Assembly (NCBI RefSeq): GCF_039697315.1 | Contig: NZ_CP155619.1 | Span: forward strand, 6,138,001 to 6,202,000 | Length of the DNA: 64,000 nt | Direction of reading: 5' to 3' | From: Pseudomonas abietaniphila | GTDB lineage: Bacteria; Pseudomonadota; Gammaproteobacteria; Pseudomonadales; Pseudomonadaceae | Shown: positions 1 to 64,000 of the stretch, piece after piece | How positions within the stretch are numbered: position 1 is the stretch's first letter | Layout: every line of letters starts with the position of its first letter | The notes under the pieces: model-generated | The model's input: the letters and a program-made list of their open reading frames with translations, nothing else | What the model was told of the DNA's origin: nothing | The model's database searches: none | Position numbers and translations under genes: made by a program

Positions 1-138
1 ACTCGGACGAATGCGGTGGGTCGATTCTGTCTCCCACAGGGACCGAGTCAATGCGCGCAGCGAGGATGCAGTCCAGTCTGCGTAGTTGAGCGTGCTCGCG
101 AATGCAGTGTTTCGTTCAACATGGATGCAACAGAAAGA

Positions 139-178
139 CCGCATTCGCGGCCGTCGTAACCTCCGACTGCTCCTACAG
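139..178 (-). repeat. REP element, solo copy
   Basis: Read on the minus strand, this is a GTAGGAG head followed by a CGAGGTTACGA core and a GGC-GCGAA tail. The same family recurs on the plus strand at 11142-11182. Heads of this kind are typical of Pseudomonas REP sequences. No inverted partner is visible nearby, so it is a solitary REP rather than a REPIN. The rest of 1-225 shows no convincing gene. Confidence 0.6.
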
Positions 179-225
179 TGATCGAGTCAGTCCGCGCAAA
201 ACAGCGCCGGGCGTTCAAATGGTGG

Positions 226-1080
226 TTATTGCTTCACCCCAAACATCGCGGTCCAGTAAATGCCGGCGTCGCTTTTCGGGTCGGTCGCGTAGGCGGCGCC
301 GAGGTCGCGGAAGTCCGGGTTCATCAGGTTGGCGCAATGACCGGGGCTGGCGAGCCAGCCTTCGACCACCTTGCGGGCGCTGTCTTGCCCGGCCGCGATG
401 TTTTCACCGATCTGTTGCCCGAGATAACCCGCGAGCTCCGCACGATCGCCTGGCGTGCCGCCGTTGCGACCTTTGTGATCGAAATAATTGTTGTTGGCCA
501 TGGACCGGGTGTGCCCCTCGGCGGCCGTGGCCAGGGTGTCGTTCCAGACCAGCGGGGCGGCTGCCGAGAACGGTTGACCGCCACACTGATGCGGCACGCT
601 GCGGGCAGTATTGATCAGCCCGAGTATTTTCTGCCCTTCGGCCTGGGAGTTGCCCAGCCCACCGGCCAGCAGGGGGCGCGCCAGCACGATACGCCAGTCA
701 CGATCATTGCGGCTGACGCCCACATCGACAAACTGCGGGTCCAATACCACCTGACAAAAGCTTTCCTGAATGGCCTTCATCGCCGAGGGCGCGTCACGCG
801 GCCCGGACAATGAGATCGCCTGCACGGTCACCATGGGATAGGACGCACGAGCCAGCACCTGTTGCAGATCCACGCTGCCGGTGGGCGGCAGGTTAAGGCG
901 TGGATCGGCGGTCAGGGGAGGGAGTTCCTGAGACACCACGTTGGCGCATGGCTGCGCTTGACTGCGAAAGCTGTTGATCGACTGCACCAGTTGCGTTTCT
1001 TCACTGGCCTGCGCGGTGCCGGTGAACATCACCAGCCATGAAAAGGCGGCAAGACCCATAGAAAATGATGTAAGGCGCAT
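226..1080 (-). CDS. CAP-domain (SCP/PR1-like) secreted protein
   Basis: The 284-residue protein has an N-terminal signal peptide (hydrophobic stretch ending near TAQAS, about residues 1-24), so it is probably periplasmic or secreted. The C-terminal half, about residues 145-284, is a CAP domain like those of YkwD: ILGLINTAR, then HTRSMANNNYFDHKGR, then GENIAAG and SPGHCANLMNP. The two conserved His and the acidic residues of the CAP cavity are present. The N-terminal half is a separate region of unknown role. The start at 1080 is chosen because AGGGAG lies just upstream; a longer frame to 1281 has no signal peptide at its start. The biochemical role of bacterial CAP proteins is mostly unknown. 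Confidence 0.8.
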   Translation of the reverse strand: MRLTSFSMGLAAFSWLVMFTGTAQASEETQLVQSINSFRSQAQPCANVVSQELPPLTADPRLNLPPTGSVDLQQVLARASYPMVTVQAISLSGPRDAPSAMKAIQESFCQVVLDPQFVDVGVSRNDRDWRIVLARPLLAGGLGNSQAEGQKILGLINTARSVPHQCGGQPFSAAAPLVWNDTLATAAEGHTRSMANNNYFDHKGRNGGTPGDRAELAGYLGQQIGENIAAGQDSARKVVEGWLASPGHCANLMNPDFRDLGAAYATDPKSDAGIYWTAMFGVKQ

Positions 1081-1406
1081 GAAGATCTCCCTTGAACTGA
1101 CTGCGGCCATGATGCGCGATTTTGCCTGTATCGAAATAGTCTGAACCAAACAATCCATGGAGGTTGCAGTCGAGTGACCGCTTTTTGCAATCGTTGGGAT
1201 GAAAATGGTGCCCGCTGCGTGGCCACTCGATGGGTTTGCAGAGGTCAGAACGCGGGGCGCTTTGTCATTGAGCGATCTCAAGGTAAGGCACGCCCGCCCA
1301 TTCCTTCAACGCATGACTGTTATCACCTGAGCCCGTCTTCTTGGCGCCGGTGCGGATTGAGAGGATGAGCGCCTCGCTTCACTCATCCCCCATAAGGAAT
1401 ACCGCC

Positions 1407-2063
1407 ATGACCCTCCAAGCCAAACTCGACGCCTTCAAAGCTGACTTCGTTGCGGGCAAACCACCCTACAACGCGCCTGCACCGGTACACGCGATCATGA
1501 AGCGTGCCACCGACGAGCTCATCGCTTCCGGGCAGGCCCAACGCACCCTGAAAGTGGGTGACAAAGCGCCGGTCTTCACCCTCAACGATCCGGACGGTAA
1601 CCCGGTCTCCTCCACTGATTTGCTGGCGAAAGGACCATTGGTGATCAGTTTTTACCGGGGTGTCTGGTGCCCGTACTGCAACATGGAGCTGCAAGCACTG
1701 GAAGAAGCCTTGCCTCAGTACCGTGAACTGGGCGCGAACCTGGTGGCAATCTCTCCGCAGGTTCAAGCCAACAGCCGCAAATCGGTGCGCCAGAACCACC
1801 TGACCTTCCCGATTCTCAGTGACGTCAAAAGTCAGGTGGCCGAGGCTTTCGGTCTGCGCTTCAAGCTGCCGGACTACCTGATCGACCTGTACAAAGGCTT
1901 CGGCAATGACCTGCCGACCTTCAACGACGACGCCGGTTGGGTACTGCCGATGCCGGGCCGTTTCGTGATCGGCCAGGACGGGGTGATCAAGTACGCCGAG
2001 GTCAATCCCGATTACACTCTGCGTCCAGAACCGACCGATCTGTTGCCGGCCTTGCGCGGCTGA
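1407..2063 (+). CDS. Peroxiredoxin-like (AhpC/TSA) family protein
   Basis: 218 residues with a thioredoxin fold. The motif GVWCPYC at residues 85-91 gives Cys88 and Cys91, the layout of the peroxiredoxin-like group that carries a CxxC rather than a lone peroxidatic Cys. The order DPDGNPVS, then the Cys motif, then ISPQ and the late FVIGQDGVIKYAEV strand fits AhpC/TSA thiol peroxidases. It probably reduces peroxides or acts as a thiol oxidoreductase in the cytoplasm, since no signal peptide is seen. The start at 1407 follows AAGGA. It is monocistronic, with an intrinsic terminator right after the stop. The physiological reductant cannot be told from sequence. Confidence 0.85.
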   Translation: MTLQAKLDAFKADFVAGKPPYNAPAPVHAIMKRATDELIASGQAQRTLKVGDKAPVFTLNDPDGNPVSSTDLLAKGPLVISFYRGVWCPYCNMELQALEEALPQYRELGANLVAISPQVQANSRKSVRQNHLTFPILSDVKSQVAEAFGLRFKLPDYLIDLYKGFGNDLPTFNDDAGWVLPMPGRFVIGQDGVIKYAEVNPDYTLRPEPTDLLPALRG

Positions 2064-2079
2064 GCGGTGATGTGAAATC

Positions 2080-2108
2080 AGGCTGCCACCTACCGTGGCG
2101 GCCTTTTT
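2080..2108 (+). terminator. Intrinsic terminator after the peroxiredoxin gene
   Basis: A 9-bp stem (GGCTGCCAC with GTGGCGGCC, one G-U pair) around a CTACC loop is followed by TTTTTT. It lies 17 nt after the stop codon. Confidence 0.8.
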
Positions 2109-2185
2109 TGCATGCAGGCTGTTGCTGCCGTCGGGTATCGGCGATGCTGCGTGCTGCCTCAAGAACGATTGAAGAAGGAATGCTG

Positions 2186-3070
2186 ATGGACCGTCTGGCC
2201 GCGATGGAAACCTTTATCTGTGCCGTGGAAACCGGGTCGTTCTCGGCTGCCGCCAAGCGCCTGGGCGTTGGGCAGCCCGCCGTGTCGAAATCCATCGCCT
2301 CGCTGGAGCAAACCCTGGGCACGCGCCTGCTGCTGCGCACCACCCGCGGGCTGACGCCGACCGAAGCCGGGCAGGCTTATTACGACGCCGCACGGCTCAC
2401 GGTCGATCATGCCAACGAAGCCGATGCCGCGGTACGTGGAGTGGGGGTGGGGCTTACCGGGCGATTGAGGATCAGTGCCGCGACCACTTTCGCCAGCCTG
2501 CATGTGGTCCCCTATCTGGGGCCATTGCTCAAGCAGCATCCAGGGCTGAATATCGAGGTGATTCTCGATGATCGCAGTGTTGACCTGGTGGAAGAGGGCA
2601 TCGACGTGTCGTTGCGCATGGGCGTGCTGGATGATTCGTCGATGACGGCAAAGAAGATCGCTCAAGGACGGCGACGGGTGATCGCCACGCCCGCGTATCT
2701 GGCGTGCCATGGGGTTCCTCTCCATCCATGGGATCTGGAGGAGCATCAGGCGGTGGTCTATAACCGCGCCGGGGGCGGCGATACCTGGCTGCTGCGCCGG
2801 GGTGACGAAACACACAGCGCATCGGTGGGCGGACGTTTGCGCGTGTCGGCTGCGGAGGGGGTGCGCGCGGCGGTGAAGGCCAACCTCGGGCTGGCGATGG
2901 CCTCGGAATGGATGTTCGCGCCGGAACTGGCGAGCGGCGAAGTGGTGACCGTGCTGGATGACTGGACGTTACCGCCCGTAGACTTGTGGGCGGTGTTCCC
3001 GGCCGGGCGCATGACCAGCGCCAAGGCCCGGGTCTTCGTGGATTACGTCGCCGCGTTGCTGGGCCAATGA
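2186..3070 (+). CDS. LysR-family transcriptional regulator
   Basis: 294 residues. The N-terminal winged helix-turn-helix (about residues 1-60) shows METFICAVETGSFSAAAKRLGVGQPAVSKSIASLEQ, followed by a periplasmic-binding-like effector domain ending near residue 290. The VDLVEEGIDVSLRMG segment is typical of the CrgA-like LysR subgroup. ATGs at 2180 and 2186 are in frame; 2186 has the better spacing from GAAGAAGGA. It faces the porin gene, which converges on it. The target is not evident because no divergent gene adjoins it. Confidence 0.85.
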   Translation: MDRLAAMETFICAVETGSFSAAAKRLGVGQPAVSKSIASLEQTLGTRLLLRTTRGLTPTEAGQAYYDAARLTVDHANEADAAVRGVGVGLTGRLRISAATTFASLHVVPYLGPLLKQHPGLNIEVILDDRSVDLVEEGIDVSLRMGVLDDSSMTAKKIAQGRRRVIATPAYLACHGVPLHPWDLEEHQAVVYNRAGGGDTWLLRRGDETHSASVGGRLRVSAAEGVRAAVKANLGLAMASEWMFAPELASGEVVTVLDDWTLPPVDLWAVFPAGRMTSAKARVFVDYVAALLGQ

Positions 3071-3101
3071 AAGCCCAGCCAGGCGATGGGCGGTTGCCGG
3101 G

Positions 3102-4412
3102 TCACAGCGTCGCTTTGACCTGCAAGCCGACGATCAGGGTGTTGTCGATGTCTTCACCATAGAACGCACCCGGTTCAATGATGTACTGCACCGATGGGCG
3201 CAGTGTCAGCCATGGCGCGATCTGTGCGCCGTACGTCATCTCCACCAGACCTTCGCCGCTGGCCAGGTCCGGGAAGTCCTGACCGTTGGCCAGCGCTGCG
3301 TTTTCCTGCACGTCCCGGCTGCGCGAGTTGAAGACCGCACGACCGTAACCGATGGCGACGGTGTCGTTGGGACGGGACACGAACGGTTTCTTCAGAGCAA
3401 AGCCGGTCGAATACCAGCGACGGAACGGCGCGGCTGCAGCGCTGGCGTTGGAGAACTGACCGAACACGCGGACGTTGCGGCCGCTGACATCGCTTGAATT
3501 CCAGATCGCCTGGTCCATGAGGAAATACGAGCCCTCACGGCCTGCGACTTCCTTGCTCGTGCCGATGCGCGGGGCGTCGGACGTGTCGTAGTAATAGCCG
3601 ACGCGATACTCGCCGGGCATGTCGCCGAGCACGTTGTAGATCGCTTCGATGGGCAGAATGTTGCCCGTGCTGTCTTTAGGCGCCATGTCCCAGGCGCGAC
3701 TGGATTGGCCGTTGCTGGCGGCGTCGACCTTGAAGGCAGCGACCTGCAATGCGAAGTTCGGTGTGAAGCGATACTTGGCCATGGCGCCCAAATGGGCGTT
3801 GGGATAGTTGCTCCAGCCGCTGCCGCCGGACATCGCCAGTGGATGACCGCAAAAACCGGCGTTCATGAAGTTGCACAGAATCCCGCTGCTCAGGCCGCCC
3901 AGGTCATTGCCCATCGCCATATAACCCAGCTTGACGTTCAGTGCCGGGCTGAAGAGGGTGTTTTCGTAGCTAAGCTCGGTCAGCCGCGTGTACAGGCCAC
4001 CGTAGTTTTCCTGTACTGGCAGCCGGTTGCCCACCAGATCGCCGGAGCCGTCGTTGCCGCGCCGGTCGTTGATGGTCAACTGTATTTTGCCGCCGCTTTC
4101 CAGATCCAGCAGTTTGCCGAGATCGAACTGCGCACCCAGCTTGATGTTCTGTGAATAGCGGGTTCCGCGCTGTTTGCCGCCGTGGGCGTTGTAGACCGTC
4201 TCCCCGCTGTAGTCGCCGGTGATTTTCACGCCCTGCGCGGCCAGTCGGCTGCGGCTGCCATCCCAGTCACCTGTCATCGTCGACTGCTCCAGCCAGTCAT
4301 CGGCCATGGTCGGCGCGGAGGCTGCCATGGCCAGCACGGAGCCGACGACCAGCGCCGTAGAGAGGCAACGGCGCGAACCGGATTCGAACGTGATATGCGA
4401 AGAATTGCTCAT
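3102..4412 (-). CDS. OprB-family carbohydrate-selective porin
   Basis: 436 residues with a signal peptide cleaved near APTMA-DD (about residue 37). The mature part reads as an outer-membrane beta-barrel: GDWDGSRSRLAAQGVKITGDYSGE near the start is the usual OprB opening, and the C-terminus TLIVGLQVKATL ends the last strand. Porins of this family let glucose and other sugars cross the outer membrane. No sugar catabolic operon adjoins it, so the substrate is open. A weak CAGG lies upstream of the start. The region 4413-4676 upstream holds no gene, only a GC-rich dyad near 4642-4657. Confidence 0.85.
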   Translation of the reverse strand: MSNSSHITFESGSRRCLSTALVVGSVLAMAASAPTMADDWLEQSTMTGDWDGSRSRLAAQGVKITGDYSGETVYNAHGGKQRGTRYSQNIKLGAQFDLGKLLDLESGGKIQLTINDRRGNDGSGDLVGNRLPVQENYGGLYTRLTELSYENTLFSPALNVKLGYMAMGNDLGGLSSGILCNFMNAGFCGHPLAMSGGSGWSNYPNAHLGAMAKYRFTPNFALQVAAFKVDAASNGQSSRAWDMAPKDSTGNILPIEAIYNVLGDMPGEYRVGYYYDTSDAPRIGTSKEVAGREGSYFLMDQAIWNSSDVSGRNVRVFGQFSNASAAAAPFRRWYSTGFALKKPFVSRPNDTVAIGYGRAVFNSRSRDVQENAALANGQDFPDLASGEGLVEMTYGAQIAPWLTLRPSVQYIIEPGAFYGEDIDNTLIVGLQVKATL

Positions 4413-4676
4413 TGATCAACCTGGATGGCAGTAGGTCGTCACGGGGACGAAGGCGTAAAGAAGGAGGGCGGCACGCGGGCGCGCTCGCAAGCGGGCGCAA
4501 TGAAACCACAAAATGGACTAACTGGTTAATCTGTTTTTGCGATGACGGGTATCGTCACTGTCCATAGTCATCAGGTTGCGGGAGGTGATTCAGGAATGAC
4601 GGGGATTGAATGTTTAACTATGTGCGACAGGGGCCGGTATGCGGACCATGGCCGGTCCACCTTCCGGGCCCAGGCA

Positions 4677-5555
4677 TCACGCCAGCGCCTGGATCAACCC
4701 CTTGAAGGCGGGCAGCGCCGGGTTGTCGTTATCCCTGCGTGACACGCGATACAACTCGGCATGCAACTGCGCATCGCTGAGCGGACGGAACGCCAGGTTT
4801 TCGCTGTGCAACTGCGTGGCCGAGGCCGGAACGATCGCCACGCCCAATCCCGCCTTGACCATGCTGACCACGGTATGGGTCTGGCCCAGGTGATAGACGT
4901 AACGCGGGGTGATGCCGGTCATGGCGAACAGCCCTGCGATGCAGTCATAGAAATACCGGCCTTCATCGGGCGCATACATCACGAACGGCTGCTGGTCGAG
5001 GTCGCGCACGGCGATGGCGGGTTTATGCGCGAGCGGGTGCTGCTGCGGCAGCGCAACCAGCAAGGGTTCGCGGCTGATCAGTTGCGCGTCGAGGGTGTCG
5101 TGATCACTGACGTGCCGGACAAATCCCACGTCGATGCGGTGGGCGGCCAACGCTTCGAGTTGCGCGCTGGACACCATTTCCTTGAGCGTGAACTGCAACC
5201 CCGGCAGTGCTTCGGCGGCACGAGCCAGCAGGGCGGGAATCATCTGGTACGCGCTGACGGCCGTGAACCCTAGCGTCAGGTTGCCTGCTTCACCCCGCGC
5301 CAGACGCCGAGCGCCATCCGCCGCCTGGTCCGAGAACGCCAGGAGATGCCGCGCGTCGCGCAGAAAACCCTGACCGGCTGCCGTCAGCCTCACCGAGCGG
5401 TTATTGCGTTCCAGCAACTGGATGCCCAACCCGCGCTCAAGCAACTGAACCTGCCGACTTAGCGGTGGTTGAGTCATGTGCATCCGGGTAGCCGCCCGCC
5501 CGAAATGCAGCTCTTCAGCGACGGCGACGAAACAACGCAACTGGTGCAATTCCAC
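4677..5555 (-). CDS. LysR-family regulator divergent from the MFS transporter
   Basis: 292 residues. The HTH at the N-terminus reads LRCFVAVAEELHFGRAATRMHMTQPPLSRQVQLLERGLG, the form seen in BenM/CatM/CynR-like LysR proteins. The effector domain follows from about residue 90. It is transcribed away from the MFS gene across a 134-bp intergenic region, the usual arrangement when a LysR protein controls its divergent neighbour. The likely effector is therefore the transported acid sugar, but that is inference. Confidence 0.85.
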   Translation of the reverse strand: MELHQLRCFVAVAEELHFGRAATRMHMTQPPLSRQVQLLERGLGIQLLERNNRSVRLTAAGQGFLRDARHLLAFSDQAADGARRLARGEAGNLTLGFTAVSAYQMIPALLARAAEALPGLQFTLKEMVSSAQLEALAAHRIDVGFVRHVSDHDTLDAQLISREPLLVALPQQHPLAHKPAIAVRDLDQQPFVMYAPDEGRYFYDCIAGLFAMTGITPRYVYHLGQTHTVVSMVKAGLGVAIVPASATQLHSENLAFRPLSDAQLHAELYRVSRRDNDNPALPAFKGLIQALA

Positions 5556-5656
5556 GATTCAATATCCGCATCAATCCATACAGTCTCTATGTTAGACCTG
5601 AATCGATATCGGCTCCTATCATCGGCGTGAGAGTTGTACGACAACAAAAACAAAAT

Positions 5657-5682
5657 GCCCGCCTTCACAGAGCGGGCGGGAG
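5657..5682 (+). promoter_or_regulatory. Leader hairpin overlapping the MFS gene ribosome binding site
   Basis: CCCGCC at 5658-5663 can pair with GGCGGG at 5675-5680, immediately next to the GGGAG ribosome binding site (5678-5682) of the MFS gene. If it forms, it would partly hide the site. There is no T-run, so it is not a terminator. Confidence 0.35.
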
Positions 5683-5689
5683 ACGCACC

Positions 5690-7036
5690 ATGCTCAGTAA
5701 ATCCCTTCCTGCGGATTTCGCCGACGCGCAAGCGAAGGTCGGCCGCCACCGTTTTCTCATTCTTTCGATGATCTTCATTGTCACCGTGGTCAACTACGCG
5801 GACCGGGCGACCATGTCCATCGCCGGCACGGGCGTGGTCAAGGACCTGGGGCTGGACCCGATGATGCTCGGGATGATTTTCTCGGCGTTCGCCTGGGCCT
5901 ACGCGCTGGGGCAGATTCCGGGCGGCTGGCTGCTTGATCGCTTTGGCGCACGCCGGGTCTATGGCTGGAGCCTGGTCCTGTGGTCCTGTTTCACGATGGC
6001 GCAAGGCACTGTCGGCTGGTTCGGCCTGATGGGCGCTTCGGCTGCGATGAGCTTGTTCGCCATGCGCTTCATGTTGGGACTGGTGGAATCTCCGGCATTT
6101 CCCGCCAACAACCGCATTGTGTCGTGCTGGTTCCCCACCAGTGAGCGCGGTACCGCGTCAGCATTGTTCAACTCGGCGCAGTACATGGCGGTGGTCTTGT
6201 TCACCCCGCTGATGGCCTGGCTGACCCACGCGCTGGGCTGGGAGCATGTGTTTCTGTGGATGGGCGGGCTGGGTCTGGTGCTGAGCCTGTTCTGGTTCGC
6301 CCTGTACCGCGAACCCCACAGTGACAAGCGCCTGAGCAGCAAGGAGCTGGACTACATGCGCGAAGGCGGCGCCCTGGTGGATCTGGAACTCAACCGCAAG
6401 GAACAGAAGAACAAAGCGACGTTCAAGGAGATCAAGCAACTGTTCACCAGCCGTACGCTGTGGGCGATTTATCTGGGGCAGTACTGCATCACCGCGCTGA
6501 CGTATTTCTTCATCACCTGGTTCCCGATTTACCTGATCAAGGGCCGTGGCATGACCATCATGGAAGCCGGCTGGGTCGCGGCACTCCCGGCGATCTGCGG
6601 CTTTTCAGGCGGCGTGCTGGGCGGGATGTTCTCGGACATGTTGATTCGTCGCGGCGTACACCCTTCGGTCGCGCGCAAGACGCCGTTCCTGATCGGGATG
6701 GTGATGTCCACCGTGTTGGTGATGGCGAACTTCGTCGACGCCAACTGGATCGTCATCGCCCTGATGGCCATCGCCTTCTTTGGCAAAGGCCTGGCGGCGG
6801 TTGGCTGGGCAGTGCTCTCGGACACTGCACCTAAAAATATGGTCGGCTTGAGCGGCGGCGTGTTCAACGGCATCGGCAACATTGCCGGGATCATCACGCC
6901 CGTGGTGATTGGGTACATCGTGGCGACCACCGGGTCGTTCAATATCGCGCTGTGGTTCGTGGCGGCACACGGGTTGCTGGGAGTATTCGCCTACGGCGTC
7001 CTGGCCGGCCGGTTCGAGCGGGTCGAATTGCGCTGA
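5690..7036 (+). CDS. MFS transporter, anion:cation symporter type (sugar-acid uptake)
   Basis: 448 residues with about 12 membrane segments. NYADRATMSIAG, then FAWAYALGQIPGGWLLDRFGARRVYG (the loop 2-3 signature) and GLVESPAFPANNRIVSCWFP are characteristic of the GudP/GarP/DgoT group, which imports glucarate, galactarate or galactonate with protons. The start at 5690 follows GGGAG; a frame opening at 5627 has no site. No dehydratase or aldolase lies beside it, so the substrate cannot be fixed. A strong terminator follows at 7076. Confidence 0.85.
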   Translation: MLSKSLPADFADAQAKVGRHRFLILSMIFIVTVVNYADRATMSIAGTGVVKDLGLDPMMLGMIFSAFAWAYALGQIPGGWLLDRFGARRVYGWSLVLWSCFTMAQGTVGWFGLMGASAAMSLFAMRFMLGLVESPAFPANNRIVSCWFPTSERGTASALFNSAQYMAVVLFTPLMAWLTHALGWEHVFLWMGGLGLVLSLFWFALYREPHSDKRLSSKELDYMREGGALVDLELNRKEQKNKATFKEIKQLFTSRTLWAIYLGQYCITALTYFFITWFPIYLIKGRGMTIMEAGWVAALPAICGFSGGVLGGMFSDMLIRRGVHPSVARKTPFLIGMVMSTVLVMANFVDANWIVIALMAIAFFGKGLAAVGWAVLSDTAPKNMVGLSGGVFNGIGNIAGIITPVVIGYIVATTGSFNIALWFVAAHGLLGVFAYGVLAGRFERVELR

Positions 7037-7075
7037 TCCCTGCCGGCAAAGGTTCACATCGTTGCAGCATGCCCT

Positions 7076-7116
7076 AGGGCTGACCCGATGACCCATCGAC
7101 GTCAGCCCTGTTTTCT
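7076..7116 (+). terminator. Intrinsic terminator after the MFS gene
   Basis: AGGGCTGAC at 7076-7084 pairs perfectly with GTCAGCCCT at 7101-7109, and TTTT follows. Confidence 0.75.
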
Positions 7117-7146
7117 TACGCCTGCGGTCGAACATGCGCGATGGAT

Positions 7147-7923
7147 TCAACCCGCGCTGCGCGACGCAAAGACGTCCTTGAGCACCGGTACCGCCGACAT
7201 CGCTTTCGGCCAACCCACGTAGAACGCCAGATGGGTGACGACTTCGGCGGCCTGCTCGCGCGTCAGACCGTTGTCCATCGCTCGGTTGAGGTGGAAGGTC
7301 AACTGAACCGACTGGTTCTGTGCAATCAGCGCCGCCACGGTGATCAGGCTTCGATCCCTTGGCGTCAGATCGGTGCGTCGCCACAGATCACCGAACAACA
7401 CATCGTTGGTGTAGCGCGCCAGTTCCGGCGCCGTGGCACCCACTGAACCCTGAACCGCCGCACGGCGTTTGGCTTCGCTGTCCTCATCCAGCTTGAGCGG
7501 TTCGCTCGGCGGCGGTGTGATCTCATCGGGATCAAGACCCCGCTCGGTGAAGACCTGCTTCGCCACGCTCACTGCCGACATTGCGTTGGGCCAGCCGCTG
7601 TAAAACGCCAGATGGGTGATCAGTGCGGTGATTTCGCTCGGCTTCACGCTATTGTCCAGCGCCAGCTTGATGTGCCCGGTCATCTGCGGGGTCTGCCCGC
7701 TGGCCAGAAGGGCGGCTAGGGTGATCAGGCTTCGGTCGCGAGGGATCAGGTCCGGACGTTTCCAGACCTCTCCGAACAGCAAGTCCGTGGTGTAGCGGTA
7801 GAGCTGCGGTGTGACTTCAAGGACGTCCGGCGACGGTTTAGGGTCCGGCCGGGGCTTGCCTTCCTCAGCACCCGCCAAGGCCGAGAAGCACAGGGTGGCG
7901 AGGGTGGTTGTGATCAGCTTCAT
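7147..7923 (-). CDS. Exported protein with two carboxymuconolactone decarboxylase domains
   Basis: 258 residues with a short signal peptide (MKLITTTLATLCFSALAGA). Two homologous domains follow: about residues 45-130 and 165-250. Each contains a matching core, ITHLAFYSGWPNAMSAV in the first and VTHLAFYVGWPKAMSAV in the second. The family includes gamma-carboxymuconolactone decarboxylase and AhpD, but the CxxC of AhpD is missing, so alkyl-hydroperoxide reductase activity is unlikely. The internal duplication could let one chain make the pseudo-dimer that single-domain members form. AGGAGG lies 8 nt before the start. The function is unknown. Confidence 0.75.
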   Translation of the reverse strand: MKLITTTLATLCFSALAGAEEGKPRPDPKPSPDVLEVTPQLYRYTTDLLFGEVWKRPDLIPRDRSLITLAALLASGQTPQMTGHIKLALDNSVKPSEITALITHLAFYSGWPNAMSAVSVAKQVFTERGLDPDEITPPPSEPLKLDEDSEAKRRAAVQGSVGATAPELARYTNDVLFGDLWRRTDLTPRDRSLITVAALIAQNQSVQLTFHLNRAMDNGLTREQAAEVVTHLAFYVGWPKAMSAVPVLKDVFASRSAG

Positions 7924-8004
7924 ACATGGGCCTCCTGAAATAGATTTCCATCTTAGGTAACCCTGGCAGGCGGATTAAGGGGCGTAGGCGGGATGCCGTC
8001 ATGA

Positions 8005-8031
8005 GCAGCGTTCACCAATGGAGAACGCTGC
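8005..8031. repeat. Perfect 9-bp inverted repeat
   Basis: GCAGCGTTC and GAACGCTGC are separated by 9 nt, downstream of the aldo/keto reductase stop. It has no T-run. It may be an RNA-stabilising or rho-related hairpin; the role is unknown. Confidence 0.35.
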
Positions 8032-8072
8032 GTGTGCTGCAGAATTTCCCGGGACAAGCTCAGCGTCGCGGG

Positions 8073-10062
<1,990 letters not shown>

Positions 10063-10150
10063 AGCCATTGGCATCGATCCACGGGAATCGGCTTTCTGAC
10101 TTGAACCGGCGCACACCACGCACTCTGAATTTGCTTAATGGGGATCCTCA

Positions 10151-11053
10151 ATGGCCCGTGACAGTTACAACGATCTTCTCGCGTTTCTGGCCGTGGCCCG
10201 GGAGCGCAGTTTTACCCGCGCGGCGGCTCAGCTAGGCGTGTCCCAGTCCGCGTTGAGCCACACCATTCGTGCGCTGGAGACGCGGCTCGGCGTGCGCTTG
10301 CTGACGCGCACCACCCGCAGTGTCGCGCCCACAGAAGCGGGAGAGCGGCTGTTCAACAGCCTGGCGCCGCGCTTCGAAGAAATTGACGCCGATCCCGCGG
10401 AAATTCTGGCGTTTCGTGACCAGCCGCGCGGGACGATTCGCATCACAGCGACGGACTATGCCGCGAATTCGGTGCTCTGGCCGCGCCTGCTGACGTTTCT
10501 CCCGCAATACCCGGACATCAAGGTCGAGATCATGACTGACTACGGGCTGACCGACATCGTCGCCGAGCGTTACGACATGGGTGTGCGCCTGGGCGATCAG
10601 GTGGCCAAAGACATGATTGCCGTGCAGATTGCACCGGACATGCGGATGGCGATCGTCGGTGCTCCCGGCTATCTCAAGGACCACCCGGCGCCTGAAACGC
10701 CGCAGGCGCTGACGCAACACAACTGCATCAATCTGCGCTTGCCAACCCATGGCGGGTGTTATGCCTGGGAGCTGAGCAAGGACGAAACCGAGGTTCAGGT
10801 GCGCGTCGACGGCCAACTGACATTCAACGGCGCTTATCAGATGCTTGAGGCGGCCTTGGCCGGGTTCGGTCTGGCATACATTCCCGAAGACCTCGCCAGA
10901 CCCTACGTGACATCCGGCCGGCTGCAGTGGGTGCTGGAGGAGTGGTTTCCGACGTTCCCCGGATTTCACCTGTACTACCCGAGCCGCCGTCAGTCCTCCC
11001 GTGCGCTGACCTTGGTTGTGGATGCTTTGCGCTTGTCGAAGGGAACGGTTTAA
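10151..11053 (+). CDS. LysR-family regulator, second of a tandem pair
   Basis: 300 residues with the same layout as the preceding regulator: LLAFLAVARERSFTRAAAQLGVSQSALSHTIRALETRLGVRLLTRTTRSV, and later IVAERYDMGVRLGDQVAKDMIAVQIAPDM. Shared blocks (SALSH, KDMIAV, HPAPE/HPAPQ) mark it as a paralogue of the gene ending at 10062. No target gene adjoins it. After it, 11054-11321 holds only a REP element and the promoter region of the GNAT gene. Confidence 0.87.
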   Translation: MARDSYNDLLAFLAVARERSFTRAAAQLGVSQSALSHTIRALETRLGVRLLTRTTRSVAPTEAGERLFNSLAPRFEEIDADPAEILAFRDQPRGTIRITATDYAANSVLWPRLLTFLPQYPDIKVEIMTDYGLTDIVAERYDMGVRLGDQVAKDMIAVQIAPDMRMAIVGAPGYLKDHPAPETPQALTQHNCINLRLPTHGGCYAWELSKDETEVQVRVDGQLTFNGAYQMLEAALAGFGLAYIPEDLARPYVTSGRLQWVLEEWFPTFPGFHLYYPSRRQSSRALTLVVDALRLSKGTV

Positions 11054-11141
11054 AACCCTGATGACGCATCAATGCGCTTGATTCATGAGTGAGGCGAACA
11101 CGATCCAGTGCCTGCCGCACTGCCTCACAACAACGCAAAAC

Positions 11142-11182
11142 CTGTAGGAGACGTCCGAGGTTACGAGGGCAGCGAACGCGGT
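11142..11182 (+). repeat. REP element, solo copy
   Basis: CTGTAGGAG head, CCGAGGTTACGAGGGC core and GCGAACGCGG tail. It is the same family as the minus-strand copy at 139-178. It is intergenic and has no inverted partner. Confidence 0.6.
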
Positions 11183-11321
11183 GTATCAGAAAAGCAGCGG
11201 TGTCTGCGCGGCAACACTGACAGACCCAGCGCCGGCTCTGCGCCAGAAGCGGGTATGATGCGCGGGTCTGCCCCTCCACGTGATCGTCGCCGTGGAGCCT
11301 TTGCCCAGAGTCAGGATTCTC

Positions 11322-12005
11322 ATGTACACCATCACCCGCCTTGAAAACACGCCGCCCGAGTCGATCCAGAGTCAGATCATGCAGATGGTGGTCGATTACG
11401 TGACCGACATCAGCATGGTCGGCATTGTTGCGAGCAACCCGCTGTATCAGCTGTATCAGTACGGGGTCGGGCACGAAGTTCATCAGTATCTGCAAGCCAT
11501 GAATGGCTCTCGGGGTTTTCCGGTCGAACTGATCGTCGCCCTGGACGACGAAGACCCTTCGATGGTCATCGGTTTCTTGTTGTACCTGCCGGTCCAGGAC
11601 GACCCCGAGGCCTGCGCAGTGGCGTATATGGCGGTGCAAGCCAGCCAGCGTCGGCGCGGCATCGCCCGAGCGATGCTGCGCCAGATGGTCGAGCGATACA
11701 CGCACGCCGAGCTGGCATGCTTTGTCAGCAAGGTGCCGTATTTCGAGGCTATGGGGTTTCAGGTTCTGGCAGCGCGCGGCCCGCAAGTCGTAATGAATAC
11801 CCGCGACCGTCAGACCGATGGCTTGCTTGCGGTGCTGGACGTCGCGCCGATCTACAACTCGGTGGAAGTGCGCCAGATTCACGCCTATCTGCTTAAACAG
11901 AATGGCAAGCGGGCCATGACCGATGCCGAGAAACAGCGAGATCGCCACCTCGATCAGATGACGCGGCAGGCTCGATTACTGGTGCAGGAGCGATTGGGCG
12001 AATGA
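11322..12005 (+). CDS. GNAT-family N-acetyltransferase
   Basis: 227 residues. The acetyl-CoA binding motif A is VAYMAVQASQRRRGIARAMLRQMVER (about residues 100-126), with the Q/RxxGxA signature as RRRGIA. The region before it (FPVELIVALDDEDPSMVIGFLLYLP) supplies the preceding beta strands. About 80 extra residues at the C-terminus are helical and charged, longer than a minimal GNAT domain. AGGA lies 6 nt before the ATG. The substrate is unknown. Confidence 0.8.
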   Translation: MYTITRLENTPPESIQSQIMQMVVDYVTDISMVGIVASNPLYQLYQYGVGHEVHQYLQAMNGSRGFPVELIVALDDEDPSMVIGFLLYLPVQDDPEACAVAYMAVQASQRRRGIARAMLRQMVERYTHAELACFVSKVPYFEAMGFQVLAARGPQVVMNTRDRQTDGLLAVLDVAPIYNSVEVRQIHAYLLKQNGKRAMTDAEKQRDRHLDQMTRQARLLVQERLGE

Positions 12006-12023
12006 GGTGCTGAACGGGTGCAC

Positions 12024-12824
12024 TCACATGTGCACTTCCACCGCCAATGGCAAATGGTCGGACAAATGAGTCCAGGGCCGGGTGCCCAGAATCCTCGGAT
12101 TGTGGCTGGTGGCGTTACGTAGGTACACCCGGTCCAGGCGTAGCAACGGGAAACGTGCCGGATAGGTTTTCGCCAGTCGTCCATGACTGCGCTCAAAGGC
12201 CTCGTGCAGATATTCGCACCGGGCCAGGCGCTTGTTGCCCTGCAATTGCCAGTCGTTGAAGTCACCCGCGATGACCACAGGCGCATGTTCCGGCAACGAG
12301 TCGAGCAGCGCGCAAAGCAGATCAAGCTGCAATTGCCGATGGCTTTCCAGCAGGCTCAGATGGACGCAAATCGCATGCACCTCTTCATGCCCCGGGACCT
12401 GCAACACGCAGTGCAACAGCCCGCGCCGTTCGGGCCCCGTGATCGACACGTCCAGGTTGCGGTGATGCAGGATCGGATATTTGGAAAGCAGCGCGTTACC
12501 GTGATGCCCGTCGGGATACACCGCATTGCGGCCGTAAGCAAAATCGCTCCACATGCTGTCGGCCAGAAACTCATAATGGGAAGTCACGGGCCAATCCGAG
12601 AACCGCTCGGCATGCCGATCATGGCTGCCAAGCACTTCTTGCAAAAACACCAGATCGGCGCCTGTGCTGCGCACGGCTTCACGCAGTTCCGGGAGGATGA
12701 AGCGTCGGTTCAGTGCGGTGAATCCCTTATGGGTGTTGACCGTCAGCACGCGAAGTCGATGGACATCGCGTACGCCAGCCATGTCCGTAGGGGGAACACG
12801 GGTGCCTGCAGGGTCGGGGTTCAC
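12024..12824 (-). CDS. Endonuclease/exonuclease/phosphatase family protein (YbhP-like)
   Basis: About 266 residues. The metal-dependent hydrolase fold of this superfamily is shown in order by LRVLTVNTHKGF, ADLVFLQEV (catalytic Glu), HAICVHLSLLESHR, VVIAGDFNDW (Asp and Asn) and HLSDHLPLAVEVHM (SDH, catalytic Asp-His). Relatives act on DNA, phosphoinositides or sphingolipids; YbhP itself is uncharacterised. Two in-frame GTG codons are possible starts, 12830 and 12824. The second is preferred because AGGAG is 7 nt upstream, against 1 nt for the first. Confidence 0.82.
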   Translation of the reverse strand: MNPDPAGTRVPPTDMAGVRDVHRLRVLTVNTHKGFTALNRRFILPELREAVRSTGADLVFLQEVLGSHDRHAERFSDWPVTSHYEFLADSMWSDFAYGRNAVYPDGHHGNALLSKYPILHHRNLDVSITGPERRGLLHCVLQVPGHEEVHAICVHLSLLESHRQLQLDLLCALLDSLPEHAPVVIAGDFNDWQLQGNKRLARCEYLHEAFERSHGRLAKTYPARFPLLRLDRVYLRNATSHNPRILGTRPWTHLSDHLPLAVEVHM

Positions 12825-12916
12825 GCGCACGCTCCTGTCACGGTGGATGTGTTAGTTCCGACCCGGCTGCGACTCGGCAGTTCAGCTCGTTCCGCGGATG
12901 TCCGATCAGTATTCCG

Positions 12917-14131
12917 CTACACGCGTGTGTCTACGGTGGGACGGCGAGACAGCAGCACCGTCAAGGCCAGCGCGAGGACTGACAGCAGGGCGGCGAAGAA
13001 GAAGATCCAGCCGTACCCCATGCCGAGCGCAATCGCGCCCATCAACGGCCCGGCAATCGCCAGCGCCAGATCGAAGAACACCGCGTACGCACCCAACCCG
13101 GCACCGCGACTGCTGTTGGGCACCTGTTTGATCGCCTCGACACCGATGGCCGGGTACACCAGCGACAGGCCAAAGCCGGTCAGACCCGCCCCGATCAGGG
13201 CCACGGTAGTGCTCGGTGAGAGCCACAGCAACACCAGCCCGACGGTCTCCACCGACATGCAGGTGATGGCCGAGCGGAAGCCACCAAAACGGGTGATCGC
13301 GTTGATGAAAAACAGTCGGGCCACGATGAAGCAGATGCCGAACACCGTCAGGCACCACGCAGCGCCTTCCCAGCCACGGTTCACGTAATAGAGGGTGATG
13401 AAGGTGGTCAGGGTGCCGTAACCGATCGACGACAGGGTCAAGCTCAGACCATAAGGCGCCACGCGGCCGAACACTGACCAGAACGCCATGCGCTCGCCAC
13501 GAACCACGGGCACCGGCGGCTTGTTTCGAATCAACAGCAGCGCGCCAACGGCCAGCGCAGTGAGCACCAGGCCTAAACTGACGAAGCCCAGTGCATCGAC
13601 CATCACCACGCCCAACGGCGCACCAATGGCAATCGCGCCGTAGGAGGCGATGCCGTTCCAGGAAATGGAACGCGCTGTATGCTCAGACCCGACTTGCCCG
13701 ATGCACCAACTGATGGTCCCGACCCCGATCAGCCCTTGAGACCCGCCAAGGATCAGCCGGGCGATCACCAGAATAATCAGGCTGGCCTGCGCAAATGACT
13801 CCAGCAAGATGGCCACCACCGTCAGCACACCGCTCAATGCGATACCGGAAAGCCCGTAAACAATTGCGCGTTTGGTGCCGATGGTGTCGCAGATCCTGCC
13901 AGCCACCGGGCGGCTGAGCAGGGTCGCCAGGTATTGCGATCCGATCACCAGACCCGCCACCACCGCACTGAATCCAAGCTGATTGTGCACATAGCCGGGC
14001 ATGACGGCGATGGGCAAACCGATGCACAGGAAGGCAACGAACGTATAAAACACGATAGAAACGATTTGCAGCGTGATCGCCATTGAACTGGCGTTTGAAG
14101 CAGGCGTGTTAGGCGGCAGGGCGGCAGACAT
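12917..14131 (-). CDS. MFS transporter, YhhS-like
   Basis: 404 residues with about 12 membrane segments. GSQYLATLLSRPVAGRICDTIGTKRAIVYG is the loop 2-3 MFS signature; GLVIGSQYLATLLSRP and GGSQGLIGVGTISWCIGQVG are features of the YhhS/YfcJ efflux group. The C-terminus ends in a short charged tail. Substrates of this group are poorly known; sugar or drug export has been suggested. It stands alone and is transcribed toward the endonuclease-family gene. Confidence 0.82.
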   Translation of the reverse strand: MSAALPPNTPASNASSMAITLQIVSIVFYTFVAFLCIGLPIAVMPGYVHNQLGFSAVVAGLVIGSQYLATLLSRPVAGRICDTIGTKRAIVYGLSGIALSGVLTVVAILLESFAQASLIILVIARLILGGSQGLIGVGTISWCIGQVGSEHTARSISWNGIASYGAIAIGAPLGVVMVDALGFVSLGLVLTALAVGALLLIRNKPPVPVVRGERMAFWSVFGRVAPYGLSLTLSSIGYGTLTTFITLYYVNRGWEGAAWCLTVFGICFIVARLFFINAITRFGGFRSAITCMSVETVGLVLLWLSPSTTVALIGAGLTGFGLSLVYPAIGVEAIKQVPNSSRGAGLGAYAVFFDLALAIAGPLMGAIALGMGYGWIFFFAALLSVLALALTVLLSRRPTVDTRV

Positions 14132-14288
14132 TGGACTCTTCGCTGGAGCGGTGGGAGTGCGTCATCATCGCGCGGGATCAACAGAAATGAAAGCAGGCTA
14201 ACGATTTAAACCCGTCCTGTGCTTACGATGCCGTTGCGGCTGAACGAGGCATTCACGGGCGTTCGCCGATCCGCTAAGCCGGCGCCCA

Positions 14289-14319
14289 TAAAAAAGCCCC
14301 GTCGCATGGACGGGGCTTT
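14289..14319. terminator. Bidirectional intrinsic terminator
   Basis: AAAGCCCCGTC and GACGGGGCTTT flank a short GCATG loop, with A-runs on one side and Ts on the other. It lies between the MFS promoter region and the ybiT stop and would serve ybiT on the minus strand. Confidence 0.85.
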
Positions 14320-14337
14320 CGACAAAAGCGTAGCGGC

Positions 14338-15924
14338 TTAGAACACCACGCCCTGACTGCGCAGGTAGTCGTCATAGGTGCCGCTGAAGTCGGTCACGCC
14401 ATTCGGGCTCAGCTCAATGATGCGCGTGGCCAGCGACGAAACGAACTCGCGGTCATGGCTGACGAAGATCAGCGTACCCGGGTAGTTTTCCAGCGCCAGG
14501 TTCAGCGCCTCGATCGATTCCATGTCCAGGTGGTTGGTCGGTTCGTCCATGACCAGAACGTTCGGTTTCTGCAGGATCAGCTTGCCGAACAGCATGCGGC
14601 CTTGCTCACCACCGGAGATGACCTTCACCGACTTGAGGATTTCGTCGTTGGAGAAGAGCATACGGCCCAGAGTGCCGCGAATGATCTGCTCGCCCTGCGT
14701 CCACTGGCCCATCCAGTCGAACAGGCTCACGTCGTCTTCGAAGTCATGGGCATGATCCTGGGCGTAGTAGCCCAGTTCAGCGCTTTCAGTCCACTTCACC
14801 GAACCTGCATCCGGGGTCAGTTCGCCCATCAGCGTGCGCAGCAGGGTGGTCTTGCCGATGCCGTTCGGGCCGATGATCGCCACGCGTTCGCCCGCTTCAA
14901 CCGTGAAGCTGAAGTTTTTGAACAGGGTCTTGCCGTCGAAGCCTTTGGACATGTGCTCGATGGTCACCGCCTGACGGTGCAGCTTTTTGGTCTGCTCGAA
15001 GCGGATGAACGGGCTGACGCGGCTCGAAGGCTTGACCTCGGCCAACTGGATCTTGTCGATCTGCTTGGCGCGGGAGGTGGCCTGCTTGGCTTTCGAGGCG
15101 TTGGCCGAGAAACGGCTGACGAACGTCTGCAGTTCGGCGATCTGGGCTTTCTTTTTGGCGTTGTCCGACAGCAGTTGCTCGCGCGACTGGGTTGCGGCCG
15201 TCATGTACTCGTCGTAGTTACCCGGGAACAGGCGCAGCTCACCGTAATCCAGGTCAGCCATGTGGGTGCACACGCTGTTGAGGAAGTGACGGTCGTGGGA
15301 AATGATGATCATGGTGCTGTTACGCGCCGTGAGAATGGTTTCCAGCCAGCGAATCGTGTTGATGTCCAGGTGGTTGGTCGGTTCGTCGAGCAACAGCACT
15401 TCAGGATTGGAGAACAACGCCTGAGCGAGCAACACACGAAGCTTCCAGCCCGGCGCGACTTCGGTCATCGGGCCAAAATGCTGTTCCAGGGGAATACCCA
15501 GACCCAGCAACAGCTCACCCGCGCGGGATTCAGCGGTGTAGCCGTCCATTTCAGCGAACTCGGTCTCAAGCTCGGCCACGGCCATGCCGTCTTCTTCGCT
15601 CATTTCCGGCAGCGAATAAATGCGGTCGCGCTCGGCTTTGACTTTCCACAATTCCTCGTGGCCCATGATCACGGTATCGATCACGGTGAATTCTTCGTAG
15701 GCGAACTGATCCTGACGCAATTTACCCAGGCGCACGTTCGGCTCGAGCATGACCTGACCGCCAGACGGCTCCAGATCACCGCCCAGAATCTTCATGAACG
15801 TGGATTTGCCACAGCCGTTGGCGCCGATGAGGCCGTAGCGATTGCCGTTGTTGAATTTGACCGAAACGTTCTCGAACAGCGGTTTTGCGCCGAACTGCAT
15901 CGTGATATTTGCTGTGGAAATCAA
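14338..15924 (-). CDS. ybiT: ABC-F family ATPase YbiT
   Basis: 528 residues with two ATPase domains: Walker [10 protein letters not shown] (about 35) and GPNGIGKTT (about 352), each followed by an ABC signature and [11 protein letters not shown] / [11 protein letters not shown]. The linker with [35 protein letters not shown] is the P-site tRNA interaction motif region. No membrane segment is present. Near-complete correspondence with E. coli YbiT identifies it: a ribosome-associated translation factor, not a transporter. It starts at TTG (15922-15924) behind AGGTAAGG. Genes of this type usually stand alone, as here. The 315 bp upstream hold only its promoter region. Confidence 0.93.
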
Positions 15925-16239
15925 TTACCTTACCTTTCAATAGCTTGGAAGTGACCAAGCGCCGCTTGGGCGTACATTGGTGAAGCGGATGAGCCGGTGA
16001 GCTCGCGCCTGTCACAATCTTCAGTGAATCCGACAGGCAAAAAAACCGCCTCAGCGTCGACCTTGTTCAGGGCGCTGGGCAGCTTGGATGCGGGATTCAT
16101 GCCGGACAGTGGCGCGCATTGTCGCATAGCTGAGATGACAGATATACGGGGAGGAACGAGGCTGACCCAACGAAATCAGGCTGGCGGTCGTTTCAGGGCA
16201 CCGGTGTGACGAAAAGCCGCTTTACGAAGAAAACCCGCT

Positions 16240-16608
16240 TTACGGAATGGCATCGCTCAGGAACGCCTTGATGATTGACTTAACGGAGGGGCTTACCTTC
16301 ACTTCGCTCAACGCCTTGGCGGTAAACCATTTGCAGTCGGCGATTTCGTTTTTGGGGGCGGGCGTAACGATGAAGGTGACTGAGACTTCAAACACGTGAT
16401 GCAGGACAGTCGCTGCTTCGAAGCGGGTGACATAGGACAGATCCTCAAGAATCAGGCCCGTCTCTTCACGTAGCTCACGTACGGCCGCTTGAGCGGGTGA
16501 TTCTCCGGCTTCGACTTTCCCGCCTGGCAGGTTCCAGCGTGCCTTGGGCTTGCGCACGTACAGGATCTCGTTGTCCCGTCGGCAAATCACTGTGGCACGT
16601 TCTTTCAT
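16240..16608 (-). CDS. Nudix hydrolase
   Basis: 122 residues. The Nudix box is intact: GGKVEAGE, then AVRELREETGL, with all the metal-binding Glu residues. The small size and ATVICRRDNEILYVRKPKARWNLPGGK suit a MutT-like enzyme that cleaves nucleoside diphosphate derivatives, possibly oxidised nucleotides. GGAGGAA precedes the start at 16608. The exact substrate cannot be told. Confidence 0.85.
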   Translation of the reverse strand: MKERATVICRRDNEILYVRKPKARWNLPGGKVEAGESPAQAAVRELREETGLILEDLSYVTRFEAATVLHHVFEVSVTFIVTPAPKNEIADCKWFTAKALSEVKVSPSVKSIIKAFLSDAIP

Positions 16609-16787
16609 CGAGTGTTTCCTCCACCGTACAGCCTGTGAGATGCACCGAGGGTGCGAAGCGTCACGCAGCTGTCATAAAAGCTTCATAAAGTGGTTAGAAG
16701 CATTAACGGTGCCAACGTTCCCTGTTTCATCGGCCTGTACGGCCGGTCCTTTAACCTTAGCAGCGCTGCGCCCATGCAGCGTTTCGA

Positions 16788-17099
16788 TCACGGCTTGGTG
16801 GGGGCCGCTTTCTTCTGATTTGAATGCGTGCGGTCGGTTTTCGACGGTTGGGTGTGTTTGACCGGAGCCTGCGTGCCGGCTGCTTTTTTATCGGTGCCTG
16901 CAGGCTCGGGGTTTGCGGGCTTCTTTTCGTAACCCTGGGCGTCACCGCCATTCCCTCCCGCCGGTGAAGAAGGGTTTACACCGGGCGGTAACGCTGATCC
17001 TCCCGCTTCGGCGGCCAGAGCATTGGATGCGAACAGGGCAGTGATGCCGAGGCTCAGAAACCCTGCCACCAGCAGGTGCGACAGTTTGGACGTGCTCAT
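16788..17099 (-). CDS. Small exported Pro/Lys-rich protein of unknown function
   Basis: 103 residues. A clear signal peptide (LVAGFLSLGITALFASNALA) is followed by a low-complexity tail rich in Gly, Pro, Lys and Thr. No domain is recognised. GGGAG precedes the ATG. It is probably periplasmic. The 17100-17451 stretch upstream holds no other gene, but contains the sigma-54-like promoter of the ABC transporter. Confidence 0.6.
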   Translation of the reverse strand: MSTSKLSHLLVAGFLSLGITALFASNALAAEAGGSALPPGVNPSSPAGGNGGDAQGYEKKPANPEPAGTDKKAAGTQAPVKHTQPSKTDRTHSNQKKAAPTKP

Positions 17100-17367
17100 G
17101 ATGCGTCTCCCGTCTGACTGATTTCTTATCCACGTTTAGGCATCTGTCGCGATGCCAATGTGCTGTCAACGCGACGAACGGGGGGGCGATCATCGCTGGG
17201 TGCGCGTTTGTGGCGCGTTACGCACAACGCTGGGGCCTGGGTACACAGCGGTTGTGGGGAACAGTAGCGACTTTTCGTGTCTGCATTAGCCCTCTGATTC
17301 CCTCCGTTGATGGCTAGCCCATTGATATTGGGTGCTTTTTCACTGCTGTTCTTGTTCGTCGATTCTG

Positions 17368-17383
17368 TGGCACACTTTCTGCT
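17368..17383 (+). promoter_or_regulatory. Sigma-54-type (-24/-12) promoter of the amino-acid ABC operon
   Basis: TGGCAC, five bases, then CTGCT, so GG and GC are separated by exactly 10 bp. The consensus is TGGCAC-N5-TTGCW, so only one position differs. It lies 69 bp before the binding-protein start. Amino-acid transporters are often under NtrC or other sigma-54 activators; no convincing activator site was seen by eye. Confidence 0.6.
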
Positions 17384-17408
17384 GTCTATTCCGTTGTTAC
17401 ATACTCAG

Positions 17409-17424
17409 TTCCGGTATAGCGGAA
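17409..17424. promoter_or_regulatory. Inverted repeat TTCCG-N6-CGGAA, possible operator
   Basis: A perfect dyad about 28 bp before the start of the ABC binding-protein gene and just downstream of the predicted sigma-54 start site. A repressor bound here would block transcription. The IclR protein at 21133 is the local candidate, but no second copy of the site was found. Confidence 0.4.
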
Positions 17425-17451
17425 TAAACACCTTCTTGCGGAGTTCATCAC

Positions 17452-18300
17452 ATGCATCGCGGACCTTCTTTTCTGAAAGCTTGTGCGTTTTTATTGGCAG
17501 CGACAGCAACGCTGGCGACCACGGTTCAAGCGGCTGACAGTAAGCTCGACAGCGTGTTGCAACGCGGCCATCTGGTGGTGGGCACGGGCAGCACCAACGC
17601 TCCGTGGCACTTCCAGGGCGCTGACGGCAAATTGCAGGGTTTCGATATCGACATCGCACGGATCGTTGCCAAGGGTCTGTTCAATGACCCGACGAAGGTC
17701 GAGTTTGTGGTGCAGTCGTCCGATGCGCGGATTCCGAACCTGCTGACCGACAAAGTCGACATGAGCTGCCAGTTCATCACCGTTACCGCCAGCCGTGCGC
17801 AGCAAGTGGCCTTCACCCTGCCGTACTACCGCGAAGGCGTGGCGCTGCTGCTGCCCGCTAACAGCAAGTACAAGGAAATCGATGACCTCAAAGCCGCTGG
17901 TGATGGCGTGACCGTCGCCGTGCTGCAGAACGTTTACGCAGAAGAACTGGTTCACCAGGCGTTGCCCAAAGCCAAAGTCGATCAGTACGACAGCGTCGAT
18001 CTGATGTACCAGGCGATTAACTCCGGCCGTGCAGACGCGGCGGCCACTGACCAGTCTTCGGTTAAATACCTGATGGTGCAGAACCCTGGGCGTTACCGTT
18101 CCCCGGCGTTTGCCTGGAGCCCGCAGACCTACGCTTGCGCTGTGAAACGCGGCGATCAGGACTGGCTGAACTTCGTCAACACCGCGCTGCATGAAGCCAT
18201 GACCGGCGTGGAATTCCCGACGTACGCCGAATCCTTCAAGAAATGGTTCGGCGTCGAGCTGCCGACTCCGGCCATTGGTTTCCCGATGGAATACAAGTAA
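17452..18300 (+). CDS. ABC transporter periplasmic binding protein (polar amino-acid family)
   Basis: 282 residues with a signal peptide ending near TTVQA-AD. The solute-binding fold is shown by LVVGTGSTNAPWHFQGADGKLQGFDIDIARIVAKGL and the later VAVLQNVYAEELV and AINSGRADAAATDQSSVKYLM. It is the substrate-recognition part of an uptake system with the two permeases and the ATPase that follow. CGGAG lies 8 nt upstream. Downstream enzymes suggest the ligand is a sugar-derived or D-amino acid rather than a common L-amino acid; that is inferred from context. Confidence 0.88.
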   Translation: MHRGPSFLKACAFLLAATATLATTVQAADSKLDSVLQRGHLVVGTGSTNAPWHFQGADGKLQGFDIDIARIVAKGLFNDPTKVEFVVQSSDARIPNLLTDKVDMSCQFITVTASRAQQVAFTLPYYREGVALLLPANSKYKEIDDLKAAGDGVTVAVLQNVYAEELVHQALPKAKVDQYDSVDLMYQAINSGRADAAATDQSSVKYLMVQNPGRYRSPAFAWSPQTYACAVKRGDQDWLNFVNTALHEAMTGVEFPTYAESFKKWFGVELPTPAIGFPMEYK

Positions 18301-18371
18301 TCCGGCCCACATGACCGAACTGACGGGGCGGGGAAGGCCGTAGTGTCTTCACGTCCCAGGTACTGCTGACC

Positions 18372-19034
18372 ATGAATTATCAGTTGAACTTTGCAGCCGT
18401 CTGGCGGGATTTCCCCAGTCTGCTGGCGGGGCTGGGTCTGGGCCTTGAGCTGGCGCTGATCTCCATCGCCATCGGCTGCGTGATTGGCCTGATGGCGGCG
18501 TTTGCGATGCTGTCCCGTTACCGGGCGCTGCGCGTGGTGTCGTCGGTGTACGTCACGGTGGTTCGCAATACGCCGATTCTGGTGTTGATCCTGCTGATCT
18601 ACTTCGCCTTGCCCAGCTTGGGCATACGTATGGACAAGATTCCCTCGTTCATCGTGACGCTGTCGTTGTACGCAGGAGCCTACCTCACAGAGGTGTTCCG
18701 CGCCGGTCTGTTGAGCATTCACAAAGGCCAGCGCGAAGCCGGTCTGGCGATCGGCCTTGGCGAATGGCAGGTACGGGCCTACATCATCGTGCCGGTGATG
18801 CTGCGCAACGTGCTGCCGGCGCTCTCGAACAACTTCATCTCGCTGTTCAAGGACACGTCCCTGGCGGCCGCGATTGCTGTGCCGGAACTGACCTATTACG
18901 CGCGCAAGATCAACGTCGAAAGCTACCGGGTCATCGAAACCTGGCTGGTGACCACGGCGTTGTATGTCGCAGCCTGTTACCTCATCGCCATGCTTTTGCG
19001 CTACCTCGAGCAGCGCTTGGCGATTCGCCGATAG
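18372..19034 (+). CDS. Amino-acid ABC transporter permease (first)
   Basis: 220 residues with about five membrane segments. The EAA loop is present as GQREAGLAIGLGEWQVRAYIIVPVMLRNVLPALSNNFISLFKDTSL, typical of the HisM/GlnP family. It pairs with the next permease to form the membrane channel. The 71-bp gap after the binding-protein gene and the 12-bp gap to the next permease fit one operon. Confidence 0.88.
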   Translation: MNYQLNFAAVWRDFPSLLAGLGLGLELALISIAIGCVIGLMAAFAMLSRYRALRVVSSVYVTVVRNTPILVLILLIYFALPSLGIRMDKIPSFIVTLSLYAGAYLTEVFRAGLLSIHKGQREAGLAIGLGEWQVRAYIIVPVMLRNVLPALSNNFISLFKDTSLAAAIAVPELTYYARKINVESYRVIETWLVTTALYVAACYLIAMLLRYLEQRLAIRR

Positions 19035-19046
19035 GAGGCCTGGGAC

Positions 19047-19709
19047 ATGTACGAACAACCGACCTGGTTGCATGAGTTGTGGATCGCCCGCGAGGCGCTT
19101 TGGGCTGGCTTTCTGACCAGCGTGCAGTGCGCCGGCCTGGCGATTATCTGTGGCACCGTCATCGGTGTGTTTGCCGGGTTGATCCTGACCTACGGCAAGT
19201 TGTGGGCGCGCCTGCCGTTTCGCTGCTACGTCGACCTGATCCGTGGTACGCCCGTGTTTGTGTTGGTGCTCGCCTGCTTTTATATGGCGCCGGCGCTGGG
19301 CTGGCAGATCAGCGCGTTTCAGGCCGGCGCACTGGGCTTGACGCTGTTCTGCGGTTCCCACGTCGCCGAAATCGTGCGCGGTGCCTTGCAGGCCATTCCA
19401 CGGGGTCAACTGGAGGCGGGCAAGGCCATCGGCCTGACGTTCAGTCAGTCGCTGAGCTACGTGCTGCTGCCACAAGCACTGCGCCAGATCCTGCCGACGT
19501 GGGTCAACTCGTCCACCGAGATCGTCAAGGCGTCGACCTTGCTGTCGGTGATCGGCGTGGCCGAGCTGCTGCTCAGCACACAACAGGTGATCGCGCGCAA
19601 TTTCATGACCCTGCAGTTTTACCTGTTCGCGGGATTTCTCTTCTTCGTCATCAACTACGCCATCGAGCTTCTTGGGCGGCAAATTGAAAAACGGGTGGCC
19701 TTGCCATGA
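19047..19709 (+). CDS. Amino-acid ABC transporter permease (second)
   Basis: 220 residues, same family as the preceding permease. The EAA loop reads [47 protein letters not shown] strong AGGAGG precedes the ATG. Its stop overlaps the start of the ATPase gene by 4 nt (ATGA), indicating translational coupling. Confidence 0.88.
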
Positions 19710-20497
19710 CACAGACTCAAACCGCGACCGCCGCACCGGCGTTGCTGAGCATCGAAGGGCTGCATAAATCCTACGGCCCGGTCGAGGTCCTCAAGGGCGT
19801 GGACCTGAAGATGAACAAGGGCAACGTGGTGACCCTGATCGGTTCAAGTGGCTCAGGCAAAACCACGCTGTTGCGTTGCGTGAACCTGCTGGAAGAGTTC
19901 CAGGGCGGGCATATCCGTCTCGAAGGGCAGGACATCGGCTACAGCGACGTCAACGGCAAGCGCGTGCGTCACCCTGAAAAGGTGATCGCGCAGCACCGGG
20001 CCATGACCGGCATGGCGTTTCAGCAATTCAACCTGTTTCCGCACCTTACGGCGCTGCAGAACGTGACCCTGGGGTTGCTCAAGGTCAAGAAGCTCCCCAA
20101 GGATCAGGCCGTCGCCCTCGCCGAAAAATGGTTGGAGCGTGTCGGTCTGCTGGAGCGGCGTAATCATTACCCCGGCCAGTTGTCCGGCGGGCAACAACAG
20201 CGTGTGGCGATTGCCCGCGCCATTGCGATGAACCCCAGCCTCATGCTGTTCGACGAAGTGACCTCGGCCCTCGACCCGGAACTGGTGGGAGAAGTGCTGA
20301 GCGTGATCAAAGGCCTGGCAGAAGAGGGCATGACCATGTTGCTGGTCACCCACGAGATGCGCTTTGCCTATGAAGTGTCCGATCAGATCGTCTTCATGAA
20401 TCAGGGCCGCATCGAAGAGCAGGGGCCTCCCAAGACATTGTTCGAGCAGCCGAAGTCGGCGCGCTTGAGCGAATTCCTCAAGAACATCCGTTTTTAA
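19706..20497 (+). CDS. Amino-acid ABC transporter ATP-binding protein
   Basis: 263 residues. Walker A is GSSGSGKTT (about 48-56), the signature is [19 protein letters not shown] and Walker B is [14 protein letters not shown]. This is the GlnQ/HisP group that energises polar amino-acid uptake. Overlap with the second permease and a 25-bp gap to the RidA gene place it in the middle of a catabolic operon. Confidence 0.9.
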
Positions 20498-20522
20498 ACG
20501 CTCAATCAAAGGAGATTTTTTC

Positions 20523-20912
20523 ATGAGCATTACTCGTTACGGCGCAGGCAGCACCGCAGGTGGCGGCCAGCCACGTCCATTCGCCCGCGCGGTAGAGGCC
20601 GACGGTTGGCTGCACGTCTCCGGTCAGGTACCGGCGGAAAACGGCGAGATCATTGTTGGTGGCATCGTTGAACAAACCCACAAGACGATGCAGAACCTGG
20701 TCGCGATTCTGACTGAGGCCGGTTATGGCCTCGAAGACGTGGTCCGTGTCGGGGTCTGGCTGGAAGACCCTCGGGATTTCTGGAGCTTCAACAAGGTCTT
20801 TGGCGAGTACTTCAAGCCAGAACACGCCCCGGCCCGCGCCTGTGTGCAGGCAAACATGATGGTCGATTGCAAGGTCGAGATCGACTGCATTGCTTACAAG
20901 AAGAAGGCGTAA
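20523..20912 (+). CDS. RidA family enamine/imine deaminase
   Basis: 129 residues of the RidA/YjgF/UK114 family. Members hydrolyse reactive 2-aminoacrylate-like enamine or imine intermediates made by PLP dehydratases. RACVQANMMVDCKVEIDCIAY near the C-terminus contains the conserved Arg (RACVQ) that binds the substrate carboxylate. Its place between an amino-acid transporter and a PLP dehydratase suggests it clears the enamine released by the latter. AAGGAG precedes the start. Confidence 0.85.
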   Translation: MSITRYGAGSTAGGGQPRPFARAVEADGWLHVSGQVPAENGEIIVGGIVEQTHKTMQNLVAILTEAGYGLEDVVRVGVWLEDPRDFWSFNKVFGEYFKPEHAPARACVQANMMVDCKVEIDCIAYKKKA

Positions 20913-20948
20913 CGTCAGCGCGCCGGTCCCGATCACGGCGACGATCGA

Positions 20949-21041
20949 CTGTGGGAGCGAATTTATTCGCGATGAGATAGGCCAGACGACCCATGTGCGT
21001 CGGTTTTACAGGCCTCTCGCGAATGAATTCGCCTCCCACAG
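20949..21041. repeat. REPIN (paired inverted REP sequences)
   Basis: The left arm, CTGTGGGAGCGAATTTATTCGCGA (20949-20972), and the right arm, which begins TCGCGAATGAATTCGC and ends CCTCCCACAG (21017-21041), are near-perfect inverted copies 44 bp apart. The GTGGGAGCGAA head is a common Pseudomonas REP type. It lies between the RidA and IclR genes. No RAYT transposase, which is needed to move such elements, is present in the window. Confidence 0.85.
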
Positions 21042-21132
21042 GTTCGCGGCAGGCAGATGAGCGCAGGTGCAACCAATGAACGGTTGCTCGCTGTAAACTG
21101 CCAGCCTTTCTTCTTAAGAGACGCCTCGCTCA

Positions 21133-21912
21133 ATGGAAAGCACCACCATGACCGAAGACACCATCAAGCGCCGGGCCCGTGGTCTGGACCGGGCGTTCGA
21201 TATTCTTGATTTCCTCAAGGAAAAGGGCACGCCGCTGCGCCCCAATGAGATTGCCAGCGGGATCGGCAGTCCGAAGTCGACGGTGTATGAGTTGGTCAGC
21301 TCCCTGCTGGAGCGTCGCATTCTCGAAACCGTGGGCAAGGATGGTCACGTGTACTTGGGGCGTCAGCTGTATTTCCTCGGGCAAGCGCATCTGCGGCATT
21401 TCGATTTCACCCGCGAGGCTGAGGTCAGCCTGTGTGAAATCGTCGACCAGACCCGGGAAACCGCGCAGATGTGCCTGCTCAATGGCCGCAAATACACTGT
21501 GGCATTGATGAAGGAGGGCGCTCGGCATTTCCGGATTTCCTCCGACATCGGTGAAGACGCGCCGATTCCGTGGACCGCCTCGGGACGTCTGCTGCTCGGG
21601 CACCTGAGTGACCAGGAAATCATCGACCTCATCGACCCCGAGGATTACATCCTCCCGGACGGTCAGCGACTGCCGCTGGAGACCTTCCTTGCCGAGATTC
21701 GCAAGGCACACGACGAAGGCTTCTTCTCCTTCAACAGCATCGCCGACACCTTCACCCACTGCTTCGCCGCACCGGTGAGGGACAACCAGGGCATCTGTAT
21801 CGCCACCCTGTGCATCGTCGCCCCTCGGGCCGATGCGACCGCACATTACGACGATTACCGACGGGTACTGATCAACAGCGCCAACAGCCTGGCCCGTCGC
21901 GTCAACGACTGA
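21133..21912 (+). CDS. IclR-family transcriptional regulator
   Basis: 259 residues. The N-terminal winged HTH (about 15-80) reads LDRAFDILDFLKEKGTPLRPNEIASGIGSPKSTVYELVSSLLERRIL; the effector domain (about 90-250) includes IPWTASGRLLLGHLSDQE and the late CIATLCIVAP. It lies inside the transporter/dehydratase/kinase cluster and probably represses it until the substrate or a keto-deoxy sugar acid binds. IclR proteins such as KdgR sense 2-keto-3-deoxygluconate in other bacteria. A second in-frame ATG at 21148 is also possible. Confidence 0.87.
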   Translation: MESTTMTEDTIKRRARGLDRAFDILDFLKEKGTPLRPNEIASGIGSPKSTVYELVSSLLERRILETVGKDGHVYLGRQLYFLGQAHLRHFDFTREAEVSLCEIVDQTRETAQMCLLNGRKYTVALMKEGARHFRISSDIGEDAPIPWTASGRLLLGHLSDQEIIDLIDPEDYILPDGQRLPLETFLAEIRKAHDEGFFSFNSIADTFTHCFAAPVRDNQGICIATLCIVAPRADATAHYDDYRRVLINSANSLARRVND

Positions 21913-21966
21913 CGGGATCGCCGACGACTCGCGATCCTTACCGAACAAGAACGCTGGAGAACAGAC

Positions 21967-23172
21967 ATGACGATTGCTTCACTGGAAAAAGGCGCCGCCA
22001 ACCCGGGCGACCAGCTGGTACGGGATGTGAGCCTGCCCGCGCTGGTCATCCATGACAAGGCGCTGGAACACAACCTGCGCTGGATGCAGAAATTCGTCAG
22101 CGACAGCGGCGCGGAACTCGCACCCCACGGCAAGACCAGCATGGTCCCGGCTTTGTTTCAGCGTCAGTTGCAGCACGGCGCCTGGGGCATGACCCTGGCG
22201 ACCGCCGTGCAGACCCGCGCCGCTTACGCGCACGGCGTTCGCCGCGTGTTGATGGCCAACCAGTTGGTCGGTGCCCCGAACATGGCGATCATTGCCGACA
22301 TGCTCACTGATTCAATGTTCGACCTCCATTGCATGGTCGACCACCCGGACAACGTCCAGGCATTGGGCGAGTTCTTCGCGCAGAAGGGCCTGCACCTGAA
22401 CGTGATGATCGAGTACGGCGTGGTTGGCGGCCGTTGCGGTTGCCGCAGCGAAGAAGAAGTCATGGCCCTCGCGGACGCCATCGCCGCACAGCCTGCGTTG
22501 AAGCTGACCGGCATCGAAGGCTATGAAGGGGTGATTCATGGCGATCAGGCCGTCAGTGGCATTCGCCAGTTCGCGGCGTCGCTGGTGCGCCTGGCCGTGA
22601 CCCTGCAAGACAAAGGCGCGTTTGCGCTGGACCGTCCGATCGTGACCGCGTCGGGTTCGGCCTGGTACGACCTGATCGCCGAAGAGTTCGACAAGCAACA
22701 GGTACGCGACCGCTTTCTCAGCGTCCTGCGCCCTGGCAGCTATGTGGTGCATGACCACGGCATCTACAAAGAAGCGCAGTGCTGCGTGCTGGACCGTCGC
22801 CATGACCTGAGCGAAGGGTTGCAGCCGGCCATGGAAGTGTGGGCCCACGTGCAGTCGATGCCGGAGCCGGGATTTGCCGTGATTGCGCTGGGCAAGCGTG
22901 ATGTGGCGTTCGATGCCGGGATGCCAAGCCCCCTCAAACGCTACAAGGCAGGCGTGGTGCCTGCCGAAGGCGATGACGTGAGGGCCTGCAAAGTGACTGC
23001 CGTGATGGACCAGCATGCGTTCATGACGGTTGCCCCTGGCGTTGAGCTGAAGGTTGGCGACATCATTTCCTTCGGGACGTCGCACCCTTGCCTGACGTTC
23101 GACAAGTGGCGAATGGGTTGCCTGGTGGACGACGACCTGAGCGTCATCGAATCCTTCGATACCTGCTTCTGA
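21967..23172 (+). CDS. PLP-dependent D-amino-acid dehydratase/deaminase (fold type III); candidate D-glucosaminate dehydratase
   Basis: 401 residues of the alanine-racemase-N / D-serine dehydratase-like family. The PLP lysine is Lys56 in APHGKTSM, and the C-terminal metal site is His373-Cys375 in GTSHPCLTF, the His-x-Cys pair seen in eukaryotic-type D-serine dehydratase. Relatives are D-threonine aldolase, D-serine dehydratase and D-glucosaminate dehydratase. With a keto-deoxy sugar kinase directly downstream and RidA upstream, D-glucosaminate to 2-keto-3-deoxygluconate plus ammonia is the best fit. GGAG precedes the start. A general D-amino-acid deaminase remains possible. Confidence 0.8.
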   Translation: MTIASLEKGAANPGDQLVRDVSLPALVIHDKALEHNLRWMQKFVSDSGAELAPHGKTSMVPALFQRQLQHGAWGMTLATAVQTRAAYAHGVRRVLMANQLVGAPNMAIIADMLTDSMFDLHCMVDHPDNVQALGEFFAQKGLHLNVMIEYGVVGGRCGCRSEEEVMALADAIAAQPALKLTGIEGYEGVIHGDQAVSGIRQFAASLVRLAVTLQDKGAFALDRPIVTASGSAWYDLIAEEFDKQQVRDRFLSVLRPGSYVVHDHGIYKEAQCCVLDRRHDLSEGLQPAMEVWAHVQSMPEPGFAVIALGKRDVAFDAGMPSPLKRYKAGVVPAEGDDVRACKVTAVMDQHAFMTVAPGVELKVGDIISFGTSHPCLTFDKWRMGCLVDDDLSVIESFDTCF

Positions 23173-23183
23173 CGGAGCCTGCG

Positions 23184-24125
23184 ATGAGCGAAATGGTCAG
23201 TCACAGTCACCCGCGCGTTGCCTTGATCGGCGAATGCATGATCGAGCTGCAGCAGCATGCCAACGGCACGCTCAAGCAAAGTTTTGGTGGCGACACGCTA
23301 AACACTGCCGTGTACCTGTCGCGCCTGCTGGGTTCAGCGGCGCACGTGGATTACGTCACCGCCCTGGGTGACGACAGCTTCAGCGATGCCATGTGCGCGA
23401 TCTGGGCGGAAGAGGACATCGGTCTGAGCCGGGTGCAGCGGCTGCCGGGGCGTTTGCCCGGGCTGTATTGCATCCAGACCGATGCCAACGGCGAGCGCCG
23501 CTTTCTCTACTGGCGTAACGAAGCGGCCGTGCGTGAGTGCTTCACCACGCCGGCTGCCGATCCCATCCTTGCGGCGTTGCCGGAATACGATGTGCTGTAT
23601 TTCAGCGGTATCACGCTGGCGGTGTTGGGCGAGGTCGGGCGCGCGCGGCTGTTATCGACCTTGGGCGACGCCCGGGATCGCGGCGCTCGCGTGGTCTTCG
23701 ACAACAACTACCGGCCGCGGCTGTGGCGCAGTGTCGATCAGGCGCGCCAGGCGTATCGCGCGGTCATGCACGAAGTCGACCTTGCGCTGCTGACCGAGGA
23801 AGACGAGCAGGCGTTGTTCGATTACACCGACAGTGAAGCGATCATGAGCGCTTACCGCGACATGGGTGTCAGTGAGGTGGTGATCAAACGGGGTGCGCAA
23901 AGCTGTCTGGTGCGCGCGGACAACCGTCGTTACGAGGTGCCCGCGCATCCGGTGCAACACGTCATCGACACCACCGCAGCAGGCGACTCCTTCAGTGCCG
24001 GGTATCTGGCCCGGCGTCTGCGTGGAGGCAGCCCGCAGGAAGCGGCGGAAGCCGGGCACCGTCTGGCGAGTCTGGTCATTCAGCATCCGGGCGCGTTGAT
24101 TCCGCGCAGTGTGATGCCGGCTTGA
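23184..24125 (+). CDS. PfkB-family sugar kinase, probably 2-keto-3-deoxygluconate kinase
   Basis: 313 residues. GGDTLNTAVYLSRL near the N-terminus and DTTAAGDSFSAGYL near the C-terminus are the two PfkB signatures; the catalytic Asp is in AAGD. FLYWRNEAAVRECF and DNNYRPRLW are motifs of 2-keto-3-deoxygluconate kinase (KdgK), which makes KDPG for the Entner-Doudoroff aldolase. It starts 11 nt after the dehydratase gene, so the two are co-expressed. This pairing is the main evidence for the pathway assigned to the cluster. Confidence 0.82.
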   Translation: MSEMVSHSHPRVALIGECMIELQQHANGTLKQSFGGDTLNTAVYLSRLLGSAAHVDYVTALGDDSFSDAMCAIWAEEDIGLSRVQRLPGRLPGLYCIQTDANGERRFLYWRNEAAVRECFTTPAADPILAALPEYDVLYFSGITLAVLGEVGRARLLSTLGDARDRGARVVFDNNYRPRLWRSVDQARQAYRAVMHEVDLALLTEEDEQALFDYTDSEAIMSAYRDMGVSEVVIKRGAQSCLVRADNRRYEVPAHPVQHVIDTTAAGDSFSAGYLARRLRGGSPQEAAEAGHRLASLVIQHPGALIPRSVMPA

Positions 24126-24401
24126 TCAATCCCGGTAAAACACCTGCACCAGGTGATAACCGAACTTGCTCTTCACCGGCCCATGCACGGTACGCAGCGG
24201 CTTTTTGAAAATGATCTGGTCGATCGCTCCGACCATCTGGCCGGGGCGAACTTCACCCAGGTCACCGCCGCGCTTGCCGGACGGGCAGGTGGAATACTTC
24301 TTCGCCAGCACATCGAAGGCTTCGCCCTTGGCGATTCGTTGCTTGAGCTGCTCGGCTTCTTCAGCCGTCTTGACCAGAATATGGCGGGCTTGAGCTTTCA
24401 T
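24126..24401 (-). CDS. ppiC: Parvulin-type peptidyl-prolyl isomerase, single domain
   Basis: 91 residues, a bare rotamase domain: ARHILVKTAEEAEQLKQRI, then FDVLAKKYSTCPSGKRGGDLGEVRPGQMV and GPVKSKFGYHLVQV. It is the size and sequence of E. coli PpiC, a cytoplasmic isomerase. Its stop abuts the end of the kinase gene, which converges on it. A paralogue lies at 35772-36053. The two may have different substrates. Confidence 0.9.
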   Translation of the reverse strand: MKAQARHILVKTAEEAEQLKQRIAKGEAFDVLAKKYSTCPSGKRGGDLGEVRPGQMVGAIDQIIFKKPLRTVHGPVKSKFGYHLVQVFYRD

Positions 24402-24584
24402 GATGAAATCGCCTCGATAAAAAAGCCGCGCATTATGCCTTTACGGCACGAATTCAGGTAATTTCCTTCACCTTGGTCGGACGAGCGTACGCCAACCTTC
24501 GGCGAACGTTGGTATGGGTCGATGGTCGCATTTAAACAGTGTTGACCTGCTGTCTTCTTAAAACCTTTCTGTGCGGTGTGACTT

Positions 24585-25757
24585 ATGGATTTCCCGGCGT
24601 TGTTGAAGGTTCTTGCCACCCAAGACGGATCGGATCTTTACCTCTCCACCGGAGCGCCGCCGTGCGCCAAGTTCAACGGCGTGCTCAAGCCGTTGGGCAC
24701 CGAGGCGCTGAAGCCCGGCGATGTGGCGCTGATCGCCGACGGCATCATGGACGCCGAACAGCGCCTGGACTTCGAGCGTGAGCTTGAGATGAACCTGGCG
24801 TTTTCGTTGTCGGGAATCGGCCGTTTCCGGATCAACATCTTCAAGCAGCGCAACGAAGTGTCCATCGTCGCGCGCAACATCAAACTCGATATCCCGAAAT
24901 TCGAAGACCTGCACCTGCCGCCGGTCTTGCTCGATGTGGTCATGGAAAAGCACGGCCTGGTGCTGTTCGTCGGTGCCACCGGCTCCGGCAAATCAACGTC
25001 TCTAGCCGCGTTGATCGACCACCGTAACCGCCATGCGAGTGGGCATATCATCACCATCGAAGACCCGGTGGAGTTCATTCACAAGCACAAGAAATCGATC
25101 ATCAATCAGCGCGAAGTGGGGGTCGACACCCGCAGTTTTCACGCGGCATTGAAAAACACCCTGCGTCAGGCACCGGACGTGATTCTGATCGGGGAGATCC
25201 GTGATCGCGAAACCATGGAGCACGCGCTGGCGTTCGCCGACACCGGCCATCTGGCAATCTCGACGCTGCACGCCAACAATGCCAACCAGGCGCTGGACCG
25301 CATCATCAATTTCTTTCCCGAGGACCGCCGTCCGCAGTTGCTTCACGACCTGGGTAACAACCTCAAGGCGTTCGTCTCGCAGCGTCTGGTCAAAACCAAG
25401 GACGGCAAGCGCAGAGCGGCAGTGGAAGTGATGCTAGGGACGCCCACCATTCGCGACCTGATCCACCGCAACGAGCTGACCGAGCTTAAGGGCATCATGG
25501 AAAAGTCGACGAATCTGGGGATGCAGACGTTCGATAACGCGTTGTACGACCTGGCAGTCGAAGGCGCGATCACGGAGGACGAGGCGCTGAAAAATGCCGA
25601 CTCGGCGAACAACGTGCGGCTGCGTTTGAAGCTTCACAACGAAGGTGGCGCCACTCATATCACCACACCGCCCCCGGCGCCGCAGCCTGCCGCGCAGGTG
25701 GACGTGAAGGATTGGGGGCTGGTGGATGAGCGGGACGAGCCGGGTTTTCAGGGCTGA
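24585..25757 (+). CDS. PilT/PilU-family type IV pilus retraction ATPase (PilU-like)
   Basis: 390 residues. Walker A is GATGSGKSTS (about 129-138); the Asp box IITIEDPVEF, Walker B VILIGEIRDRETMEHAL and the His box STLHANNANQAL follow. QREVGVDTRSFHAALKNTLRQAPD and STNLGMQTFDNALYDL match PilU more closely than PilT. It would act at the inner-membrane base of the pilus. It is not next to pilT; it is a lone gene beside a parvulin. A weak ribosome binding site precedes it. The C-terminal 30 residues are Pro/Ala-rich. Confidence 0.85.
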   Translation: MDFPALLKVLATQDGSDLYLSTGAPPCAKFNGVLKPLGTEALKPGDVALIADGIMDAEQRLDFERELEMNLAFSLSGIGRFRINIFKQRNEVSIVARNIKLDIPKFEDLHLPPVLLDVVMEKHGLVLFVGATGSGKSTSLAALIDHRNRHASGHIITIEDPVEFIHKHKKSIINQREVGVDTRSFHAALKNTLRQAPDVILIGEIRDRETMEHALAFADTGHLAISTLHANNANQALDRIINFFPEDRRPQLLHDLGNNLKAFVSQRLVKTKDGKRRAAVEVMLGTPTIRDLIHRNELTELKGIMEKSTNLGMQTFDNALYDLAVEGAITEDEALKNADSANNVRLRLKLHNEGGATHITTPPPAPQPAAQVDVKDWGLVDERDEPGFQG

Positions 25758-25770
25758 GACTGGATATTTT

Positions 25771-25908
25771 CTGTAGGCGAGTGGCTTGTCCCGCGATCGG
25801 GGGAACTCGTCTTAAACCCTGAGCACAGGGTATGCCTGCACACTGGATCTGCCGAACTGGCTGGCGCTTCCGGATGCGGCGGCCCGGAGACAAGCCACGC
25901 TCCTACCA
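25771..25908. repeat. REPIN (paired inverted REP sequences), second family
   Basis: The left arm (CTGTAGGCGAGTGGCTTGTC, continuing CCGCG) and the right arm (beginning GGAGACAAGCCACGC and ending TCCTACCA) are inverted copies with about 80 bp between them. The heads differ from the REPIN at 20949, so a different REP subfamily is present. It occupies most of the gap between the PilU-like gene and bdhA. Confidence 0.8.
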
Positions 25909-25981
25909 TGCTGCTTACAGTGACTCACCTCCAGCCTTGGCCAGCAGGCCGGCGCCTACAAGGACGGCATCGACCTCAGGT

Positions 25982-26752
25982 TTACCGCGCCAGCCAACCA
26001 CCATCGATGTTCCACGCCGCGCCGCGCACCTGTGCTCCGGCCTCGCTGCACAGGAACAACGTCAACTCGCCCAGTTGCGAGGGCGTGACGAACTCCAGTG
26101 ACGGTTGCTTCTCGGCCAACAAGTCATGTTTGGCTTGCTCGATGTCGCCGGTTTCGGCGCCACGATCGTCGATCTGCTTCTGAACCAGTGGGGTGAGCAC
26201 CCAACCCGGACAGATCGCATTGCAGGTGACCTGGGTGGTGGCGGTTTCCAGGCCGACCACCTTGGTCAGGCCGATGACGCCATGCTTGGCCGCGACATAG
26301 GCGGCCTTGCCTGTAGAGCCCACCAGACCGTGAACCGACGCGATATTCACGATCCGGCCCCAGCCTTTGGCTTTCATGCCCGGCAGCGCCAGGCGGGTGC
26401 TGTGGAACACCGAGGACAGGTTGATCGCAATGATCTTGTCCCAGCTCTCGACCGGGAAGTCTTCCACGGCATCGACGTGCTGGATACCGGCGTTGTTGAC
26501 CAGAATATCCACGCCGCCGAATTCACGCTCGGCGTAGGCGATCATGTCGGCGATCTGCGCCACGTCGCTGACGTCCGCCGGGTGATGTCCGACCTTGCCG
26601 CCGTACTGCTTGACCTGCTCGATCACGGCCGACGCATCGCCAAAGCCGTTCAGCACAAGGTTCGCTCCGGCTTTGGCAAGGGTCAGCGCGATCCCCAGAC
26701 CGATGCCGCTGGTGGAGCCGGTAACCAGTGCGGTTTTACCTTGCAGACTCAT
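25982..26752 (-). CDS. bdhA: 3-hydroxybutyrate dehydrogenase
   Basis: 256 residues, short-chain dehydrogenase. TGSTSGIGLGIA (about 10-21) is the NAD-binding glycine motif, NNAGIQHVDAVEDFP follows, and the Ser-Tyr-Lys triad lies in IASVHGLVGSTGKAAYVAAKHG. QHV(D) and the C-terminal GAAWNIDGGW are typical of D-3-hydroxybutyrate dehydrogenase, which makes acetoacetate with NAD. It is 10 bp after the gntP-type permease gene. The order regulator-permease-dehydrogenase matches PA2005-PA2004-PA2003 of P. aeruginosa. GAGGAA precedes the ATG. Confidence 0.92.
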   Translation of the reverse strand: MSLQGKTALVTGSTSGIGLGIALTLAKAGANLVLNGFGDASAVIEQVKQYGGKVGHHPADVSDVAQIADMIAYAEREFGGVDILVNNAGIQHVDAVEDFPVESWDKIIAINLSSVFHSTRLALPGMKAKGWGRIVNIASVHGLVGSTGKAAYVAAKHGVIGLTKVVGLETATTQVTCNAICPGWVLTPLVQKQIDDRGAETGDIEQAKHDLLAEKQPSLEFVTPSQLGELTLFLCSEAGAQVRGAAWNIDGGWLAR

Positions 26753-26762
26753 GTTCGATTCC

Positions 26763-28154
26763 TCATACGATACCGGTTGCATAGAAAGTGGCGATCACCA
26801 CGAAGACCGCCAGGGTCTTGATGATGGTAATCCCGAAAATGTCCTTGTAAGCCTCGCGGTGCGTCAGCCCTGTTACGGCGAGCAGCGTGATGACCGCGCC
26901 GTTGTGCGGCAGGGTGTCCATGCCGCCACTGGCCATGGCGGCGACCCGGTGCAGGACTTCCAATGGAATGTTGGCGGCGTGCGCAGCAGCAATGAAACTG
27001 TCGGACATCGCAGCCAGCGCGATACTCATGCCGCCCGACGCCGAGCCGGTAATGCCGGCGAGCAAGGTCACGGTGATCGCTTCGTTGACCAACGGATTGG
27101 GGATGGCCTTGAGCCCGTCGGCCAGGACCAGAAAGCCCGGCAGGGAAGCGATGACCGCACCGAAGCCGTATTCCGACGCCGTGTTCATGGCCGCCAGCAG
27201 CGCGCCGCTCACCGCGCCTTTGCTGCCCTCAGCCAGCTTCGACTTCACGGCACCAAAGGCGAACAGCAGCACAAAGACGATCCCCACGAGCAAGGCGGCT
27301 TCCACGGCCCATATCGCGGTGATTTTGGAAATTTCGGTCTGAACGGGTGTCGCCATCCCGGGCAGCGCCAGCGTATGCGTCTTGCCGTACCACTGCGGAA
27401 TCCACTGGGTGAACAGCAGGTTCATCACACCGACCAACAGCAGCGGCGCCAGCGCGACCCAGGGGTTGGGCAATTTGATGTCGGCGGCGGTTTCCGGCTC
27501 ATTGCGCAACTCGGTGCCGTAGCCTTCGCCTGCGCGTTGTGCCTTGTTGCGCTGACGCTGCAGGAACAGCATGCCGGCGCAGAACACGAATACAGTGCCG
27601 ATCAAGCCCAGCCACGGCGCTGCCCAGGCGGTGGTGTTGAAGAAGGTCGACGGGATGATGTTTTGAATCTGTGGCGTGCCGGGCAGGGCGTCCATGGTGA
27701 ACGAGAAGGCGCCCAGCGCGATGGTCGCCGGGATCAGGCGTTTGGGAATGTTGCTCTGGCGGAACATTTCCGCGGCGAACGGATAGACCGCGAATACCAC
27801 CACGAACAGCGAGACGCCGCCATAGGTGAGCAGGGCGCAGACGAGCACGATCACCAGCATGGCCTGGCGCGTGCCGAGCAGACGAATGGCCGCCGCCACG
27901 ATGCAGCGAGAGAACCCCGACAGTTCGATCAGCTTGCCGAAGACGGCGCCGAGCAGGAAAACCGGAAAATAGAGTTTGACGAAGCCGACCATCTTGTCCA
28001 TGAACACGCCGGTGAAGGCGGGGGCCACAGCCGATGGATCGGTCAATAACACAGCGCCAAGCGCCGCGATGGGGGCAAAAAGGATAACGCTGTAACCACG
28101 GTATGCAGCAAGCATCAGCAGCGCGAGGGCTGCCAGAGCGATGATCACACTCAT
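26763..28154 (-). CDS. GntP-family permease, probably for 3-hydroxybutyrate
   Basis: 463 residues with about 12 hydrophobic segments. It belongs to the GntP gluconate permease family by its length, by the DALPGTPQIQNIIP and SGGMDTLPHNGAVITLL motifs and by paired repeats. It shares an operon with bdhA and a sigma-54 regulator, as in the P. aeruginosa 3-hydroxybutyrate locus. 3-Hydroxybutyrate uptake is therefore the likely role, even though family members usually carry gluconate. AGGAGAC precedes the start at 28154. Confidence 0.87.
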   Translation of the reverse strand: MSVIIALAALALLMLAAYRGYSVILFAPIAALGAVLLTDPSAVAPAFTGVFMDKMVGFVKLYFPVFLLGAVFGKLIELSGFSRCIVAAAIRLLGTRQAMLVIVLVCALLTYGGVSLFVVVFAVYPFAAEMFRQSNIPKRLIPATIALGAFSFTMDALPGTPQIQNIIPSTFFNTTAWAAPWLGLIGTVFVFCAGMLFLQRQRNKAQRAGEGYGTELRNEPETAADIKLPNPWVALAPLLLVGVMNLLFTQWIPQWYGKTHTLALPGMATPVQTEISKITAIWAVEAALLVGIVFVLLFAFGAVKSKLAEGSKGAVSGALLAAMNTASEYGFGAVIASLPGFLVLADGLKAIPNPLVNEAITVTLLAGITGSASGGMSIALAAMSDSFIAAAHAANIPLEVLHRVAAMASGGMDTLPHNGAVITLLAVTGLTHREAYKDIFGITIIKTLAVFVVIATFYATGIV

Positions 28155-28210
28155 CGAGTGTCTCCTGTTGTTTTTGTTATGACTGCGGTCCAGCCGCATA
28201 CGGGAGGTAT

Positions 28211-28226
28211 AGCTACTTTCGTGCCA
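28211..28226 (-). promoter_or_regulatory. Sigma-54 promoter of the gntP-bdhA operon
   Basis: Read on the minus strand: TGGCAC, five bases, then TAGCT. The GG and GC elements are 10 bp apart. It lies 57 bp upstream of the gntP start and downstream of the gene for a sigma-54 activator. Confidence 0.75.
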
Positions 28227-28289
28227 TTACGCTAAGTGATTGATTTGTATCATTTTTTATCATGACGCGATTACGCAATAGCCAATGAT

Positions 28290-28305
28290 GTCTCTGATGA
28301 GAGAC
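28290..28305. promoter_or_regulatory. Candidate activator site 1 (GTCTC-N6-GAGAC)
   Basis: A perfect 5-bp dyad with a 6-bp spacer, centred about 79 bp upstream of the centre of the sigma-54 promoter. This is the usual distance for an enhancer-binding protein. The same dyad recurs at 28423. Confidence 0.65.
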
Positions 28306-28422
28306 TTTTGCCCTTGCAAGCGTAGCGATCCTGCTCGTTAGCGCCAACAAATCAGCCGGCGATGCCTTGCCCCGTCGGTGTTTTGAGAATGTTCATGGAA
28401 AATCCCGACTCAGAGACACAAC

Positions 28423-28438
28423 GTCTCATTACTGAGAC
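28423..28438. promoter_or_regulatory. Candidate activator site 2 (GTCTC-N6-GAGAC)
   Basis: Same dyad and spacer as at 28290, 133 bp away. It overlaps the last codons and stop of the regulator gene. An additional GAGAC at 28413 makes a second overlapping dyad with GTCTC at 28423. Confidence 0.6.
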
Positions 28439-29841
28439 TCGGCGATCCCCAGCGCGGCCATTTTCTTGTACAGGGTCGAGCGTCCCAGCCCCAGTTGGCG
28501 CGCAGCGAGGATCACATTGCCTCGGCACTGCGCCAGTTTTGCCTGAATCAACTCGCGATCGAAGCGCTCGCGGGCCTCGCTGTACGTCTCATCGGGCACT
28601 GGCGCAGGCGACTCTTTGACGCCTTCAATCGGCACCATCGTGCCGATGGCGGCGCGAATCTCGTCCGCGCCGAGCTGCAAATCGTCGCTGAGCAAGGCAG
28701 CGCGTTCCAGCACATTGCGCAACTCCCGGATGTTGCCCGGCCACGCGTGCTTGCCCAGCATCGCCATGGCGCTGGGTTGCAACTCATGCTGACTGCGCAG
28801 TTCTTCCAGGATCGCCTCGCTCAGCGCCGCGAGATCGTCCAGACGTTCGCGCAATGGCGGCACTGCGATGGGCAGCACGCTGAGGCGGTAGTACAGGTCC
28901 GCACGAAACTCCCCACGCTTGATCGCGGCTTCCAGATCCGTCGACGTCGCGGCAATCAGGCGCACGTCGCTCTTGATCATTTCGTTGGAGCCGACGGGCT
29001 CGTATTCCTTTTCCTGCAGCACCCGCAACAATTTGCTCTGCAAGGGCAGGGGCATGTCGCCGATTTCGTCCAGAAACAGCGTCCCGCCTTCGGCCAGATA
29101 GAGTTTGCCCTGCCGTCCACGCCGGTCTGCGCCGGTAAATGCGCCGGGCGCGGTGCCGAAGAATTCGGCTTCCAGCAGCGTTTCGGGAATCGCCGCGCTG
29201 TTGATGCTCACGAACGGCTTGTGGGCGCGGGGCGATGTGTTGTGGATCGCGTGGGCGAGCAATTCCTTGCCTGTACCGGTTTCGCCCAACAGCAGCACGG
29301 GGGAATCGGTGCTGGCGCTGCGTCGCGCGCGACGCTTGACCTCAAGGCTCGCTGCGCTGTTGCCGATGAAGTGCGCAAAACTGTATTTGGCCTGCCGGGC
29401 GCGCAGCAGCGAGCGCGTCGAGGCCAATTCCTGCTGCATACTCAGGTAACGTTTGAGCAACGGCGACAGCGCATGCAGTTCATCGAAGAGGGCAAAGCCG
29501 ATCGCGCCGATCACGCCACCGACATCGTCATGAATCGGCAAACGCATGACCACCAGCGGGTCTTTGGCGGTGTCCATCATGTCCAGCAAGATAGGTTGGC
29601 CGTTACTGGCGACTTGTCGCAGCAGGCTGCCCGGGATCACTTTTTCGCATGGCTGGCCCACCGCCCGACTGGCGTCTTCCAAACCGAAGCGCCTTGCATA
29701 GCGCTCGTTGATCCAGACAATCCGCGCTTCCTTGTCCACGATCACAGTACCTTCACTGGACTGCTCGATGATTTCGAACAACGAACGAATGGCGAGCCGC
29801 CGTACGCGTCGGTAATCCTTGAGGCTGTCACTGTCTTTCAT
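28429..29841 (-). CDS. hbcR: Sigma-54-dependent activator of 3-hydroxybutyrate catabolism, HbcR-like
   Basis: 470 residues. A PAS domain (about 15-120, EQSSEGTVIVDKEARIVWINERYARRFG) is followed by an AAA+ domain with Walker A GETGTGKE, the sigma-54 contact loop GAFTGA and Walker B GGTLFLDEIGD. A Fis-type HTH ends the protein (ILAARQLGLGRSTLYKKM). Its place upstream of gntP and bdhA identifies it as the counterpart of P. aeruginosa HbcR (PA2005). Start choice is uncertain: 29841 or 29871, both with weak ribosome binding sites. Confidence 0.88.
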   Translation of the reverse strand: MKDSDSLKDYRRVRRLAIRSLFEIIEQSSEGTVIVDKEARIVWINERYARRFGLEDASRAVGQPCEKVIPGSLLRQVASNGQPILLDMMDTAKDPLVVMRLPIHDDVGGVIGAIGFALFDELHALSPLLKRYLSMQQELASTRSLLRARQAKYSFAHFIGNSAASLEVKRRARRSASTDSPVLLLGETGTGKELLAHAIHNTSPRAHKPFVSINSAAIPETLLEAEFFGTAPGAFTGADRRGRQGKLYLAEGGTLFLDEIGDMPLPLQSKLLRVLQEKEYEPVGSNEMIKSDVRLIAATSTDLEAAIKRGEFRADLYYRLSVLPIAVPPLRERLDDLAALSEAILEELRSQHELQPSAMAMLGKHAWPGNIRELRNVLERAALLSDDLQLGADEIRAAIGTMVPIEGVKESPAPVPDETYSEARERFDRELIQAKLAQCRGNVILAARQLGLGRSTLYKKMAALGIAESQ

Positions 29842-29903
29842 GCACTGTTCCGTCGTTTCCGTCCCCGGCATCTGGCCGCTCAGACTGCTGGTGATTGCTC
29901 TTT

Positions 29904-31487
29904 TCAGTTGAACCCCGGATGCGCTGCCGCCAGCAGTTCCTTGGTGTAGGGATGCTGAGGCGCGTCAAAAACATCGTGGCTGGCGCCTCGTTCGACGACT
30001 TTGCCGTCCTTGACGACGATCAGGTCGTGGGCGAGCGCCCGCACGACCGCCAGATCATGGCTGATGAACAGATAGGTCAGGCCATGCTTCTCCTGCAATT
30101 GACGCAACAGCGCCACCACCTGTTTCTGCACGGTACGATCCAGCGCAGACGTTGGTTCGTCGAGCAAAATCAAGGCAGGTTTGAGAACAAGCGCGCGAGC
30201 GATGGCGATACGTTGCCGTTGCCCGCCGGAAAACTCATGGGGATACCGATGTCGGCTCAACGGATCGATACCGACTTCCTCCAGCACACGAATCACTTCG
30301 GCCTCACAGCAAACCTTGTCCAGTTCGCTGTGGACTTCCAGGCCCTCGCTGATGATCTGCGCCACCGACATGCGAGGACTGAGGCTGCCGTAAGGGTCCT
30401 GGAAAACCACTTGCATCTGCTTGCGCCATGGCCGCATCTGCTTCTGGTTCAGGGTGTCCAGCGCGTGACCCTTGAAGCGGATACTGCCACGGGATTCCAG
30501 CAAGCGCAGGATGGCCTGACCAAGTGTCGATTTTCCTGATCCTGACTCGCCGACGATGCCCAGGGTCTTGCCGCGCTCGATGCTCAGACTGACGTCGTCG
30601 ACCGCCTTCAGGTATTCGTGGTGGCGATTGAAGATGCCGCCGCCCAGTGAGAACCAGACACGCAGGTTATCCACTTCAAGTACTTTCTCACGCGTGTCGC
30701 GAGGCAGCGGCTCGCCCGCAGGTTCCGCGTCCAGCAACAACCGGCTGTAAGGATGCTGAGGGTTCTTGAACAGCAGATGGCAGTTGGATTGCTCGACGAT
30801 TTCGCCTGCACGCATCACGCAGACCTTCTGGGCGATGCTATGAACCAGGTTGAGGTCATGACTGATCAGTAAAAGCGACATGTTAAGACGTTGTTGCAAC
30901 TCCTTGAGCAGCAACAGAATCTTCCGCTGAACCGTCACGTCCAGAGCGGTGGTGGGTTCATCGGCAATCAGCAGTTCCGGCTCGCACGCGAGCGCCATGG
31001 CGATCATCACCCGTTGCCGTTGACCGCCGGACAGCTCGTGTGGATAGGCTTTTAGCCGCTTCTTGGGATGCTGGATGCCCACCAGTTCAAGCAGCTCCAG
31101 GATGCGAACCTTGGCCTCTCTACCGGTCAGCCCTTTGTGCAGCAGAAGCGTTTCGCCGATCTGTTTGGCGACAGTGTGCAGCGGGTTCAGCGAGGTCATC
31201 GGTTCTTGAAAGATCATCGCGATCTGGTTGCCGCGTATGCGTCGCATCGTTTTACCGTCTGCGCCCAGCAGTTCCTGACCGCGATAGGTGATGCTGCCCG
31301 TGCTGACCGTGCCGGCTTGGGGCAGCAGTTGCAGGATCGAGTGCGCGGTCACGGACTTGCCAGACCCGGACTCGCCGACCAGCGCCAGGCACTCGCCTGC
31401 AGGAATGTCCAGACTGAGGTTTTTAACCACAGCATTTCCATTAAAAGACACCGACAAGTCTCGGATTTCAATCAGGTTTTCAGACAT
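29904..31487 (-). CDS. yejF: Peptide ABC transporter, duplicated ATP-binding protein (YejF-like)
   Basis: 527 residues, two ATPase domains in one chain. Walker A motifs are GESGSGKS (about 43) and GESGSGKS again (about 320); the signatures are LSGGQRQRVMIAMAL and FSGGQRQRIAIARAL. Each is followed by an oligopeptide-type C-terminal extension. It energises import through the two permeases encoded upstream. Homologous systems take up short peptides, microcin C (Yej) or peptidyl nucleoside antibiotics (Npp of P. aeruginosa). One nucleotide separates it from the preceding permease gene. Confidence 0.9.
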   Translation of the reverse strand: MSENLIEIRDLSVSFNGNAVVKNLSLDIPAGECLALVGESGSGKSVTAHSILQLLPQAGTVSTGSITYRGQELLGADGKTMRRIRGNQIAMIFQEPMTSLNPLHTVAKQIGETLLLHKGLTGREAKVRILELLELVGIQHPKKRLKAYPHELSGGQRQRVMIAMALACEPELLIADEPTTALDVTVQRKILLLLKELQQRLNMSLLLISHDLNLVHSIAQKVCVMRAGEIVEQSNCHLLFKNPQHPYSRLLLDAEPAGEPLPRDTREKVLEVDNLRVWFSLGGGIFNRHHEYLKAVDDVSLSIERGKTLGIVGESGSGKSTLGQAILRLLESRGSIRFKGHALDTLNQKQMRPWRKQMQVVFQDPYGSLSPRMSVAQIISEGLEVHSELDKVCCEAEVIRVLEEVGIDPLSRHRYPHEFSGGQRQRIAIARALVLKPALILLDEPTSALDRTVQKQVVALLRQLQEKHGLTYLFISHDLAVVRALAHDLIVVKDGKVVERGASHDVFDAPQHPYTKELLAAAHPGFN

Positions 31488-31488
31488 G

Positions 31489-32514
31489 TCAGGACCTCGG
31501 GTCGAAGGCGTCGCGCAGCGCCTCGCCAATGAACACCAGCAACGACAGAATCAGCGCCAGGGTGAAGAAGGCGGTAAAGCCGAGCCAGGGCGCTTGAAGG
31601 TTTTGTTTGCCCTGACCAATCAATTCGCCCAGCGATGCGCTGCCTGCCGGCATGCCAAACCCCAGGAAGTCGAGGGCAGTCAGGGTCGAAATCGCACCGG
31701 TCAGAATGAACGGCAGGTAGCTCAGCGTCGCGTTCATGGCATTGGGCAGGATGTGCCGCATGATCACCTTGCGGTCATCCAGCCCCAGAGCGCGCGCCGC
31801 CTTCACGTATTCAAGGTTGCGTCCGCGCAGGAATTCGGCACGCACCACGTCCACCAGGGCGAGCCACGAAAACAGCGCCATGATCCCCAGCAGCCACCAG
31901 AAATTAGGCTCGACGAACCCCGAGAGAATGATCAGCAGGTACAGCACCGGCAACCCCGACCAGACTTCCAGCAGTCGCTGGCCGAGCAGGTCGACCCAAC
32001 CGCCGTAATAGCCCTGCAAAGCGCCAGCGGCGATGCCGATCAAGGCACTGATGACGGTCAGTGCCAACGCGAACAGGATCGACACCCGTGAACCGAAAAT
32101 GACCCGCGCCAGTACGTCCCGTGCCTGATCGTCGGTGCCCAGCCAGTTGATGGCGGAGGGCGGACTCGGAGCAGGTTTGTTCAGGTCATAGTTCGGTGTG
32201 TCATCGCTGAACGGGATCGGCGGAAACAGCATCCAGCCGTCGCCCTTGCTGATCAGTTGCCGTACGTAGTCACTGCGATAGTCCGGCTGGAAAGGCAACT
32301 GACCGCCAAACTCCTGTTCGGTGTAGCGTTTGAATGCAGGAAAGTACAAGGAGTGTTGATAGCTGAGCACCAACGGTTTGTCGTTGGCAATCAGCTCGCC
32401 GCACAGGCTGATGAGGAAGAGGCCGCAAAACAGCCACAGGGACCACCAGCCTCGGCGGTTATTGCGAAAGCGCTCGAAACGTCGGCGAGCCACCGGAGAC
32501 AGTCTGCGCATCAA
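31489..32514 (-). CDS. yejE: Peptide ABC transporter permease (YejE-like)
   Basis: 341 residues. An N-terminal transmembrane segment is followed by a long periplasmic stretch ([26 protein letters not shown]) that is characteristic of YejE. Five more membrane segments and an EAA loop ([26 protein letters not shown]) follow. It overlaps the upstream permease gene by 4 nt. Confidence 0.9.
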
Positions 32515-33575
32515 GCATTCCTCGCGCTGAAGTCGATTCGGGGGTCGACCAGGGTGTAGCAGATGTCCCCGACCAGTTTTATCAGCAGTCCGAACAGGGT
32601 GAAAATAAACAGGGAGCCAAACACCACCGGGTAATCCCTGGACACCGCAGCCTCGTAGCTCATGCGGCCCAGCCCGTCGAGGGAGAAGATCACCTCGATC
32701 ATCAACGATCCGGCGAAAAACACGCTAATGAACGCCTGGGGAATGCCCGCTACGACCAGCAGCATGGCGTTCCGGAACACATGTCCGTACAGCACCCGCC
32801 GTTCGCTGAGGCCTTTGGCCCGCGCGGTGACCACATACTGGCGCGTGACTTCGTTGAGAAAGGAGTTCTTGGTCAGAATGGTCAGCGTCGCAAAACCGCC
32901 GATGACCAGCGACATCACCGGTAATACCAGGTGCCAGAAGTAGTCGGCGATCTTGCCCAGCGTCGTCATCTGATCGAAATTCTCAGACACCAGGCCCCGC
33001 ACCGGGAACCAGCTCAGCGACGTGCCGCCGGCGAATACCACCACCAGCAACATGGCGAACAGGAACGCAGGCATGGCGTAGCCGATGATGATCGCCGTGC
33101 TGCTCCAGATATCAAAATGACTGCCGTGCTTGACGGCTTTTCGAATCCCCAGCGGGATCGACACCAGGTAGGTGATCAACGTCGCCCATAGGCCAAGGGA
33201 AATGGACACGGGCATTTTCTGCAGTATCAGGTCGGTGACCTTGGCGCCGCGGAAAAAGCTGTTGCCGAAGTCCAGTTGGGCGTAGCTCTTCAGCATCAGC
33301 CACAAGCGCTCATGCAGCGGCTTGTCGAAGCCGTACTGGTGTTCGATTTCCTTGATCAGTTTCGGGTCCAGGCCTCGGCTGGCACGAGATTGCCCTGCGT
33401 TCATGGTTTCGGTGTGTCCGGCGCCGATCGTGCCACCCGCCACACCTTGCAGCTTGGCGATGGCCTGCTCGACCGGGCCGCCCGGCGCCGCCTGCACAAT
33501 AAAGAAGTTCACCAGCAAAATGGCCAACAGGGTGGGGATGATCAGCAGCAGGCGCCTCATCAGGTAGCCGAGCAT
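32511..33575 (-). CDS. yejB: Peptide ABC transporter permease (YejB-like)
   Basis: 354 residues with about six membrane segments and an EAA loop ([28 protein letters not shown]). A YejB-type insertion, [11 protein letters not shown] through [19 protein letters not shown], is near the N-terminus. The ATG at 33575 overlaps the stop of the binding-protein gene by one base (TAATG), which indicates coupled translation. A longer frame to 33662 would run into the upstream gene and is not preferred. Confidence 0.9.
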
Positions 33576-35443
33576 TATTTGACCTCCGAAGGGATGGCCG
33601 ACGCGCCCCGTTGCTGGGCGAATTGTTCGTTGGTCAGGGCTTGTGGGCTGATTTCCCACCAAGTGTCGATGGCTTCACTGTTGCTCGCCTGCACCTTAGG
33701 AATACCGAAGCGGTTCCACCAGACGGTCGAGGAGCCTGGCGGGTAATAGTTGGGAATCCAGTAAAAGCCCCATTGCAGCACGCGATCCAGCGCATGGGCG
33801 TAGTCGATCATCGCAGGCTTGTTGTCAGCCTTGGCCAGGCCGGTAATCAGCGAGTCGACGGCGGGGTCGCGCAGCACCATGTAATTGCTGGAGCCAGAGT
33901 CTTTCGCCACTTTGGAGCCGAAATTGTTGTACAACTCCATGCCGGGGGAGGTGGACACCCCGTACCCGGTCACGATCATGTCGTAGTCCCGCGCCATGAC
34001 GCGGTTCAGGTATTGCGCCGAGTCGATCCGGCGGATTTCAAAGTCGATGCCGATCTGCGCGAGGTTGCGCTTGTACGGCAGCAGAATCTTTTCGAACCCG
34101 CTCTGACCATTGAGGAACGTGAAGCTCAAGGGTTCTCCGGCGGCGTTGACCAGCTTGTCGCCCTTGGGCATCCAGCCGGCTTCCTCCAGCAACGCCAGCG
34201 CTTGCAGCTGTTTGTCGCGAATGAACCCGGTGCCGTCCGTCTTGGGCGTATGGAACACAGTGGTGAACACTTCTGGCGGCACCTGACCGCGCAGGGGTTC
34301 GAGAATCTTGAGCTCGGATTCGGTGGGTAGCTCGGTGGCCGCCAGGTCGCTGTTCGAGAAGTAGCTGTTCTGGCGAACGTAGACGTTGCGCATCATCTGC
34401 TTGTTCGTCCACTCGAAGTCCCAGAGCATGGCCAGCGCCTGACGCACGCGGCGGTCCTGAAACTTCGGGCGGTCCAGGTTGAACACAAAGCCTTGAGAGC
34501 TTTGCACCGAGCCTTTCGCCAGATGAGCGCGCTGCAGACGGCCTTCGGCCAAGGCATCGCCATCGTAACCAATGGAATAACCGGTGGCGGAGTATTCACG
34601 GTTGTAGTCGTAACCACCGCCGCGCACAACCTGCCGCGCAACGTCGGTGTCGCCGAAGTATTCGACTTTGAAATGATCGAAGTTGTACATGCCGCGGTTG
34701 ACCGGCAAATCTTTCGCCCACCAGTCGGCGTTGCGCTCGAACGTGATGCTGCGGCCTGGGTCGACCTGACCGATCCGGTAAGGACCGCTGCCGACAGGGG
34801 CCTCGAAGCCGCCGCCGTTGGCGAAGTCGCGGTCTTTCCACCAGTGCTCCGGGAAGACCGGGAGCGACGCGAGGTCCAGCGGCAGAGTGCGGCTCTCGTT
34901 GCTCTTGAAGTCAAAGCGGATTTGCGTGGGGGACTCGACCTCAACGCCTTGCACGTCGCCGAACTCGGTGCGATACGACAGGCTGCCTTGGGTCATGAGC
35001 AGGTTATAGGTGAAACGTACGTCTTCGGCGGTGATGGGCGTGCCATCTGCAAAGCGCGCCTTGGGGTTCAGGTAGAACCGCAGCGACATGCCGTCAGCGG
35101 CGCGCTCCATCTTTTCAGCGATCAGGCCGTACACCGTATAAGGCTCATCCAGCGATTTGACGGCCAGAGGGGAATAGAGCAGGCCGTTGACCTGCGACAC
35201 GCCAGTGCCTTTGTCCAGATACGGCATGATGTGGTCGAACTGACCGATTTCCTGCGCCGAGCGACGCATGCTGCCGCCTTTTGGGGCGTCGGCGTTCACG
35301 TAATCGAAATGCTGGAAGTTGGCCGGATAGCGAGGGGCCTCGCCATAAACGGTCAATGCGTGTTGAGGGGCGGCGGACAGGGCTTGAAAACCTGAAACAA
35401 GGACCAGCGTTGCTACCATCAGCGATGAAAAAACAAAACGCAT
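33575..35443 (-). CDS. yejA: Peptide ABC transporter substrate-binding protein (YejA-like)
   Basis: 622 residues with a signal peptide ending near ALSA-AP. It is a cluster C (SBP family 5) binding protein: [18 protein letters not shown], then [38 protein letters not shown], then [26 protein letters not shown]. It captures peptides in the periplasm for the YejBEF channel. It is first in its operon. The 328 bp upstream (35444-35771) hold its promoter region and the terminator of the convergent-side ppiC gene; nothing else is seen. Confidence 0.9.
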
Positions 35444-35720
35444 TACACGAATCCTGACTGATGTCGTGGCACAACATCAGGGTTGAAGGTCATGAGCAGG
35501 CGATTGCGGCGTGCTCTTTGGTTTTTATTCGTTACCTCCAGTGGCAAGGTACCGTAATGCCGTAATCTTTGTAACCGCACAATAGCGAGCGTTGATAACT
35601 TCTTTACCGTGCGGCACAGACTGGACGCATTTCAAGGGTTGATGACCCGGTTAACGGGCCAAAAGGAAGCAATTTCTTTGCCGGAATCGATACAGCAACG
35701 GTTTGCGGTGCGCTAAATAC

Positions 35721-35750
35721 AAACGGCCCGCTTTTAAGGGCGGGCCGTTC
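35721..35750 (-). terminator. Intrinsic terminator of the second parvulin gene
   Basis: ACGGCCCGC pairs with GCGGGCCGT around a short AT-rich loop, with AAA before and TTC after. It lies 22 nt beyond the parvulin stop. Confidence 0.75.
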
Positions 35751-35771
35751 AAGGTGTGGCTAGGGTGTGAA

Positions 35772-36053
35772 TCAATCCTGACGACTGGTCACTTCCAGCA
35801 GGTGGTAGCCAAACTGGGTTTTTACCGGACCTTGCACCACGTTGACCGGGGCGCTGAACACCACGGTGTCGAATTCCTTGACCATCTGGCCTGGACCGAA
35901 CGATCCGAGATCACCGCCTTGACGGCTGGATGGGCAGCTGGAGTTGGAGCGTGCCACTTCGGCAAAATCAGCGCCGCCTTCGATCTGAGCTTTGAGTTCG
36001 TTGCATTTCTCTTCGCTGGAAACAAGGATGTGGCGGGCAGTGGCTTTGGCCAT
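35772..36053 (-). CDS. Parvulin-type peptidyl-prolyl isomerase, second copy
   Basis: 93 residues, a single rotamase domain: ATARHILVSSEEKCNELKAQI, then CPSSRQGGDLGSFGPGQMVKEFD and GPVKTQFGYHLLEV. It is a clear paralogue of the protein at 24126-24401. AGGAG precedes the chosen ATG; the longer frame to 36152 lacks a site and adds an unrelated segment. Confidence 0.9.
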   Translation of the reverse strand: MAKATARHILVSSEEKCNELKAQIEGGADFAEVARSNSSCPSSRQGGDLGSFGPGQMVKEFDTVVFSAPVNVVQGPVKTQFGYHLLEVTSRQD

Positions 36054-36180
36054 TTGGAGTACTCCTGTCAAAAAAAGGAAAGAGCCTACCGGATTAAGGG
36101 AGCGTTTTCCCGAGAAAGTTCCAGCCCGGCAGTCGAACGGGCGAGTTGCCATCAGGGACCAGGCTCAGAGGTAAACGCGT

Positions 36181-37062
36181 CTACAGTCCTTTGCGGAACA
36201 ATAATCCGGCATGATCAACATAAAGTTTTACCGGATCGACGCTTTTTCGAACGACTCCCGCAGTCTGGTTGATCGTGTCGACATGGTCCATCGGGTAATC
36301 GGAGCGTATGACTTTGCCCAGGTGCGAGCTGTAGCGTCCCACCAGGCCGTCGTTGAAAGCGGCCTCCCTCTCAAAAAGAAGCGCGTAACTGCGAAGTGCC
36401 AAGTGCAGTGGGTCAAAGGCATTGCGCCCTTCACTCACCAGCGAATGCTGAATGCAGCCACTCCAGGAGTAATAGTGCACGCCATCGACGCGCTCGGCAC
36501 CTTCACCTCCCCACTCGGAGGGCAGGCCTTGTGGGTAGGCGCTGTTAAACCGCGCCACACCCTCGGTGGTCAGGGCATCCAGCGCCAACAGAGGGTCCTG
36601 CGGCAGTTCGGGTTTGCCCCCGAGCAGCGCAAGGAAATGCGCAAAGCCCAGGGTCAGTCGCGAAGCCAGTCGCTCGGGCATCTCACCGGGTAAAAAGGCG
36701 CGACGGACCCGGTCCGCGACTTCCGATCCATGGTTCGGGCCGCTGACGGAAGTCACCGAGGCGACCCATTCCGGCCTGACCGCAGCCGCATAACGAGCCG
36801 TCAGGGCGCCCTGACTGTGGCCGATCAAGTTGACTCTCAAATAGCCGGTGCGTTTGAGGAAACGTTCGATCTGATCCAGCAACTGCTCTCCGCGGGTCTC
36901 GTTGTCGTGAACGCCTGAAATGGTTGGCACGTGAACCCGGCAACCGGCTTTTTCCAGGGCCTGAACGATGCCGTGGAACATGGCGAATTCGCCGACACGC
37001 TCGAAACCGAACAAGCCGTGAACCAGCAGGAGGGGGTATTTGGTGGTGACGTCCGTGTACAT
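36181..37062 (-). CDS. Triacylglycerol lipase (family I-like, no signal peptide)
   Basis: 293 residues, alpha/beta hydrolase. The oxyanion-hole region is LLLVHGLFGFERVGEF, the nucleophile is Ser83 in GHSQG, and the late DGLVGRYSSHLGKVIRSDYPMDHVD holds the Asp/His region seen in P. aeruginosa LipA. No signal peptide precedes the domain from the preferred start at 37062 (GGGAG 9 nt upstream), and no lipase foldase gene is nearby, so it is probably intracellular or exported by another route. It would hydrolyse acylglycerols or related esters. Confidence 0.85.
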   Translation of the reverse strand: MYTDVTTKYPLLLVHGLFGFERVGEFAMFHGIVQALEKAGCRVHVPTISGVHDNETRGEQLLDQIERFLKRTGYLRVNLIGHSQGALTARYAAAVRPEWVASVTSVSGPNHGSEVADRVRRAFLPGEMPERLASRLTLGFAHFLALLGGKPELPQDPLLALDALTTEGVARFNSAYPQGLPSEWGGEGAERVDGVHYYSWSGCIQHSLVSEGRNAFDPLHLALRSYALLFEREAAFNDGLVGRYSSHLGKVIRSDYPMDHVDTINQTAGVVRKSVDPVKLYVDHAGLLFRKGL

Positions 37063-37362
37063 GAGGATGACTCCCGTTTGCTTGCTGAGGCGCACGAGAG
37101 TAAAGGGCAGGACACGGCGCGCAACGCCCTGTGGCGGGGTGCTTTTCAAGGCGTGCAGCGTGTATCAAGTTGTTGGTTGGAGGCTAAGGCCCGGTCGGAA
37201 AGGCCTGAGCGACAAGCGCTCAGTGTCATGCCGCGACGTCCGAGTGACACAGGGCAGATTTCCCACAGGGTCGATCCAGAAGGTGACAGATGATTGCTGT
37301 CGTTGCGACACGTGCAAGAGAAGTCGGCCGTCGCGTTCTGACCGACTTCTCATGTGCAGATG

Positions 37363-38448
37363 TTACCTGTAGCGCAGTTTATTCACGGCCTCGCGCAGCA
37401 GGTGCTCGGTGCCGTCCCAGCCCAGGCAACCATCCGTCACTGACACGCCGTAGCGCAGCGATTCACTCAGCGGCTGACAGCCTTCGAACAGGTGACTTTC
37501 GAGCATCATGCCGATCAGCGTGTTATCGCCCGCCAGGCGTTGCTGCAACACATCGTTGAAGACCTGAGGCTGGCGCAGCGGGTCCTTGCCACTGTTGGCG
37601 TGGCTGCAATCGACCATGATTCGGGCGGCGATGCGGTTCTTGTCCAGGCTGGCGTTGACCTTGCCCACACTCTGGGCATCGTAGTTAGGCCCGCTGTGGC
37701 CGCCGCGCAACACGATGTGCGTGTCCGGATTGCCCTGGGTCTCGATGATCGCCGGATGACCGTGACGATCGATGCCGAAGTGACGGTGTGCGTGAGCGGC
37801 TGAGCGAATGGCGTCGCAGGCCACAGCAACACCGCCGTCGGTGCCGTTCTTGAAGCCGACCGGCATTTGCAGCCCGCTGGCCATCTCCCGGTGGATCTGC
37901 GATTCAGTGGTGCGCGCTCCGATCGCCACCCAGCTCAACAGGTCGTCGAAGTATCCGGCGGCCATCGGTTGCAGCAACTCGGTCGCAATCGGCAGGCCGA
38001 GTCGAATCATTTCGCGCATCAGGTGACGGGAGAGCGTAAGGCCACCGGCCATGTCATCGCTGCCGTCCAGATGCGGGTCGTAGGCCAGGCCTTTCCAGCC
38101 GACGGTCGTGCGAGGTTTTTCGACATAGGCGCGCATCACCAATAGCATCTGATCACTGACCTCGGTGGCGAGGTGTGCCAGGCGTTCGGCGTATTCGAGT
38201 GCAGATTTTGGATCGTGGATCGAGCACGGACCGACAACGACTAAAAGGCGGGTGTCTTCGCCGTTGAGAATGGCGCGCACGGATCGGCGATGAGCTTCGA
38301 CTTGTGCGATCAATGCAACGTCCAGCGGCAGCTGGTTCTTGAGTGCCAGGGTGCTGGGCAGGCGTTGTGGAGCGGGGTGGCTGTCGATCAAGGTCACAGG
38401 ACGGGACGGCAGGTCGGACAGGCTTTTTGCGACGACGGACGAATTCAT
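37363..38448 (-). CDS. 3-deoxy-7-phosphoheptulonate (DAHP) synthase, class I
   Basis: 361 residues. It condenses PEP with erythrose-4-phosphate, the first step of aromatic amino-acid synthesis. VVVGPCSIHDPKSALEYAERL, MRAYVEKPRTTVGWKGLAYDPHLDGS, GFKNGTDG and IMVDCSHANSGKD are the signature blocks of the AroF/AroG/AroH family and include the metal ligands (Cys, His, Glu, Asp). AGGAAG precedes the start at 38448. Which amino acid inhibits the enzyme is not readable. Upstream lies an attenuator-like leader that may match supply to aromatic amino-acid level. Confidence 0.92.
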   Translation of the reverse strand: MNSSVVAKSLSDLPSRPVTLIDSHPAPQRLPSTLALKNQLPLDVALIAQVEAHRRSVRAILNGEDTRLLVVVGPCSIHDPKSALEYAERLAHLATEVSDQMLLVMRAYVEKPRTTVGWKGLAYDPHLDGSDDMAGGLTLSRHLMREMIRLGLPIATELLQPMAAGYFDDLLSWVAIGARTTESQIHREMASGLQMPVGFKNGTDGGVAVACDAIRSAAHAHRHFGIDRHGHPAIIETQGNPDTHIVLRGGHSGPNYDAQSVGKVNASLDKNRIAARIMVDCSHANSGKDPLRQPQVFNDVLQQRLAGDNTLIGMMLESHLFEGCQPLSESLRYGVSVTDGCLGWDGTEHLLREAVNKLRYR

Positions 38449-38489
38449 GAGTAAGGCTTCCTGGTCGGCGGGCGCTTTCCCGCACGGAC

Positions 38490-38642
38490 CTACTGGGGTG
38501 TTCGACAATTGGCCGTATGGGCTGAATGTGTGGATTTGCCACCTGTCAGTGACCGATCGGAGGCGGCAGGCTGTCCCGAACGGAGGTTGCTAAATCGCCA
38601 TGCAAAGTCGATGTCGTTGCGGTAATAGGTGCTGTAGTTCAT
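38490..38642 (-). CDS. Small aromatic-rich ORF between the attenuator and the DAHP synthase gene
   Basis: 50 codons beginning MNYSTYYRNDIDFAWRF, with six aromatic residues in the first 17. CGAGGA sits 7-8 nt upstream of the ATG. It lies after the leader terminator and ends 41 nt before the DAHP synthase start. It could be a second regulatory uORF or a spurious frame; conservation in relatives would decide. Confidence 0.4.
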   Translation of the reverse strand: MNYSTYYRNDIDFAWRFSNLRSGQPAASDRSLTGGKSTHSAHTANCRTPQ

Positions 38643-38686
38643 GTCATGTTCCTCGAATCGAAGCGTAAGTCAGGTTTTTGAAGGGC

Positions 38687-38726
38687 TAAAAAAACGAAAC
38701 CCCCGGTCGGGAGGCCGACCGGGGGT
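38687..38726 (-). terminator. Attenuator terminator in the DAHP synthase leader
   Basis: A perfect 12-bp stem (ACCCCCGGTCGG with CCGACCGGGGGT, read on the minus strand) with a CCTC loop is followed by TTTCGTTTTTTT. It lies between the leader peptide and the DAHP synthase gene, so it would stop transcription before the structural gene. Confidence 0.9.
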
Positions 38727-38769
38727 AGAGTTATCTCTGGTTGGCGTCCCGTGATTCGTGGGCGCCGTT

Positions 38770-38806
38770 TGGGTATCAGGCGCGCCAGTGGCTAAACCAA
38801 TACCCA
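38770..38806 (-). promoter_or_regulatory. Leader hairpin pairing the aromatic codons with the region just after the leader stop
   Basis: TGGGTAT within the codons for Gly-Tyr-Trp pairs perfectly (7 bp) with ATACCCA just after the TGA of the leader peptide. This is the position expected of the 1:2 hairpin in trp-type attenuators: a ribosome stalled on the Tyr/Trp codons would prevent it. A further dyad, GGCGCCC with GGGACGCC, lies between it and the terminator. A full antiterminator pairing was not obvious by eye. Confidence 0.55.
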
Positions 38807-38919
38807 TAAAAATAAGAAGCAGGCGACGCGATGGTCATTGCATCCCACACAGCCATCTTCGCCACCGGGCGCGAGGCGTCGGCAGGGCGATGAAGCGATG
38901 AAAGGCTGGAAAGCAACAT
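38776..38919 (-). CDS. Leader peptide of the DAHP synthase gene, aromatic-rich
   Basis: 47 codons, ATG at 38917-38919 after GGAG. Residues 35-45 read SYFYGYWFSHW: three Tyr, two Phe and two Trp within 10 residues, just before the stop. Such a run is the mark of a transcription-attenuation leader. Tyr, Phe and Trp codons are all represented, which suits the common first enzyme of the aromatic pathway. Upstream (38920-39060) there is a repeated CAATTGAAT motif, possibly a promoter/operator region. Confidence 0.75.
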   Translation of the reverse strand: MLLSSLSSLHRPADASRPVAKMAVWDAMTIASPASYFYGYWFSHWRA

Positions 38920-39118
38920 GTTCGGTCTCCGTTGAATGACGCCGAGCTTACTTCAGCGGCAGGCGGTTATTCAATTGGAAAATTCAATTGTATCGATTGA
39001 TAACCTGCAGCCTGCTGCGTTGAAGTGGCCATCGCCGCGCGTGGCAGTAGAATGTCCCGACAATCCGCGGGAGCGTCTATCGTCGTGCGCGGATAACGAG
39101 TGATCAGGAGGATCCGCA

Positions 39119-39922
39119 GTGTCCACGAATGAGCAGCACGGCAACGAAGAGGGTCAGCGACAGCGATCAGAGCCTACGGTGTGGGCGGCGGCCCAATCGC
39201 AGTCCGTGGCGGGCGACCTTGCCGCCAACGTTCAGCGCCACTTGCGCTTCATGGAGATCGCCGCGGAGCAGGGTGTCGGGTTCCTGTTGTTTCCGGAGCT
39301 GTCGTTGACTGGCTACGAACCGGCGATGGCCAGCGACCTTGCCGTCACCGGACTGGACTCGCGGCTGCAGCCGTTAAAAGACATGGCCCAAGCGTTGAAA
39401 ATGGTCACCGTGGTTGGAGCGCCATTGCTCGGCGGGACGCGAGGTGACGTCCGGATCGCGGCGCTCACCTTCGGCCTGGGTGGCGAAGTGAGCGTTTACA
39501 CCAAGCAGCACCTGCACAGCGGGGAAGAGTCGGTATTCAAGGTTGGCGTGGGTGGCGCCCCGGTCGACATTGATGCGGAACACGTTCATCTCGCGGTCTG
39601 TGCGGATTTCAGCCATGCAGATCATGCGCAAAAAGCCGCCACAGCGGGCGCCACGATGTACGCGGCCAGCGTATTGATCTCAGGTCCCGGCTACGTGAAA
39701 GATTCGGACCTGCTCCGAGGTTATGCCAAGACCCACGGGATGCCGGTCTTAATGGCCAATCATGCCGGCGTCACCGGCGGCTGGCAGTCGGCCGGGCGCA
39801 GTGCGTTGTGGGATGAAACCGGGGAGCCGGTCGCAGAGATCGCAGGCGCGGGTGAGGGGTTGCTGGTTGCCACGCGTGGCGGAAGTGGGTGGAGCGCGCG
39901 CACCCTGACTGTTTCTATTTAA
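39119..39922 (+). CDS. Carbon-nitrogen hydrolase (nitrilase superfamily amidase)
   Basis: 267 residues. The Glu-Lys-Cys triad is visible at Glu60 (LLFPELSLTGYEP), Lys129 (YTKQHLHSGEE) and Cys161 (LAVCADFSHADHA). It hydrolyses an amide or nitrile-type C-N bond in a small molecule; the branch within the superfamily is not clear. It starts at GTG with a strong AGGAGGA 8 nt upstream. The GNAT gene follows 13 bp later and may be in the same transcript. Confidence 0.87.
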   Translation: MSTNEQHGNEEGQRQRSEPTVWAAAQSQSVAGDLAANVQRHLRFMEIAAEQGVGFLLFPELSLTGYEPAMASDLAVTGLDSRLQPLKDMAQALKMVTVVGAPLLGGTRGDVRIAALTFGLGGEVSVYTKQHLHSGEESVFKVGVGGAPVDIDAEHVHLAVCADFSHADHAQKAATAGATMYAASVLISGPGYVKDSDLLRGYAKTHGMPVLMANHAGVTGGWQSAGRSALWDETGEPVAEIAGAGEGLLVATRGGSGWSARTLTVSI

Positions 39923-39935
39923 GTCGCGTGCTCTG

Positions 39936-40388
39936 ATGATCGTAAAAGAAATGAGTCTGCATCTTGCCCTCGCCACGATCGAAGATCTTCCGTTCGCCCG
40001 AGAACTCACACGCGTCAACATGCGAGCGTATTACGCCCAATACGGCTTGATCTGGCAGCCTGCGGCGTTTGACGCTGAATGGCCTTTGCGCGAGAGCTAC
40101 CTGATTCGCAGGGAGCGTTGTCTCGTTGGGTTTCTGGGTATCACGGTGGAGAAGAACTACCTGTATGTGCGCGATATCCAGTTGATAGAAGCGTATCGCG
40201 GCGAAGGTGTCGGGGCGTGGGCCATGGCGCGCATCGCGCAAATGGCGGCTGACAGAGGTTGTGAGCGCATACGATTGAAGGTGTTCAAGAGCAACCCGGC
40301 GACAGCGTTGTACCGCAGGCTCGGTTACGCGAACGTCGGGGAAGAAGCGGCGTTGCTCTGGATGGAACGCCTCGTGGACCCGCGTTAA
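39936..40388 (+). CDS. GNAT-family N-acetyltransferase
   Basis: 150 residues. The acetyl-CoA motif is LYVRDIQLIEAYRGEGVGAWAMARIAQMAADRG (about 83-115), with RGEGVG as the pyrophosphate loop, and NPATALYRRLGYANVGEE follows. It lacks close sequence clues to its substrate. In-frame ATGs at 39936 and 39951 are both possible; neither has a good ribosome binding site, which fits read-through from the amidase gene. Confidence 0.8.
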   Translation: MIVKEMSLHLALATIEDLPFARELTRVNMRAYYAQYGLIWQPAAFDAEWPLRESYLIRRERCLVGFLGITVEKNYLYVRDIQLIEAYRGEGVGAWAMARIAQMAADRGCERIRLKVFKSNPATALYRRLGYANVGEEAALLWMERLVDPR

Positions 40389-40511
40389 CAGGCGCACTGC
40401 GTCGTGTTGTTCCACTGCTGCGGTAAGCTTCTTTAATAGTGACTGCTGTATGAGTAGGCGATTAACACCAACTTTGCAGAAACATCCTACAAATAACAGG
40501 ATTTAAATAAC

Positions 40512-40745
40512 TTACTCTGCTTCGGCACCGCTGTTACTCACCGCTGTTGTGGGTATGACGCCGACTTTCATTCCCAATAGCACTGCGACTTTGTGCGACT
40601 CGCCACGCCGGCCTTTCTTGCGGCCAGAAAGTATTTGGTAAGTAGTGGCCGGGTCAACACTGTTTTCCCGTGCAAACTCTTGAACGGATTTACCTTGTTG
40701 TTCCAGCCAGGCCTTGGCTTGTGCTGCGGTGCGGATTCCGGGCAT
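40512..40745 (-). CDS. Small Cro/phage-type DNA-binding protein
   Basis: 77 residues. TAAQAKAWLEQQGKSVQEFARENSVDPATTYQILSGRKKGRRGESHKVAVLLGMK is an HTH resembling small phage-associated DNA-binding proteins, with the recognition helix around DPATTYQILSGR. It is divergent from a second HTH gene over 82 bp, like a Cro/CI pair. It ends with a short acidic tail. Confidence 0.7.
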   Translation of the reverse strand: MPGIRTAAQAKAWLEQQGKSVQEFARENSVDPATTYQILSGRKKGRRGESHKVAVLLGMKVGVIPTTAVSNSGAEAE

Positions 40746-40746
40746 A

Positions 40747-40776
40747 GTTCAAAACCGTTCAAGTCTGTTTAAATTT
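40747..40776. promoter_or_regulatory. Three direct repeats at a 10-bp period between divergent HTH genes
   Basis: GTTCAAAACC, GTTCAAGTCT and GTTTAAATTT follow each other with no gap. The shared GTT(C/T)AA falls once per helical turn, on one DNA face. The repeats start 2 bp from the start codon of the small minus-strand protein, so they are probably its operator. Confidence 0.5.
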
Positions 40777-40827
40777 ATCTCGATTCTACCATTCGTAAGG
40801 ATGGGGTCAACAAGGTTATGCATTCAA

Positions 40828-41193
40828 ATGAGTGGAATAGGTGCCCGTATTAGGGAAGAACGCGAGCGCTTGGGGCTGTCGCAACGAGCATTCGGAGAAA
40901 TTGGTGGAGTGGAACCCAATGCCCAGGGCAAATACGAGAGCGGGGACCGTACACCCAAGGCCGACTATCTGGCGGCGGTCGCGGCCAAGGGCGTCGATGT
41001 GCTCTACGTGTTGACAGGCACGCACACGCCAGCACCTGTCGACAACCTCAGCGAAGTTGAAGAGTGGGTGCTGGGCAGCTACAGGACACTGGTCAAAGAA
41101 GATCAGGACGCGATTCTGCGTCTGACCACAACACTCGCCGAATACAAGGCAAGCTACGCGCCGGAGAGGAAAGCCCTATCGGAGGAAGATTGA
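40828..41193 (+). CDS. XRE-family helix-turn-helix regulator
   Basis: 121 residues. The HTH is IGARIREERERLGLSQRAFGEIGGVEPNAQGKYESGDRTPKADYLAAVAAKGVDVLYVLTG, typical of phage repressor-like XRE proteins that have no protease domain. The C-terminal half is a short helix. The start at 40828 is chosen because the HTH begins there; two upstream in-frame ATGs are weaker. It is divergent from the Cro-like gene. Such pairs occur in many Pseudomonas genomes as prophage remnants. Confidence 0.75.
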   Translation: MSGIGARIREERERLGLSQRAFGEIGGVEPNAQGKYESGDRTPKADYLAAVAAKGVDVLYVLTGTHTPAPVDNLSEVEEWVLGSYRTLVKEDQDAILRLTTTLAEYKASYAPERKALSEED

Positions 41194-41384
41194 TACTCAT
41201 TGACGTCTGCAAGCGTGCGTTTGAAGATTTTTTGCAAGTTTCGTGGTCGATGGTGATAGGTTGTCTCGATATTGTTATCGATTCTCTGGCACGGCCGTTC
41301 GAGTGTTCTTTCGAGCTAGGTCATGCACTTTCTTTTTTGCTAAGGTGACGACCATTCGTCATAAATTGTTCGTGAGGTGTCTGC

Positions 41385-42029
41385 TTGATTAGGGTGCTGG
41401 TTGTCGATGACCACGATCTGGTTCGGACAGGTATCACGCGCATGCTCGCTGACATCGACGGTCTGCAGGTGGTCGGTCAGGCCGACTCCGGCGAGGAATC
41501 GTTGAAGAAGGCCCGCGAACTCAAACCGGATGTGGTGCTGATGGACGTCAAGATGCCTGGCATCGGCGGTCTGGAAGCCACACGCAAACTCTTGCGCAGC
41601 CATCCCGACATCAAGGTCGTGGCGGTCACTGTGTGCGAAGAGGATCCGTTTCCGACCCGTCTTCTGCAAGCCGGGGCAGCGGGCTACATGACCAAGGGCG
41701 CCGGGTTGACTGAAATGGTGCAGGCGATCCGTCTGGTGTTTGCCGGGCAACGCTACATCAGCCCGCAAATTGCTCAGCAACTGGCGCTCAAGTCATTCCA
41801 GCCACAGACCAGCAATTCGCCGTTTGATCTGCTGTCCGAACGGGAAATCCAGATCGCCCTGATGATTGTCGGTTGTCAAAAAGTGCAGACCATTTCCGAC
41901 AAGCTCTGCCTGTCCCCAAAAACTGTGAATACCTACCGTTACCGTATCTTCGAGAAGCTTTCGATCGGCAGCGACGTCGAGCTTGCGTTGCTGGCCGTAC
42001 GTCACGGCATGGTCGATGCCAGCGCCTGA
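41385..42029 (+). CDS. gacA: Response regulator GacA
   Basis: 214 residues. The receiver domain has the phosphorylated Asp54 ([10 protein letters not shown]) with Asp8-Asp9; a LuxR-type HTH follows ([43 protein letters not shown]). It is the GacS partner that switches on the small RNAs of the RsmA/RsmE system controlling secondary metabolites and biofilm. It starts at TTG, as gacA does in other Pseudomonas, with GAGG upstream. uvrC begins 2 nt after the stop, the conserved gacA-uvrC operon. Confidence 0.97.
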
Positions 42030-42031
42030 AA

Positions 42032-43855
42032 ATGACCCAGCCGTTTGATCCAAGTGCATTCCTGTCCACGTGCAGTGGCCGTCCCGGCGTGTATCGCATG
42101 TTCGATACCGAAGGACGGCTCCTTTACGTTGGTAAAGCCAAAAACCTGAAGAAGCGTCTCGCGAGCTATTTCCGCAAAACCGGCCATGCGCCGAAGACCA
42201 GTGCGTTGGTCGCGAGGATCTCGCAGGTCGAAACCACCATCACCGCCAATGAAACCGAGGCGTTGCTGCTGGAGCAGACCCTGATCAAGGAGTCGCGGCC
42301 GCCGTACAACATTCTCCTGCGCGACGACAAATCCTACCCGTATGTGCATTTGTCCGATGGTGAGTTTCCGCGGCTGAGCATTCATCGCGGCGCGAAAAAG
42401 GCCAAGGGCCGGTATTTCGGTCCCTATCCCAGCGCCGGTGCCATTCGTGAAAGCCTGAGCATTCTGCAAAAGACTTTTCATGTGCGTCAGTGCGAGGACA
42501 GCTTCTATAAGAACCGCACACGGCCCTGTCTGCAGTACCAGATCAAGCGTTGCAAGGCACCTTGTGTCGGCTTCGTCGAGCCCCAGGTGTATGCCGAGGA
42601 TGTGCGTCACTCCGTGATGTTCCTCGAGGGCCGCAGCAACGCCTTGACCGACGAGTTGAACGCGCTCATGGAAAAGGCGGCGATGGACCTCAACTTCGAG
42701 CACGCCGCCGAACTGCGCGATCAGATTGGTCTGCTCCGACGCGTGCAGGATCAGCAGAGCATGGAAGGCGGAACGGGCGATGTCGATGTCGTGGCCGCGT
42801 TCGTCAACCCGGGCGGTGCGTGCGTCCACCTGATCAGCGTGCGCGGCGGTCGCGTATTGGGCAGCAAGAACTTTTTCCCTCAGGTGGGTATCGAGGAGGA
42901 GGTCGGTGAAGTCATGTCGGCCTTCCTGGCTCAGTATTTCCTGGGCGGCGGCGAGCGAGAGCTGCCGAGCGAAGTCATCGTCAACGTGGTCAATGAAGAC
43001 TTCCCGGCATTGATCGAAGCCATCGAGGCGTCGCGCGGCCGTGAAATCACCATCAGCCATCGCGTGCGCGGTACCAGGGCTCGCTGGCAGCAGTTGGCGG
43101 TCACCAACGCGGAGCAGGCGTTGGCTGCCCGATTGGCGAACCGTCAGCATGTCGCGGCTCGCTTCGAGGCGCTGGCCGAAGTCCTGAAACTGGACGAGCC
43201 CCCGCAGCGTCTTGAGTGCTATGACATCAGTCACTCCAGCGGCGAAGCCACCGTTGCATCCTGCGTGGTATTCGGACCGGAAGGCCCGATCAAGTCGGAC
43301 TACCGTCGTTACAACATCGAAGGCGTCACGGCGGGTGACGATTATGCCGCCATGCATCAGGCCCTGACCCGCCGATTCAGCAAGATCAAGGACGGTGAGG
43401 GCAAGCTCCCGGATATCCTGTTGGTGGACGGTGGCAAAGGCCAGTTGAACATGGCGCGCGACGTCATGAACGAGCTCGCGGTGCCTGATCTGATTTTGCT
43501 CGGTGTCGCAAAAGGCACCACCCGCAAGGCCGGCTTTGAAACCTTGTATCTGAATGACGCTGCCCACGAATTCACGTTGCGCGGGGACTCACCCGCATTG
43601 CATCTGATCCAGCAAATCCGGGATGAAGCCCACCGTTTTGCGATCACCGGACACCGTGCCCGTCGTGGTAAAACCCGGCGCACCTCAACGTTGGAAGGTG
43701 TCGCCGGGGTAGGGCCGACGCGTCGTCGGGACCTGCTCAAGCACTTCGGTGGATTGCAGGAACTGTCCCGCGCCAGCATCGAAGAAATTGCCAAAGCGCC
43801 CGGAATCAGCAAAAAGCTCGCAGAGTCGATTTATGCAAACCTGCACAGCGAGTAG
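42032..43855 (+). CDS. uvrC: Excinuclease ABC subunit C
   Basis: 607 residues. The GIY-YIG nuclease domain ([27 protein letters not shown], about 18-95), a UVR helix pair for UvrB (about 200-240), the RNase H-like nuclease ([21 protein letters not shown] and [13 protein letters not shown]) and a C-terminal HhH pair ([21 protein letters not shown]) are all present. It makes the 3' and 5' incisions in nucleotide excision repair. It is co-transcribed with gacA. The ATG at 42032 follows the gacA stop by 2 nt. Confidence 0.97.
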
Positions 43856-43887
43856 AATGCCCGCTCACCTCGTAGCCAGTTGTGCCG

Positions 43888-44448
43888 ATGAATATCCCTA
43901 ATCTGATTACCGTATTACGTGTCCTGCTGATTCCGATCTTCATTCTATTGTTCTACCTGCCTTATTACTGGAGCTACATGGCGGCCAGTTCGGTTTTCGC
44001 ATTGGCAGCGGCCACTGACTGGCTCGACGGCTACCTGGCCCGGCGTCTGGAGCAGAGCACGCCGTTCGGTGCGTTCCTTGATCCGGTCGCCGACAAACTC
44101 ATGGTGGCCGTGGCGTTGGTCCTGCTGGTTCAGGCTCATGCCAATTTCTGGCTGACGTTGCCGGCTGCCGTCATCATCGGACGCGAGATCGTGATCTCGG
44201 CGCTGCGTGAATGGATGGCCGAGCTTGGCGCTCGTGCTCAGGTCGCGGTGTCAAATCTGGGCAAATGGAAAACCGCCGCGCAGATGCTTGCGTTGGTCAT
44301 CCTCTTGGCTAACCCGCCCGCGTTCACGTTCTGGGTTGTGCTGGGTTACGTTCTGCTGATGGTCGCGGCGGGGCTGACCTTGTGGTCGATGGTGCAGTAC
44401 CTCCGGGCCGCGTGGCCGCATCTGCGCACCACGACCGATGAAAAATAA
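43888..44448 (+). CDS. pgsA: CDP-diacylglycerol-glycerol-3-phosphate 3-phosphatidyltransferase
   Basis: 186 residues, integral membrane. The CDP-alcohol phosphotransferase motif is [27 protein letters not shown] (D-x2-DG-x2-AR-x8-G-x3-D-x3-D), with the metal-binding Asp residues. It makes phosphatidylglycerol phosphate, the first step to PG and cardiolipin. The start is [19 protein letters not shown]; an in-frame GTG 6 nt upstream is an alternative. It follows uvrC by 32 nt and precedes the tRNA cluster, as in other Pseudomonas. Confidence 0.95.
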
Positions 44449-44467
44449 GTTTTTTTAAATCAAGGGG

Positions 44468-44495
44468 TTGACGGGGTCATTTGAATCTATAGAAT
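44468..44495 (+). promoter_or_regulatory. Sigma-70 promoter of the tRNA-Gly/tRNA-Cys unit
   Basis: TTGACG, 16 bp, then TAGAAT, followed by a GC-rich GGCGCCC discriminator usual for stringently controlled stable RNA promoters. Confidence 0.7.
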
Positions 44496-44509
44496 GGCGC
44501 CCACACCAA

Positions 44510-44585
<76 letters not shown>

Positions 44586-44630
44586 GTTTGTACGCGTTTA
44601 GTGTTAGCGGTTAGAGCACTTAACGTTTGG

Positions 44631-44704
44631 GGCCGAGTAGCAAAATGGTTATGCCGCGGATTGCAAATCCGCTTACGCCGGTTCGATTCCGACCTCGGCC
44701 TCCA
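44631..44704 (+). tRNA. tRNA-Cys (anticodon GCA)
   Basis: 74 nt: acceptor GGCCGAG/CTCGGCC, anticodon loop ATTGCAAAT, T loop GTTCGATTC and encoded CCA. It follows tRNA-Gly by 45 nt. Confidence 0.97.
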
Positions 44705-44713
44705 CTATAAACG

Positions 44714-44747
44714 AGCTCTGTAGATCACTGATTTACAGAGCTTTTTT
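44714..44747 (+). terminator. Intrinsic terminator after tRNA-Cys
   Basis: AGCTCTGTA and TACAGAGCT form a 9-bp stem, followed by TTTTTT. Confidence 0.85.
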
Positions 44748-44794
44748 ATTGGCGCTGTGAAAGCTTTTCTGTCTCATTTTGAGGCACATCAAGC

Positions 44795-44823
44795 TTGCTT
44801 CACTGGGAAGGGATGTATATATT
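44795..44823 (+). promoter_or_regulatory. Sigma-70 promoter of tRNA-Leu
   Basis: TTGCTT, 17 bp, then TATATT, about 54 bp upstream of the mature 5' end. tRNA-Leu is thus a separate unit from the Gly/Cys pair. Confidence 0.7.
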
Positions 44824-44876
44824 CCCAGCTCTTGTCAGCCATGACAGCGACGTTACTACACGCTGAATGCGCTCTC

Positions 44877-44963
44877 GCCCTGATGGTGAAATTGGTAGAC
44901 ACACCGGACTTAAAATCCGTCGTCCGAAAGGATGTGCCGGTTCGACTCCGGCTCGGGGCACCA
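44877..44963 (+). tRNA. tRNA-Leu (anticodon TAA)
   Basis: 87 nt with a long variable arm (CGTCCGAAAGGATG): acceptor GCCCTGA/TCGGGGC, anticodon loop ACTTAAAAT and encoded CCA. It is class II in size. Confidence 0.97.
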
Positions 44964-44969
44964 ATTAGA

Positions 44970-45002
44970 TCAGCCGCTTGTGGAGCAATCCTGAGCGGCT
45001 GA
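44970..45002 (+). terminator. Hairpin after tRNA-Leu, probable terminator
   Basis: TCAGCCGCT and AGCGGCTGA make a 9-bp stem. It is followed by GTCGTTTCT, a poor T-run. Confidence 0.5.
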
Positions 45003-45073
45003 GTCGTTTCTGCGTTCTCGTCATTCACTTTCTTTCTCCAAGCGCTGGCTTGGCTGTTTCTGTAACCGCTCGG

Positions 45074-45886
45074 CTAGCGCGGCATAAATCGCAGCTGCCA
45101 GCTCCGGGGAATGGCGGCTGACACTACGGCCAACAGCAAAGTGGACAGTCCGCTCACGACCATGGCCTTGATCCCGAAGGATTGAGCCAGCAGTCCGCCG
45201 ACGATGGCACCGGCCAGCATGCCCGCCCAGGGAATGAGCTGGACGCGCCAACCGTTGCGGCGTTCGCCCAGACACCAGCGCCCCAAACCTCGTCCAAACC
45301 TGGACAGCGCCCCTGTCACGTAGGTCAGCCCGATCGGCAGGCCGTTCACTTCCTCGACAACCGCATTGATCATCCCCATCGAGATGACGGCCAGGAGGAA
45401 GGGCGCGGCACCTTCACCTGACGCTCCGCACAGGCAGAGCAAGGCCCCAATCGCCATGAGCAATGGCCAGGCGCGTCGTCTGGAGAAACGGGCAGCGATG
45501 ACCCCGAGCGCGTTGCCGATGACAAATGCTGCGATGAGCATGCCGATATGAAGGGCGAGGGCAGGGTTTGACTGGTCGATGGAAACCGCGAGGCGCGTGG
45601 TGTTACCGCTCATAAACGAGACGAAGTCACCGGTGACCATGAATCCGATCGCGTCCGTCATGCCCGCGATGATGGACAAGGTGCCGACAAACAGTAGCCC
45701 GACACGTCCCCTGAGGCGAGCGAATCGCTTGCCTGCCACATTTACGGTCATCGCGTCAGGAAGCACCGTCACCTCGTCAGAATCATCAAGCGCGTCGGGA
45801 AGAGCGGCTAGCTCGGCAGACGCCACTTTAGCAAGTCGTACGAGGAAAGGGGCGATCGAAACAGCACGGCAAGGGGCGGCATGCAC
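45074..45886 (-). CDS. DUF1275 (YoaK) family membrane protein
   Basis: 270 residues with about six membrane segments from residue 60 on. GTLSIIAGMTDAIGFMVTGDFVSFMSGNTTRLAVSI is the DUF1275 signature and NGLPIGLTYVTGALSRFGRGLG a second conserved block. About 55 N-terminal residues are soluble. The function is unknown, possibly transport. The start is uncertain: 45886 has GGAG close by, while 45754 has none. Confidence 0.75.
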   Translation of the reverse strand: MHAAPCRAVSIAPFLVRLAKVASAELAALPDALDDSDEVTVLPDAMTVNVAGKRFARLRGRVGLLFVGTLSIIAGMTDAIGFMVTGDFVSFMSGNTTRLAVSIDQSNPALALHIGMLIAAFVIGNALGVIAARFSRRRAWPLLMAIGALLCLCGASGEGAAPFLLAVISMGMINAVVEEVNGLPIGLTYVTGALSRFGRGLGRWCLGERRNGWRVQLIPWAGMLAGAIVGGLLAQSFGIKAMVVSGLSTLLLAVVSAAIPRSWQLRFMPR

Positions 45887-45918
45887 TCCGTGAGGCGGGG
45901 CACTACGTCCTTACGACA

Positions 45919-46167
45919 CTATTTCCCTTCCTGCTTCTCTCCGCTTGTGGTCGCTGCCTCCTTGTGCAGCGTCTCAGTCTCGGCGCCAGCGTTGGCGCCG
46001 GAAGATTCTTCCCCTTTTTTGTTGGCTTTCTCGTGATTGGATTCCTTGGGCTGCGTCTGATTGTCGACGGGCAGTGCAGTCTTGGGATCGTTATCTTGCG
46101 CGACCGCGAGTAACGGGCCGGCCGACAGGAGGCCCGTCAGTACGAAGGCAGTGATTAACCTGTTCAC
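45919..46167 (-). CDS. Small exported hydrophilic protein of unknown function
   Basis: 82 residues. A signal peptide (LITAFVLTGLLSAGPLLAVA-QD) is followed by a highly charged, Lys/Glu/Gly-rich tail with no recognised domain. It probably resides in the periplasm. It stands between the DUF1275 gene and the UvrA-like gene on the same strand. Confidence 0.6.
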   Translation of the reverse strand: MNRLITAFVLTGLLSAGPLLAVAQDNDPKTALPVDNQTQPKESNHEKANKKGEESSGANAGAETETLHKEAATTSGEKQEGK

Positions 46168-46260
46168 GATCGTAACCTCTTGAAGGATGTGTGGACTTTG
46201 AGGCGCTGAGGGCCTGAAGGTGCTGGCGAGCGGACGAGTGGAATGCTATCCGACACGCCA

Positions 46261-46284
46261 GCGCGCGATTCAGCGCGCGATTCA
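46261..46284. repeat. Two tandem 12-bp repeats at the uvrA-like stop codon
   Basis: GCGCGCGATTCA occurs twice in a row, followed by a diverged third unit (GCCCGCGATAAT). The stop codon of the UvrA-like gene (46282-46284) lies inside the second unit. Confidence 0.6.
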
Positions 46285-48957
46285 GCCCGCGATAATCGCC
46301 CGCAAAAACGGTGCAGTGCGGCTCGCCTTGGATTTAGCGACTTTTTCCGGCGTGCCGCTTGCGACGACATGACCGCCCTGATCGCCGGCCCCCGGCCCGA
46401 TGTCGATCACCCAGTCGCTCTGCGCCACGACACGCATCTCATGCTCGACGACAATAACCGTGTGCCCGCCGTCAACCAGCGCATTGAGTTGCTTGAGCAG
46501 GCGGTCCACATCGGTCGGGTGCAGTCCTGTTGTCGGCTCGTCCAGCACGTAAAGCGTGGCGCCGCGCTGGGTGCGCTGCAGTTCCGTCGCCAGTTTGATG
46601 CGCTGCGCTTCGCCACCGGACAGCTCCGTCGCGGGTTGACCCAGCCGCAGGTAGCCCAGGCCGATATCACGCAGGACGGTCAGCGATCTGAGCACTGCCG
46701 GTTGGTCGACGAATACATCGACGGCCTGTTCGACGGTCAGTTGCAGGACTTGGGCAATGGTGAGGTTTTGCCAACGGATGGCCAGGGTGTCGGGGTTGTA
46801 GCGGGCACCATGGCAGGTCGGACAGGGCGCGTAGACGCTCGGCATGAAGAGCAGCTCGACGCTGACGAAGCCTTCCCCTTCGCACACCGGGCAGCGGCCT
46901 TTGGCAACGTTGAAGGAGAACTGTCCGGCGTCGTAACCGGCCGCCTTCGCGTCTTCGGTGGCGGCGAAGAGTTTACGGACGTTGTCGAACAGGCCGGTGT
47001 AGGTCGCCAGGTTGGAGCGAGGGGTTCTGCCAATGGGTTTCTGATCCACCTGGACCAGCCGCTTGATGGCGTCGAGCCCATCCGTAATGCGCCCGTCCGT
47101 GAACTGCGGCGCATCGTCCTCCAGACTGGGCTCTTCCTGGTCATTGTTGCTGGCAGCAGGGCGACCCAGTTCCGCTCCGACAAGTTCTAGCAGCGCCTGG
47201 CTGACTAGGCTGGATTTGCCCGAGCCGGAGATGCCGGTCACGGCGGTAAAGCATCCCAGCGGAAATTCGGCCGCGAGGTTGTTGAGGTTGTTTCGAGTAA
47301 CGCCTTCCAGGCGCAGCCAGCCGGTAGCAGTGCGGCGCGAGGTACGCAGTTCGCTGTGCTCGCCGAACAGGTGCAGGCGGGTCTGTGACGCCTGAATCTG
47401 CGCCAGTCCTGCGGGTGGGCCGCTGTAAAGAACGCGACCCCCATGTTCGCCGGCAGCCGGGCCGACGTCGATCAGCCAGTCGGCGCGGCGCATGGTTTCC
47501 AGATCGTGCTCGACGACGAATAGGGAGTTACCGGAGGCCTTCAGTTGTTGAAGGGCAGCGAACAGCGCTTCGCTGTCCGCAGGGTGCAGTCCGGCCGACG
47601 GTTCGTCCAGCACGTAGATCACGCCAAATAATTGAGACCCTAGCTGAGTCGCCAGACGCAGGCGTTGCAGCTCGCCCGATGACAATGTCGGCGTGCTGCG
47701 GTCCAGGGCCAGATAGCCCAGGCCGAGGTCGGTCAGGGTGCTGACCCGCGCTAGCAGGTCTTGGGCAATACGCTGCGCCGCCAGGCGTTTCTCGATGGAC
47801 AGGTTCGGCGTAGATCGGACATCAGGTGCGCTGTCGTGTGAGGCACCGCCGGCATTGACGCGTTGCTTGCGCGCTTTGTCGATTTGCTGACGGTCAAGGG
47901 TGTCGCCGTAGGGGTTGGCGTCGAACACGCCTTCGGCCACCGGGCGCAGCACTTCAGCCAGTCGCAGCAGCGGCATTTGCGAGAGTTCGCCGATGTCCAG
48001 ACCGGCAAAGGTGACAGAGAGGGCCTCGCGTTTCAGTCGCTTGCCATCGCACAACGGGCAGGGGCTGCCGCGCATGAATTGCGATACGCGCTTCTTCATC
48101 AAGGCGCTTTGCGAGTGGGTGAAGGTGTGCAGCACGTAGCGGCGGGCGCCGGTGAAGGTGCCCTGATAGCTGGGCTCCAACTTGCGCTTGAGCGCCACTC
48201 GGGTCTCTTCAGGGGTAAGGCCTGCATACACCGGGACAGTGGGTTGCTCCTCCGTGAACAGAATCCAGTCCCGCTGTTTTTTCGGCAGATCACGCCACGG
48301 GATGTCGACGTCGTAACCGAGGGTGACGAGGATGTCGCGCTGGTTCTGCCCTTGCCACGCGAGCGGCCAGGATGCGACAGCGCGTTGACGAATGGTCAGG
48401 GAATCGTCGGGCACCATCAGATCTTCGGACACTTCGTAAACGCGGCCCAGCCCATGGCATTCAGGGCATGCGCCTTGGGGCAGGTTGGGCGAGAAGTCCT
48501 CGGCGTAGAGCATCGGTTGCCCGGCCGGGTAGTTACCCGCCCGCGAGTACAGCATGCGGATCAGGCTGGACAGTGTCGTGACGCTGCCGACCGAAGACCG
48601 AGTGCTCGGCGTGCCGCGTTGCTGCTGCAAGGCCACGGCTGGCGGCAGACCTTCGATGGAGTCGACGTTGGGCACGCCGACTTGATCAATCAAGCGTCTC
48701 GCATACGGCGCGACCGATTCAAAATAGCGGCGTTGAGCTTCGGCATACAGTGTGGAGAACGCCAGTGACGACTTACCCGACCCGGAAACACCGGTAAACA
48801 CCACGAGCGCGTCGCGCGGGATATCGACGTCGACATCCTTGAGGTTGTGCTCGCGGGCCCCCCGCACGCGGACAAAGCCCGGTTGGTCAGGCGCGACGGT
48901 GAAAGAAGCAGGTGACTGTGTGTCGGCATCGTCAGGCAAAGGTGGCGCGGAGGTCAT
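46282..48957 (-). CDS. UvrA-like ATPase (UvrA2 group)
   Basis: 891 residues with two ABC ATPase halves: Walker [10 protein letters not shown] (about 58) and GISGSGKSS (about 582), signatures [16 protein letters not shown] and [16 protein letters not shown], and Cys-rich zinc modules CPECHG, CPLCDG, CPVCEG and CPTCHG. It is shorter than true UvrA (about 940) and lacks an evident UvrB-binding segment, as in the UvrA2 group linked to DNA damage or drug resistance. ATG 48957 is preferred to an upstream TTG at 48984. It is the last gene after topoisomerase IB and a small ORF. Confidence 0.85.
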
Positions 48958-49007
48958 GTGTGGGCCTTGGGTTGCGGGTGGCAAGGAACAGATCTCAAGC
49001 GTCGAGC

Positions 49008-49175
49008 TTAATCGGCTTTGGGGACTTGTGGGGCATGGCCTGCATCATCTTGTTTGCCACCGGTCATGGGCTGCTCTTTACGGCTTTCGTCCGTGCGCTC
49101 GCGGTCGTCCGCGACGTCTGCCGGTGTTGCCGTGGGATCGTTGATTTCCTTGCCGGGAAATGAATGCTGTGTCAT
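49008..49175 (-). CDS. Small hydrophilic protein (55 residues) overlapping the topoisomerase IB gene
   Basis: The frame starts [20 protein letters not shown] and ends VPKAD; it is rich in Asp, Lys, Pro and Thr, with no recognised domain. The ATG at 49173-49175 overlaps the topoisomerase stop (ATGA), and AGGAGAAAAGG lies directly upstream. That is a good site placed for coupled translation. It lies between the topoisomerase and UvrA-like genes on the same strand. It is easily missed because it is so short. Confidence 0.65.
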
Positions 49176-50230
49176 GCCTTTTCTCCTGTGGATTCGCGTA
49201 TCGCTTCAGCGGCCTGCAGTCCCTTTAGAAATCCGGCCAGTGCCGCCTCTTCAAGCCGCAGACCCTTGCGTTGTCGTGAACGTGGCAGTTTCGCCAGTTC
49301 GCCGATGACGAAGGCTTCCAGAACCGCCGGGTGGATGTAGCATTTGCGGCACACTGCGGGGGTGTTCCCCAGCAGCCGGGCCACTTCCTTGACCATGGCA
49401 ACGATATGTTTCTTCGCGTCGGCTTCCGGCTCCCAGTCCAGCTTGCGCAGCGCCGCCAGGGCCATTGCGCTGCCGGCCCAGGTTCGATAGTCCTTGGCAG
49501 TGAAATCAGCACCCGTGAGTTCGTGCAGGTACTGATTGATGTCTGAAGATGTGACTGTGTGGCGGTGGCCGTCCTCATCAAGGTACTGGAAGAGGTTTTG
49601 TCCGGGCAGCTCCATGCAGCGTTTGATGATATTGGCCAGACGCCGGTCGGTGACGCTGAGCTGATGTTCCACGCCGCTTTTGCCGCGAAACTCGAAGATG
49701 ATCTTACTGCCGTGCACATCGACGTGCTTGTTGCGCAGGGTCGTCAGGCCGTAGGAACGGTTATCACGGGCGTACTGGCTGTTGCCGATGCGGATCAATG
49801 TCTGATCGAGCAAGGAGACCACCGCCGCCATGATCTTCTCACGCCCCATGCCGGGCACTGCCAGTTGTGCCTCCAGCTGCCTGCGAACCTTGGGTAGCAC
49901 CGTGCCGAAGGCGATCATTCGGGAGTATTTGTTTTCATCCCGAATCTCCCGCCAGCGAGGGTGATAGCGATATTGCTTGCGACCCCGTGCATCGCGGCCG
50001 GTGGCTTGAAGATGACCGCGCGGATCGGCGCAGATCCACACGTCGGTGTAGGCGGGCGGGATGACCAGCGCATTGATGCGCTTGATCTCGGCTTCATCCC
50101 GAATGCGTTCGCCGTGTGTATCGAAATACACAAATTTGCCGCGCAGGATCTTGCGCGAAAACCCCGGCTGCCTGTCGTCGACGTAGTGCAGATCCTTGGG
50201 CAAATCTTCGATGAGGGTGGTGTCCGGCAT
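49172..50230 (-). CDS. DNA topoisomerase IB (poxvirus/bacterial type)
   Basis: 352 residues. The active-site residues are visible: Arg in GRKQYRYHPRW, Lys and Arg around TSSDINQYLHELTGADFTAKDYRTWAGS, and the nucleophilic Tyr in KCYIHPAVLEAF. It relaxes supercoils through a 3'-phosphotyrosyl intermediate. The N-terminal DLHYVDDRQPGFSR begins the small domain. The start at 50230 follows AGGA. It heads an apparent operon with the small protein and the UvrA-like gene. Confidence 0.92.
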   Translation of the reverse strand: MPDTTLIEDLPKDLHYVDDRQPGFSRKILRGKFVYFDTHGERIRDEAEIKRINALVIPPAYTDVWICADPRGHLQATGRDARGRKQYRYHPRWREIRDENKYSRMIAFGTVLPKVRRQLEAQLAVPGMGREKIMAAVVSLLDQTLIRIGNSQYARDNRSYGLTTLRNKHVDVHGSKIIFEFRGKSGVEHQLSVTDRRLANIIKRCMELPGQNLFQYLDEDGHRHTVTSSDINQYLHELTGADFTAKDYRTWAGSAMALAALRKLDWEPEADAKKHIVAMVKEVARLLGNTPAVCRKCYIHPAVLEAFVIGELAKLPRSRQRKGLRLEEAALAGFLKGLQAAEAIRESTGEKA

Positions 50231-50315
50231 GAGCGACAATCCTGAGTACTGGTCTTTGCATTGACCGTCCCGGTGCGCAGTGGTGCCGATTATTTGGTGC
50301 GGTTCGCGCTCTGCG

Positions 50316-51404
50316 TCAGGCGAGCAGCGCCACCGATTTGATTTGCGCCCAGAGCCGCTGTCCGGGATGCAGGTGCAACTGGTCCCGCGAATAGCGTGTG
50401 ATGCGCGCCAACAAGGGAGTGCCTTCGGCATCGAGGCGCACCAGCACATGCGCTGCGTTATCGGCGGCAACTTCGCTGACGACCGTGACCGGCAGGCGAT
50501 TGAGAATGCTGCTTTGGTCGTCCGGCTGCAGGTTAAGGCTGACGTCGCGCGCCTGAATCTTGAAACGTAGAGATTTGCCCGCTTCCAGTGACGCGTGCGC
50601 CACCCGAATCGACAGGTTGCTGGCCGGCAGGCGCACGGTCACCAGGTGATAGGCCGAGTCGTACGCGCTCACCTGACCCTCGATCACCACGCCAGCGTCA
50701 TCGCCCATCGCCAGTGGCAGGTCCAGCCTGGCCAGTGTTTCGCCAATGGGCCCGCTGGCCAGCGCTTTCCCGTCACTGACCAGCACCAAGTGGTCGGCAA
50801 GGCGCGCGACTTCATCCTGGGAATGGCTGACGTAGAGCATAGGGATGTCGAGTTCGTCGTGCAGGCGTTCAAGGTACGGCAGGATTTCGCTTTTGCGGCG
50901 CGCGTCCAGCGCCGCGAGCGGTTCGTCCAGCAACAGCAGGCGGGGGCTAGTGAGCAAGGCGCGGGCGATACCGACGCGCTGGCGTTCGCCGCCGGAAAGC
51001 GTGTCGGGCTGACGCGTCAGCAGGTGATCAATGCCCAGTAATGCCGTGGCCTGATCGAGTTTGACCCTGCGTTCACTGGCCGCGATGCGCTGGAGGCCGA
51101 ACTCCAGGTTGCCGCGCACCGTGAGGTGAGCAAACAGGCTGGCTTCCTGAAACACATAGCCGAGCGAGCGTTTGTGCGGGGCGAGAAAGATACCGTTGGC
51201 ACTGTCTTGCCAGACCTCGCCGTTAACGCGAATGAACGCGTCTTTTGGCTTTTCAAGGCCTGCGATGCAGCGCAGGCAGGTGGTCTTGCCCGAGCCGGAA
51301 TGGCCGTACAGCGCCGTGACGCCGCGCCCCGGAAGAGACAGGTCAACGCCGAGCGAGAAATTCGGGAAGTCCACGTTCAGCCGGACGTCGATGGAGGGCG
51401 TCAT
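50316..51404 (-). CDS. modC: Molybdate ABC transporter ATP-binding protein
   Basis: 362 residues. Walker [10 protein letters not shown] (about 34-42), signature [32 protein letters not shown] and a C-terminal MOP domain (about 290-360, [26 protein letters not shown]) that binds molybdate and regulates the pump. It is preceded by modB with a 7-bp gap. It supplies Mo for molybdopterin enzymes. Confidence 0.95.
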
Positions 51405-51411
51405 GGGGCAG

Positions 51412-52092
51412 TCAACTCCAGGCCGATTTGGTCTTGCCGCTGGAGTAGAGCACCAACAGAACCAGGAATGAGAACACCAGCATGGCGCCGGCCAGCCAAT
51501 GGGCTTGTGTGTATTCCAGCGCCTCGACGTGGTTGTAGATCTGCGTCGACACCACGCGGGTTTTTTGCGGGATGTTGCCACCGATCATCAGCACCACGCC
51601 GAACTCGCCAACCGTGTGCGCAAAACCAAGGATCGCACCAGTGATGAAACCAGGGCGCGCGAGCGGAAGGATCACGGAGAAAAAGGTGTCCCAAGGGTCC
51701 GCACGCAGGGTCGCCGCGACCTCAAGAGGCCGAGGGCCGATCGCCACAAATGCATTTTGCAGAGGCTGTACGACGAAGGGCATGGAATACAAAACGGACC
51801 CGATCACAAGGCCGGTGAAGCTGAAAGTGAGGGTGCCGAGCCCCAGGCTTTGGGTTAACTGTCCCAGTGCACCATTCGGGCCGAGCAACAGCAGCAAATA
51901 AAAGCCGATCACCGTGGGCGGCAGTACCAGCGGCAACGCCACCACGGCGCCAATCGGACCTTTGAGCCAGGACCGGGTGCGCGCTAGCCATAACGCGATG
52001 GGCGTGCCGATAATCAGCAGGATCACGGTGGTCAGTGACGCCAGTTTCAGCGTCAGCCAGATCGCCGAGAGGTCGGCACTGTCCAGTGGCAT
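51412..52092 (-). CDS. modB: Molybdate ABC transporter permease
   Basis: 226 residues with about five membrane segments. The EAA motif is [60 protein letters not shown], typical of ModB. It begins directly after the modA stop (TAAATG). Confidence 0.95.
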
Positions 52093-52995
<903 letters not shown>

Positions 52996-54078
52996 TCAGT
53001 TTTTGACGCCCGCCAGTCGTTCGAGGGTTTGAATGGCGAGTTGGCGCGTCCATGCCTCAGCAGGCAATTGATGCTTGATCCCCACCGCCTGACCCGCCCA
53101 GAGGTTCATGAAGCCATCGTCGCCTTGAGGTTCGGCTTTGGCGCGCAGCGGCATCAGCGCGCCACCGGCGGTAGGGAAGGCCGGCGCGGCGGCGTTGATC
53201 GGACCGATCTCCCGCATGATGCGATTGACGATCCCGCGTGCGGGACGACCGGTAAACAGGTTGGTCACCGCGGTCTGGCTGTCGGTGGCGCCCCGCAGTG
53301 CCGCTTGATGCAGCTTCGAGGTTTTGGCTTCCGGGCAAAACAAATAAGCCGTGCCCAGTTGCACGGCCGAGGCGCCTAGCATGAAGGCCGCTGCGACACC
53401 GCGACTGTCGGCGATCCCGCCCGCTGCAATCACCGGCACGCTGACCGAGTCGGCGATTTGCGGGACGAGCGCCATGGTACCGACCTGGGTGTACAGCGCG
53501 TCGCTGAGGAACATACCGCGGTGGCCGCCCGCTTCGTTGCCCATGGCGATAATGGCGTCGCAGCCATGTTGCTCCAGCCACACGGCTTCCTCGACCGTGG
53601 TCGCAGAGGAAATCACCTTGGCCCCGACGGCCTTCACGCGCTTCACGTATTCAGCAGACGGCAGGCCGAAGTGGAAGCTGACCACTTCAGGTTTCAGCTC
53701 TTCCACCAGCGCGCAGCTTGCCTCATCAAAGGGGGCGCGGTTCGAGGTCGGCGTGGGTGCGTCGAAGTCCGCCCCCAGCTCCTGATAGTAAGGCTGCAAC
53801 AAGTCCTTCCAGGCCTTGGCTGCCTCAGGGTTCACGTCCGGGTTCTGGTGGCTGAAAAAGTTGAGGTTCAAAGGTGCGCGAGTCCCCGCACGGATTGTAG
53901 CGACCTCTTCGCGGATCTGGTCGTGGCTGAGCATGGCGCAAGGCAGTGACGGCAGGCCGCCGGCTTTGCCGACTTCGATTGCCAGCGCGGATCCTGCTGC
54001 GCCTGCCATCGGCGCCAGCAGGATAGGCACCTCGATGCCAAGCAGTTTGAGGATGCGGGTGTCGGGCCAGGCGATCAT
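52996..54078 (-). CDS. Nitronate monooxygenase (2-nitropropane dioxygenase family)
   Basis: 360 residues, FMN-dependent TIM barrel. PILLAPMAGAAGSALAIEVGKAGGLPSLPCAMLS near the N-terminus and QHGCDAIIAMGNEAGGHRG with AAGGIADSRGVAAAFMLGASAVQLGTAYLF are the flavin and active-site segments. It oxidises toxic nitronates such as propionate 3-nitronate. GGAG is 10 nt upstream of the start at 54078. It is divergent from the acuR gene and may share its regulation. Confidence 0.88.
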   Translation of the reverse strand: MIAWPDTRILKLLGIEVPILLAPMAGAAGSALAIEVGKAGGLPSLPCAMLSHDQIREEVATIRAGTRAPLNLNFFSHQNPDVNPEAAKAWKDLLQPYYQELGADFDAPTPTSNRAPFDEASCALVEELKPEVVSFHFGLPSAEYVKRVKAVGAKVISSATTVEEAVWLEQHGCDAIIAMGNEAGGHRGMFLSDALYTQVGTMALVPQIADSVSVPVIAAGGIADSRGVAAAFMLGASAVQLGTAYLFCPEAKTSKLHQAALRGATDSQTAVTNLFTGRPARGIVNRIMREIGPINAAAPAFPTAGGALMPLRAKAEPQGDDGFMNLWAGQAVGIKHQLPAEAWTRQLAIQTLERLAGVKN

Positions 54079-54193
54079 GGGCAGATTCTCCAAGAGCGGA
54101 AAGAAGACGGGGGCTTCACGGGGTTCGACGCATGGGCCAGGAGCAAGCAAACTGGCGTCAATTGTCACCCGGTCAGAGGGTGAGTTGATTTAA

Positions 54194-54208
54194 TAGCCGA
54201 TCAGTCTA
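54194..54208. promoter_or_regulatory. Candidate AcuR operator 1
   Basis: TAGCC-N5-GTCTA, the same spacing as the better dyad in front of acuI (TAGAC-N5-GTCTA) with one mismatch. It ends 13 nt before the acuR start, so it could serve autoregulation and the divergent nitronate monooxygenase gene. Confidence 0.5.
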
Positions 54209-54220
54209 ATATGCAACCCC

Positions 54221-54859
54221 ATGAACGAGACGATCTCAACACCCAAGCGTCGTGGCCGTCCACCCAAGGTGGCGCGCGACGACCAGTTCGACACCCGCAC
54301 GGCGCTGGTGCGCTGTGGCGTGGAAGTCCTGACTGAGCAAGGCTTCATGGCGACAGGTATCGACGGCATCCTCAAGCGCGTCGGTGTGCCGAAAGGATCC
54401 TTCTACCACTACTTCCCCAGCAAAGAAGTCTTTGGCCTCGAGGTGCTGGAAAGCTACGCCGGTTACTTCGCCAGGCGCCTTGACCGCTGGTTGCTCGACG
54501 AGACGCTGACGCCACTTGAGCGATTGGCAGGCTTCGTTCAGCACTCCAAGCTCAGCATGGCGCGTTACGACTACCGCCGTGGTTGCCTGGTCGGCAACAT
54601 GGGCCAAGAAGTGAGCGTATTGCCGGAAGGTTTTCGTGAGGCGCTGGAGCGCACATTCCTCGACTGGCAGCGACGACTGAGTATCTGCTTCGAGGCCGCC
54701 AAGCAAGCAGGTGAGTTGCCCGCCAGCGCCGATTCACAAGCGCTGGCGGCGTACTTCTGGATTGGCTGGGAAGGTGCTGTGCTTCGCGCCCGACTGGTTC
54801 AAAGCGACAGCCCGATCAACATCTTCATTGCCGGATTTCTACGCGGCCTGCCGCGATGA
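54221..54859 (+). CDS. acuR: TetR-family repressor, AcuR-like
   Basis: 212 residues. The HTH at about 25-70 reads LVRCGVEVLTEQGFMATGIDGILKRVGVPKGSFYHYFPSKEVF. RRGCLVGNMGQEVS and the C-terminal domain match AcuR, the regulator of acrylate/DMSP metabolism genes in other proteobacteria. It lies directly upstream of acuI, its usual partner. Two matching dyads flank it, one just before each gene. Confidence 0.85.
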   Translation: MNETISTPKRRGRPPKVARDDQFDTRTALVRCGVEVLTEQGFMATGIDGILKRVGVPKGSFYHYFPSKEVFGLEVLESYAGYFARRLDRWLLDETLTPLERLAGFVQHSKLSMARYDYRRGCLVGNMGQEVSVLPEGFREALERTFLDWQRRLSICFEAAKQAGELPASADSQALAAYFWIGWEGAVLRARLVQSDSPINIFIAGFLRGLPR

Positions 54860-54888
54860 ATTTCGATTACCTGTTTATCCACGACCAT

Positions 54889-54909
54889 TTATAGACGACC
54901 GGTCTATAA
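54889..54909. promoter_or_regulatory. Candidate AcuR operator 2, in front of acuI
   Basis: TTATAGAC-N5-GTCTATAA, a perfect 8-bp dyad ending 12 nt before the acuI ATG and overlapping its probable promoter. Confidence 0.65.
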
Positions 54910-54921
54910 CGGAGGCGCAGC

Positions 54922-55905
54922 ATGTTCAATGCCATTTTGATCGACAAGGACGACAGCGGTTATCACGTCCAACTGACCGCCCTCGACGAAGCACGTTTGC
55001 CTGAGGGTGACGTCACGGTGTGCGTGGCCTACAGCACGCTCAACTACAAGGACGCGCTGGCCATTACCGGCAAAGGGCCGATTGTGCGCACGTTTCCCAT
55101 GATCCCGGGCGTAGACCTTGCAGGAACGGTGGAACAGAGCAGCAACCCGGACTTCAAACCGGGCGATCAGGTGGTGCTCAACGGCTGGGGCGTCGGCGAG
55201 GGTCATTGGGGCGGTCTTGCGCAAATGGCGCGCCTTGAAGGCAAATGGCTGATTCCGCTGCCGGCCGCGTTCACTGCGGCTCAGGCCATGGCCATTGGGA
55301 CTGCGGGTTACACGGCAATGTTGGCGGTCATGGCACTGGAAAAGAATGGTGTGACCCCGGATAAGGGCGAGATTCTGGTGACCGGTGCCAATGGCGGCGT
55401 CGGCAGTTTCTCCATCGCGATTCTGGCGAAGCTGGGTTACCAGGTTGTGGCCTCGACAGGGCGTCTGGAAGAAAGCGACTACCTCAAGCAACTGGGCGCA
55501 GCCGAGGTCATCGACCGGGCAACGCTCTCGCAACCGGGGCGTCCGCTGGCCAGGGAACGCTGGGCTGGGGCCATTGATTCGGTCGGCAGTCACACGCTGG
55601 CGAATATCTGCGCCAGCATGCGCTATTGGGGCACGGTCGCCGCGTGCGGCCTGGCACAAGGCATGGAGTTTCCGGCGTCGGTGGCGCCGTTCATTCTCCG
55701 CGGGGTGACGCTCGCCGGGATCGACAGTGTCATGCGGCCGCGTCAGGACCGCATAGACGCGTGGGCACGTCTGGCGACCGATCTGGACCCGGCGCGGCTG
55801 GCGCTGATCACCCATGAAATCGGCTTGGGAGAGGTGATTGAAACCGCGCACCGGCTCATGGACGGGCAGGTGCGTGGCAGGGTGGTGGTCAACACTCAGC
55901 GTTAA
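54922..55905 (+). CDS. acuI: Acrylyl-CoA reductase AcuI (MDR family)
   Basis: 327 residues, zinc-independent medium-chain dehydrogenase. [55 protein letters not shown], then [32 protein letters not shown] (NADPH motif) are the YhdH/AcuI signatures. It reduces acrylyl-CoA to propionyl-CoA and detoxifies acrylate. The GGAGG site is 7 nt upstream. It forms an acuRI pair with the TetR gene before it. Confidence 0.9.
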
Positions 55906-55910
55906 TTAGC

Positions 55911-56369
55911 TCAGCGTGCTCGGGTGAGGCCGTAGATGAAGTCGCTCGACTGCAAGACCTTGATCTGAGCCATCGCCGGGTGTTTGGGATTGATCATCAG
56001 GCAGCGGGTCTGATCCGTTGTCGCCGAGGGCAGTATCAGCCCCAGATGCTCGGTGCGCTCAAGCCAGGCGGTGCCGAAATCCATGCTGGCTTTGTCGGCG
56101 GGCAGGGCATTCCAACCCGGCGGTAATTGCTGCCGGGTGGGTTCGTGGTACAGGGCCGGGTTGTCGGGCAGGTGCAGTTCAATGAGTTTCAAGGGCAGAC
56201 ACGGCACGTGGCCCGCCAGCATGACGGTGTCCAGGGCGCAGCCGGCGGTGCTCAGGCCGAGGTACAGCGCGGGATGATTGGGGTGGTTCCAGCGGCCGCC
56301 GTACAGCGCAGCGCCGGCGCCCGTGAGTTCGCCCACGACGCAGGCCTTGCCGATTCGCCAGGCCCGCAT
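55911..56369 (-). CDS. RES-domain toxin
   Basis: 152 residues. The RES domain includes GGRWNHPNHPALYLGLS (Arg), ALDTVMLAGH and LGLILPSATTDQTRCLMINPKHP (Ser). Known RES toxins (MbcT, ParT, P. putida Res) degrade or use NAD+ to stop growth. The usual Glu of the ALxE motif is replaced by Asp (CALD). Its ATG overlaps the antitoxin stop by one base (TGATG), so the pair is co-translated. The start at 56369 follows from that overlap. Confidence 0.87.
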   Translation of the reverse strand: MRAWRIGKACVVGELTGAGAALYGGRWNHPNHPALYLGLSTAGCALDTVMLAGHVPCLPLKLIELHLPDNPALYHEPTRQQLPPGWNALPADKASMDFGTAWLERTEHLGLILPSATTDQTRCLMINPKHPAMAQIKVLQSSDFIYGLTRAR

Positions 56370-56824
56370 CAGACGACGCCGCCGTGCTGCAGCGCCGCCA
56401 GCGTGCGTCGCACCTGGATCGCGCCTATTTCGGTTTCGCACAGGGTGATCGGGGTCTGGTCGTTCAGAGCGCGGTTCGGGGTCATCATCCAGCGTCGGGC
56501 GGTGTCCTGATCTTCGAACACCTCCGCGGCGCGGACCGCCAGGGTGGCGACACGGTCCAGTCGTTCCGAACCCACCAGATCAAGCGGTCGCTGTTGTCGC
56601 TGACGACGCTCCAGCGTGGAAACCGATGTACTGAGCAGCGCCTCAAGCTGACTGTTGCTGAGCTGAAATGCACAGCGCACGGTTTTGACCCAGCCGGGAG
56701 GAAATCCGGTGCGAATGTAGGCCAGGCGTTCGGTTTCGTTGCGTGTATTGAGTTGATCGGCAATCAGCCAGAAGGCGGGGGCGGCGTTGTTGATCGAGGC
56801 GTGAGAAATCGCTGGCACGTCCAT
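56369..56824 (-). CDS. Xre/MbcA/ParS-type antitoxin
   Basis: 151 residues. FPPGWVKTVRCAFQLSNSQLEALLSTSVSTLERRQRQQRPLDLVGSERLDRVATLAVRAAEVFEDQDTARRWMMTPNRALNDQTPITLCETEIGAIQVRRTLAALQHG is the DUF2384/MbcA-like antitoxin: an HTH that binds the promoter, then a C-terminal domain that blocks the toxin active site. It precedes the toxin gene, as in Res-Xre modules. AAGGAG is only 1 nt from ATG 56824; GTG at 56818 has better spacing and may be the real start. Confidence 0.87.
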   Translation of the reverse strand: MDVPAISHASINNAAPAFWLIADQLNTRNETERLAYIRTGFPPGWVKTVRCAFQLSNSQLEALLSTSVSTLERRQRQQRPLDLVGSERLDRVATLAVRAAEVFEDQDTARRWMMTPNRALNDQTPITLCETEIGAIQVRRTLAALQHGGVV

Positions 56825-56867
56825 GCTCCTTGATTCAGATTCCAGAGTCCGGGACGTTACGCCCCTC

Positions 56868-57989
56868 TCAGCGTTTCTCAAGCGCCAAGCTGTTACAGGT
56901 ATTTGCCTGAGCCTCGCGGTCCAGCAGCTTGCGTTTGCGTTCCGCGCCCCAGCGATAACCGCTAAGCCCGCCATCGCTGCGCACCACCCGATGACAGGGG
57001 ATCGCCACCGCAATACTGTTTGCTCCACAGGCTTGTGCGACGGCACGAAACGATTTCGGCGCGCCGATCTGCCGGGCGATGTCCGCGTAACTGGCGGTGC
57101 TGCCCGGTGGAATCAGTGAAAGCGCGTGCCAGACCCGCTGCTGAAACGCAGTGCCCTGCAGGTCCAGCGGCAGGTTCAAGCCGACACCCGGCGCTTCGAT
57201 AAAACCCACCACGTGGGCAATCAGTTGCTCGAATTCGCGATCCCCGCCTATCAGCGTGGCGGTGTGAAACTGGTCCTGAAGGTCCTCGACCAACCGGTTG
57301 GGGTCGTCGCCGAGCAGAATCGCGCACACGCCGCGCGGGCTTTGTGCAACCAGGATCGATCCTAGAGAGCATTCTCCAACGGCAAAGCGAATCGCCGTGT
57401 TGGCGCCGCCCTTGCGGTAGTCCGAGGGTTTCATGCCAAGCATTTTGTCACTGGCTTCGTAGAAACGGCTGTTTGAGTTGAAACCCGCGTCATACATGGC
57501 TTCCGTGACCGTGCTCGCTGTATTGCCGGGCGCTGTCAATCGCGTGCGCACCCGCTCCGCCCTGTGGGCATTGGCATAAGCTTTGGGCGTGAGGCCGGTC
57601 ACCGATTTGAATACGCGGTGGAAATGCCACGGGCTCATTCCTGACTGCTCGGCGAGCTCATTCAGGCTGGGCGCTTGCTCGGCGTCCGCGATCTGCCGAC
57701 AGGCTTGGGCGACCCGTGTGGCGTGCTGGCCAGCGAGGTGCGTCTGATCCGCCGAGGCGCGTTTACTGGGGTGATAGCCCGCCGCTTCGGCCTGGGCAGC
57801 GTTGTCGAAGAACTCGACGTTTTCTGGCTTTGGGAGGCGCGAGACGCTGCTGGGTCGGCAGTAGATGCCGGTGGTGCGCACCGCGTACACGAATTGGTGG
57901 TCAGCGGCAGGATCGCGCGCCAACACCGCGGCCCAGCGTGGGTCGTGTTCAGTGCGTTGAGCGTCTGCATTGGCTTTACTGCGGTGCAT
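56868..57989 (-). CDS. ada: Ada-like regulator/O6-methylguanine-DNA methyltransferase with a degenerate zinc sensor
   Basis: 373 residues in the Ada order: N-terminal sensor (1-90), AraC-type HTH (about 100-200, SLNELAEQSGMSPWHFHRVFKSVTGLTPKAYANAHR) and methyltransferase domain (about 205-355) with Cys332 in VAIPCHRVV. The sensor's four zinc cysteines should read CRPSC and PCKRC; here they are CRPSS and PSKRA, so only Cys44 remains. Methyl-phosphotriester sensing by the zinc site is therefore probably lost, whereas O6-methylguanine repair is probably intact. It lies 44 bp from the toxin-antitoxin pair. Confidence 0.88.
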   Translation of the reverse strand: MHRSKANADAQRTEHDPRWAAVLARDPAADHQFVYAVRTTGIYCRPSSVSRLPKPENVEFFDNAAQAEAAGYHPSKRASADQTHLAGQHATRVAQACRQIADAEQAPSLNELAEQSGMSPWHFHRVFKSVTGLTPKAYANAHRAERVRTRLTAPGNTASTVTEAMYDAGFNSNSRFYEASDKMLGMKPSDYRKGGANTAIRFAVGECSLGSILVAQSPRGVCAILLGDDPNRLVEDLQDQFHTATLIGGDREFEQLIAHVVGFIEAPGVGLNLPLDLQGTAFQQRVWHALSLIPPGSTASYADIARQIGAPKSFRAVAQACGANSIAVAIPCHRVVRSDGGLSGYRWGAERKRKLLDREAQANTCNSLALEKR

Positions 57990-58086
57990 GGCGGTTACCT
58001 TGGGCGCGGTTACCTTCGGATAAAAAGGCTGCGACAGAGATTAGCCCCGGTGGAGGCCGATGGAACCCCGAGTCTTGCGCTCAAAT

Positions 58087-58956
58087 TCATACGAGCATAG
58101 GCGGCAACGTGCCCAGCAGCGAAACCGCCGCCAGCGCCGCTGCGCCGAACAGGCATTCAAACAGCACGCTGATGCGCAGGACCGATACCCGGAGATCAGA
58201 GCCCCGGGCCAGGCTCCGGTTCAGCGCGGCAAGCGTCAGCATGCACAGCACCATTCCCACTTTGACGGCCAGTACCTGACCGAAACCGGACAATGCGGGT
58301 TCGGGCCAGAACGCGCCACTGAGGGCCCGAACATTGATCATGCCGGTCACGACGATCAGCGCGACAAGCCCATAACCCATGCCGCTGAAACGCAGCAGCA
58401 CGGCCCGTAAATCGACTGCGCTGTCACCGATCAGCAGCACGGCAAGCATCAGCAGCCCGCCAAGCCAGGTGCCAACCCCGATCAAGTGCAGCATCTGATT
58501 GAAGATCAGCAGTTGGCCCGGCGCGCCGTCGTACATCGCGCCATGCCCCACGGGCGACAGGGTCAACAGCATCAACGTACTGACCAGCAGGCAGAGCCTG
58601 GGCCGCAATCGCGTCCCAAGCAAAGCGAGCAGCACGGCGAGCAGGCAAAGGATGAGATGGAGGATCCATACATGACCGAAAAAGGTATGGGCAAGCACTG
58701 ACCGGATCGTCTCCAGGCTCACGGCGTCGTGCCAGTCATCTGCCATGTTCGCCGCCGTCAGCATCAGCCAGGTCACGGCACTCAGCAACGCCAGGCACGC
58801 GAGCCCGGCCATCGACCGGTCGAGACGACGGCCCGCACCGGTTTCAAAGGACGACAAGTAAGAGGCGAACAGAACGGAACGAAACAGTCCGACACCGAAC
58901 AGCAGCAGGACGGCGCCGAAATGCATGAATCGGCACAGAATCAATCCATCTTGCAT
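58087..58956 (-). CDS. copD: CopD-family copper resistance protein
   Basis: 289 residues, about eight membrane segments. The CopD/PcoD layout includes ILCRFMHFGAVLLLFGVGLFRS, HTFFGHVWILHLILC, MLHLIGVGTWLGGLLML and FSGMGYGLVALIVVTGMINVRAL, with His residues that could bind copper. It moves copper across the inner membrane with CopC. It begins 4 nt after copC. Confidence 0.88.
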   Translation of the reverse strand: MQDGLILCRFMHFGAVLLLFGVGLFRSVLFASYLSSFETGAGRRLDRSMAGLACLALLSAVTWLMLTAANMADDWHDAVSLETIRSVLAHTFFGHVWILHLILCLLAVLLALLGTRLRPRLCLLVSTLMLLTLSPVGHGAMYDGAPGQLLIFNQMLHLIGVGTWLGGLLMLAVLLIGDSAVDLRAVLLRFSGMGYGLVALIVVTGMINVRALSGAFWPEPALSGFGQVLAVKVGMVLCMLTLAALNRSLARGSDLRVSVLRISVLFECLFGAAALAAVSLLGTLPPMLV

Positions 58957-58960
58957 GGTG

Positions 58961-59347
58961 TTATGGCGTCACCTTGAACCGATAAACTCCTTCGCTCTTG
59001 TGCGTGTCCACCGACACAGCGTGCCACTCAACTTTGTAGCTGCCTGGCGCCAGCGGCACGGCGGGCACGACGATCAGGACTTTCTTGTTGGCCGGGTCGG
59101 TGCTGACACTTTGGGTCTGAATGATTTCAGTGCTGTCGCCGGGACCGTCGTGGCTGATGGCGACTTTGGTGAACTTCTCTTCGACGCCCTCGGAAAAGTT
59201 CAGGCGCAGCTCCTTGGGCGTGGTCACTTCACTGTCGGCCGCCGGAAGCTGGCTCTCCAGGTGAGCATGAGCGAAGGCAGCGGTGGTGGTCAGGCATGCC
59301 AGAAGGGATAGGCAGGAGAGGGCTTGCTTGAGGCGAACGGCAGACAT
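58961..59347 (-). CDS. copC: CopC-family periplasmic copper-binding protein
   Basis: 128 residues with a signal peptide ending in AFAHA-H. The copper-site residues are the N-terminal His of HAHLESQLPAADS, and Asp and His in HAVSVDTHKSEGVYRF. The beta-sandwich core (ELRLNFSEGVEEKFTKVAISHDG) is typical. It binds Cu2+ in the periplasm and is paired with CopD. AAGG precedes the start at 59347. Confidence 0.9.
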   Translation of the reverse strand: MSAVRLKQALSCLSLLACLTTTAAFAHAHLESQLPAADSEVTTPKELRLNFSEGVEEKFTKVAISHDGPGDSTEIIQTQSVSTDPANKKVLIVVPAVPLAPGSYKVEWHAVSVDTHKSEGVYRFKVTP

Positions 59348-59485
59348 CAAAGGCACCTTTGGTTGTGCGGCAGGGTATTGCAGCAACGTTCGTGACAGGA
59401 ACCGATACGTGTCGATTCCGACAAATTCGAGCGCTACTAGACCAGAAAGTGTCTTCGGACTCCAGTTAATAACCGCATCGTCGAC

Positions 59486-60271
59486 TCACGCCGGCAAGCC
59501 TTTCTGTGCAGTGCGCGCCATGATCTGCAGGTCTTCGAAAGGGTTCTTGCCGATCAGCATGAAAGCATGCGTCGGACTGGACCAATACACCACATTCAGC
59601 CCCATGCGTTCTTCGCTTGCCAGCCGCTCGCTGCCGGTTTTGGCCGTGGTAATGCACAACGCAAGCGGTCCATGACGAGCGTCGAGGTAGGTCAGCTGAC
59701 CGATGAGCACGCCCTCGTAATCCAGAATCTGTGCGCGCCGGAATTCGGCGCCGGGCAGGGCGATTGCATCGGGCGTCAGCGGCAGGCCCAGTTGCTTGCC
59801 AACCGAGCTTAACTGCGCCAGATGGGAATGGGCGTCGGACGTCAGGTTTGCCAGGGTTTCCGGGGTGTACAAGGCCATGTATTCGGCCACCGAAGCGCGC
59901 CAGCCACCATCGGTTTCGGCGCTTTGCCAGTTCATGAACAGACGGTCAGCGGCGATACCGGCCACCACGAAACTCGCAGCGGTCGCAAGAAATCCACGGC
60001 GGCTCATGGTCGCCCTGTGCGGCGCTGCCTGCGGCGGCAATGCGTTGAGCATGGCTTGCAGGCGATCGGTAGGAGCTTGGTCCAGGACGGAGTCGAACGC
60101 GGTCCGGAACGGCAGGTCGCCGCACTTGAGCTGATCAAGGCGCGCGGCAACCGGCGCATCGGTGCGCAATAACTGGTCGATGAGCTGGCGCTGTTCGCGG
60201 TCCAGTTCGTCATCCAGGTAGGCCACCAACAGTTCGTCTGTCGGTGGCGAGTGTGCGTTGCTGTGTGTCAT
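59486..60271 (-). CDS. Anti-sigma factor, transmembrane
   Basis: 261 residues. An N-terminal cytoplasmic anti-sigma domain (DELLVAYLDDELDREQRQLIDQLL) is followed by one membrane segment (about 93-113, MSRRGFLATAASFVVAGIAADRLF) and a C-terminal sensor domain outside. It probably sequesters the sigma factor encoded just upstream; the two genes overlap by 4 nt (ATGA). The signal sensed is unknown. The neighbourhood of copCD and cytochrome b561 suggests an envelope or redox cue, but that is weak evidence. Confidence 0.85.
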   Translation of the reverse strand: MTHSNAHSPPTDELLVAYLDDELDREQRQLIDQLLRTDAPVAARLDQLKCGDLPFRTAFDSVLDQAPTDRLQAMLNALPPQAAPHRATMSRRGFLATAASFVVAGIAADRLFMNWQSAETDGGWRASVAEYMALYTPETLANLTSDAHSHLAQLSSVGKQLGLPLTPDAIALPGAEFRRAQILDYEGVLIGQLTYLDARHGPLALCITTAKTGSERLASEERMGLNVVYWSSPTHAFMLIGKNPFEDLQIMARTAQKGLPA

Positions 60272-60795
60272 CGCCGTTCTCCTGTCGATTTATCCGACAT
60301 GGCGCGTGGTGTTGCCGTTTCAGCCAGTTTCAAGCGTGCAGCGGCCAGTCGGCTCATCACCGTGCCAACCGGAATATGCAGGATTTCGGCAGTTTCTTTG
60401 TACGAAAGCCCTTCGACGTAAGTCAGGAAAACTGTCTCGCGTTGCGCCTCAGGCAGGGCGTTGACGCGCTTGATGACCTGCGCCGCCAGCACCTCGTCCT
60501 GCGCCTGGGTTTCGCCATCGAACGACAGCTCCTGCTCGGCGTCGACGAAACCCTGGCCTTGCCGCACCCGTTGTGAACGAAGCTCGTTGAGCCAGATCGA
60601 GTGCATGATCGCCAACAGCCAGCGATCCAGCCGGGTACCCGTCACGAACTGCTCGGCGCGTTCGAGCGCACGCACGCAGGTGGCTTGTACCAGGTCGTCC
60701 GCCAGGTGTTTTTGTCGAGACAGCACTAACCCGTAGCGCCACAGGCGTGGCAACAACTGGCCCAGTTCGCTACGAAACTCAGCGTCTCTGGCTAT
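60268..60795 (-). CDS. ECF-type RNA polymerase sigma factor, apparent AUA start
   Basis: 175 residues if started at ATA (60793-60795). Region 2 (KHLADDLVQATCVRALERAEQF, about 31-52) and region 4 (LPEAQRETVFLTYVEGLSYKETAEILHIPVGTVMSRLAAARLKL, about 110-155) are clear. No ATG or GTG is in frame between the upstream stop and the first TTG at 60756. The in-frame ATA is preceded by GGGAGG at 5 nt, and the 13 residues it adds (ARDAEFRSELGQ) look like a normal sigma N-terminus. If ATA is not used, the protein starts at TTG 60756. Confidence 0.83.
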   Translation of the reverse strand: MARDAEFRSELGQLLPRLWRYGLVLSRQKHLADDLVQATCVRALERAEQFVTGTRLDRWLLAIMHSIWLNELRSQRVRQGQGFVDAEQELSFDGETQAQDEVLAAQVIKRVNALPEAQRETVFLTYVEGLSYKETAEILHIPVGTVMSRLAAARLKLAETATPRAMSDKSTGERR

Positions 60796-60835
60796 AACGG
60801 CCTCCCGATTTCACTCATCGCAAACTGTCGGTCAC

Positions 60836-61387
60836 TCAGGTCTGGGGCGCGGCAGCAATGGCGTCGGCCAGATCTTCGTATTCTTCACAGGTCGTGCTGC
60901 ACAGTGCCTTGATCTTCACCAGTTGTTCCTGGGCCAGATCCAGGCGTCCTTTGATGACATAAGCCTCACCCAGGTATTCACGCACTTGCGCATAATTGGG
61001 GTCCAGCGCCACCGATTTCAGGTAATAGCCAATGCCTTCGTCGGTACGGCCCAATTTGCGGGTCGCATATCCACGATAGTTCAGGGCTTTGGCCGTGTTC
61101 GGGTTTTTCAGCGTATCGAGCAACGCCAGGGCTTCTTCATAGCGGCCGTCCTTGGCGAGGCGATAAGCGTAATCAGTGCGATCGGCATCCGACGTCGCCT
61201 TGCTGGTCTGCATCGTGCACTTGCGGGTCTTGCTGTCCCATACCTGACCTTTCGGGCAATTGGGCTTGGGCGGGGCCGATTCGTCGCCAGAGGCGCGGGC
61301 CTGACCTGCGAGCAACGCCAGCGCCATGCAGGCGCCGAAAAACAAGGTGGTCCGATATCCAGCAGCAGCGTCGTGGCAGGTCTTCAT
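60836..61387 (-). CDS. Exported TPR protein
   Basis: 183 residues. A signal peptide (TTLFFGACMALALLAGQARA) is followed by a short Pro/Cys segment (CPKGQVWDSKTRKC) and three TPR-like helical pairs (YAYRLAKDGRYEEALALLDTLKN; ALNYRGYATRKLGRTDEGIGYYLKSVALDPN; AQVREYLGEAYVIKGRLDLAQEQLVKIKAL). It is probably periplasmic and mediates protein contacts. ATG 61387 is favoured by GGAG 10 nt upstream. It follows the sigma gene region and precedes cytochrome b561 on the same strand. Confidence 0.82.
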   Translation of the reverse strand: MKTCHDAAAGYRTTLFFGACMALALLAGQARASGDESAPPKPNCPKGQVWDSKTRKCTMQTSKATSDADRTDYAYRLAKDGRYEEALALLDTLKNPNTAKALNYRGYATRKLGRTDEGIGYYLKSVALDPNYAQVREYLGEAYVIKGRLDLAQEQLVKIKALCSTTCEEYEDLADAIAAAPQT

Positions 61388-61478
61388 GGGGGTCATGCTC
61401 CGTAACGATCCGATCAAGAAAGGGCAGTCAGGTATTAAACGTTCAATCGAGCCGGTTTATTCCCGGTGAATTCAATGA

Positions 61479-62060
61479 TCAACCTCGCATGCTGCCGCGT
61501 TGCGGCCCCAGCATGCGGCGCAATGTGCTATCGCCGACGATGTAGTGGTGCCACAGCGCCGCACCGGCATGCAGGCCCGCCAGCAGAATGATCGCCCACG
61601 CCACGTTGTCGTGCAGGCCGCCCAGCGTGCCGCGCCACTCATGATCGACGAGGAACGGGGCGGGGATCGGGAACACACCGAAAAAATTGAACGGCTCACC
61701 CTGCGCCCACCGAAGCAGAAAGCCCAGCACCACTTGCGCCACCAATAACAGGTATAGACAGCCATGGCCGACTTTGGCCGCAATATTGACAGCCGGATGG
61801 GTGTCCGAAGCAGGACGGTTTCCGCCGAACAGTCGCCAGGCAATGCGGGCGACGATCAGCACCGCCATGGCGATGCCCAGCGAGATGTGAACCGACTGCA
61901 GACCCTTGCGCATGGGCGTGCCTTTGGCCAAGGTTTCCCAGAGATGTGCGCTGGCGAACATGAAGATCACCACGGCCGCAGTCGCCCAGTGGAAGCTGCG
62001 CGTCAGACGGTCGTATCGCTGGGAAGACCGGGTGGGGAGGCCCGAAATCGTGCTGTTCAT
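61479..62060 (-). CDS. Cytochrome b561-type membrane protein
   Basis: 193 residues with four membrane segments and b-type heme His ligands: RSFHWATAAVVIFMFASAHLWE, SVHISLGIAMAVLIVARIAWRLF, GHGCLYLLLVAQVVLGF and GGLHDNVAWAIILLAGLHAGAALWHHYI. It moves electrons between quinol and a partner across the inner membrane. The start at 62060 follows AGGGA. It may serve redox balance in the envelope. Confidence 0.87.
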   Translation of the reverse strand: MNSTISGLPTRSSQRYDRLTRSFHWATAAVVIFMFASAHLWETLAKGTPMRKGLQSVHISLGIAMAVLIVARIAWRLFGGNRPASDTHPAVNIAAKVGHGCLYLLLVAQVVLGFLLRWAQGEPFNFFGVFPIPAPFLVDHEWRGTLGGLHDNVAWAIILLAGLHAGAALWHHYIVGDSTLRRMLGPQRGSMRG

Positions 62061-62211
62061 GAAAGATCCCTGAGAGTGTTGAGTAATGAACACGCCAGCA
62101 GGAGAACTTATTCGGTAGGTTGCGAAGGAATTTTGCGCCATCAGCCGGGACACCCGGCGCGCGTGAAGGATTGCGTCGCGCAGGATGCAATCCTTCGGTG
62201 GACGTTGGGGC

Positions 62212-63849
62212 TCAGATCTTGAAAAAACTCACGCGCTCGGTCAGCACATCTGCCAGATTCGACAGCTCGCGACTCGAGCGTGCCACCTGATTGGACCCCA
62301 CGGCGGTTTCCAGTGCCGAGTCGTGGATGCGGTTGATGTTGTGGCTGACGTCTTCCGCCGCCACGCCCTGCTGTGCCGCGGCACTGGCGATCTGGGCGTT
62401 CATGTCGTTGAGCGCGCCGACTTCATGGCGAATTTTCACCAAGGATGTTTGCGCTTCCTGAGTCTGCGCCACCGTCCGCTGCGCCATCTCGCGGCTTTCA
62501 CGCATCAGATCGGCGGTCTTGCCCGCGCCACTCTGCAACTGGCCCACCATGTTGCGGATTTCTTGCGTGGATTCCTGGGTGCGTGTCGCAAGCGAGCGAA
62601 CTTCATCAGCCACCACGGCAAACCCCCGGCCGGCCTCGCCGGCACGAGCAGCCTCGATGGCCGCATTAAGGGCCAGCAGGTTGGTGCGCTCAGCAATGGA
62701 GTTGATCACCGCAACAATGGTCTCGATGGCCTGGCTGTCACTGGAGACCTGAGTCACCGAATCGGCGGCGGTTTCCAGTTTTTCGGCGAGCGCGTGCATG
62801 GCCTGCGCAGTGTTCTCGACCATGCGCTTGCCGTGTTCGACTTCATGATCGGCAGTCTGTGTCGCGTTGGCGGCTTTCACGGCATAGCCTGCGACTTCCT
62901 TGACGGTGCTCGCCATCTGGTTGATCGCGGCGGCCATGTGCTCCGTCTCGCTGGCCTGCAGGCGCATTTGCTCGCTGTTACTGTCGGAGCTGGCGCGCAG
63001 TTGAGACGACGAGCCCATCAGCTCCATCGCGGCGGCACGCACCTGATGGATGGTGGCCGACAAGTGCGCGTTGGTGGTTTTCAGTGCGCCCATCACACTG
63101 TCGGGGAAGGGCGTGTCGATCCGGTCGGTCAGTTCGCCTGCGGCCAGGCGACGAATCGACGTCGCGACCTCATGGGGCTCGGCGCCGAGTGTCGATTTAA
63201 TGCTGCGAATGATCAGCAGCGACGCGATGATGCCCAGCAACACGGCGATACCGGTCGACACCAGCATCAACGAGGCGAAATGCGCGGCCGTCACACGGAC
63301 GAAGCCAATGTGCTCGCCGATGGACGTCTCTTCGAGATCGATCAGTGCATTGATACGGTTCAGCCATTCCTTGTAGGCGCCCGCCACTTCGGCCATCAGC
63401 ACGGACTGCGCCCCTTCGATGTCACCCTGCTGACGCAAGCGCAGCGCCTTGTCGGTTGCGGTCAGGGCGCTGCGTTCGATGGCCTTGATGCTGCCGAGTA
63501 ATGCCTGTTCCTGTGCGCTCGCGCTCTTGGTCTGGTAGATCTGGTCCATGGGTGCTGCCGAGGCCTGATACAGCGCGTTCAGGCGGTCGATGTCGCGCAG
63601 GTAGGTGGCCAGTCCCTGCTCATCGCGCACCAGCACGGCGTCGCGAATCGCGATTGCCCGGTCATGGACGCTGCCGCGGAAGTTGATTGCATAGCGCTGT
63701 TTGACGGTTGCGTCTTCGCTGACGTCTGTCAGGGTCGACTCGATCAGGCCGACGCGTTGGACGCCGACGAGTGTGACCAGAATCATCAGCGCCAGGACCA
63801 GACCAAAGCCCAGGCCCAGGCGTTTTGCAATCGTGAGCTGCTTAAACAT
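62212..63849 (-). CDS. Methyl-accepting chemotaxis protein
   Basis: 545 residues. Membrane segments at about 10-30 and 195-215 flank a roughly 160-residue helical periplasmic sensor (four-helix-bundle type). A HAMP domain (about 215-268) and the signalling domain follow, with the hairpin tip [35 protein letters not shown]. No C-terminal CheR/CheB pentapeptide is evident. The ligand is unknown. The last 150 bp of the window hold only its promoter region. Confidence 0.9.
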
Positions 63850-64000
63850 ATCCGTAACGAACCCCGATTCAGTGGTGATATTAGAGAGCTATCATTTGCG
63901 CACCTTATACACCGGGCAGATACCGGAGGCAGCTAGCTTTTTCTATGAGCGCGATAGTTTTTTTCCTGAACTGAGCCGTACCGGTGGGTGCTGGACGCAT

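Follow-up and report, generated by a model that had tools for sequence, protein, structure and literature searches.

The closest described systems are attenuators of amino acid biosynthesis. In the leader of the enterobacterial his operon, control codons lie before the first of a chain of segments that pair either as AB/CD/EF or as BC/DE; pheL, pheM and trpL of E. coli, like the leader described below, place a peptide with aromatic codons before a gene, each of them serving one amino acid and a branch-specific operon with a simpler set of hairpins. Proteobacterial attenuators are said to have been collected by Vitreschak et al. in 2004, and that collection could contain the present leader. Attenuation at trpL, pheL and pheST of E. 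coli is documented (PMC11802643), and a survey of Shewanella lists aroF and aroH among its predicted regulatory RNAs (PMC2659441). Ribosome-mediated attenuation of a DAHP synthase gene, which is what we propose here, is reported for AroR/aroF of Corynebacterium glutamicum, where the control codons are Phe-Tyr-Phe (PMC11802643, PMC4046766) and the attenuator responds to Phe and not to Tyr (PMC11802643). AroR, which we compared by its description, is actinobacterial, and no second leader is mentioned in the excerpts describing it.

The window, a stretch of 64,000 nucleotides of Pseudomonas abietaniphila DNA, carries on its minus strand a gene that the original prediction had taken for DAHP synthase, an identification borne out by its matches to TIGR00034 (E=1.5e-133) and PF00793 (E=4.8e-79). 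The start of the gene is likely the ATG at 38448, and PA1750 is a candidate orthologue. The features of the locus are listed below.

38945..38974, minus strand: promoter-like pair of the leader, TTGAAT (38974-38969), 18 nt, TAAGCT (38950-38945) (by eye)
38776..38919, minus strand: uORF1, aromatic leader peptide of 47 aa, SD GGAG at 38930-38927 (ORF list and relatives)
38797..38817, minus strand: control codon run SYFYGYW of uORF1 (conserved by position)
38796..38805, minus strand: segment 1, GGGUAUUGGU, whose partners are the post-stop GAUACCC (38777-38771) and GCC (38781-38779) (folding, alignment)
38777..38787, minus strand: segment 2, UGGCGCGCCUG, with segment 3 as alternative partner (folding, alignment)
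38759..38766, minus strand: segment 3, GGCGCCCA (folding, alignment)
38743..38750, minus strand: segment 4, GGGACGCC, partner of segment 3 or, in one of two registers, of the terminator 5' arm (folding, alignment)
38699..38726, minus strand: terminator, made of segment 5 (38726-38715), loop and segment 6 (38710-38699) (terminator scan, folding)
38688..38699, minus strand: T-run of the terminator, TTTCGTTTTTTT (sequence, terminator scan)
38700..38818, minus strand: match to Rfam RF00627, P15 (123.1 bits against a gathering score of 70)
38490..38642, minus strand: uORF2, second leader cistron, Tyr-rich, 50 aa, MNYSTYYRNDIDFAWRF..., SD GAGG at 38654-38651 (ORF list and relatives)
38591..38600, minus strand: UGGCGAUUUA of uORF2, the codons Trp-Arg-Phe and the first base of the next (kept in relatives)
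38538..38583, minus strand: possible H-type pseudoknot, H1 38583-38576/38560-38553 and H2 38567-38562/38543-38538 (alignment of relatives)
38463..38490, minus strand: hairpin H3, spanning the interval between the stop codon of uORF2 and the DAHP synthase SD, AGGAAG at 38462-38457 (folding, gap comparison)
37363..38448, minus strand: gene for a type I DAHP synthase of 361 aa, counted from the ATG at 38448 (ORF list, Pfam/NCBIfam)

The nearest gene-length ORF upstream of the leader (39119-39922, plus strand) is divergent, so the leader hairpin is unlikely to be the terminator of some upstream minus-strand gene. The 600 nt upstream of DAHP synthase contain two aromatic ORFs, scored as at least 5 F/W/Y within 12 residues, and a terminator; among 1000 dinucleotide shuffles of the same stretch an aromatic ORF arose in 35 and a terminator in 4, and neither the combination of the two nor a pair of aromatic ORFs arose in any. 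The promoter-like pair was not called by a consensus promoter scan; TAAGCTC stands at the corresponding site in 13 of the 27 loci displayed, the remaining loci having other hexamers. A near-palindromic CAATTGAATTTTCCAATTG (38972-38990) overlaps the -35 region of this likely promoter, and AATT...ATTGAA stretches resembling it are found in several relatives.

The first leader cistron is as had been proposed, a 47-residue peptide ending in SYFYGYWFSHWRA, with GGAG 7 nt before its ATG. The 7-bp hairpin ascribed to it is also present: GGGUAUU (38805-38799), formed by the Gly-Tyr codons and the first Trp base, pairs with GAUACCC (38777-38771), which begins at the second base of the stop codon, and the full 1:2 hairpin, at -15 kcal/mol, was equalled by 3 of 200 shuffles. 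Lack of conservation of the aromatic codon run or the terminator in close relatives had been set as one refuting observation, and the codons turn out to be kept. We compared loci from Pseudomonadaceae, Halomonadaceae and two further families of the order (f43 and f20), family f36 being called Halomonadaceae from the likeness of its leader peptides to those of Salinicola and Halomonas loci. All 84 loci of the P15 set, one retrieved from each of 84 genomes, contain GYW[F/Y] within an open frame; 19 of 20 orthologue upstream regions from other genera and families have 5 F/W/Y in 14 residues, the exception, L098, failing this rule yet having GYPVGYWF. Among the best 80 of at least 590 homologues of the enzyme, which gave 68 named loci with upstream sequence (Pseudomonas, Stutzerimonas, Halopseudomonas, Chromohalobacter, Salinicola, Halomonas, Cobetia and relatives), 11 outgroups (L185-L195) and one cut-off locus (L181) that was dropped, uORF1 was recognised by the 5-in-12 rule in 67 of the 68 (not in L170), and no aromatic leader ORF was found before the 11 outgroup DAHP synthases. 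These collections share species, and the locus counts are not counts of independent lineages; they comprise 146 distinct uORF1 peptides and 145 distinct uORF2 sequences.

An automatic rule found an ATG and SD-like site for uORF1 in 155 of the 184 pooled loci, the other 29 being the 11 outgroups, the cut-off L181 and 17 more. When the 151 of these 155 peptides that hold G[Y/F]W were aligned on that motif, a choice that fixes G and W, F or Y stood at position -3 in 134 of them, at -2 in 140 and at -1 in 147, and Tyr followed Gly in 150; the later Trp position was filled 82 times by Trp, 35 times by Arg, 14 times by a stop and 12 times by Gly. Aromatic residues are concentrated at the end: the last 18 residues contain on average 2.59 F, 2.38 Y and 1.62 W over the 155 peptides, and the earlier part (mean 24.6 residues) 0.35 F, 0.01 Y and 0.07 W. 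Neither the uORF1 peptide nor that of uORF2 has a Pfam-A or NCBIfam match at E up to 1, and codon-position counts did not reveal a clear excess at third positions, whether in uORF1 or at the N-terminus of uORF2, a lack that fits a leader without thereby proving its translation. In a group of loci of family f20 (L103-L107) the same kind of gene is preceded by an aromatic leader of another sequence, ...VFFWWFGYGFYFSQ..., whose hairpin region is longer; a GCCCCGACTGG terminator was found in L103 and L105-L107, and uORF2 was found in none of the five.

The control codons, which are those for products of the pathway, sit directly before segment 1, and three hairpins follow them, the last being the terminator. 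The perfect 12-bp terminator with a T-run is there as described (ACCCCCGGUCGG/CCGACCGGGGGU, then TTTCGTTTTTTT); at -26 kcal/mol it was equalled by none of 200 shuffles, and among the best 80 of at least 590 homologues our script's rule called a terminator in 61 of the 68 named orthologues and in none of the 11 outgroups. The claim of attenuation by a translating ribosome is supported, the layout being corrected to one of six segments with his-like logic. When prefixes of the leader were folded in the order of their synthesis, two chains of helices emerged, 1:2/3:4/5:6 and, as the alternative, 2:3/4:5, the same logic as in his; the present leader differs from his in having aromatic codons for His codons, DAHP synthase downstream and a second leader cistron after it. 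Of the loci folded, 19 with P15 and those of other families, many show the six-segment pattern, and some prefixes fold differently.

Support for both sets of helices was sought in an alignment of 81 distinct cores, from which L084 and sequences too diverged to align were omitted. The terminating helices are paired in 97.2% of cells, against at most 56.2% in slid controls, with 4 pairs changed on both sides and none of 500 shuffles matching them on all five measures. The antiterminating helices are paired in 92.0% of cells (slid controls at most 53.8%), and UA is replaced by AU at columns 19-50 in 8 sequences; their covariation is mixed, two of five measures failing to beat shuffles (449 of 500 shuffles were as high for pairs changed on both sides and 380 of 500 for further pair types), and sliding the set by +1 to +3 gave 9, 13 and 21 cells changed on both sides, against 8, at far lower pairing. 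A second register of 4:5, that of the window's own fold, is paired in 93.0% of cells with no covariation beyond shuffles, and in the window the 4:5 helix is weak and ambiguous in register (z = -0.27 for the 39-nt fold, 72 of 200 shuffles being as good). In L084 and L098, of another family, the helices can be built from other bases, 2:3 for example from GGCACGCCUG:CAGGGCGUGCC, and by eye GUGCUGCC stands opposite GGCAGCAC or GGCAGUAC as 4:5. An antiterminator formed by AGCCACUGG with the terminator arm was also considered; it is predicted in some sequences, is broken by CACAGG variants, and was rejected.

The effect of ribosome position was modelled through the energy needed to free the 5' arm of the terminator, with segments 2-5 free for a stalled ribosome, 3-5 for one at the stop codon and 1-5 for none, boundaries that are our assumption. 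The mean cost was 6.84 kcal/mol in the stalled state, 2.49 at the stop and 2.26 without a ribosome. It was higher for the stalled ribosome than for the ribosome at the stop in all 81 aligned sequences, by more than 2 kcal in 72 of them, and higher than without a ribosome in 80; since the state without a ribosome exposes still more sequence and yet has the lower energy in these 80, this is not an effect of length. L095, with 5.7, 5.7 and 5.8, does not distinguish the states. Opening energy was substituted for the mean pairing probability of the arm, which did not separate stalled from stop (0.81 and 0.77, with 0.56 for no ribosome). The antiterminator is thus predicted by the model, in 81 of 81 sequences, to exclude the terminator and to be favoured by a stall at the control codons.

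The leader has a catalogue entry. The original prediction had been unsure whether it was known; it is already listed as the Pseudomonas sRNA P15, the match to RF00627 spanning the full length of the model (1-119), and in the open-licence PMC literature we found no account of it as an attenuator. P15 is the same element, of which the Rfam match takes in just the 3' part, typed as a gene; the model omits the 5' part of uORF1, the promoter and uORF2. RF00627 occurs in 84 of the 144 genomes searched, 82 of them among the 89 of the same genus (the window's included) and one each in two other families, and it matches once in the window's genome. Its distribution follows that of the gene: seven Pseudomonas genomes without P15 (G014, G027, G041, G042, G060, G069 and G082) are also without the window-type DAHP synthase, their sole DAHP synthase being a paralogue with 51-54% identity, and none of the eight paralogue upstream regions from the window's genome and these seven contains an aromatic ORF or a terminator. 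The leader therefore tracks the gene, being absent where this DAHP synthase is absent, and the paralogue lacks such a leader. In L079 the gene begins 337 nt past the end of P15; the corresponding distances in the closely related L078 and L080 are 199 and 202 nt, which suggests that the leader of L079 holds an insertion.

We consider it probable, at roughly 0.8, that P15 is the terminated leader of the DAHP synthase mRNA, produced by ribosome-mediated attenuation at uORF1, and that it is not primarily a trans-acting sRNA. The contrary reading, in which P15 acts in trans as Rfam has it and its place before DAHP synthase is incidental, draws on its Rfam typing, on its inclusion among the sRNAs detected by Livny et al. 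2006 (PMC2375449) and on the rise in its level reported upon deletion of hfq in P. fluorescens (PMC5627042). The same transcript is, however, expected from a terminated leader, and P15 tracks the gene, combines a leader ORF whose codons fit the pathway with helices that exclude one another, and has a single match in the window's genome, all of which make a trans-acting role very improbable. Still harder to credit is a riboswitch, which has been suggested in print (in a passage of PMC2527527), since the conserved part is explained by codons, a stop codon and alternating helices; no riboswitch family reached its gathering score, the sole weak match in the leader being to c-di-GMP-II-GCG, at 21.9 bits (E=0.35) where 47.9 would be needed, and overlapping uORF1. 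The excerpts of PMC8297930, PMC2965389, PMC3460626, PMC8545117 and PMC4263517 do not describe this leader, and neither P15 as an attenuator nor uORF2 was found described in the open-licence PMC literature. Attenuation of DAHP synthase has a precedent in AroR; uORF1, under the older sRNA name P15, would be a further case of this known kind, set apart by its tandem arrangement with uORF2.

From this anatomy we infer that the attenuator senses charged tRNA, and in which direction it responds. When charged Tyr- or Phe-tRNA, and possibly Trp-tRNA, is scarce, the ribosome would stall on uORF1 and mask segment 1; 2:3 would then pair, leaving segment 4 free for the 5' arm of the terminator, and the polymerase would read through. 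With charged tRNA at hand, the ribosome would proceed to the uORF1 stop codon and mask segment 2, allowing 3:4 and the terminator to form, and in the absence of translation 1:2, 3:4 and the terminator would all form. A stalled ribosome reaches about 15 nt from its P site. A ribosome stalled at the F/Y codons before Gly, at the Tyr codon or at the first Trp codon would cover segment 1, and a stall at the last F/Y, at Tyr or at the first Trp would spare most of segment 2; the second Trp codon falls inside segment 2. The original prediction had Tyr, Phe and Trp sensed together; these positions make all three possible signals, Tyr and Phe being the best supported candidates. Such a role would give a testable function to an RNA treated since 2006 as an sRNA of obscure role, would put an attenuator at the step through which all aromatic synthesis in a large genus begins, and could make the leader a practical handle for aromatic production in Pseudomonas. 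The pathway also feeds phenazines and quinolone signals in this genus. Its links to phenazine and quinolone are noted in PMC3460626.

Between the terminator and the gene lies uORF2 (38642-38490, MNYSTYYRNDIDFAWRFSNLRSGQPAASDRS...), which was absent from the original prediction. In the P15 set it was recognised, by WRF among the first 45 residues of a peptide, in 83 of 84 loci (not in L083), all 83 carrying TGGCGATTTA. The other collections were searched with the exact DNA motif TGGCGATTT, which added 73 loci with ATG, SD and Tyr codons and brought the total to 156; a peptide check of the 15 remaining loci (L108 apart) then found L162, in which TGGCGCTTTA takes the place of UGGCGAUUUA. The latter is identical in 156 of the 157 loci with a Tyr-containing uORF2. 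No uORF2 was found in 14 loci (L083, L094, L097, L099, L103-L107, L153, L164, L165, L168 and L183), which include the Salinicola ones, where uORF1 stands alone. Tyr is confined almost entirely to the stretch before WRF, making up 574 of 2079 residues there and 2 of 4508 after it over the 156 peptides, of which two contain one Tyr, eight two, 42 three, 91 four and 13 more (range 1-6). A model of the long type of uORF2 has a single match in the window's genome, which was also the sole genome matched among 274 sampled from the class, a sample that includes few close relatives; the short-type uORF2 of G123 and G144 was missed by it. Set aside from these counts is a 39-aa ORF in L108 (family f20, 485-605) with TGGCGATTTA and WRF and no Tyr before WRF, which is either a degenerate uORF2 or due to chance.

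The uORF2 stop codon was located relative to the start of DAHP synthase. In 20 loci outside Pseudomonadaceae (the Halomonadaceae-type loci with L095 and L096; L100 yielded no start) it lies -4 to +7 nt from the ATG in 12, many of them Halomonadaceae, and 17 to 44 nt away in the other 8. Pseudomonadaceae have longer gaps, of 36-50 nt for 127 of the 131 loci measured, a single gap of 229 nt being probably a wrong start. The ends of the long gaps pair with each other: among 105 distinct gaps 25 nt or more in length, 79% have a stem of at least 4 bp (H3 in the window), compared with 19% after shuffling and 59% with halves swapped between loci. Variants of the stem include GGGC:GCCC, GGTC:GACC, GGAC:GTCC and GGGTTG:CAACCC; the comparison left out 18 loci in which no SD was recognised. 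From a stop that abuts the gene start or is bridged to it by H3 we infer translational coupling or occlusion at that start, so that the state of uORF2 translation would set the translation of the enzyme. Coupling to Tyr-dependent translation would be of the wrong sign, a difficulty that disappears if a stall leaves the start of the gene itself free.

That uORF2 has a regulatory role is in our judgement somewhat better than an even chance. A functional small protein, a reading we think improbable, would account for the motif WRFS..RS...A(A/T)S(D/G)R...GG common to Pseudomonas and Halomonadaceae and for the 72 protein matches to uORF2, the named ones of which are hypothetical or uncharacterized; against it, 156 of 157 loci keep the wobble positions of TGGCGATTTA (CGA, TTT), 36 of 156 lack the motif region that follows WRF, the N-terminus lacks a clear third-position excess and Tyr is almost exclusive to the part before WRF. 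Control by a second, Rho-dependent termination is unlikely, if less so: no intrinsic terminator was called in the stretch separating uORF2 from the gene, which looks C-rich, but the placing of the stop at the gene start points to translation. On the whole arrangement, two leader peptides in series before one gene, with the P15 attenuator followed by a translation-acting uORF2 coupled to the DAHP synthase start, we are tentative, at slightly less than even odds; the message that reads through the terminator would, in most lineages examined, next meet this Tyr-codon leader. If the arrangement is real, control of entry into the shikimate pathway would have two stages in Pseudomonadaceae and Halomonadaceae, and uORF2 would belong to a new class of cis-regulatory leaders that work through translation, and could bring to light another mode of control by amino acid supply, placed after the attenuator.

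The 10-nt core of this conserved, unnamed leader fits no coding or pairing constraint that we found. A general pairing partner for UGGCGAUUUA is not supported, the best sites being P15 segment 4 or codons within the gene and these in subsets of loci only; its best helices averaged 7.9, against 7.0 for shuffled 10-mers, downstream, and 8.0 against 7.3 upstream. Programmed frameshifting at this site, ahead of the possible pseudoknot, was set aside, there being by eye no recognised slippery site and no sensible continuation in another frame. Downstream of the core, an H-type pseudoknot is a possible element, optional among loci, that the alignment model suggests: in 83 distinct long-type segments H1 and H2, in pseudoknot order, are paired in 93.0% of cells, with 17 cells changed on both sides and none of 500 shuffles as high; by the count of pairs changed on both sides 69 of 500 shuffles were as high, and pair 21-45 is unpaired in 64 of 83. 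Sliding the helices by one codon (+3) gave a higher covariation score (0.103 against 0.086) at 53% pairing, which indicates that coding periodicity contributes to the signal. The pseudoknot region, which follows WRF, is missing in 36 of 156 uORF2 loci, a figure we obtained by subtracting L108 and the diverged L169 from 38 listed. Near the uORF2 stop codon, CGAACA (Arg-Thr codons; 38499-38504 in the window) recurs in both the long and the short Pseudomonadaceae forms.
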